NCBI GenBank assembly: GCA_945787325.1
Contig: CALZHP010000027.1
Location: 1-34,229 of the forward strand
DNA from: an uncultured Desulfobulbaceae bacterium
GTDB lineage: Bacteria > Desulfobacterota > Desulfobulbia > Desulfobulbales > BM004
DNA: 34,229 bases
Direction of reading: 5' to 3'
The notes beneath the pieces are model-generated. The model saw only the letters and a program-made list of their open reading frames with translations, was not told the origin of the DNA and ran no database searches. The stretch's first letter is position 1. Every line of letters starts with the position of its first letter. Shown piece after piece: positions 1-34,229 of this stretch. The position numbers and the translations under genes were made by a program.

Positions 1-216
1 GAACCCTTCCGACTTGTTGTTGCCATGGACCACTACACACCCATCAGCACCCGCACCCATGCTTCCCTACCGGTTCCGATGATCCTTTTTGATTCACGCA
101 AATCTGGTGCGGGCAGTAATCTTAATTATAATGAAAAAAATGCGGAATCTACCGGTATACTTATTGAAAACGGGCAGGAATTTTTCAAAAAGCTGGTTGA
201 AAAAGGAATATCCTGA
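1..216 (+). CDS. 2,3-bisphosphoglycerate-independent phosphoglycerate mutase, C-terminal end (partial)
   Basis: The frame is open from the first base, so only the last 71 residues are in the window. They include the segment MDHYTPISTRTHASLPVP, which matches the metal-binding end of the alkaline-phosphatase-like fold in the archaeal-type phosphoglycerate mutase family (the ApgM / 'proposed homoserine kinase' branch): DHxTP, then a THxxxPVP stretch. Family members interconvert 3- and 2-phosphoglycerate in glycolysis without cofactor. The tail ends with a helical FFKKLVEKG segment. The ATG at position 25 is internal and not a start. The branch-specific alternative, phosphate transfer in homoserine metabolism, cannot be excluded from this fragment. 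Confidence 0.8.
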   Translation, partial: EPFRLVVAMDHYTPISTRTHASLPVPMILFDSRKSGAGSNLNYNEKNAESTGILIENGQEFFKKLVEKGIS

Positions 217-360
217 TTATTTCAAAATTAGAAAAACGTGCGTTGTATACCTTAAATGTATTGTTGAATACAATTTTTATAAGGTTTTTAATAAAAATGT
301 TCCATGTTCATTAACAAACAAATCTATAACATCATCTCCTTGACTAGGTCATATGCTTAA

Positions 361-810
361 ATGAAAATTCAAATGCGTAAACCAATTCACAGCACATCTT
401 ATCGCGTTCTTTATGGTGACACCGATGCTGCCGGCGTAGTATACTACGGCAACTATATGCGATATTTCGAAATAGGCAGAACTGAGTTTATGCGTGACCT
501 GGTACGGTCATATAAAGAGATTGAGGATGAGGGCCTTGTCCTTCCGGTTATAGAAAACTACGCACGTTACAAAGCATCAGCATCTTATGATGATCTTCTG
601 ACAATTCAAACATCACTTGCCGAAGTAAAAAATGTCTCCTGCCGGTTCAACTACAGAATTTATCTCTCAAATGATCCCGACAAGGAAAAGTCTAGGCTGC
701 TAGTAAAAGGGTATACGGTTCATGCCTCAGTTAACCGCAAAGGTAAGATTTCAAAGCTTCCGAAAGACGTCTTAAATTCACTGAAAAAGATCTGTTTCGA
801 CCCTTCCTGA
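361..810 (+). CDS. YbgC-like acyl-CoA thioesterase (4HBT hotdog fold)
   Basis: A 149-aa protein, typical for the single-domain hotdog thioesterases of the YbgC/FadM group. Residues 17-31 (RVLYGDTDAAGVVYY) hold the family signature, with Asp22 at the position of the catalytic aspartate, followed by the NYMRYFEIGRTEFMR helix. The family hydrolyses acyl-CoA thioesters in the cytoplasm and is often linked to Tol-Pal or phospholipid metabolism. No tol genes are visible here, so the physiological substrate is unknown. There is no convincing Shine-Dalgarno before the ATG at 361. Met5 (373) is an alternative start, and both leave the domain intact. The gene lies just upstream of the initiator tRNA, on the same strand. 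Confidence 0.85.
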   Translation: MKIQMRKPIHSTSYRVLYGDTDAAGVVYYGNYMRYFEIGRTEFMRDLVRSYKEIEDEGLVLPVIENYARYKASASYDDLLTIQTSLAEVKNVSCRFNYRIYLSNDPDKEKSRLLVKGYTVHASVNRKGKISKLPKDVLNSLKKICFDPS

Positions 811-837
811 TTTTTTAGAATCACTATAATGCATAGC

Positions 838-866
838 TTGACTTTTCAGTCAGACAATGTAATATA
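838..866 (+). promoter_or_regulatory. Sigma-70-type promoter of the initiator tRNA
   Basis: TTGACT at 838-843 is followed 16-17 bases later by TAATAT/AATATA (860-866), about 16 bases before the tRNA 5' end. The tRNA-Arg promoter at 22472 has the same -10 hexamer (TAATAT) and similar spacing, which supports the call. Confidence 0.55.
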
Positions 867-881
867 TGCCGCTCTAAATGA

Positions 882-958
<77 letters not shown>

Positions 959-969
959 ATGCCAAAGCA

Positions 970-1002
970 AGGGATTCAGGAAATACTGAGTCCCTTTTTT
1001 TA
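970..1002 (+). terminator. Rho-independent terminator after tRNA-fMet
   Basis: A 10-bp stem (AGGGATTCAG at 970-979 with CTGAGTCCCT at 986-995, one G:U pair), a 6-nt loop and a run of T from 995. It sits 12 bases after the tRNA CCA end. Confidence 0.85.
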
Positions 1003-1050
1003 TTTGTCCTGATGCACTGTCGTATATGGGTGAAAAGACTATTACAGTCC

Positions 1051-1074
1051 CATGACCCGAAGGTCGCAGGTTTA
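1051..1074 (+). repeat. tRNA-fMet fragment (left copy)
   Basis: This 24-base stretch matches the anticodon-to-T-arm part of the initiator tRNA (917-940) at 22 of 24 positions, then diverges into TTTACCCC. The right-hand fragment at 5468 continues with the same TTTACCCC. The two fragments therefore share a feature absent from the intact tRNA. It cannot fold as a tRNA. Confidence 0.7.
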
Positions 1075-1217
1075 CCCCCTACACCTTATTCCTTGTCACT
1101 CCCCACCCCTTACTCCTCACTCCCAGTCTTATTTCTCAATTTGCTATGTTTGACTTCGAGTTTTTTTATACTTATTTTTTTTTCAACTAAGAGAACTTCC
1201 TTCCCAAAGGGGATTAA

Positions 1218-1370
1218 ATGGTAAAGGAGAATAAATACAAGTATGGTCTTCACGGGGGCGGACAGCCCTGTGAAGGTTTTTGCGTTATTCCCCAGGCAAA
1301 ACTCATCCGGGATTATTGCCCGGTCGAAATGTCGTCATTATTATTCAATAGACAACAGGTATCGAAATGA
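1218..1370 (+). CDS. Possible small peptide (50 aa) overlapping the first radical SAM gene
   Basis: An ATG preceded by AAGGGG with a five-base spacer opens a 50-codon frame whose TGA overlaps the ATG of the downstream radical SAM gene as ATGA. That arrangement is typical of translational coupling. The peptide has three Cys (18, 22, 34), a Gly-rich patch (LHGGG, 11-15) and prolines at 17, 25 and 35, and no signal peptide. I do not recognise a family. It could be a substrate peptide, a leader peptide or chance. Two points weigh against it: another short frame from ATG 1243 is also open here, and a terminator-like hairpin (1248-1275) lies inside it. Confidence 0.35.
   Translation: MVKENKYKYGLHGGGQPCEGFCVIPQAKLIRDYCPVEMSSLLFNRQQVSK
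1248..1281 (+). terminator. Hairpin with T-run, possible terminator or attenuator ahead of the radical SAM gene
   Basis: CTTCACGGGG (1248-1257) pairs with CCCTGTGAAG (1266-1275) with one G:U, an 8-nt loop and a following GTTTTTG. It lies inside the possible 50-aa ORF and 90 bases before the radical SAM start, so it could act as an attenuator or simply end upstream transcription. Confidence 0.35.
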
Positions 1371-2857
1371 AGATCCTTCTCATCTATCCCAAATACCCTG
1401 ACACCTTCTGGAGCTTCAAGTATGCGCTTAAATTCATTAATAAAAAAGCGGCCTTTCCACCGCTTGGGCTCTTGACAGTTGCTGCCATGCTACCGGGGGA
1501 CTGGCAGAAAAAACTGGTGGACCTGAATGTTGAGCCGTTGACGGATGAGCATCTGGCCTGGGCGGATATGGTCTTTATCAGCGCCATGATTGTTCAGAAA
1601 GAAAGTGCCCTTCAGATCATACATCGCTGCAAGGCCGAAAACAGGAAGATTGTCGCGGGCGGGCCTCTGTTCACCACCCGTAATGAATTATTCCGGGACG
1701 TTGACCACTTTGTCCTCAACGAGGCGGAAATAACCCTCCCCCGCTTTATCAGGGACCTGAATTCGGGTCACCCGGAACCCCTTTATACATCATCTGAACG
1801 GCCCGATTTATCCGAAACTCCGGTCCCTGACTGGTCTCTCATTAACGTCAGGAATTATGCGACGATGTCCATTCAATATTCGAGGGGATGCCCGTTCAAT
1901 TGCGAGTTCTGTGACATTATCATCATGAACGGCAGAGTTCCACGGTTAAAAAATACGGAACAGGTGATAAGGGAATTTCAGGCGCTCTATGATGCCGGCT
2001 GGCGTAATTCCGTCTTTATAGTGGACGACAACTTCATCGGCAACACCCGGGAAGTAATTAAAATGCTGCCGGCAATTATTCAATGGCAGAAAGAGCATCA
2101 GTATCCCTTTACCCTGCTCACCGAAGTCAGTGTTAACCTTGCTAAGGATGATGAACTCATGAAAATGATGAGCGCAGCCAATTTTTTCAAAGTTTTCATC
2201 GGGCTTGAATCACCGAACCATGACAGCCTGGTGGAATGCGGTAAAAACCAGAACACTACGGGCAGCCTTGCCGAAGCCGTGTATACAATCCACCGGCACG
2301 GTATGCAGGTTATGGGCGGTTTTATTGTCGGTTTTGATCATGACCCGGAAGATATCTTCGACATCCAGGTTCGCTTTATCCAACAGGTAGGTGTAGTTAC
2401 GGCCATGGTGGGTGTCCTGACAGCGCTGCCGCAAACCCGTCTCTGGCATCGTCTCAAGACGGAAGGAAGGCTGCTCAGCGATTCAACAGGTGAAAATACC
2501 GACGGCTGCCTGAATTTTATTCCAAAGATGGACAGGGAAAAGCTCATGGAAGGATACCAATGGCTCATAAAAAATCTCTATTCCCCGAAACTCTATTACC
2601 GGAGAATAAACATATTTATCAAGAGCTACACCCCGACTGTCAAAAACAAAACTTCCAGGGATGACATTATAGCCTTTCTGCGGAGTGTCTGGAGGCTCGG
2701 CATACTCTCGCGCGCCCGTTTCAGGTATTGGATTTTGATAAGCAGGACTTTTTTATTTAAGCGAAGGGCTCTTCCCATGGCGGTTGAACTCGCCATCCAT
2801 GGCTTTCATTTTGAAAAGTACATCAAGCGGGTGTGCCGTCCCCAGGAACAAACCTGA
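1367..2857 (+). CDS. B12-binding radical SAM protein with DUF4070-type C-terminus
   Basis: A 496-aa protein. Residues 1-150 form a Rossmann-like cobalamin-binding domain (MKILLIYPKYPDTFWSF, then PPLGLLTVAAMLP). I see no DxHxxG motif, so cobalamin may bind base-off without a protein histidine. The radical SAM core follows, with the [4Fe-4S] ligands Cys175, Cys179 and Cys182 in CPFNCEFC. The C-terminus (about 380-490) resembles DUF4070. This architecture is that of the group containing the hopanoid C-2 methylase HpnP, and members methylate or otherwise modify unactivated carbons. No hopanoid biosynthesis genes are nearby, so the substrate is open. The start overlaps a possible peptide ORF by four bases. 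Confidence 0.88.
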   Translation: MKILLIYPKYPDTFWSFKYALKFINKKAAFPPLGLLTVAAMLPGDWQKKLVDLNVEPLTDEHLAWADMVFISAMIVQKESALQIIHRCKAENRKIVAGGPLFTTRNELFRDVDHFVLNEAEITLPRFIRDLNSGHPEPLYTSSERPDLSETPVPDWSLINVRNYATMSIQYSRGCPFNCEFCDIIIMNGRVPRLKNTEQVIREFQALYDAGWRNSVFIVDDNFIGNTREVIKMLPAIIQWQKEHQYPFTLLTEVSVNLAKDDELMKMMSAANFFKVFIGLESPNHDSLVECGKNQNTTGSLAEAVYTIHRHGMQVMGGFIVGFDHDPEDIFDIQVRFIQQVGVVTAMVGVLTALPQTRLWHRLKTEGRLLSDSTGENTDGCLNFIPKMDREKLMEGYQWLIKNLYSPKLYYRRINIFIKSYTPTVKNKTSRDDIIAFLRSVWRLGILSRARFRYWILISRTFLFKRRALPMAVELAIHGFHFEKYIKRVCRPQEQT

Positions 2858-2903
2858 ACAATAATGTAAACGGAGTAACAGATCAGAATAATAAAGTTGC
2901 TCC

Positions 2904-2931
2904 GGAATAAAAACGTCCATCTTTTTATTCC
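2904..2931 (+). terminator. Hairpin after the first radical SAM gene
   Basis: A perfect 10-bp stem (GGAATAAAAA at 2904-2913, TTTTTATTCC at 2922-2931) with an 8-nt loop, 47 bases after the stop codon. Its A/T arms could work on either strand. A second small stem (CTGACAT/ATGTCAG, 2955-2974) follows, so the second radical SAM gene may have its own promoter. Confidence 0.5.
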
Positions 2932-3121
2932 CACCGGTTATTTTTATTTAAATTCTGACATATCTCCATGTCAGGTGCATTTCTGACTTGAAAAATTTTT
3001 TTGTTATTTTTATACAAAAACAAATATATGAGAGGCATCACCAATATTGCCTTAAGAAAACAGCAATGATATTGTTGTCCATTACATGAATAGAAACTTT
3101 TTAGAAATAAATGGTGATCTC

Positions 3122-5452
3122 ATGTCTGGAAACTTTCTTTTTGTACATATTAACGAATGGGCCGATTCTGATAGCTCCGACGCAATTCCAATCTCCCAGG
3201 GATATATCCTCGCCAATCTCGAGAAACACGGTTATTCCGGCCATATTCTTGGAGATTACAAGAACCGTCCCCTCACGCCCCGCCTTTTCAATACCTGTAT
3301 TCAGCAGCTGAAACCAAAAGCCGTCGGTTTTACAGTCTACGAGGAAAATATCAACAGGGTCCGAGTCTGGGCGCGTTTTGCGAAGATGCTGGACCCGGAG
3401 ATCGTCGTGATTCTTGGTGGTCCGCAGATAACATTTATGCCCGGTGTTGCTTTAGAACAGATGGTAGAGGCGGATATTCTCTGCCGGGGTGATGGTGAAA
3501 CCGTAAGTGCTGAGCTTGCAAATGCTCTGGCCGGGAATAGACCGTTAACTGAAGTCCCCGGCATATGCTGCAGGGAAAACGGCGTTATCGTCGAGACGGA
3601 AAAATCTTTCCGATATGAAAACCTTGATGATCTCCCCTCACCCTATCTGAACGATACCATAGATTGCACAGGTAAAAGCAGGGTGATCATCTTCTCCTCG
3701 AGGGGCTGCGCCTCTTCTTGCACATTCTGCTACACCCCGATGGCAAGCGGCAGAAAAATTCTCTTTCATTCGATTGATCGGATTATTGACGAAATGCGGT
3801 ACCTAAAACGTCAGGACATAAGTGATTTCTGGTTTGCCGATCCGAATTTCGCGCACTCGAGAAAGCGGCTGGGAAACCTTCTTGAAGCCATCATCGATAA
3901 AGTGCCCGGTGTAACTTTCTGGTGCCAGACACGTTATAATCTCGTAGATACCGACCTGCTTGATCTCCTGAAGCGGGCTGGGGCGCATACCATCGCCTTC
4001 GGACTTGAATCGGCCCATGACGCTACACTTAATAGAATCAATAAGGGACTGGATCCGGACAAAATGGCTGGCGCCGTGAAAGCAGCCCGGAACGCGGGCA
4101 TCAATGTCGAACTGTTCTCTCTATTCGGCCTGCCGGGAGAGTCTCTTGAAGATGCTGAAAAAACACTTGATTATGTTAAAAACAATAAAGTTGACGTGGA
4201 CGGAAACTCCATTTCCCAGCAGCTGCATATTTTTTACGGTACGCCGATAAGTGACGAACCTCAGCGCCATGGAATAACCCCGCTGCCTTTCACCAAACCC
4301 GCTTATCAGAGCCTGTGCCGTGATTATAAAACCGACGGCATGAGCGAAGATGAAATCCGCCAAATGGGTTTTCTATGGCGCTTGAACCGCAGGGACTTTG
4401 CGGAAGACATCAAGCATGCCAGAAATTTGTTTACAATCGCCGGCTTTATTAACCGCCATTATGAATATCTCAATCACCGCCCGGAAGCCGGAATGATGCT
4501 TTCCTTGATTTACCTGGAGCTTGACGAACCCGGCCCGGCCGCAAAATGCCTCCTGGCTTTGCAGCAGAACTTCAGCGGACATACTGAAGTAGACACCTTT
4601 CTGAACCGCCCGCTTATAGGTTTTAAAAACAGGAGAAGGGCCATTGCCGGACCGGGCTGCCGGATCATTTTTGACTGCAGAGGCATGCTGGATGGTGCTT
4701 TAGTCCCCGAGACTATATGTTATTACACCATGGCAACTCTGGGAAGCGGGGCTCTCGTTTCTGACTTTGACAGAAATATGTCAGGCATCAAGTGCGGCAG
4801 CGCCACCCAGTTTGAGGTGACTTTTCCGGCCGATTACAGCAACGGCGGCCTAGCCGGGAGGAAAGTTTCATTCCAGGTATATCTGCACCAGGTGTTGGAA
4901 CCTGTTGAGTACAACCTTCTAAAGGATGTCGCACAAAAAACTCCACGAAACAAGTACCGGTTTAATGACCTGTTCAACCTGAAAAAACACAATGAAAATT
5001 TATATTATATGGTGCTGCGCGATTCCATACTGCACAGCCACACCGGCAACCTTCCCCATATGATGGCTCTTTTCAACTTCTACCTGAAACTGGGTTTTAA
5101 GGAAAATGCCCTGGAGCTCGCCTATTCCCTCCCGCATGAACCATCTGTCATGGTTCATGCCGGCCGGGTCCTCCTTGCAAACGATTTCCCCGAAGAGGCT
5201 CTTGAGTTTATGCGCTACGCTGAAGGGACCAGCGCCGAGTTGGAAAATAAGAGAATTGAAGCCCATATAAAATTAAAGCAGTATGAAGAAGCGGAAATGA
5301 TAGGGGCCGACCCTCTTCTTGCCACCAGCCTGCAAACCATGAACCTGCGGGTTAAGCTCGCATCTCTGCGGCAGCTTCCAATCGAGAACTACCTGCGGCG
5401 CGTGGATACCCTGCTTGACAGCCAGGTAAAAATGATGGCCGCAAAAATGTGA
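3122..5452 (+). CDS. B12-binding radical SAM protein with embedded trigger-factor/FKBP-type domain and TPR-like tail
   Basis: A 776-aa protein from the ATG at 3122, chosen because GGTGAT precedes it and the recognisable domain begins at MSGNFLFVH; an in-frame ATG at 3086 adds 12 residues. Residues 1-150 are a cobalamin-binding domain (VVILGGPQ). The radical SAM core carries Cys196, Cys200 and Cys203 (CASSCTFC), then FGLESAHD and LFGLPGES motifs. About 415-505 is helical. Residues 512-596 align with the trigger factor peptidyl-prolyl isomerase domain: RIIFDCRGMLDG, LGSGALVSDFDRNMSGIKCG, then FEVTFPADYSNGGLAGRKVS. The rest looks like TPR helices. Substrate unknown; the extra domain suggests a peptide or protein substrate, which is inference. 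Confidence 0.85.
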   Translation: MSGNFLFVHINEWADSDSSDAIPISQGYILANLEKHGYSGHILGDYKNRPLTPRLFNTCIQQLKPKAVGFTVYEENINRVRVWARFAKMLDPEIVVILGGPQITFMPGVALEQMVEADILCRGDGETVSAELANALAGNRPLTEVPGICCRENGVIVETEKSFRYENLDDLPSPYLNDTIDCTGKSRVIIFSSRGCASSCTFCYTPMASGRKILFHSIDRIIDEMRYLKRQDISDFWFADPNFAHSRKRLGNLLEAIIDKVPGVTFWCQTRYNLVDTDLLDLLKRAGAHTIAFGLESAHDATLNRINKGLDPDKMAGAVKAARNAGINVELFSLFGLPGESLEDAEKTLDYVKNNKVDVDGNSISQQLHIFYGTPISDEPQRHGITPLPFTKPAYQSLCRDYKTDGMSEDEIRQMGFLWRLNRRDFAEDIKHARNLFTIAGFINRHYEYLNHRPEAGMMLSLIYLELDEPGPAAKCLLALQQNFSGHTEVDTFLNRPLIGFKNRRRAIAGPGCRIIFDCRGMLDGALVPETICYYTMATLGSGALVSDFDRNMSGIKCGSATQFEVTFPADYSNGGLAGRKVSFQVYLHQVLEPVEYNLLKDVAQKTPRNKYRFNDLFNLKKHNENLYYMVLRDSILHSHTGNLPHMMALFNFYLKLGFKENALELAYSLPHEPSVMVHAGRVLLANDFPEEALEFMRYAEGTSAELENKRIEAHIKLKQYEEAEMIGADPLLATSLQTMNLRVKLASLRQLPIENYLRRVDTLLDSQVKMMAAKM

Positions 5453-5467
5453 ATACAGATTTTCAAA

Positions 5468-5493
5468 CTCATAACCCGAATGTTGCAGATTTA
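5468..5493 (+). repeat. tRNA-fMet fragment (right copy)
   Basis: Matches tRNA-fMet from the anticodon loop into the T arm (915-940) at 22 of 26 positions, then continues TTTACCCC like the left fragment at 1051. It is followed by an inserted palindromic stretch (CCCCTTAAGGGG at 5494-5505) before the tRNA 3' end resumes at 5526. Confidence 0.7.
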
Positions 5494-5525
5494 CCCCTTA
5501 AGGGGCCACTGAAAATAGCAAATCA

Positions 5526-5545
5526 CTGCCCCGCTACCAATGCCA
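5526..5545 (+). repeat. tRNA-fMet 3'-end copy (att-like)
   Basis: Repeats the tRNA 3' end plus CCA and six downstream bases (944-964) with a single missing C. The downstream sequence, a weak stem TTTCTGACA/TGTCTGAAA, looks like a decayed copy of the tRNA terminator. This fits either an attachment-site repeat or a decayed second tRNA gene. Confidence 0.7.
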
Positions 5546-5679
5546 TTTAAGGGTTTCTGACAACTTGTCTGAAATTCTTTGTTAGTTTCTCTATGACTAA
5601 GTATCAGCAGAAATGCTGTCAAATAACTTATTACCCCTAAATCGAACATATTAACCACACAAAGGGTAAACAAATTGTT

Positions 5680-5853
5680 CTAAAACTCTATCCCCTGCTC
5701 TAGCTTAATTTCCTCTATCCTGTCCGTCAATTCCGATTCAGTAATGATCCCTTTTGCTACCAGGATATCAATCAGAGCCTGGCTTACAACAACCTCCATC
5801 TGTAGAGCTTCTTCTATGGATATTTCTTCTAATTCCTCTGTTTTATCATTCAT
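5680..5853 (-). CDS. Small conserved-looking hypothetical protein (57 aa)
   Basis: The ATG at 5853 is preceded by AAGGTGA with a six-base gap, a good ribosome binding site. The 57-aa product is acidic and predicted helical. It starts MNDKTEELEEISIEEAL, has a hydrophobic middle (QALIDILVAKGIITESEL) and a charged end. The helix-turn pattern LVxKGIITExEL is typical of small helical hairpin proteins, but I cannot assign a family. No signal peptide or Cys. It stands alone, convergent with the radical SAM gene and divergent from the RRM gene. Confidence 0.6.
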   Translation of the reverse strand: MNDKTEELEEISIEEALQMEVVVSQALIDILVAKGIITESELTDRIEEIKLEQGIEF

Positions 5854-6037
5854 CTTATGTCACCTTCATAAAGTTTGAGTTCACATCTGTTTGCTGCAAA
5901 TAACTACAAATCAATAGGATTTCCACTTTTTTATTTGCATTATTCAACGTTTCATAGAATGTGTACCAATAATGGTATCACGGGCTTGCAGATAGATAAA
6001 GCACCTCTGTTAAAATCTTGTGAGGATTTTATGTTTT

Positions 6038-6325
6038 ATGAAAATATATGTAGGCAACTTACCTTTTAGCAGCACTGAAAATCAAGTTAGAGAATTGTTC
6101 GAGTCATTTGGAATTGTAAATTCAATTCACTTAATTAGTGACCGTTACACCGGTAGGCCTCGTGGTTTCGGTTTTGTCGAGATGCAAAAAGAAGAGCAAG
6201 CTGCTGCTGCAATAGAATCTCTGGACGGCTCCGAATTTAACGGGCGCACATTAATCGTCAATAAAGCAAAACCCCGTGACAACAGTGGAAGCAGGGGCGG
6301 CGGGACATGGAAAAATAATATATAA
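6038..6325 (+). CDS. RRM-type RNA-binding protein
   Basis: A 95-aa single RRM-domain protein. RNP2 is KIYVGNL at residues 2-8 and RNP1 is RGFGFVEM at 42-49, with aromatic residues at the RNA-contact positions. A short Gly/Arg/Ser tail follows (NSGSRGGG). Small RRM proteins of this size in bacteria and cyanobacteria bind single-stranded RNA and are often cold-responsive. The start is the ATG that directly begins the domain (MKIYVGN); GAGGA lies 11 bases upstream. An in-frame GTG at 6020 would add six residues with no domain support. Confidence 0.92.
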   Translation: MKIYVGNLPFSSTENQVRELFESFGIVNSIHLISDRYTGRPRGFGFVEMQKEEQAAAAIESLDGSEFNGRTLIVNKAKPRDNSGSRGGGTWKNNI

Positions 6326-6603
6326 TATCTAACCCTGCTGCGTTTCCTCCCCTTTTTTCAATTTTACAAATTCCACTTTTATTATAATTACCTTGCCGAT
6401 ACAAGTTTCATCTGAACATGCTGATAGTACACCTGGTAATGCTCCATCACATTAAGTTCAATAGATAAATTCACTCAACAATTTAGAAACTAATCTTTGT
6501 CAGCATCGTAAAAAACACTATGCGGACAGGTATTGAACTCGTAACGTATTGGTAGTTTTTGGTCCCGTTGATGACTACGAAACTATTTAAGATTGCATTA
6601 ATT
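6326..6603. other. Gene-poor intergenic stretch
   Basis: Between the RRM gene and the next promoter I see no credible gene. A 63-codon minus-strand frame (6483-6674) has no ribosome binding site or family resemblance and would overlap the promoter below. No clear terminator follows the RRM gene beyond a short T-run near 6353. Confidence 0.5.
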
Positions 6604-6632
6604 TTGACAACTAACTCTGCAGCATTTATTGT
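6604..6632 (+). promoter_or_regulatory. Sigma-70-type promoter of the YtkA-like/di-heme peroxidase unit
   Basis: A consensus TTGACA (6604-6609), 17-base spacer and TATTGT (6627-6632), about 50 bases before the ATG at 6685, which has a strong GGAGGGG ribosome binding site. Confidence 0.5.
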
Positions 6633-6684
6633 TTTGATAGCAGTTATCAATACTGACAAATATAAAATGAACAAGGAGGGGTAA

Positions 6685-7566
6685 ATGAGAAAAATTATCT
6701 GCTGTTTAACTGCCGTTATAATGGTTGCCTGCGCTCCAATAGAAAAAGACTCAACAATTACCAGTGAACATGGAAAAGGAACAGGCTTTCTTCATCCACA
6801 TTATGAAGACAGTCTGTTTCAAATGACAGATGACAACAAATACAGCGTTGAGTTGCTTATAAAAGGTGGCGCGCTATCCGTAGGCAATAATTCCATTGAT
6901 CTAATTATTCACAAAAATGTAGAAGGCAACAGAGATGTTGAAGGTTCCAAAGTTACTTTTGAACAGTGGATGCCGGCAATGGGGCATGGCGTGCTCACAG
7001 AACCGGTTATTACAGAGAGAGGTGCTGGGCTCTACAGTGTCACCAACGCACTTATATCAATGCAGGGTCTATGGGAACTACGAATTACTTTTACTGCCGA
7101 CAACAATGTTCATAGGGTTATCTTTGAATTCCCGGATGTCGGTGTAGTTATGACAGGAAGCGGAATGACCGCCCATCCAACCCATGCCGGAATGCCGGCC
7201 GGCCATATGATGCCACCTGATGATGCCAATATGTCATCATCCATTAAAACTGACAATGGTCTTTTCCAGGCATCATATGAGAGTAAACCTGCAGCAATAC
7301 CTATTAATAAGATCCATACCTGGAATTTGACTTTACTTAACAAAGATGGTGTCCCTGTTAACGATGCTGCAATTACCGTTAAGGGTGAAATGCCTGCCCA
7401 TATGCATGGCTTACCTACAAAACCCATTGTCAAAAAGGGAAATCAGCCGGGAATGTACAAGGCCAATGGTATGAAATTCAACATGCCGGGCTGGTGGATA
7501 ATCCGATTCCAAATCATGGCTGAGGGCAAAAGTGATACGGCAACATTTAATCTCGTAATTCAATAG
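6685..7566 (+). CDS. Lipoprotein with two YtkA/FixH-like domains and a Met/His-rich linker
   Basis: A 293-aa protein with a short signal peptide and a lipobox-like MVAC at Cys16, so probably membrane-anchored outside the cytoplasm. It has two related immunoglobulin-like domains of the YtkA/FixH type: about 50-150 (WMPAMGHG, then GLYSVTN and GLWELRI) and about 190-293 (MPAHMHGLPTKP, then GMYKANG and GWWIIRF). The linker at 156-183 is rich in Met and His (M156, M161, H164, H167, M170, H174, M175, M176, M183), which suggests copper binding. It is followed after seven bases by a MauG/CcpA-type di-heme enzyme, its likely functional partner. The role is inferred, not established. Confidence 0.8.
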   Translation: MRKIICCLTAVIMVACAPIEKDSTITSEHGKGTGFLHPHYEDSLFQMTDDNKYSVELLIKGGALSVGNNSIDLIIHKNVEGNRDVEGSKVTFEQWMPAMGHGVLTEPVITERGAGLYSVTNALISMQGLWELRITFTADNNVHRVIFEFPDVGVVMTGSGMTAHPTHAGMPAGHMMPPDDANMSSSIKTDNGLFQASYESKPAAIPINKIHTWNLTLLNKDGVPVNDAAITVKGEMPAHMHGLPTKPIVKKGNQPGMYKANGMKFNMPGWWIIRFQIMAEGKSDTATFNLVIQ

Positions 7567-7573
7567 GTGACGT

Positions 7574-8827
7574 ATGACACTATTAAGAACTTTATCTATA
7601 AGTTTTGTTCTGGTTATTTTATGGGCCGGACCCTTAAACGCCACGGATGCCCAGACATGGAACGCAAGTGAGATTAGAGCATTGCAATCCCTCTGGATCG
7701 GCTCTCTGCCACCTCTCCCGGATGATCCATCCAATAAATATGCCGATGACTATAAAGCTATCGCTCTCGGAAAAAAGTTGTTTTTTGATGCCAGACTCAG
7801 CGCCAATGGCAAAGTAGCATGTGCCACTTGCCATATCGAGGATAAAAGTTTTACGGACAACCTTCCAGTCGCACATGGAATTGAAGATACGTCAAGAAGA
7901 TCTATGCCACTTGCCGGTATGGCTTACAGTCCATGGCTATTCTGGGACGGTAGAGCCGACAGCCTCTGGGCTCAAGCCCTGGGACCGATAGAAAACCCTG
8001 TAGAGCATGGGATCAGCCGGACAAAATGTGTGCTCCTGGTGAATGAATTCTATCGAAAGGAATATAAGGAAATTTTTGGTGATTTACCGGAAATTAGCAA
8101 TAATGATTTTAATCCTAAAGCAAGTCCGGTAATTGACGATAAAGAAGCTAAAGCCTTGTGGATCTCAATGAGTCCCGACAAGCAGGAATTGATCACCAGG
8201 TTATATGCCAACATTGGCAAATCCATCGGTGCCTTTGTAAGGACAATACAGCCCGGCAAGTCGTCTTTTGACAGATATGCGGAAGCGGTATTTAAGGGCG
8301 ATATGGAAAATATGGAAAAAATCCTGACTGATGACGAAGCCTTCGGACTCAAGCTGTTTATAGGTAAAGCGCAATGCATAAACTGTCATAACGGGCCGCT
8401 CTTTACAAATAATGACTTCCATGACGTTGGGGTGCCCAAAAGACCAAAATTTGACAAAGACCCTGGCAGAGAGCAGGGTATACCACAGGTACTGAGCAAT
8501 GAATTTAACTGCCTTGGTAAATACAGTGATGCTGACCCGGACGAGTGCCTGGAGTTACAGTTCATCGATACAGACGCTGAAAAATACAGAGGCGCCATGA
8601 AAACACCATCCTTGAGAAACGTGGCCGACCGACCACCATATATGCATGCCGGCCAATTTGCTACGCTCAGTGATGTGATGAAATTTTACCAGAAACAGGC
8701 GGCAGGTAAAAGTGGAGCCGACACCGGAAGACCGGATATTGTTCACGGCATTTTAAGCGACAATGATCTTGTGCTGCTTGAAGCTTTCTTAAAAAAACTT
8801 GACGGCCCCATATATTCTGCAAGATAA
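7574..8827 (+). CDS. Di-heme cytochrome c peroxidase family protein (CcpA/MauG-type)
   Basis: A 417-aa protein with a signal peptide (about 1-23) and two c-type heme sites, CATCH at 83-87 and CINCH at 268-272. Between them are the family signatures KKLFFDARLSANG, FWDGRADSLWAQALGPIENP and, near the end, the PPYMHAGQFATL segment. Family members reduce H2O2 (CcpA) or form bis-Fe(IV) oxidants acting on a partner protein (MauG, MbnH). A canonical MbnP partner is not present. Instead the upstream lipoprotein ends seven bases before this start, and the two genes probably share one mRNA. Periplasmic location follows from the c-type hemes. Confidence 0.9.
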   Translation: MTLLRTLSISFVLVILWAGPLNATDAQTWNASEIRALQSLWIGSLPPLPDDPSNKYADDYKAIALGKKLFFDARLSANGKVACATCHIEDKSFTDNLPVAHGIEDTSRRSMPLAGMAYSPWLFWDGRADSLWAQALGPIENPVEHGISRTKCVLLVNEFYRKEYKEIFGDLPEISNNDFNPKASPVIDDKEAKALWISMSPDKQELITRLYANIGKSIGAFVRTIQPGKSSFDRYAEAVFKGDMENMEKILTDDEAFGLKLFIGKAQCINCHNGPLFTNNDFHDVGVPKRPKFDKDPGREQGIPQVLSNEFNCLGKYSDADPDECLELQFIDTDAEKYRGAMKTPSLRNVADRPPYMHAGQFATLSDVMKFYQKQAAGKSGADTGRPDIVHGILSDNDLVLLEAFLKKLDGPIYSAR

Positions 8828-9009
8828 CAAGCAAAGTTTTCTGACAGGATTAATCAGAACCGTAAGAGTTTCTCATTTTAACATTGGCAAATGCTGGTGA
8901 AGTACAGTCAATAGCGGGTGGTGTGTGATTTATCCAGGAGAACTTGAAAAAAATACTACTAATTAATGCCACTATTACAGTGATATATCGAATATCCTTT
9001 AAATTACAC

Positions 9010-9038
9010 TTGACTTATTTGCCGTATTTGTTAATTAT
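9010..9038 (+). promoter_or_regulatory. Possible promoter of the D,D-carboxypeptidase gene
   Basis: TTGACT (9010-9015), 17 bases, AATTAT (9033-9038), about 75 bases before the start codon. The 8828-9114 gap contains nothing else I can support apart from a weak hairpin (TTCTGA/TCAGAA) shortly after the peroxidase stop. Confidence 0.35.
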
Positions 9039-9114
9039 TTTTTTTGGTGAAACCCCTGGAACACTATATATTGCTCAATAAAACGAGAGAGATGACAAAT
9101 TTGGCAAATACAAA

Positions 9115-10197
9115 ATGAAGATTTTCTGCCGATCACTAACAATTACATTCGTCTTTTTTCTCATAACTGTTCTTGTGGTCCCTGTTAGTTTCGGACAGGA
9201 CAATTCTGCAATTAGCGTTATTGATACCAACCATAAGTGCGCTCCCAAGAGGTATAAATCAGCAGCAAAAAGAAAAAAACCCTCGCTTGCAAAGCCTTTA
9301 CAGGTAGTAAAATCATCTCATGCAAAGAGGAAACCTTCCACAAGATCCTATACTACCACAAGCGTTTTTCGCAAAAGGATTACGGCAAGAAGCGCGATCG
9401 TTATGGACGCACACTCCGGCAAAATTCTCTATGCCAAATCACCGGATAAACCTGGTCAACCTGCCAGTACTATAAAAGTGCTGACAACACTTGTTGCCCT
9501 GAAGAATATGAACAAACACGAACTGGTCCCCGTAAGTCGCCGCGCCGCTTCAATGCCACGTTCAAAAATATACCTTGATCGGAAGAAATCTTACAAAGCA
9601 AATGATCTTATCAATGCTGTCATTCTGGCATCTGCAAACGACGCCAGTGTTGCTATCGCCGAAAGAGTTGCCGGCTCCGAGAAAGAGTTTGCCAAACTCA
9701 TGACAGAAAAGGCCCGGGAACTTGGAGCAAGAAACACAATATGCAAAACAGCAAGCGGGCTAACGGCAAGGGGACAGCACTCGACAGCCCGCGATCTCGC
9801 TCTCATTTTTAATGAAGCCATGGAAGATGAAGTGTTTGCTGCAAAAGTGCGCCGACGCAAAACACGCACCTCGTATGGGAAAATACTTCGCAATCATAAC
9901 AAGGCATTGTGGCGCATCGTTGGTGCACAGGGAGGAAAGACAGGATACACAAGGGCCGCACGACAGACATATGTCGGTAAATTCAAAAGAGGCGATAATG
10001 AATTGGTAGTAGCTATCATGGGAAGCGGTACCATGTGGGATGATATAAGCAAACTGGTGGAATATGGTTTTAAAAGAAAACATTCTACAATGGTTGCACA
10101 AAATACCTCAACAAAATCATCTCGGCAAAATCATGATCGTGTTGTCCTCAGAGCTCGCAATGTTCTCTCGGGAACAAAAAAAGTATCTAAAATGTAA
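9115..10197 (+). CDS. D-alanyl-D-alanine carboxypeptidase (peptidase S11, PBP5/6-like)
   Basis: A 360-aa secreted serine peptidase that trims the terminal D-Ala from peptidoglycan stem peptides. A signal peptide covers about 1-27. A Lys/Arg-rich region (40-90) separates it from the catalytic domain and may contact the wall or membrane. The three penicillin-binding motifs are in order: SxxK at Ser118-Lys121 (STIK), SxN at Ser173-Asn175 (SAN) and KTG at 275-277. The usual PBP5 beta-rich C-terminal domain is missing; the tail is short and basic (about 345-360). No ribosome binding site is clear at the ATG. Confidence 0.9.
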   Translation: MKIFCRSLTITFVFFLITVLVVPVSFGQDNSAISVIDTNHKCAPKRYKSAAKRKKPSLAKPLQVVKSSHAKRKPSTRSYTTTSVFRKRITARSAIVMDAHSGKILYAKSPDKPGQPASTIKVLTTLVALKNMNKHELVPVSRRAASMPRSKIYLDRKKSYKANDLINAVILASANDASVAIAERVAGSEKEFAKLMTEKARELGARNTICKTASGLTARGQHSTARDLALIFNEAMEDEVFAAKVRRRKTRTSYGKILRNHNKALWRIVGAQGGKTGYTRAARQTYVGKFKRGDNELVVAIMGSGTMWDDISKLVEYGFKRKHSTMVAQNTSTKSSRQNHDRVVLRARNVLSGTKKVSKM

Positions 10198-10323
10198 CCC
10201 GCCCCAAATTAGTAATTCCTTTCATAATTCATCAACTTTCAAATATGATGGTCTAGTTTATTTAATGGCATGACCATACTTTTATTGGCCAAACAATTTA
10301 TTCCAAAATTCAATGAAGGTGTA

Positions 10324-11016
10324 ATGATTTCAAAGAAAGATGTAAGAACAGAGTTTCTCAAGAGGCATTCCAATATTCCAATATCAGGCAATACCAGCGG
10401 CAAGCTTGCAGAAATACTTCGTAAAAACGCAACCTATCAGAAAGCCGGGCTTCTTTTTATTTCGCCAGATATCGAGCTCAAACAGTTCCGGATAAATTGT
10501 CTTCTGGACGGCAAAAACCTTCTAATGCCTGCACCGGGAATTAAAGAAGGTTTTTACCTGATTAAAGCTCACTCTGTTCCTTTTACCAACCTTGGCTTTG
10601 CAGTATCTCCAAAAGGACTTTCACAATTCGGCGAAAGAATAGACCAAAAACCCGAAACAGAATTAACGATTGATCTCATGATTACCACCGCCCTTGCGGT
10701 AAATTCAGACGGGTCCAGACTTGGAGACGGAAAGGGTTTTTTTGATTTATCCTGCGCAATTCTTGCAAAACTGGGGATGATGCAAAAAAACACAGTGATA
10801 TTTGCAGTTGCTGGAGAAGAACAGATCGTCGAAGCTGAGCTGCCCGAAGACGTATGGGACATAAAAATGGCCGGGGCAATCACCCCGGCCGGAATGAAAA
10901 GTTTTGTAATTTCTCAAAAGGAACCGGAAATATTCTGGGACAAGCTCTCTGAAAAACAAATAAGGAAAATTAATCCGCTTTGGAAAATATTCCAGGCTTC
11001 AAAAAATAACAGCTGA
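10324..11016 (+). CDS. 5-formyltetrahydrofolate cyclo-ligase-like protein
   Basis: A 230-aa protein. The substrate/ATP motif GSRLGDGKGFFDL near residue 155 is the 5-FCL signature (consensus GxRLGxGxGYYD). The family converts 5-formyl-THF to 5,10-methenyl-THF with ATP. The rest is divergent, so a paralogue with another folate- or nucleotide-related role is possible. I chose the ATG at 10324 because the family's N-terminal Lys-rich helix begins with ISKKDVRTEFLKR. An upstream ATG at 10270 would add 18 residues. GAAGGTG lies very close to the chosen start. The stop codon sits inside a hairpin that probably ends the transcript. Confidence 0.75.
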   Translation: MISKKDVRTEFLKRHSNIPISGNTSGKLAEILRKNATYQKAGLLFISPDIELKQFRINCLLDGKNLLMPAPGIKEGFYLIKAHSVPFTNLGFAVSPKGLSQFGERIDQKPETELTIDLMITTALAVNSDGSRLGDGKGFFDLSCAILAKLGMMQKNTVIFAVAGEEQIVEAELPEDVWDIKMAGAITPAGMKSFVISQKEPEIFWDKLSEKQIRKINPLWKIFQASKNNS

Positions 11017-11046
11017 TACGCTATCAGTTATTGATAGTCTCGTATC
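11015..11046 (+). terminator. Hairpin overlapping the stop codon of the cyclo-ligase gene
   Basis: GATACG-CTATCA (11015-11026) pairs with TGATAG (11032-11037) and, past a 3-base bulge, CGTATC (11041-11046). This gives 12 bp with a 5-base loop. There is no strong T-run, so termination is likely but not certain. Confidence 0.4.
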
Positions 11047-11059
11047 ATTTATAGGATGG

Positions 11060-11202
11060 CTAAGTAGATAAGCGCAGACTTCGAGGAGTAGTGAGTTTTT
11101 GAAGGTAAGGCCATATCCGCCTGAGGCGGACCGAACGAGCAATAATACGCTACGACACGGTACCCCAAGGGCACTCGAAGTCTACTCTTATCTCCTTCGG
11201 GG
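11060..11202. repeat. Structured palindromic element between convergent genes
   Basis: Two 26-base arms, 11060-11085 and 11174-11199, are imperfect inverted repeats matching at 22 of 26 positions (core AGACTTCGAG/CTCGAAGTCT). They enclose a palindrome TCCGCCTGAGGCGGA (11116-11130). Its exact reverse complement recurs at 22683-22697 next to the tRNA-Arg 3'-end copy. The element could be a REP/MITE-like repeat, a bidirectional terminator or a small RNA. Confidence 0.5.
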
Positions 11203-11228
11203 CGTATATCGGAATTGTTGCGACGCCA

Positions 11229-12170
11229 TTAATTGGTTACACTTCTACAAACCCTGCCAAACCCTCCGGGATTAAAACCTGAAGCCCAGTAAACTCTGGC
11301 CTGTGTGAAATCTATATACCAGTAGCCTCCCGGCTTGCGCTGGTCCGAAGTAAATATAAAGGGTTGTTCCGCGCTGAAACAGTGATGCACATAGAGCCCT
11401 TTGGAATTTTTTGTTTTCTCCAAGAGAGACAGGCCTTCATCAATTGTGGGCAGGCGCCAGTCATCATAACCGCCAAAACGCTTTGTATTTAAATCTTCTA
11501 TCCAATTAAGTACAGTACGAATTGAATTGATGTCACTGCCTTCACGCTGCCACATTAGACCGGAAACAAGGTCCGTCACAACAAGACCATCACCGTTATC
11601 AACCAGGTGTTTCTGATAAGATCCTCCTGGATTAATCTCGCTGTCGTAAAGGTCCGCAGCCCTCACAACCGAATTTATATCCTCAATCTCAAACAAGTCA
11701 GCCTTGCTTCTAAGCTTGTGTTTTCCAAGATCAGGCAAACTCTCACCCAAAATCGGCAAGCCGGTATCCAGCTTGTTTTCATTATCAACGTTGATAAGAA
11801 TCCTCACATTACTGAAATCACTTGTTTCAACAACATTATCTTCCAGCCATTTCCGTATGCCATCATCAATCGCGTAACTCTTGTCAATTGACATTGTTTT
11901 ACCCTGGCTCTTCACACACTGGTTAAGCATTTTTCGCGGTGCGTCAATGACGGCGAGGACCCTGGCATACTTAATGCCCCGCTCCATCAGGAGAAGTTCA
12001 GGTTTTTCTCCATTATTGTCGATAAAAAAATAGTAGAATCGCTCGCTTTTGTGTCGTATTCTTTCTTTTCCACCCCAGCTTTCAAACATGCCAAAAGTGT
12101 CAGACGGCTTAAGTTCCCAATCTATAGATGCCTTTGAAGATTCAATACCGAGCTTTTCAAAAAATCCCAT
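11229..12170 (-). CDS. DUF1566 (Lcl-type C-terminal) domain protein
   Basis: A 313-aa protein starting at the ATG at 12170, preceded by GGAGGC at five bases. The upstream in-frame ATG would place the start before this site. The C-terminal part (about 185-313) is a DUF1566/Lcl domain: VVTDLVSGLMWQREGS, the diagnostic DDWRLPT and a terminal GFGRVCRS. This fold is related to C-type-lectin/FGE-like surface domains. The N-terminal 180 residues (FFEKLGIESSKASIDWEL onward) match nothing I recognise. There is no signal peptide, which is unusual for this domain and suggests a cytoplasmic protein. Function unknown. Confidence 0.75.
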   Translation of the reverse strand: MGFFEKLGIESSKASIDWELKPSDTFGMFESWGGKERIRHKSERFYYFFIDNNGEKPELLLMERGIKYARVLAVIDAPRKMLNQCVKSQGKTMSIDKSYAIDDGIRKWLEDNVVETSDFSNVRILINVDNENKLDTGLPILGESLPDLGKHKLRSKADLFEIEDINSVVRAADLYDSEINPGGSYQKHLVDNGDGLVVTDLVSGLMWQREGSDINSIRTVLNWIEDLNTKRFGGYDDWRLPTIDEGLSLLEKTKNSKGLYVHHCFSAEQPFIFTSDQRKPGGYWYIDFTQARVYWASGFNPGGFGRVCRSVTN

Positions 12171-12496
12171 TTTCGCCTCCAACATACGGTTTAACGCTAA
12201 GAAATAATTAATATTTCATACTATTTGATAACCATTACCATTAATATTAATGTTAAACTAACACCTGTCTCATTTCAAGCTTTTTCAACAATTTCCAAAT
12301 TTGTTACTGCTGATATTCACCTGTTGCATTCTTACGTGATAATAAATAAGGTTTGGGCAAAGACTAATATCGGGTGCTGAGGCATTTAGTTCCTGGGTAA
12401 ATAGCCTGCTCCAAATCTACAAACCCGCACCTGTAACGTTTATATATTTTCTGGAACTTTCATAACTCTAAACTTAAGCATGTGCTGCCGCATAAC
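12171..12496. other. Divergent intergenic region with palindromic operator-like site
   Basis: The region separates the DUF1566 gene (minus) from the debranching enzyme gene (plus). A perfect palindrome CATTAATATTAATG lies at 12239-12252, with flanking GTTTAAC and GTTAAAC copies. It could be a regulator site or simply AT-rich sequence. No promoter is clear enough to name. Confidence 0.3.
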
Positions 12497-14602
12497 ATGA
12501 ATAAGATAGAAACTTTTTCTGCTTCAGACATAAAGACATCACCGGGTTTTCCGTTACCATTAGGCGCAACAATAATTGACGGAGGTATTAATTTTTCGAT
12601 ATTTTCCCGTCATGCCAACAAGGTCAGCCTTCTACTGTTTGATCCTGACTCAAATATACTTATTGCGGAAATAGACTTTGATCCATCCAACCATAAAACA
12701 GGAGAAATATGGCACATTGCTATCCAGACTTCTATAAGCGAACCTATCTACTGTTACCGTATGGACGGCCCATTTGATCCTAGTGTCAAGGGTCATTATT
12801 TCAACAGTTCAAAAGACCTTTTAGATCCATATGCCAAAGCACTTTCTGCAGGCAAAAAATGGGGCTATAACGGATTTTCACGGCACTGCCGGGTTGTAGC
12901 CGATGGTTTTGACTGGGAAGCTGACAAGCCCCTGAACATACCTTTGCAGGATACAATTATTTATGAAATGCATGTACGGGGCTTCACGAGGCACCCAAGC
13001 TCAAAAGTGCAGCACCCTGGAACCTATGCAGGAATAATTGAAAAAATTCCCTACCTTAAAGAACTAGGCATCACAGCTATCGAGCTCTTACCGGTAACTG
13101 AATTTAATGAAAACGAAACCATCAATGTTGATCCCACAACAGGTGAACAGCTAAAAAACTTCTGGGGATACAGCCCTATATCCTTTTTTGCTCCGAAGGC
13201 CTCATATGCTGCCGACGCCTCCAACGGTAATCATGTCAGGGAATTCAAGATGATGGTCAAGGAGCTGCATAAAGCAGGCATAGAGATAATTTTGGATGTT
13301 GTTTTCAACCATACTGCCGAGGGCGGTAAAGACGGGCCGTCATTTTCATTCAGGGGAATTGACAATACCATTTACTACCTGCTCGATCCAAAAACGCGTG
13401 ATTATCTGAATTTTTCCGGCTGCGGCAACACCCTTAACTGTAACCACCCACTGGTCAGGAACCTGATTATCGACTGTCTTCACTACTGGGTAATTGAGAT
13501 GCATGTTGACGGTTTCCGCTTTGACCTTGCATCAATTCTTGGCCGGGATCAAAATGGTAAGATTCTGAGTAACCCGCCAATGGTAGAAATAATTGCCGAG
13601 GACCCAGTACTTGCAAATACCAAGATAATTGCCGAAGCATGGGATGCGGCAGGTCATTACCAGGTTGGCAGTTTTTCCTGTAATGCCCGGTGGACAGAAT
13701 GGAACGGTAAGTACCGCGACGATGTACGCGCCTTCATGTGTGGCCACAAAGACACGGTTTCTGCCCTGGCAACCCGAATAGCAGGAAGTTCCGACCTTTA
13801 TCAGCGACAGTCATTGAAACCTTTCAACAGTATAAACTTTGTTACCAGTCACGACGGATTCACCCTGTATGACCTGGTGAGTTACGAGAAAAAACATAAC
13901 TTACGAAACGGTGAAAATAATCGTGACGGTTTTGAACATAACATCAGCTGGAACAGCGGTGTAGAAGGTGAAACAAAAGACAAGGGCATAAATCAGTTGC
14001 GATTTAGGAGGATACGCACTTTCGCTACTATTCTTTTTCTGTCACAGGGAGTACCTATGTTCAATGCCGGTGACGAATTTGCCAGAACACAAAAAGGCAA
14101 CAACAACGCTTACTGCCAGGACAACTCCATTAGCTGGATTGACTGGAGAATGGTAAAATCAAACGGTGACCTTCTCCGTTTTTTTCAAATGCTAATCTCC
14201 CTCAGAAAAAATCACCCCGCCCTACGACGCTCCGATTTCTTTACCACAAGCCCTGAGCACCCTGATATTCAAGAAATTATCTGGCAGTCGACAAAACCCG
14301 GTCGCCAGGACTGGTCTGCCAAAAGCAGAGTCCTTGCCTTCTTTCTTGATGGTCGAGTTTCAGATACGGAACATGATGATGATTTTTTTGTGATGTTGAA
14401 TGGTGATCGCAAAAAAAGACATTTATTTGCCCTGCCTAAAGCTAAGAAAAACCAACGCTGGCATCAGATCATCAACACATCTGAAACACCACCCATGGAT
14501 TTCGTCGATGAAAATGATGCGCAGCCTATCGAAAGTGTGAAAAAAGTCAAGGTTGCACCGATGGCGGCTGTTGTACTAATAGCAAAGGCTAAGATAGATT
14601 AG
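12497..14602 (+). CDS. glgX: Glycogen debranching enzyme (isoamylase-type, GlgX/TreX)
   Basis: A 701-aa GH13 enzyme that hydrolyses alpha-1,6 branch linkages in glycogen or limit dextrins in the cytoplasm. An N-terminal CBM48-like domain (GFPLPLGATIIDGGINFSIF, 20-130) precedes the (beta/alpha)8 barrel. Conserved GH13 regions: I DVVFNH (267-272), II DGFRFD with nucleophile Asp343, III IIAEAWD with acid Glu380, IV TSHDGFT with Asp453. The ATG at 12497 begins the conserved MNKIETFSASD stretch. A GTG 15 bases upstream is an alternative, and neither has a good ribosome binding site. The SGNH hydrolase follows after six bases; no glycogen synthase is nearby. Confidence 0.92.
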   Translation: MNKIETFSASDIKTSPGFPLPLGATIIDGGINFSIFSRHANKVSLLLFDPDSNILIAEIDFDPSNHKTGEIWHIAIQTSISEPIYCYRMDGPFDPSVKGHYFNSSKDLLDPYAKALSAGKKWGYNGFSRHCRVVADGFDWEADKPLNIPLQDTIIYEMHVRGFTRHPSSKVQHPGTYAGIIEKIPYLKELGITAIELLPVTEFNENETINVDPTTGEQLKNFWGYSPISFFAPKASYAADASNGNHVREFKMMVKELHKAGIEIILDVVFNHTAEGGKDGPSFSFRGIDNTIYYLLDPKTRDYLNFSGCGNTLNCNHPLVRNLIIDCLHYWVIEMHVDGFRFDLASILGRDQNGKILSNPPMVEIIAEDPVLANTKIIAEAWDAAGHYQVGSFSCNARWTEWNGKYRDDVRAFMCGHKDTVSALATRIAGSSDLYQRQSLKPFNSINFVTSHDGFTLYDLVSYEKKHNLRNGENNRDGFEHNISWNSGVEGETKDKGINQLRFRRIRTFATILFLSQGVPMFNAGDEFARTQKGNNNAYCQDNSISWIDWRMVKSNGDLLRFFQMLISLRKNHPALRRSDFFTTSPEHPDIQEIIWQSTKPGRQDWSAKSRVLAFFLDGRVSDTEHDDDFFVMLNGDRKKRHLFALPKAKKNQRWHQIINTSETPPMDFVDENDAQPIESVKKVKVAPMAAVVLIAKAKID

Positions 14603-14608
14603 TTAATT

Positions 14609-15136
14609 ATGGCAATGAAAAAAGTTGTATTCATCGGCGACTCTCTTGTAGAGTTTTTTGACTGGCAGAAGAGGCTCCCGGCTTTTGATGTAGTAAATTT
14701 TGGGGCTGCAGGCGAAACAACTGCTGGCCTGAAAGCGAAACTTCCATACATCTTCGCTCATGTTTCTGATCCTGACATACTCCTCATAATGATCGGCACC
14801 AACGATGTCGTAATGGAGGATTATGGTTTCATTAATACTTACAGGGAAGTTGTTGAAACCTGTAAGGCCAAATTTACTTCAACGAAAATTATTCTTACTA
14901 GTCTTCTACCCATTAAGCTTCCATGGTTTTCCGATTCGGCCGTACCGCGCGTCAATGATGCCCTGAAAAGTATTGCCTCAGAATCAAATGTGATTTACCA
15001 GGATATATACCACTTGTTTCTTACAGACAAAAGGTTTGCTGCAAGGGACTTTTTCCTGGAAGATGGGGTGCATTTAAGCGACAGAGGGTATAAATGCTGG
15101 GCTGATGCTGTTGATCGATTAACCAGCAATTTATGA
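14609..15136 (+). CDS. SGNH/GDSL hydrolase
   Basis: A 175-aa single-domain hydrolase with the SGNH blocks: block I IGDSLVE with Ser12, block II Gly33 (NFGAAGE), block III GTND with Asn65, and block V DGVHLS with Asp152 and His155. There is no signal peptide, so it is probably a cytoplasmic esterase or thioesterase/lysophospholipase-like protein. It starts six bases after the debranching enzyme gene and is probably cotranscribed with it. The ATG is followed by a second ATG two codons later, and either could be used. Confidence 0.9.
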   Translation: MAMKKVVFIGDSLVEFFDWQKRLPAFDVVNFGAAGETTAGLKAKLPYIFAHVSDPDILLIMIGTNDVVMEDYGFINTYREVVETCKAKFTSTKIILTSLLPIKLPWFSDSAVPRVNDALKSIASESNVIYQDIYHLFLTDKRFAARDFFLEDGVHLSDRGYKCWADAVDRLTSNL

Positions 15137-15171
15137 CACTGTAAACATCGGATTACACATTTAACTAAAGG

Positions 15172-15200
15172 TTGCTGAAATCAGCTTAATTATATATAAT
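15172..15200 (+). promoter_or_regulatory. Sigma-70-type promoter of the NrfJ-like lipoprotein gene
   Basis: TTGCTG (15172-15177), 17 bases, perfect TATAAT (15195-15200). A GCTGAAATCAGC palindrome overlaps the -35 and may be an operator. A leader of about 90 bases follows. Confidence 0.5.
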
Positions 15201-15295
15201 CTCGGACTTTGTTGCATACGTTAACCGATAAAATAAGATAGCTCGTAATACATACCAGATAGTTCGTCTTAAAAATTATTGAGGAGGATTTATAA

Positions 15296-16150
15296 ATGCT
15301 CAAACCAATTCCCATACTATGCGGTGCTGCACTTTTGTTTTCTTTAACAGCGTGTGACCGGCCAAGCCCGGAATCCAATGTGCAAACATCGACACCGCAG
15401 CCTGCAGCAACACCTGCCCAGACGGCACCCGCACCACAGCAGCCCCAAAAAATAAGGACAGGCAAGGTATTAGAAACCATGGACGCCAGCGGTTATACTT
15501 ATATCCAAGTCGAAGAACCTGGTACTGATCCCTTTTGGATAGCAGTTACAAAAGCTACTGTAAAGGCAGGTGATGAAATTTCATTCTATGATGGTCTCGT
15601 CATGAAGGATTTTAAGAGCAGCAAGCTCAATCGCACCTTTAATCAGATCATCTTCTCCAATGGACTGGTTAGCGGTGCAGCATCAACAGCAGCTCCTGCT
15701 GTCGGAGCAGCAACAGGTGACACCTTTGCAGAAGCTCTCAAGTCCGAAGGTGCCGGCCTGGTACCTACGACTGGTGGTGCAACTACAACCGGAAGCTCTA
15801 AAGCAGTTGTACCTTTCGCGGACATCAATGTTGAGAAAGCAGCAGGGGACAACAGTTATACCGTCGGTGAGCTTTTCAGCAAGGCTGCTGAACTGAATGG
15901 CAAGAAAATTAAAGTTCGGGGTAAAGTAATGAAGGTTTCCCCAAAAATCATGGGCCTTAACTGGATACATCTTCAAGACGGCACCGGCGATCCTGCCAGC
16001 AACACCCACGATTTGGTGATAACTACCTTGGCTGAAAATCCTGGCAACTGGGACACCATCACAGTTGAAGGTACACTGGCAGCAAATAAAGATTTCGGCT
16101 CCGGGTACTTGTATACAGTTCTTATCGAAGAAGCTGTAGTAAGCGAATAA
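15296..16150 (+). CDS. Lipoprotein with two NrfJ/OB-fold-like domains
   Basis: A 284-aa protein with a signal peptide and lipobox LTAC at Cys20, followed by a Pro/Thr/Gln/Ala linker (25-50). The first domain (54-125: GKVLETMDASGYTYIQVEEPG, FWIAVTKA, GDEISFYDGLVMKDF) resembles the NrfJ/DUF4920-type OB domain. An Ala/Thr/Gly-rich linker (126-175) leads to a second such domain (185-284: GKKIKVRGKVMKV, NWIHLQDGTGD). NrfJ-type proteins accompany nitrite-reductase and cytochrome genes, but none is adjacent. A strong AGGAGG ribosome binding site precedes the ATG. Molecular role unknown. Confidence 0.8.
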   Translation: MLKPIPILCGAALLFSLTACDRPSPESNVQTSTPQPAATPAQTAPAPQQPQKIRTGKVLETMDASGYTYIQVEEPGTDPFWIAVTKATVKAGDEISFYDGLVMKDFKSSKLNRTFNQIIFSNGLVSGAASTAAPAVGAATGDTFAEALKSEGAGLVPTTGGATTTGSSKAVVPFADINVEKAAGDNSYTVGELFSKAAELNGKKIKVRGKVMKVSPKIMGLNWIHLQDGTGDPASNTHDLVITTLAENPGNWDTITVEGTLAANKDFGSGYLYTVLIEEAVVSE

Positions 16151-16160
16151 TATTTATCAA

Positions 16161-16195
16161 TGGGCGTAAACCTTGATTTGACAGGTTTACGCCCA
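16161..16195 (+). terminator. 13-bp perfect hairpin after the lipoprotein gene
   Basis: TGGGCGTAAACCT (16161-16173) and AGGTTTACGCCCA (16183-16195) with a 9-base loop, ten bases after the stop. No T-run follows, so it may stabilise the mRNA 3' end rather than terminate on its own. Confidence 0.6.
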
Positions 16196-16245
16196 ACCAT
16201 ATCTATAGCAACACCATTTCACTTTCAATTCAATGGGCAGGCAGG

Positions 16246-17184
16246 ATGAAAATCGCGATTATCGGCCCTGGTGCTCTGGGATGTCTGCTGACAGCCAAAC
16301 TGTCATTAAAGTCGAGCAAGTCTCCTCATGAGTTGTGGTTGCTTGACCACAACCCGCCCAGGGCATCGCACCTCACAAAAAACGGACTCACACTGGAAGA
16401 AAACGACAACCTCGTTAAATGCAAAGTCCATGTAACAACCAACCCCGGAGATCTTAAGAATACCGATTTTATTTTCTTATGCGTTAAATCACATGATGTT
16501 TTGAAATGTCTTGAGATGATGAACAAATTTTCATCACCTGACACTTTGCTCATCACTCTACAAAATGGCATAGACCATTTAAAACACCTTCACAGTGTTT
16601 CAGGTAATATATCAGTGGCACTTGGTGTCACAGCCCAGGGCGCCAACCTCGTAGCTCCTGGGCATGTGGTTCATGCCGGTAGCGGTCCTACCCGCATCGG
16701 CTTTGCTGATCAAGAACCTGAAGGAGCGTTAAAAAGGCTGAACGAAGCGACAGACCTGTTAAACAGCGCGGAGCTTGAAACTAAAATAGTGGAAAATATA
16801 CTTGACCATATCTGGTCAAAGTTTTTTGTTAACATCGGCATTAATGCTCTTACTGCCATTCACAATTGTCCTAACGGCCAACTCCTGCAATCGGCCGCTA
16901 TTGTTAAAAAAATGGAAACAGCTGTGCAAGAGGCTGTGGCAGTTGCAAATGCTTGTAATATTCAAATTATGTCTGACCCCGTTACAACTACAAAGGAAAT
17001 ATGCAAGTCAACCGGCAGGAATATATCTTCCATGCTGCAGGATGTTCGAAATGAACGCCCCACAGAGATTGACTCAATTAATGGTGCTTTGGTTGAAAAG
17101 GCACGTGAACTTGGGATTGATACCCCGATGAACCAAGAACTTGTCGCCGAGGTAAAAAAAATCGAACGAAACTATTTACATTAA
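16246..17184 (+). CDS. panE: 2-dehydropantoate 2-reductase (ketopantoate reductase)
   Basis: A 312-aa NADPH-dependent reductase of the pantothenate pathway, which reduces ketopantoate to pantoate in the cytoplasm. The N-terminal Rossmann motif GPGALG is at 7-12. The QNG motif (Asn107) and the conserved Lys192 in the IWSKFFVNIGINALTAI helix (catalytic lysine position) are present, followed by a C-terminal helical domain with ERPTEIDSINGALV (about 270). Close paralogues reduce other 2-ketoacids. No other pantothenate genes are nearby, so specificity is inferred. Confidence 0.88.
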   Translation: MKIAIIGPGALGCLLTAKLSLKSSKSPHELWLLDHNPPRASHLTKNGLTLEENDNLVKCKVHVTTNPGDLKNTDFIFLCVKSHDVLKCLEMMNKFSSPDTLLITLQNGIDHLKHLHSVSGNISVALGVTAQGANLVAPGHVVHAGSGPTRIGFADQEPEGALKRLNEATDLLNSAELETKIVENILDHIWSKFFVNIGINALTAIHNCPNGQLLQSAAIVKKMETAVQEAVAVANACNIQIMSDPVTTTKEICKSTGRNISSMLQDVRNERPTEIDSINGALVEKARELGIDTPMNQELVAEVKKIERNYLH

Positions 17185-17215
17185 CCCTCGAAACCTTTAC
17201 CTTTTAAGCATTGTT

Positions 17216-17812
17216 ATGAATCATTATTATACTATTCATCCGGGCACAATCGGTTTTGATATTGATGGTGTGGTTGCTGATACCATGGAAGCCTTTATCC
17301 GCCTCGCCGATGAAGAGCACGGAATTACTGTACAACCTGACCAGATTACAGAGTTTGAGGTTGAAAAATGTCTCGATATTGATCCGTATGTCATTGAAGA
17401 TATATTTCTCAAGCTATTAAACAAGCCTGTAAATTGCGGTTTGCAACCAATGATTGATTCAGTTGGAGTACTGCAAGAATTTGCCCGACATGCTCCTCTA
17501 ACTTTCATAACGGCCCGACCAACTAAAGAGCCTATTGCTGAGTGGCTTTATAATTTTCTGGGACAGGAAACATATGAGAATACAAGGCTTATTGCCATGG
17601 GTAAACACGACAGCAAAGCAAGCTATGTGAAAAAAATGGACTTGAGCTACTTTGTCGATGACAGGGCACAAACCTGTATCTCGCTTAAAGAAGAGGGAAT
17701 CATACCGATGGTATTCAGCCAGCCCTGGAATCATGGTAAGCACTCTTTGGACACCGTCGATGACTGGCTGTCAATTCGTTCCTTGTGCATGACACAAAGA
17801 AATAAGGACTGA
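17216..17812 (+). CDS. HAD-superfamily hydrolase, 5'(3')-deoxyribonucleotidase-like
   Basis: A 198-aa HAD phosphatase. Motif I is [10 protein letters not shown] (Asp15, Asp17), motif II is FITARP near residue 100, and motif IV is FVDDRAQT near 145. The small size and [11 protein letters not shown] opening match the NT5C/deoxyribonucleotidase-like branch, whose members dephosphorylate nucleotides. The Nudix gene begins four bases after the stop, so the two may be cotranscribed and handle phosphorylated metabolites together; that link is inference. Confidence 0.8.
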
Positions 17813-17816
17813 ACAG

Positions 17817-18254
17817 ATGCAATGTCCTCATTGTAGCACAAGTATAGATATAAATAGAAATCCTGTACCCACAGTAGACATAATAATTGAAGTGGAAGGA
17901 GGAATTGTATTGATTGAACGCAAAAACCCACCCTATGGGTGGGCAATCCCCGGTGGTTTTGTAGACTATGGAGAAACCCTGGAAGCTGCTGCAATACGAG
18001 AAGCTGAAGAAGAAACAGGCCTTAATGTTAGCCTTATCGGCCAGATGCATACATACTCTGACCCAAACCGTGACCCAAGGCAGCATACAATTTCAACGGT
18101 ATTTATTGCTTCTGCGACAGGAACTCCTTGCGCAGGTGATGATGCTGTATCCTCTAAAATTTTTACCAGGGAGGACCTTCCTGCTCTGGTATTTGATCAC
18201 GAGGTGATACTATCAGATTATTTCCATTTAAAAGGAACAACTCATGAGCAATAA
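17817..18254 (+). CDS. Nudix hydrolase
   Basis: A 145-aa protein with a full Nudix box at 47-69 (Gly47, Glu53, Arg61, Glu62, Glu65, Glu66, Gly68), the metal and diphosphate site. A CPHC pair at 3-6 opens the protein, as in the zinc-ribbon Nudix branch, but the second CxxC pair is absent. The ADP-ribose/8-oxo-dGTP type substrate cannot be read from sequence. The stop overlaps the start of the response regulator gene by 11 bases, so translation is probably coupled. Confidence 0.88.
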
Positions 18255-19128
18255 AAATGTTCTTGTAGTTGATGATGACCCGGTAATTCTGGATCTCCTG
18301 GCAACGAATGTTGAAGCATTCGGTTTCGAGTGCGTGAAAGCTGAAGACGGAAACGTTGCTGTGGAAAAACTGGAAAATGGAGATTTTTCAATTGTTCTTA
18401 CAGATATGATGATGCCTAATATGGACGGCATGCAGCTCCTTCAGCATATTCGGGCCAATTATCCACTAATAGATGTCATAGTCATCACCGGGTATGATCA
18501 TACCTTTACGTATACGGATGTTATCAAGGCAGGAGCAAGTGATTTCATATCAAAACCTTTTGACTCAGATGAACTGCAGGCCAAACTTAATAGGGTAGTC
18601 CGTGAACAGAAGCTTATCAGACAGCTTGAAAGACATTCAATATATGATAGTTTAACAGACATATACAATCGGCGACATTTTGACATTAAGCTGATTGAGG
18701 AAACACAGCGTGCCCAGCGGCAGGGATACGATATATTTCTTGGGCTTATCGATGTCGACAATCTTAAAGGTTACAATGATGATTCTGGCCATCAGGCTGG
18801 TGATCACCTATTAAAAACTGTAGGAGGCATTTTAAAGCAGTCTATAAGGGAAAATGTCGACTTGGCATTTCGTTATGGTGGCGACGAATTTGGGGTCTTA
18901 TTTTCACAGGTAGATATGGAACACATAGTCGAAGCAGCTGAACGTATCCTGGAAAAATACCGACTGCAGGACTTTCCTGACACCGGCTTAAGTATTGGCA
19001 TAGCACGTTTTATCCGCCGTGATGATAAAACCTGGGAAGAAGATACAGCGGACCTATTATCACGTGCGGACAGGGCATTATACAAGGCCAAGAAAACTGG
19101 GAAAAACCGGCTGGTACTTGATGAATAA
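18244..19128 (+). CDS. Response regulator with GGDEF diguanylate cyclase output
   Basis: A 294-aa protein. The receiver domain (1-122) has the acidic pocket DDD at 10-12, phospho-acceptor Asp54 ([11 protein letters not shown]) and Lys at SKPFDSDEL. The GGDEF domain (about 125-294) has the intact motif GGDEF at 212-216, preceded by FRY, and DALR-like [15 protein letters not shown]. The product would be c-di-GMP. The inhibitory I-site is not canonical: the position that should hold RxxD reads ENVD, although an Arg lies one residue earlier. No histidine kinase is adjacent. The start overlaps the Nudix gene by 11 bases, with AAGGA just upstream. Confidence 0.92.
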
Positions 19129-19187
19129 GCGGCCCCCGGTAAACAATAAGATCTGCTGCATATCTGAAACAACCTCATTCATTTATC

Positions 19188-19670
19188 ATGAGAAATAAAC
19201 GCATCAGAATCAGCAAAAAGAATGCTTCAGATATTGGAACTCTGCTCGATTCGGTATTCAATAAGAATAAATGGCGCCAACGCATAAATCTTAATTCAGT
19301 TTTTCAATACTGGGAAGATACAGTCGGGCCAGAAATTTCTGAGCATGCGCAACCGTCCTACATTAGAGGTCGAGTTTTGTGGGTAGACGTAACTGATTCA
19401 ATCTGGATGCAGCAACTGCACCTGCAAAAAATATTGCTATTAGAGAAATTAAACCAGAAAATTCAAGGTGAGGATCAGCTTGATGATATAAGGTTCCAGA
19501 TAGGGACACCATTGCAACAGCCCACTCCAATAAGACCCTTAACTCCCAGCATTAAAACGCCAGACAAGAAAAAAATTAAGGAATTTGAAAATCTCATTAC
19601 AACCGTTAAGGATGATGATGTAAAAAAATCTCTTTACAGGATGTGGGCCAAGTTCAATTCAATGCTATAA
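19188..19670 (+). CDS. DciA-like protein (DUF721)
   Basis: A 160-aa protein. Residues 12-95 match the DUF721/DciA domain (IGTLLDSVF, VFQYWEDTVGPEISEHAQP, GRVLWVDVTDSIWMQQL). DciA loads the replicative helicase DnaB in bacteria without DnaC. The C-terminal half is a charged linker and a small helical end (KKSLYRMWAKFNSML), typical for the family's variable tail. The start at 19188 has no clear ribosome binding site, but the domain begins soon after. Confidence 0.85.
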   Translation: MRNKRIRISKKNASDIGTLLDSVFNKNKWRQRINLNSVFQYWEDTVGPEISEHAQPSYIRGRVLWVDVTDSIWMQQLHLQKILLLEKLNQKIQGEDQLDDIRFQIGTPLQQPTPIRPLTPSIKTPDKKKIKEFENLITTVKDDDVKKSLYRMWAKFNSML

Positions 19671-20084
19671 ACATGCTGGAAAAATAAATAGCCTAGAACG
19701 ACATCACTATTTACAGATAAAACCTCACCAACAGCATATCGTTTTTATATAACACACTATCTTCGTTTTCATCACCTAGCCTGGATTGAGACAGACGAAC
19801 TCGGTTATTATTACTTCATCGATTAATGATGCTTTCCCGCCATTGCTGTGCAACAAAGAATTAGAACTACCTACTCCCGTTCTTATGGATAAGGGCATTT
19901 TGGGATATTTGTTCTATCGAATCTTACTTCTTACAAATTCCACAGAACACGAACAAAATTACTCAGTACTTGAACGAAATGATTATAAGCATTATCTTGT
20001 TGCAGTTTCAAATGATTTTAAGGTGATTATAGTTGCAGTAATTACAAACTGAAATTATTCATTTAATGTCGGAACAAAAGCATC
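19671..20084. other. Intergenic region with a doubtful 88-codon frame
   Basis: A frame from TTG 19786 (or ATG 19882, 56 codons) to 20052 is open and ends FKVIIVAVITN, but it has a non-ATG start or no ribosome binding site and no recognisable family. I regard it as a possible decayed gene. No terminator or promoter stands out in the rest. Confidence 0.25.
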
Positions 20085-22403
20085 ATGGCCTATAATAACA
20101 TCCTCGACAAAATAGGGAACACACCCATTGTTCTTATCAACCGGATGAATCCCATATCAAAAAAAGTCAAAATATATGCCAAGCTAGAGTCATTCAATCC
20201 TGGAGGTTCGGTTAAGGACCGTATCGCGCTTTCCATGATTGAAGACGGCGAAAAAAGCGGTGCCCTCACCAAAGATAAAATAGTTCTTGAGGCAACAAGC
20301 GGTAACACAGGAATCGGACTGGCAATGGTCTGTGCTGTAAAAGGGTATAGGTGCCAGTTAGTCATGCCCGAATCGGCAAGCATAGAACGTCGAAAAATAA
20401 TGGAAGCTTTCGGAGTTGAGATACTTCTGACACCGGCAAAAAAAAGCACTGACGGTGCAATTGAACAGGCTTATGACATGGCACGCGAGCATCCGGACCG
20501 TTACTTTCTTACAGACCAGTTCAACAACGATTCGAATTGGCAGGTTCATGTGCAAACTACTGGACCTGAGATATGGAAGCAGACAAAAGGCAAGGTGACC
20601 GATGTTGTTGCCACACTCGGTACCACAGGTACCGCCATGGGCTTGTGCAAGTATTTTGCAGATAGCCACCCCCATGTCAGGGTCACGGCAGTTGAACCTT
20701 TTCTCGGGCATAAAATCCAGGGACTCAAAAATATGAAGGAGTCCTACAAGCCTGGTATTTTCGACAAATCTCTGCCCTTCAGAATTGTCAACATAAATGA
20801 TGATGAAGGCTTTGAAACATCTAGGCAATTGGCCCGCAACGAAGGACTGTTTGTTGGCATGAGTTCAGGAGCCGCCATGCGTGCAGCAGTGAATAGGGCA
20901 AAAGAACTGGATGAAGGGCTTGTAGTTGTCGTAATACCTGACGGCGGTGAAAAATATCTGAGCACTACCTTGTTCTCACTGGAGAAACCTCCTGAACCAA
21001 AAGCGTCAAAGCTTCGTTTTTTCAATACTATGACAAAAAAAAAGGAGGCGTTTAAACCGCTTTCTGACAAGAAAGTCACCTTTTACGCATGCGGACCTAC
21101 GGCATACGAACACACCAACCTGGCTCACTGCCGCCGGTTTATAGTAGCAGACCTCATTAACCGCGTTCTTCTTGGCAAGGGGTACAATGTCCAGTCATAT
21201 ATGAATTTTACCGACCTTGATGATAACACTATCAATGGTGCGGAAAAAGCAAACAAATCACTTGATGAATTTACTGGCTCCTTTATAAGTGAATTCAAGG
21301 CGGACATGGAATCACTAGGAGTCCTGAAAGCAACAGGCTACCCCAGGGCTTCTCAGCACGTTGAAAAAATGGTCGATATCGCCCATAAACTCATCGACAA
21401 AGGTTACGCCTACGAAACACACGGCTCCATTTACTTTAATATCTCGAAATTCAAAAAGTACGGCAAACTTTCGGGTATTGATCTTGAGAAAATACAAATC
21501 GGCAAAACAGTTGACCTGGACAACTATGATAAAGAAAATCCCGTCGACTTCACTCTTTTGAAGCGTTCAACCTTGGGTGAACTGAAGAGGGGTATTTTTT
21601 ATGTTACCGAGTGGGGCAATGTTAGACCTGGCTGGCATATCGAGTGCGCGGCAATGTCCCGACATTTTCTTGGCGAGACCATGGATATCCACACCAGCGA
21701 GCAGGATCTTATCTTCCCGCACCATGAGAATGAAATAGCCATAGCCGAGGCAGTCACCGGCAAACCTTTGGCTAACTACTGGATGCATAGCGGCTTACTG
21801 CTTGTGGACGGAAAAAAAATGACCGCAAAGCTGAAAAATGTCCTCACACTCCAGAATCTCCTTACTCAGGGATATACAACTCGTGAGGTTCGCTTTCTGA
21901 TGCTGGGAACCCATTACCGGAAGCAACTCAATTTTTCCTATAAAAAACTTGATGCGGCCAGGAAAAATTTGAAGCGTCTCGACGAATTCATCTGTAAACT
22001 CATGTGCCTGCCACCAGGGCTGCCACATCCAAAAGTTGCCACTTATCTTTCCGAAATGGAAGACCGGGTTTTCGCTGCAATTGATGATGACTTGAACATG
22101 TCTCGAGCCATGGGGGCCATATTTGACTTCATTAAAAAAACTAACCCTGTCCTCTCAGAAAGCCTGCTCGATCGTGACCAGAAAAAATACATACTTGAAT
22201 CGTTTGAGAAAATAAATAGCGTATTGAATGTACTGAAACTTGAGAAATGCACCTTGAGCCCTGAAATATGCAAACTTATGCAGGACAGGGAAGAGGCCAG
22301 AAAAAATAAAGACTGGGTGAAGGCCGATGAAGTTCGCGATGAGCTGACCAGGCAGGGTTTCAAGGTTGTTGATACAGCGAAAGGTCCAGTGTGGAGTATG
22401 TAA
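20085..22403 (+). CDS. Cysteine synthase/cysteinyl-tRNA synthetase fusion protein
   Basis: A 772-aa protein. Residues 1-305 are a PLP-dependent O-acetylserine sulfhydrylase (GNTPIVLINRM; Lys44 in GGSVKDR as the PLP lysine; TSGNTGIG; GTTGTAMG), with the IERRKIMEAFG segment of the CysM-type. From about 320 it is a class I cysteinyl-tRNA synthetase: zinc ligand Cys336 (CGPT), GWHIEC and FPHHENE (metal ligands conserved), and the C-terminal helix KDWVKADEVRDELTRQGF. The HIGH motif reads NLAH (345-348) and KMSKS reads KMTAK (578-582), so catalysis may be altered. It would couple Cys formation to tRNA charging; both activities are inferred. Confidence 0.85.
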   Translation: MAYNNILDKIGNTPIVLINRMNPISKKVKIYAKLESFNPGGSVKDRIALSMIEDGEKSGALTKDKIVLEATSGNTGIGLAMVCAVKGYRCQLVMPESASIERRKIMEAFGVEILLTPAKKSTDGAIEQAYDMAREHPDRYFLTDQFNNDSNWQVHVQTTGPEIWKQTKGKVTDVVATLGTTGTAMGLCKYFADSHPHVRVTAVEPFLGHKIQGLKNMKESYKPGIFDKSLPFRIVNINDDEGFETSRQLARNEGLFVGMSSGAAMRAAVNRAKELDEGLVVVVIPDGGEKYLSTTLFSLEKPPEPKASKLRFFNTMTKKKEAFKPLSDKKVTFYACGPTAYEHTNLAHCRRFIVADLINRVLLGKGYNVQSYMNFTDLDDNTINGAEKANKSLDEFTGSFISEFKADMESLGVLKATGYPRASQHVEKMVDIAHKLIDKGYAYETHGSIYFNISKFKKYGKLSGIDLEKIQIGKTVDLDNYDKENPVDFTLLKRSTLGELKRGIFYVTEWGNVRPGWHIECAAMSRHFLGETMDIHTSEQDLIFPHHENEIAIAEAVTGKPLANYWMHSGLLLVDGKKMTAKLKNVLTLQNLLTQGYTTREVRFLMLGTHYRKQLNFSYKKLDAARKNLKRLDEFICKLMCLPPGLPHPKVATYLSEMEDRVFAAIDDDLNMSRAMGAIFDFIKKTNPVLSESLLDRDQKKYILESFEKINSVLNVLKLEKCTLSPEICKLMQDREEARKNKDWVKADEVRDELTRQGFKVVDTAKGPVWSM

Positions 22404-22471
22404 ACACCTATGTCGACATGTAGTTGAATTGTAGTAAAAGTCTCTGCAGACAGTCTTTATAAAAAACAGTA

Positions 22472-22500
22472 TTGATTTCTGGAGCAGTTCAGTCTAATAT
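22472..22500 (+). promoter_or_regulatory. Promoter of tRNA-Arg
   Basis: TTGATT (22472-22477), 17 bases, TAATAT (22495-22500), 17 bases before the tRNA. It has the same -10 hexamer as the initiator tRNA promoter. Confidence 0.55.
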
Positions 22501-22517
22501 CCCATCCTTTAAAAAAA

Positions 22518-22594
<77 letters not shown>

Positions 22595-23465
22595 TATTTA
22601 CTTTGAATTATTAGTTCTACATTTCACCTTATTCAAACACAGTCATTGAACATTCCCTTATTGTGTTGGAGCACAGCGGAAATCCGCCTCAGGCGGACCG
22701 GGCGCGCCAGTAAATTCAAACCCTTTGCTCTCATTGAGTTAGGGGCCTTTTTGTTGGGATGACAATAGGGCGACAACAGGGGGTGTTTTACTATTTATTT
22801 TCACCATGCCCTCCCATGTAATTCCTGACTTACCGTTGCCACAAGAAATCACGCATGAACCTTTTGATGATGGCTGGCCCTACTATGAAGAGCCGTATAT
22901 TACCGTGCAATAAACAGCCGAAAATTTTGATACATTGCCGTGATGGAGTTGTGCACTCAAAATCGGTTGGATTCCTACCTTAATACATTTTTAAATTCCG
23001 AAAAAACGGACAAATAAAATTCTTTGGCGGACAAATCTGTTGTTCCAGTCAGCGACTTTCCTCATGGGACACCTATAACATAATTTTAAATTCTTGAAAT
23101 TATGATGCATTTCCACGAAGCTCCATGTGTGTCATGAAATTGCGAGGCATGGCATGAAATCTGCTAAAAGAAACCATAGGATAACTGTCGTAATCCTGGG
23201 TTGTTTGAAAAATTATTGGGTAGGGCGAATTTTTTTTCGAACCAATAAAAAGCAATTACTTATCATCTAATCTTCAAATAAGTAATTTCAAGAGTTTATA
23301 AATTCCGGAGTCGCCTAAGGGGCAGCTTTAGGACTTGAAATGAGTCAGGGAGAACGTTGCCTGGGATCGGCGAGGACTTTTCTCAAATAATCATTTGATT
23401 GATGTTTGAAAGTCTTGATAAGCGGTGATATCAATATGTCTTTAGCGTGTAAAGGATGAAAAATT
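22595..23465. other. Gene-poor region upstream of the LysM transglycosylase gene
   Basis: 871 bases with no long gene. It holds a tRNA-Arg 3'-end copy with a GC palindrome (22683-22709), a 35-codon frame at 22806-22913 (ends DDGWPYYEEPYITVQ, no clear ribosome binding site) and, in the last 260 bases, several stems. These include ATTACTTAT/ATAAGTAAT around 23260-23290 and GACTTT-CAAA/TTTGAAAGTC in the last 100 bases. The latter part looks like a structured mRNA leader, but I cannot match it to a known riboswitch. Confidence 0.5.
22683..22709. repeat. GC palindrome plus tRNA-Arg 3'-end copy
   Basis: TCCGCCTCAGGCGGA (22683-22697), the reverse complement of the palindrome at 11116, is directly followed by a 12-base copy of the tRNA-Arg 3' end including CCA (22698-22709). 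This is an att-like remnant or repeat-family insertion. No integrase is present. Confidence 0.5.
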
Positions 23466-24914
23466 ATGAAAAGGGAATTGAAGTGTGCGGTAGTCGTTGT
23501 GATGCTGTTGTTCGTTGCAACTGCAGTTCATGCGACAAGGTTAAGCACTGCAACCGGATCTGCATTGGAGAGGTTAGAGCTCCAGGAGATATGGTACAAG
23601 GTGAAAAGCGGTGACAATCTTAATATGATCGCCAGGAATTTCGGCACTAGCGTAGAAGACATCAGATTTTATAACGAACACGCTAGAGGTCAATACATTT
23701 TTCCAGGTCAAAAATTTCGAATAATCCTTCCAGTAAAGGACCACCAACCGGCTGTGCGAGTGCACAAAAAACTGCAAAAGAAAGCTATTAGAACGATCAA
23801 GGCAAAGACAGCTTTTCAGAAGTTGACGGCTAAGAAGGTGGTGAAGAAAAAAGTAATAGACACCAAAGCTGATGACAAGGAAGAAACATCAAAGAAAGCT
23901 ATTATAACGATTAAGGCAAAGAAAGCTTATCAGATGTTGGCGGCTAAGAAGGCGGTGAAGAAAAAAGTAATAGCCACCAAAGGTGATGACAACGAGGAAG
24001 CATCAAAGAAAGCTATTATAACAATTAAGGCAAAGAAAGCTTATCAGATGTTGGCGGCTAAGAAGGCGGTGAAGAAAAAAGTAATAGCCACCAAAGGTGA
24101 TGACAGCGAGGAAGCATCAAAGAAAAAAATTGTGAAGATAAGTAAGAAGACAAAAACTAAGTCTTCGTCTGATGCGAAGTTTCATGTTGTCCGTGAAGGT
24201 GAAGTTCTTGGTGAAATTGCCGAAAAGACCGGTTTATCTGTCAAAGAACTTCGTATGTGGAACGGTTTGGATAAAAATTCTACCATCAGGGTCGGCCAAA
24301 AACTTCGGCTGACCAAACCACGATTCTATGTAGCAAAAAGGGGAGACAGTCTGTATCGGATAAGTAAAAAGACTGGGGTGCCAGTTGCAATGCTCAAATA
24401 TTTCAATAAGGGCATGTCAAAAACCATTCAAAATGATGACGTGATCTTTTTAGATAAAGATGTATTTATCCCTTATGCCCTGAAAAAAGCGGAATCAAGC
24501 ATCGGGAAACGCAAGGTCCGGTTGTTGGCTCAGTATATTGATATTGCGTATAAGAGATATGGTGTTGATAGAAATTTGATTGCTGCAGTAATAAAAGTGG
24601 AATCAAACTTCAATTCAAAAGCCAGATCAAGAACAGATGCTTACGGTTTGATGCAGTTGATGGATGAAACTGCTCATGACATGAGGGTAAACAGATATGA
24701 TGAACTTCAAAATGTAATGGGAGGAACAAAATATCTCGCTCATCTCTTCAAGAGGTTTAACGGAGATCTAAGCAAAGTATTGGCGGGCTACAATGCCGGT
24801 CCGGGAACAGTTGAAAAATATAAAGGGATCCCACCCTATAGAGAAACGAAAAATTTTATTGCCAAGGTAAAGAAGACGTACAATACTTCCGTGGCAAAAA
24901 TGCTCGAGTCTTAA
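23466..24914 (+). CDS. LysM-domain lytic transglycosylase
   Basis: A 482-aa exported murein lyase. It has a signal peptide (about 1-23), LysM 1 (42-90: WYKVKSGDNLNMIA), a Lys-rich linker of three 38-aa repeats, LysM 2 (about 238-283: FHVVREGEVLGEIA), LysM 3 (about 284-330: FYVAKRGDSLYRISKK) and an SLT domain (about 350-475). The catalytic acid is Glu379 in KVESNFN, with GLMQLM and the YNAGPGTV motif following. The enzyme cleaves the MurNAc-GlcNAc linkage, forming 1,6-anhydroMurNAc (family knowledge). A long structured leader precedes the gene. Confidence 0.9.
   Translation: MKRELKCAVVVVMLLFVATAVHATRLSTATGSALERLELQEIWYKVKSGDNLNMIARNFGTSVEDIRFYNEHARGQYIFPGQKFRIILPVKDHQPAVRVHKKLQKKAIRTIKAKTAFQKLTAKKVVKKKVIDTKADDKEETSKKAIITIKAKKAYQMLAAKKAVKKKVIATKGDDNEEASKKAIITIKAKKAYQMLAAKKAVKKKVIATKGDDSEEASKKKIVKISKKTKTKSSSDAKFHVVREGEVLGEIAEKTGLSVKELRMWNGLDKNSTIRVGQKLRLTKPRFYVAKRGDSLYRISKKTGVPVAMLKYFNKGMSKTIQNDDVIFLDKDVFIPYALKKAESSIGKRKVRLLAQYIDIAYKRYGVDRNLIAAVIKVESNFNSKARSRTDAYGLMQLMDETAHDMRVNRYDELQNVMGGTKYLAHLFKRFNGDLSKVLAGYNAGPGTVEKYKGIPPYRETKNFIAKVKKTYNTSVAKMLES
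23778..24119 (+). repeat. Three tandem 114-base coding repeats in the transglycosylase linker
   Basis: Units at 23778-23891, 23892-24005 and 24006-24119 encode 38-aa Lys/Ala-rich blocks starting KKAI(I/R)TIKAK. Units 2 and 3 differ at only a few bases, pointing to recent duplication, while unit 1 is more diverged. Confidence 0.9.
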
Positions 24915-25046
24915 GAAATGGAATAAAGATTTGGGGTGTGAAACCACACAGACCGGATACGATATAAGTCAAGGCTATTCATATTTGGAAATGGGATGGA
25001 TTTCAGTATTGCCCTGCCTGCAGATAACCTTTTGGTAATGCCCTGT

Positions 25047-26315
25047 TCAGGATGAGTATTCAACTTCAAGAATTGCTTTGGGTTCCTTGGCTACGCTTCT
25101 TTCTTCCTGTAGTGCTTCCAGAAATTTATCGACAATTTCCGGATCAAACTGGGTGCCCCTGTTTTTGAACAGTTCATCTAAAGCCTCCTGTTTACTCAGG
25201 GCATTCCTGTACGGCCTGTCTGCTGTCATCGCGTCATATGAGTCAGCTATCTGTAGGATTCTTGACAATACAGGTATTTCCTCGCCCTTGAGACCATCCG
25301 GATATCCTCTACCATCATACCTTTCATGGTGGTGTTTTATTATAGAAAGGGTGTGATCCAGTTTTTTTACACCGGAAAGAATTTTCACACCTTGTTCCGG
25401 ATGTTTTTTTATAATTTCAAATTCTTCATCCGTAAGCCTTTCCGCCTTTTCCAGCAGATAGTCGTACGTGCCGATCTTACCAATATCGTGCAGGATTCCC
25501 GCAAGCATAAGTTTCTTCTTTTCAGTGCCGTCAATCCCCATCGCATCCGCAATCATCGCAGCATATTCCTCAGTGCGTTGAGAATGCCCCTTGGTCCAGG
25601 AGCTCTTGGCATCCAAGGCGCTTATCATTGTTGTTACAGTCTGAAACAGCATCTCTTCAAGTTCCAGGTTCTGCTTAACTATTCGTTTGGAAGCCCCGTA
25701 AACAATACCAAAAAGCACAAGGTAAAGAAGGGAAAAACCAATAAAAATCCGTGTCCACAATATATTTTTATGGTCAGTTATAGTATTATAAAGTTTTGTG
25801 AGATCATAATATACTTCTACAACAACATTGGGTTTTCCTTTGTTTTCAAACGTCACAGGCACATACAACTCCAGAACAGTTACGTTTTTTTCAACGGGCC
25901 TCTGATATTTATCATGCAGTTTATTCGAAGTAATGATCTTTGTGGCTGTTTCACCTGATATTGCCTTACTTAAAATTCCGTTGGACTCAAATCGTTTACC
26001 AATTTCATCCTGTTCTGATGTCCAGAGCAAAACCTTGTCAATGCCCCAGAATTTCACTTGAAATGTTTGTGGCCCAAGAGATAGATGTTCAACCTCTTCT
26101 GAAAAATGTTCGAATTCACTTCCGGTTTTGGGAGATAAGAGATCCGAAGCCTTAAAATGCTTCACTGTATTCTGCTGTACAATATTGGATGTTTCCTGTA
26201 TCGCTCTTTCGAGCATATGACGCTCCATAGAGGTTGAGATTGTCCACCCAAGTAAAGAACCAATCAGCGCCAGAGCAACAAAACATAGAATTGAAAATCT
26301 TTGAATAAGAGACAT
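25047..26315 (-). CDS. Membrane sensor HD-GYP phosphodiesterase
   Basis: A 422-aa protein from the ATG at 26315; a TTG 60 bases upstream is weaker. It has TM1 (7-25), an extracytoplasmic sensor region (26-187), TM2 (188-206) and a cytoplasmic HD-GYP domain. Key residues are His276-Asp277 (HDIGK), His329-330 (HHER) and GYP at 337-339, followed by ADSYDAMTADRPYR. HD-GYP proteins hydrolyse c-di-GMP to GMP via pGpG. The sensed ligand is unknown. The gene is convergent with the transglycosylase gene. It would oppose the diguanylate cyclase at 18244. Confidence 0.9.
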   Translation of the reverse strand: MSLIQRFSILCFVALALIGSLLGWTISTSMERHMLERAIQETSNIVQQNTVKHFKASDLLSPKTGSEFEHFSEEVEHLSLGPQTFQVKFWGIDKVLLWTSEQDEIGKRFESNGILSKAISGETATKIITSNKLHDKYQRPVEKNVTVLELYVPVTFENKGKPNVVVEVYYDLTKLYNTITDHKNILWTRIFIGFSLLYLVLFGIVYGASKRIVKQNLELEEMLFQTVTTMISALDAKSSWTKGHSQRTEEYAAMIADAMGIDGTEKKKLMLAGILHDIGKIGTYDYLLEKAERLTDEEFEIIKKHPEQGVKILSGVKKLDHTLSIIKHHHERYDGRGYPDGLKGEEIPVLSRILQIADSYDAMTADRPYRNALSKQEALDELFKNRGTQFDPEIVDKFLEALQEERSVAKEPKAILEVEYSS

Positions 26316-26474
26316 ATATCTATCCCGCGTTAAATTTTGACAAGGATGCAGAATTATTCCAAACTCTTTAACCAATAATATTTCGGTTCATAATTTAATG
26401 ATCTTTAGAATTTTCAAATTCAGCAAACCCTCTGAACATAAAAACTCAGTTGAATAAACATCGTTTTTGATGAT

Positions 26475-26522
26475 AAAGCGTATAGTTTAGCGCCTATTTA
26501 GTCGTTAAACTATACGCTTTTT
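26475..26522. terminator. Strong 15-bp hairpin downstream of the TerB-like gene
   Basis: AAAGCGTATAGTTTA (26475-26489) and TAAACTATACGCTTT (26506-26520) pair perfectly around a 16-base loop. T-rich ends lie on both sides. It lies in the 318-base gap between the TerB-like gene (ends 26634) and the HD-GYP start, where nothing else is evident. It probably ends minus-strand transcription. Confidence 0.75.
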
Positions 26523-26633
26523 ACTCAATATGACTCCTGCTCATCGATTACTATTTAGCAAGGTTTTCAATTGATTAGGACATTAAGAAGGACATGGAGG
26601 CATTGTAATTAAGTGAGGAGTGCTGAATTTTAT

Positions 26634-27098
26634 CTAGGTTCGGTTTTTCAGCTGGTCACGGGCTTTTAGTTTGGCATCAATGAGTTGCTTATGCGTCAGT
26701 CGCAGTAGATTTGCCACCCGGTGTGCAAAGGCATCTTCATACATGTCGAGTTTACCGTCAATATGGATAATTCGCCAGACATCCTCCATAACGGCAATTT
26801 TCTCCTGCTTTGAGAAAGTCTGGTTGATGTGATTGCTAAATTCCCAAAGATCCACTGCATTTTTTCTGTGGTCATGCGACAACTCGATAAGCTCATCTGC
26901 TTCTTCGCCGGGAATACCAAATTTATCTTTCAGTGTTTCAACCAGATGATCCATCTCGTCATCATGACATTCTTCATCTATGTGTGAGGCCTCAAGAAGC
27001 ATCACACATGAAGCGACATGAATCTTTTTCTCTTCATCAATGCTGCTCTCTTTAATTTCCTGATCAGAAGTGATTATCTTTCGTATACGATCAAACAT
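26634..27098 (-). CDS. TerB-like protein
   Basis: A 154-aa acidic, all-helical protein with a TerB/DUF533-type domain (about 25-135: VASCVMLLEASHIDEECHDDEMDHL, then a second EDVWRIIHIDGKLDMYEDAF repeat). The paired [LI]HIDG/DEE helices place acidic residues where TerB proteins bind metal ions. TerB itself is linked to tellurite resistance, but lone members are common and of unknown role; no other ter genes are here. Start: ATG at 27098, though an in-frame TTG at 27104 is better spaced from AAGGA. Confidence 0.75.
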   Translation of the reverse strand: MFDRIRKIITSDQEIKESSIDEEKKIHVASCVMLLEASHIDEECHDDEMDHLVETLKDKFGIPGEEADELIELSHDHRKNAVDLWEFSNHINQTFSKQEKIAVMEDVWRIIHIDGKLDMYEDAFAHRVANLLRLTHKQLIDAKLKARDQLKNRT

Positions 27099-27217
27099 TT
27101 CCAAATTTTCCTTTTAATGCTCCACGAACGGTGTCAGCAAGTTATTACATTTATATTATTTCACCATATATTCTGAAGAATATTCACAAACCTCATGCAG
27201 CACCAATTTATAAATAC

Positions 27218-28051
27218 TTATTCTTCGTCAGAAAAAATAAGTTCCTTGCCACAGTATTTACAATATGTGGCGTCTTGATCGTGTTTTTCTGAGGAACAAC
27301 CCACACAGGACTTATTACTCACAACTTGTCCTGATACTCTGGATAGCTCAACCGTTACAATACCGGTCGGCACGGCGATAATGCTGTAGCCCATAATCAT
27401 GATCATAGCAGCCAGCGCCTGGCCCAACCCGGTTGCCGGGGATATATCTCCATACCCTACAGTTGTGAGGGTCACTATGGCCCAGTAGATGCTTCGTGGA
27501 ATACTGGTAAATCCATTCTCAGCCGGCTCAATAACGTACATGAGCGATCCCAGGATAATTACCATGCTCAATACGGCATACAGGAATACAAAGATTTTTC
27601 TTCGGCTCGCTCTCAATGCCAGCATGAGACGGTCCGCCTCTTTCAGGTATTTTACCAGTTTCAGAACACGGAAAACCCTGAGTACCCTCAACACGCGAAT
27701 AACAAGGAGATATTCACTGCCTGGGAAAAGCAGGCTGAAGTACGTAGGAAGAATTGCCAGCAGATCAATAATACCAAAAAAACTCCGGGTATAACGCTTT
27801 GTATCTGTAGAACAGTAGAGACGCAGAATGTACTCAAATGTAAAAAGAAAAGTAAATATCCATTCGAGGTTATTAAAGAGACTCCCATGCTTAACCTGGA
27901 TGGAGCTGACGCTGTCCAGCATAACAACCAGGACACTGAGCTTGATGCAGATGATAAGGAATACATCAAAAAACTTGCCGGCCGGCGTTTCTGCTTCAAA
28001 TATTATGTGGTGTAGCTTGTCTTGCAGGGGACTGCGGTTGGATTTGGACAT
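27218..28051 (-). CDS. Voltage-gated-type potassium channel with C-terminal zinc-ribbon
   Basis: A 277-aa 6-TM ion channel. TM segments start at about 28, with an S4 voltage-sensor helix RVLRVLRVFRVLK (Arg119, 122, 125, 128) and a pore filter TVGYGD at 197-202 between S5 and S6, so it should be K+-selective. The cytoplasmic tail holds two CxxC pairs (Cys249/252 and Cys264/267), a zinc-ribbon-like module that may respond to metals or redox state. The hemerythrin-bearing channel gene lies just 26 bases upstream on the same strand, so the two are probably cotranscribed. Confidence 0.9.
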   Translation of the reverse strand: MSKSNRSPLQDKLHHIIFEAETPAGKFFDVFLIICIKLSVLVVMLDSVSSIQVKHGSLFNNLEWIFTFLFTFEYILRLYCSTDTKRYTRSFFGIIDLLAILPTYFSLLFPGSEYLLVIRVLRVLRVFRVLKLVKYLKEADRLMLALRASRRKIFVFLYAVLSMVIILGSLMYVIEPAENGFTSIPRSIYWAIVTLTTVGYGDISPATGLGQALAAMIMIMGYSIIAVPTGIVTVELSRVSGQVVSNKSCVGCSSEKHDQDATYCKYCGKELIFSDEE

Positions 28052-28077
28052 ATGCGCCTACCTTAAAGTGCGGGCTC

Positions 28078-29475
28078 TCATCGAACACCCCGTTCATGAA
28101 GAAACCGCCCCAGCTTTTTGTCAGTTACCAGTATATGGTTCACAAGCCACGAGTTAAGAAATTCGGACACGTTTTCAGGAAAAACATATTTTTTGTCCCT
28201 GTTAAGCTCCATGACTTTTTTGGTAAATTTCCTGTGCTCCTTGATTTGTATATCAATATCAGGATAGTCATGTTTTTTCATAATCTGCTCTTCATGATTA
28301 AAGTGGACCATCGTGTAATCGAGGAGTTTGTCGAAAACCCTGGCAGTTTCCTCTTCACCTTTTCCGGCTGAAACAGCATCCTGAAAACGGCTGATCAGTA
28401 TTATCAACGACCTGTGTTCCTCATCAATCACTGTTACTCCAACACTGAGCTCTTCAGACCATTCGTATTTTTTCCTTTCTTGCGGCACATCTGATTCAGT
28501 ATCTGTATCAGTTATCTTAACAAGCATAAGTGCAGAATCCTCTTTTCCAATCACTGCATCACGCGGAGGATCATTTATTTCCTCACCATCAGATCTCTTC
28601 AATGACACGGCGCGCAAAGCATTCAGCTTGGTAAGTGCATCTCCGATAGTGATATCCTCATCTTCAAAATGTCTGAAAATGCGCAGGTAATAGCCCATTA
28701 CTCCAGGGTCGTACCCTTCCAGACCTTTTTCAGAAACTGCAACACCCTTCTGCTGTGCGATCAGGTGCGCTATCTGCTCTCCACCCAAGCGTAATGGGTA
28801 TACAACGGTATCTGCACCTGCCCTGATTATCCTGGATTCAATTGACGGGTCTGATCCCTGGGCAATTATATGTACATCAGGGTTCAGTTCCCTGGCAGCA
28901 AGCGAGACGAGAAGTGTAGTAGCATCGTCTGAAAAACAGATTACCAGTCCTGCCGCCTGTTCCACTCCAGCCGCCAACAGTGAAATGTCACTTCCAGCGT
29001 TGCCGTCCACTGCAAGGTATCCTCTCTGCTCTGCCAATGCCAGCGCATCCGGATCGGAATCAATAACCACGAACGAGATCCCAAGTTCATATAACTTCAG
29101 ACAGATTGTTCTACCCGTTCTGCCGTGTCCGCAAACAATGTAATGGCCCCTGGTTTTTTTTATTTTGTCCTGCACCTTCTTTCTCCCGAATATTCCTTTT
29201 AATTCTCCTTCGATTATAAACCTGGCAAGTTGTGTTGCAAATGTTGCTGCTACACCAAGCCCCACAAAAATGAGAACAACCGTGAACATACGTCCGGCCG
29301 GGGAAAGGTTATGGATTTCCCCGAACCCTACTGTTGTTATGCTTATTACAACCATATAAAATGCATCAAGCAGCGTCCAGCCATCCTCTATATAGTAATA
29401 CCCAAGGGTGCCGATTAAAAAAATCGCCACAACGACCACGATGAGTTTTATCCAGTTGAACGTATAATTTTCCAT
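28078..29475 (-). CDS. Potassium channel with RCK (TrkA-N/C) domains fused to a hemerythrin-like domain
   Basis: A 465-aa protein. Residues 10-90 form a 2-TM pore with filter TTVGFGE (48-53). About 108-235 is a TrkA-N Rossmann fold (Gly116, Gly118, Gly121) and about 240-325 is TrkA-C. Residues 337-465 are bacteriohemerythrin-like (WSEELSVGVTVIDEEH onward). Expected di-iron ligands are His354, His391, Glu395, His414, His447 and Asp452, but the sixth position, normally His, is Gln410. RCK channels open or close on nucleotide or Ca2+ binding. The added domain suggests gating by O2 or another ligand, which is inference. Confidence 0.9.
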   Translation of the reverse strand: MENYTFNWIKLIVVVVAIFLIGTLGYYYIEDGWTLLDAFYMVVISITTVGFGEIHNLSPAGRMFTVVLIFVGLGVAATFATQLARFIIEGELKGIFGRKKVQDKIKKTRGHYIVCGHGRTGRTICLKLYELGISFVVIDSDPDALALAEQRGYLAVDGNAGSDISLLAAGVEQAAGLVICFSDDATTLLVSLAARELNPDVHIIAQGSDPSIESRIIRAGADTVVYPLRLGGEQIAHLIAQQKGVAVSEKGLEGYDPGVMGYYLRIFRHFEDEDITIGDALTKLNALRAVSLKRSDGEEINDPPRDAVIGKEDSALMLVKITDTDTESDVPQERKKYEWSEELSVGVTVIDEEHRSLIILISRFQDAVSAGKGEEETARVFDKLLDYTMVHFNHEEQIMKKHDYPDIDIQIKEHRKFTKKVMELNRDKKYVFPENVSEFLNSWLVNHILVTDKKLGRFLHERGVR

Positions 29476-29515
29476 ATGGATTTACTGTATATTGCCTGTA
29501 CTAATAATATTTCTT

Positions 29516-32041
29516 TTAATCCTCTTTACCAGGTGGTTCCTGCTCCGGTGCAGATTCCAATTCAAATTCTACGACTTCTTCTTTCTTCTTTTCTTTCTTT
29601 TTTTTCTTTTCTTTCTTTGGCAGGCTATGCCAGAGAACCGGTTGGGAGAAAGTTTCCCAACCCCATTTTAATAGGTTAATCAACATGAACGAAATCCACA
29701 ATGCCCAGGCAAGCATGGATAGGCGATACACATACATGGGAATAGAAAAAATCCAAGCCTGCGGCAACAACTGTTCGCTCTGGTCTTGATACCACCTCAG
29801 AACACTGCTGTTGGAACCATTACCAACAATATTCATATCTGGGTGGCCAAGAAGACCCTGGCTGATTGCAAAAACAAGCGAGGCTAGAGCGAGAACAGTA
29901 AGTAGCACAATACCTGCCTGAACAAGGTTGAAAGTACTTTTTTCTATATCGGATTTCAATCTGCTACGCAGCTCAAGGGCAATGAGCCAGCCCACAACAA
30001 TTAGCCCCACGGCTATATTACTCTGACTCAGACCTATACCAAGCAATAGCCACTGGATAAATGTAAGTTGAGTCAGTCCTGTTCTGCTCAGACCGAACGC
30101 TATGAGAACAATTATGATAAACACCGACCAGAAAAGCACTGCCGGCCCCATCTGCGGGCCTCCCATAAACAGCGGCCAGCGGTTACGCGGCAGGTATACA
30201 TCTATTTGAGAATTGACATTTTCAATACCCAGGTCTACCCCTGACGTTTTATATGCTGTAACCATGCCTTCAGTTCCGCGCCACTTGAGGATAACATTCT
30301 GGGAACCTGGAGTTATCGGCAAGGGTACTTTTCTGCCCTCCTGCCTGATCGGCTGAACCTGACCATTAATATTTACTTCCTGAAGCTGCACATTCTCCGG
30401 CAAGGTAATTGAGTGTTGCCCTCCCTGACTGCTCCTGATAAAGAGAGTAAGCATCGTGTCCGTTGCTCTTCTGCCGGGGCGGATTTCAAGGTGGCTCTTG
30501 TCAATTGTCATGGTCTGACCTTCGATTCCTGCAGGACGGGTAATGGAAAGTGCAACCTCTTCACCCGGCCAAGGGTGCCAGGTTGGATACCAGCGGTCAC
30601 CTTGCTGGTGCAGAATTACCGGAATTCCCTCGGCATCCATATGATAAACAGGGCTGACATCCACCCTCCACATTTCAGTCCAGGAATCTGTGTCTGCATG
30701 TTTAAGCAACAGATTGTCGGTCTTTTCCAGAAAGGACTCCCAACGTATATTTGTTGTCCGGGAGTCCATGTTAATCATGACATGACCGTCTTCGACCCGT
30801 ATACCATCAGTAATGACGGACTCCCCTGGAAACAACGGCACATTGAGCACAACTGCTGAACCAGACGGGCTGATTCGCTTGACACTTGTTTCTACCTTCC
30901 ATACTAGACCGAGCAGCAGTGTCCTTTCGATAAGCACAAACGGCGGCAGTATACCCGTTTCTAAAATCTGACTTTTTGCACCCTGCTCTTCAGTTATCCT
31001 TTTAAACTGGAGCTGATTGTCCGGAGTGCCGTCTTTGTGGACACCTTCCACTGTCCACCCTTTGGCCTGAAAAACAACCCGGTGCGGCTTCAAGGGCAAA
31101 GGAAGCTGAACGGTGTTCTGTTTGGCCAGGCGGCCATGAAGATTCACTTCATGCTTGCCGGCAGGCACTAACATCCATAGCCCCTCATTCTGCCTGAATA
31201 ATCCTGAAACCGGTTTATCGTCAATTTCAACTATTCTCGGCAGCCAGTACTTAGCAATACCAGGGATAGGGATTGATACATCCGTCCTTGCGTCTACCTT
31301 CAGTCTTATACTAAGATCTTCGGGTGTAATAGCCACATCCATGAAAGATATGTCGGCACACTTTGGAAAACAGTCATCTTTTTCCAGGAGGCGATCTCGC
31401 AGTTCTTCCAACATTTCCGGAGATGGTATATCGCTTGCCTGCACGGGTGCGGGACTCATTAAACAAAACAGTATCAACGGTAAAAGTAATAATTTCTTTA
31501 AATCAGGATATCGGAATCCCTCATTTTTTCGATAATTGATGCCGAGGATTCCCAAAGCCAAAAGGATAAGCAGGCCCACGCGAACGAATGATAGAACAAG
31601 ATTTGTTTTTGGCCCAATAAGCGAAAAAGATACTTTTTGATCTCTATGTACGGGCCCGGACCAGCTCATGGAAATTCTATTCCATTGCCAGGCAGGAAGA
31701 CCAGGCCCGGTCTGCTGCACCATACCGGGGTCATATTGGGCAACCTTGCTGCCATACCATGCATCCTTACCCGGTGCGACTGTACTTTTCATGACCGAGA
31801 TTGCTTCATCCGCCATTTCACCAAGACCGGCCGCTCTTCTTTTTATTTCAGGAGCTTCATAAGAGCTGATTTCTCCTATATCCGCTGGGCCTGCAGGATA
31901 TTGCTGTCTGGGAGTTATTGTTGCCATTGACTTCCAGGGTTTTTCCAGCTGCGGATAAATGCCTACTCGTAATTGCTGAATGACAAAGGGTAAAGATATA
32001 ACTAGCAGCAGCAGGACAGCAACAGCCTGGTATATTTTCAC
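29516..32041 (-). CDS. Large membrane protein of unknown function, C-terminal part
   Basis: An 841-aa frame that begins at GTG 32041, right after and in frame with the upstream ORF across a TGA at 32057-32059. Together they look like one protein of about 1380 residues. This half opens with a TM helix (5-22), has further hydrophobic segments near 150 and 185, a long beta-rich extracytoplasmic region (about 210-640), four or so TM segments (about 640-800) and a Lys/Glu-rich tail. No ribosome binding site precedes the GTG. I recognise no family. It could be an independent gene by reinitiation, or the product of a disrupted gene. Confidence 0.7.
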   Translation of the reverse strand: MKIYQAVAVLLLLVISLPFVIQQLRVGIYPQLEKPWKSMATITPRQQYPAGPADIGEISSYEAPEIKRRAAGLGEMADEAISVMKSTVAPGKDAWYGSKVAQYDPGMVQQTGPGLPAWQWNRISMSWSGPVHRDQKVSFSLIGPKTNLVLSFVRVGLLILLALGILGINYRKNEGFRYPDLKKLLLLPLILFCLMSPAPVQASDIPSPEMLEELRDRLLEKDDCFPKCADISFMDVAITPEDLSIRLKVDARTDVSIPIPGIAKYWLPRIVEIDDKPVSGLFRQNEGLWMLVPAGKHEVNLHGRLAKQNTVQLPLPLKPHRVVFQAKGWTVEGVHKDGTPDNQLQFKRITEEQGAKSQILETGILPPFVLIERTLLLGLVWKVETSVKRISPSGSAVVLNVPLFPGESVITDGIRVEDGHVMINMDSRTTNIRWESFLEKTDNLLLKHADTDSWTEMWRVDVSPVYHMDAEGIPVILHQQGDRWYPTWHPWPGEEVALSITRPAGIEGQTMTIDKSHLEIRPGRRATDTMLTLFIRSSQGGQHSITLPENVQLQEVNINGQVQPIRQEGRKVPLPITPGSQNVILKWRGTEGMVTAYKTSGVDLGIENVNSQIDVYLPRNRWPLFMGGPQMGPAVLFWSVFIIIVLIAFGLSRTGLTQLTFIQWLLLGIGLSQSNIAVGLIVVGWLIALELRSRLKSDIEKSTFNLVQAGIVLLTVLALASLVFAISQGLLGHPDMNIVGNGSNSSVLRWYQDQSEQLLPQAWIFSIPMYVYRLSMLAWALWISFMLINLLKWGWETFSQPVLWHSLPKKEKKKKKEKKKEEVVEFELESAPEQEPPGKED

Positions 32042-32056
32042 AATACGTTTGAAATT

Positions 32057-33667
32057 TCATTCCGGTATATTTTTTAACAATGCAAATCCAAGCAGCAGCG
32101 CAAGCCATATCCATCTAGGAGCATTAGGCTCATGATAAATAAGGACAAGAGTAGCAAACGCGATCAGTGCCATTGGATTAGAATAGAGTTTGGCAACTGC
32201 GATTGTAAAAATCAGAACAATAAAAAGATCGAGAAGTGTCCAGCGCTTCACCCAGGTCCTGGGAATATTGTCTATACCTGTAGCGTGTAATAAGCGCCAA
32301 CCCGGCGGAAGGTTAAGATATGCACTGACTTTTTGAAAATCGTGATCCCAGCCGGTTGCCGGCATTGTTGAAATTTTACTTCCGTATTCGCTATCAGCAA
32401 CCAGGTTAAGTCGACCCTTGCGTAATTCGACGCCTGCCTTTTCCTGCCCCTCACGCTTTGTGATAAATTGTTCGGCCCCGTCCACTGAAACCCTTCCGAG
32501 CTTCAGAGGCGGATTCATTTCAAGTCGCCATTCAGTACTTTTTTTGCCGGTAATAGTATCCTGAATAGTATAGCCGGTACCATCAAACCGCAGCCAGAGG
32601 TTGCGCTGGAGGCTCAACTGGTCCGGTGCCGGCTGCGGATCGCCGCGTTTTATTTCTTTGAACGTCATCACATTTCCCGCCAGCAGCCTGTATGCTGGAT
32701 AATTGCGCCACCCGTCAGGAATAGGTGTTTGCATGGGGTCAATTGACTGAATACCCTCTATTTCAACAATACGAAGATTTGTGCGCGCTAGAAAAGACCA
32801 GATTTCTTCCTCGGGCCAGAATTCGTCTTCCGGCCGTACAAACTCCATTGAGGAGACAGGCCCGTTATACCTTGAAGTAATAGTAATTTTCCATTGTCCC
32901 GGCCTTACCTGCACTCTCAAGCTGCCATCCTGTTCCAATTTTGCGGGCAACACACTCGTAAGAGATACAGGAGTATATGTATCGGGTGAAAATACAGGCC
33001 CCAACCTTATCTCCCTGGCTGTTCCTGCAACATCTAGCGTAAGTGAATTCACTATCCGTGCAGGTATACGGTCATCTATAAGCCTGTAGCTTTGAAGCTT
33101 GAGCCTGTTTTCTATCTTTTCCTCTTTTTTTGTCTGGGCCTGCAGCCAGAGGCGACCTTTATTGTCCAGGTTTGGGAATTCAATTTCACGACCTTTAAGT
33201 GTAAGCTTTACAACACCAGAATGACTGGGTACCCGAAGGTATTCAGGGATATTCTTCCATGTGAACTGACCTGATATTATGTGCCTTCCTTGCGGAACAC
33301 TAATTTGCGGAACACCTTTTTTACTGATAACAATTGCCGGTTTATCATCAAGAATAACACTTTGCGGCCAGTTCTTGTCATCACCAGGAAGCTGTATCCA
33401 TCTCTCATTATGAACTTGCCACTCTTGCCTGAAGGTGGCTTTTCCCTCGGTGATTGTCAGATCAAGATGTGAAGGCCAGTCGCAGCGGAGATTGTTTATA
33501 TTATTATAGGCTGGCGTACAAAGAAGTTGATCTTCGTGGTCGTGGAGTACCCAATCTTTCCAGGGTACAAGCGGGTCTGGTATTGCTGGCCTTTCGACGC
33601 TAAACGATTCATTTACAAAAAGAGAAAAAAACAAAACTAATGGAATTACTTTATACAATAATCTCAT
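32057..33667 (-). CDS. Large envelope protein, N-terminal part ending at in-frame TGA
   Basis: 536 aa from the ATG at 33667, where AGGGA precedes by about nine bases and the product starts with a signal peptide (about 1-24). The long upstream open frame would overlap the neighbouring sensor gene. The bulk is beta-rich and probably extracytoplasmic (conserved-looking WKDWVLHDHED near 36). The end carries TM helices (about 475-530) and stops in KNIPE-TGA. The next in-frame codons run NFKRIV into the C-terminal part. A one-base change of GGA to TGA would explain the break. Function unknown. Confidence 0.7.
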   Translation of the reverse strand: MRLLYKVIPLVLFFSLFVNESFSVERPAIPDPLVPWKDWVLHDHEDQLLCTPAYNNINNLRCDWPSHLDLTITEGKATFRQEWQVHNERWIQLPGDDKNWPQSVILDDKPAIVISKKGVPQISVPQGRHIISGQFTWKNIPEYLRVPSHSGVVKLTLKGREIEFPNLDNKGRLWLQAQTKKEEKIENRLKLQSYRLIDDRIPARIVNSLTLDVAGTAREIRLGPVFSPDTYTPVSLTSVLPAKLEQDGSLRVQVRPGQWKITITSRYNGPVSSMEFVRPEDEFWPEEEIWSFLARTNLRIVEIEGIQSIDPMQTPIPDGWRNYPAYRLLAGNVMTFKEIKRGDPQPAPDQLSLQRNLWLRFDGTGYTIQDTITGKKSTEWRLEMNPPLKLGRVSVDGAEQFITKREGQEKAGVELRKGRLNLVADSEYGSKISTMPATGWDHDFQKVSAYLNLPPGWRLLHATGIDNIPRTWVKRWTLLDLFIVLIFTIAVAKLYSNPMALIAFATLVLIYHEPNAPRWIWLALLLGFALLKNIPE

Positions 33668-33713
33668 AAATGGTTTCCCTGTTCTTTTGATGATCTTTAT
33701 TGTACCGGCCTCT

Positions 33714-34229
33714 TTAGTTTTTCTTATTATTAATAAAATCAGGATACAGACGTTCGACACACACCGGGCAGATTCCATGGGAAAATTCCGCCTCTGAATG
33801 TTCCCTGACATAAGCGTCAATCTGTTTCCAGTATCCCTTATCATCGCGTATTTTCTTGCATGACGAACAAATCGGCAGCAAACCACTTAATAATTTAACT
33901 TTAGATAACGCGCCCTGCAGTTCGGTTATTATCTTTTCCCTATCTCTTTCTGCTTTCTTTCTTACCATAGCCTCATCATGCAATATTGCATTGGCCGTTC
34001 TCAATTGATGTTCACTTTCTCTTAATTCGCGAAACAGCAACTCATAAGGGTACCTAAGACCAGTTTCAATTATAGCTTTATAAATCAGATAAAAAGACAA
34101 GATCTTAAACAAATGTCCAACGATGTTAGATAGCCCATACACACTTATATAAAACGTAAAGGCTAATTCTGAGAAAATAGTCAGGACTATGGAACCGACT
34201 AACAAGTGAATAATATTTTTTTCAAAATG
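33714..34229 (-). CDS. MASE3-type sensor protein, C-terminal part (partial)
   Basis: The frame is open through the right edge, so the N-terminus lies outside. It contains the last TM helices of a MASE3-like membrane sensor (ending in RYPYELLFRELRESE), a coiled coil (about 70-110), and a C-terminal module with CSSC and CPVC pairs, probably metal-binding. The LLPICSSCKKIRDDKGYW module recurs at the ends of sensor kinases and cyclases in Desulfobacterota, where it may serve in ligand or metal sensing. No kinase, GGDEF or other output domain is present, which is unusual. It probably acts with a partner protein. Confidence 0.7.
   Translation of the reverse strand, partial: HFEKNIIHLLVGSIVLTIFSELAFTFYISVYGLSNIVGHLFKILSFYLIYKAIIETGLRYPYELLFRELRESEHQLRTANAILHDEAMVRKKAERDREKIITELQGALSKVKLLSGLLPICSSCKKIRDDKGYWKQIDAYVREHSEAEFSHGICPVCVERLYPDFINNKKN

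Follow-up and report, generated by a model that had tools for sequence, protein, structure and literature searches.

The window, by which is meant the whole 34,229-nt stretch that was analysed, contains on its forward strand a reading frame of 788 codons (3086-5452) that is open from the ATG at 3086. A start at 3122 (codon 13, MSGNFLF) is common to most homologues and is the likely start of the gene as judged from the alignment; the same start, with a product of 776 amino acids, had been chosen in an earlier sequence-only reading of this DNA. Residue numbers given here follow the 788-amino acid frame, residue n of that reading being n + 12. Full-length homologues are 52-71% identical to the window protein. 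The genome search showed in-frame stops in some relatives, with a stop just 5' of the start codon in one genome (G002) and TAG in three others. The features of the gene are as follows.

3122-5452 (+), coding sequence of the B12-binding radical SAM and trigger-factor-domain protein, 776 amino acids from the conserved start
3176-3517 (+), B12-binding domain, residues 31-144 (Pfam PF02310, E 9.3e-13; 19 of 19 members)
3695-4174 (+), radical SAM core, residues 204-363 (Pfam PF04055, E 7.1e-23; Foldseek)
3707-3730 (+), CX3CX2C cluster motif C208-C212-C215 (invariant in the homologue alignment)
4427-4603 (+), TPR-like helices before the FKBP domain, residues 448-506 (AlphaFold model)
4655-4909 (+), FKBP-fold (trigger factor PPIase) domain, residues 524-608 (TIGR00115, PDB profile search, models, Foldseek and tree)
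4766-4873 (+), stretch with the pocket residues F561, Y584 and F596 (identical across 19 Desulfobulbia members)
4910-4987 (+), connector behind the PPIase domain, residues 609-634 (TIGR00115 match reaches profile position 258)
4994-5446 (+), C-terminal TPR-like helical repeats, residues 637-787 (AlphaFold model; TPR_19 in 15 of 19 members)

Elsewhere on the same strand of the window, a tRNA-Met (882-958) lies inside a spurious ORF (829-1224), and another gene for a B12-binding radical SAM protein, this one ending in a DUF4070 domain (1367-2857), is placed 228 nt upstream of the fused gene; as a candidate partner this second gene was set aside, as it is not beside the fused gene in relatives. 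Downstream, positions 6685-8827 hold a 293-amino acid probable lipoprotein ORF and then a gene for a MauG/MbnH-like di-haem protein. A 772-amino acid ORF at 20085-22403 joins cysteine synthase (residues 7-297) to cysteine--tRNA ligase (310-770), the NCBIfam models cysKM and cysS both scoring above their cut-offs.

Sequence profiles and structural models show the window protein to be a predicted cobalamin-type radical SAM enzyme with a C-terminal half composed of TPR-like helices around a trigger-factor domain. Its domains and CX3CX2C motif place it among the cobalamin-binding (class B) radical SAM enzymes, and the cobalamin-binding radical SAM core described in the sequence-only reading is borne out by the Pfam matches (B12-binding, E 9e-13; Radical_SAM, E 7e-23). 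Across the 19 full-length members the B12-binding and Radical_SAM models match in every case, FKBP_C in 18 (E<=1e-3) and a TPR model in 15, the FKBP segment thus being a discrete domain in the relatives as well. Mean column identity is 0.73 in the FKBP part compared with 0.74-0.76 in the catalytic part. The identities and order of the domains in the earlier reading are correct with one amendment: the TPR-like helices, which it placed only behind the FKBP domain, are indeed present there and also occur in front of it (residues 448-506).

The FKBP_C match is weak in the window protein itself (19.3 bits, cut-off 21.1), and the assignment is carried by other evidence. The NCBIfam trigger factor model TIGR00115 matches residues 526-634 with E 1e-14, and a profile of residues 506-640 from the 19 members, searched against 177,635 PDB sequences, returned seven with E<=0.01, all of them trigger factors (best E 6e-13). 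AlphaFold run on the full-length alignment gave a model with a mean pLDDT of 86, mostly 91-96 over residues 510-609, in which this region adopts an FKBP topology with strands 526-535 and 538-551, helix 559-565 and strands 573-579 and 593-609. In a Foldseek search with the full model, B12 radical SAM enzymes rank first and trigger factors next (best E 4e-7), and the FKBP-TPR proteins FKBP52, FKBP51 and FKBP38 are also matched (E 1e-4 to 7e-4). Folded alone, the segment gives an rmsd of 1.4 A to E. coli trigger factor across 97 columns, with a weaker structural match to FKBP12/13/51/52 and SlyD. The segment profile scores 34-61 bits against the trigger factors of 13 genomes, and 5.8 bits or nothing against the three other FKBPs of the window genome. 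In the tree, the radical-SAM FKBP domains together with the trigger factors are split from those other FKBPs with support of 100/99, and the radical-SAM FKBP domains form one side of a branch supported at 92/94. The homology also extends past the PPIase domain into the connector, trigger factors matching the segment profile to position 126. Profile, structure and tree thus rule out a chance FKBP resemblance, uphold the trigger factor PPIase segment that the sequence-only reading had recognized at its residues 512-596, and point to a segment derived specifically from trigger factor rather than from a generic FKBP. The fused protein carries this PPIase domain and, as judged by its profile alignment, is no trigger factor: the match covers profile positions 154-258 of 410, and the ribosome-binding N-domain and C-terminal arms are absent.

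Residues F561, Y584 and F596, the same in every one of the 19 Desulfobulbia members, align with Phe-198, Tyr-221 and Phe-233 of E. coli trigger factor, which together with Phe-168, Glu-178 and Phe-185 we take to be the prolyl-isomerase pocket residues. Among the same 19 members Phe-168 is replaced by an invariant cysteine (C531), Glu-178 by proline and Phe-185 by a variable, polar residue; the trigger factor of the window host itself also lacks Tyr-221. With three of the aromatic positions kept and the others replaced, binding by the FKBP domain is plausible, whereas prolyl-isomerase activity appears doubtful.

Foldseek matches of the radical SAM core include CysS, TokK, TsrM, MgmA and AprD4. 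The window protein scores far below the cut-off of every named NCBIfam radical SAM family among the matches listed, as distant members do, and it is a member of none of these families. The nearest radical SAM profiles are those of the methylases PhpK and KedN5, of the RiPP enzyme ApyD, of the tetrapyrrole and lipid enzymes BchE and HpnJ and of the dehydratase AprD4; since these mix functions and none is near its cut-off, they weigh against the reading preferred below, in which methylation and a protein substrate are both inferences. The C-methylases CysS and TokK (PDB codes 9n1b and 7kdx) are the best Foldseek matches and share the B12-binding and radical SAM domains, but they act on carrier-bound or small-molecule intermediates and their C-terminal parts are unlike that of the fused protein. 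MgmA (PDB code 9ccb) shares the B12-binding domain and radical SAM core with a similar fold (TM 0.63 by target) and acts on a protein, reportedly in its unfolded state; against the MgmA profile the window protein scores 97 bits compared with a cut-off of 360, and we know of no FKBP or long TPR extension in MgmA. MgmA is a B12 radical SAM enzyme that C-methylates a glutamine of methyl-coenzyme M reductase, and its authors argue that the residue must be reached before folding and that the cleft takes a linear, unfolded peptide (PMC11796369). Trigger factor (TIGR00115; PDB code 1w26) shares the PPIase domain, the connector and the Phe-198/Tyr-221/Phe-233 positions, the differences being that in the fused protein the domain stands behind an enzyme and that the other three pocket residues are replaced. 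The sequence-only reading knew of no characterised enzyme with this order of domains, and in open-licence papers no published enzyme was found that joins a radical SAM core to an FKBP, trigger factor or other peptidyl-prolyl isomerase part.

In the main rival explanation the enzyme would act on a small molecule, lipid or cofactor, and the role of the trigger-factor/TPR part would lie in assembly, stability or docking to a protein complex rather than in substrate recognition. The nearest profiles, among them BchE, HpnJ, a ladderane-type enzyme and AprD4, are in keeping with such a substrate, as is an isomerase pocket that is kept in part. Against this, the FKBP part is conserved about as well as the catalytic part and retains the Phe-198, Tyr-221 and Phe-233 equivalents, and overall we consider this explanation unlikely, though the strongest of the competitors.

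The first scan yielded 19 loci, all of them labelled as Desulfobulbaceae, Desulfocapsa, Desulfobulbus, Desulfurivibrio or undefined Delta-/Proteobacteria MAGs. The C-terminal module is found at strong scores in 23 of 258 Desulfobulbia genomes, spread over 13 genera, and beyond Desulfobulbia in 10 more genomes of the Desulfobacterota phylum sample, in families f31, f70 and f85; the trigger factor profile matches the f31 and f70 fusions with E 7e-20 and 2e-18. A fourth outside family, f39, has a locus (L150) in which the fusion is kept and the FKBP segment is eroded. That this lineage retains the enzyme despite the eroded segment counts against a protein-modifying role and in favor of a small-molecule substrate. 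Loss of the fused gene, as read from the sequences, is visible at two loci: in L113 (genome G018) terminal fragments are all that remains of the gene, and in L055 (genome G013) residues 161-269, including the cysteine motif, are lost in frame with the junction between two VPG(I/V) stretches, although this deletion may be an assembly error.

No neighbour is conserved beside the fused gene across Desulfobulbia genera, and no export gene is conserved near it. Small ORFs, sought by six-frame translation and neighbour clustering over 20-21 loci, are shared no further than within small groups of related loci. An adjacent RiPP precursor was therefore rejected, no widely shared small ORF or neighbour being present over these loci; the sequence-only reading had pointed to synteny with small peptide ORFs in relatives, and none was found. 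With neither a neighbouring gene nor a gene for a precursor peptide conserved, we regard a RiPP encoded beside the enzyme as unlikely. A RiPP maturase could also act on a small precursor from another place in the genome, whose leader the C-terminal half would recognize, and here the RiPP enzyme ApyD (NF050148) is the top NCBIfam profile over the core; its 125 bits compare with a cut-off of 750, no RiPP profile attains its cut-off, and the fused gene lacks the RiPP gene context. In genus g85 of f31 (loci L068-L072) the fused gene is flanked by a YcaO-TPR gene on one side and a DsrC-like gene on the other, and a thrS-like gene, named from sequence, is found a few kb away. The adjoining YcaO gene would suit a RiPP pathway; however, YcaO is near-universal in Desulfobulbia (239 of 258 genomes) and adjoins the fused gene in one genus, and it was rejected as a dedicated partner. 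The fused gene is absent from the YcaO loci examined in carriers. The DsrC-like neighbour, confined to the f31 lineage, was likewise set aside. All told, a RiPP maturase with a distant precursor seems improbable.

The same f31 arrangement, together with the trigger-factor origin, could be read as a link to the ribosome or the nascent chain, the enzyme modifying a ribosomal or translation protein co-translationally in the manner of E. coli YcaO, which thioamidates uL16 (PMC13063428). This is the least probable of the explanations and a distinctly long shot: the ribosome-binding N-domain of trigger factor is missing, the genomic link is based on one genus, and the fused gene is patchy, unlike ribosome maintenance genes. 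In f70 the fused gene is followed on its 3' side by genes for an enoyl-CoA hydratase and an OYE-type reductase, an arrangement that would suit small-molecule metabolism, but no metabolic neighbourhood is common to different lineages. The neighbours in f31 and f70 are weak clues.

Searches with the catalytic half retrieved unfused relatives of about 430 amino acids from several other Desulfobacterota families, with scores as high as those of the fused f70 proteins. In most of the unfused loci examined (sister operon loci L145-L161), the next or next-but-one gene in the same direction encodes a 445-650-amino acid protein with C-terminal TPRs, and the two genes often overlap or lie within about 60 nt of each other. 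The N-terminal part of most of these partners has conserved cysteines in a CX10GX4C ... CX2C pattern resembling SPASM/twitch, a resemblance that also lends something to the RiPP maturase; no Pfam model matches the Cys-motif region of the partners, and Pfam SPASM has no match in the fused protein. In the IQ-TREE phylogeny of the catalytic half, 24 fused and 19 unfused sequences fall on opposite sides of a 100/100 branch, and one genome (G415) holds both forms. What is new here, as read from tree and gene order, is that the enzymatic half has an unfused sister lineage, in which the gene is nearly always followed by a Cys-motif/TPR gene. This operon, for which no name or publication was found, contains the nearest relatives of the catalytic half and differs in having the TPR partner as a separate gene without an FKBP domain. 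Given the fully supported split, the C-terminal half probably took over from a separate substrate-handling partner, and the simplest history would be one fusion in which a TPR/trigger-factor C terminus displaced that partner. The TPR-to-TPR similarity seen in profile comparison is weak (27% probability), too weak to derive the TPRs of the fused protein from the partner protein of the sister enzyme. The pairing of the sister enzyme with a TPR protein is a further point against a small-molecule substrate.

The reading we prefer, and to which we give even chances, is that the fused protein modifies a carbon atom, probably by methylation, in an unfolded or proline-containing stretch of some protein whose gene lies elsewhere. 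Its TPR-like helices and trigger-factor domain would capture such a stretch of the target, be it unfolded, newly made or rich enough in structure to include a proline, and keep it bound, perhaps with a prolyl bond being set, until it reaches the active site of the radical SAM core. There a [4Fe-4S] cluster on C208, C212 and C215 would cleave SAM, the 5'-deoxyadenosyl radical would remove a hydrogen atom, and cobalamin would most likely donate the methyl group that is placed on an unactivated carbon. The sister lineage would divide this work between the stand-alone radical SAM enzyme and the separate Cys-motif/TPR protein. Such radical SAM chemistry, with methyl transfer as the likeliest reaction, on a protein that the C-terminal half keeps unfolded would agree with the trigger-factor origin, the kept pocket aromatics, the sister TPR partner and relatives that modify proteins, MgmA among them; the peptide or unfolded-protein substrate suggested in the sequence-only reading is compatible with the same evidence, and the absence of a conserved precursor or neighbour fits a target encoded elsewhere. 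A built-in chaperone domain would also fit the MgmA-type need to reach a residue before folding. The more specific version, a chaperone-coupled radical enzyme whose trigger-factor domain holds an unfolded or nascent protein while a later-buried carbon is modified before folding, is somewhat less probable and is offered tentatively.

Protein-modifying B12 radical SAM enzymes, among them MgmA and Mmp10, target residues that are later buried, and a chaperone/isomerase domain built into the enzyme itself would directly answer how such residues are reached before folding. The system can also be approached through the unfused sister pair, and since the fused gene is distributed patchily, carriers can be compared with non-carriers. 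If the chaperone-coupled version is true, the fused protein would represent a new system of protein modification in Desulfobacterota of the sulfur cycle, and relatives would have it in a two-gene version.
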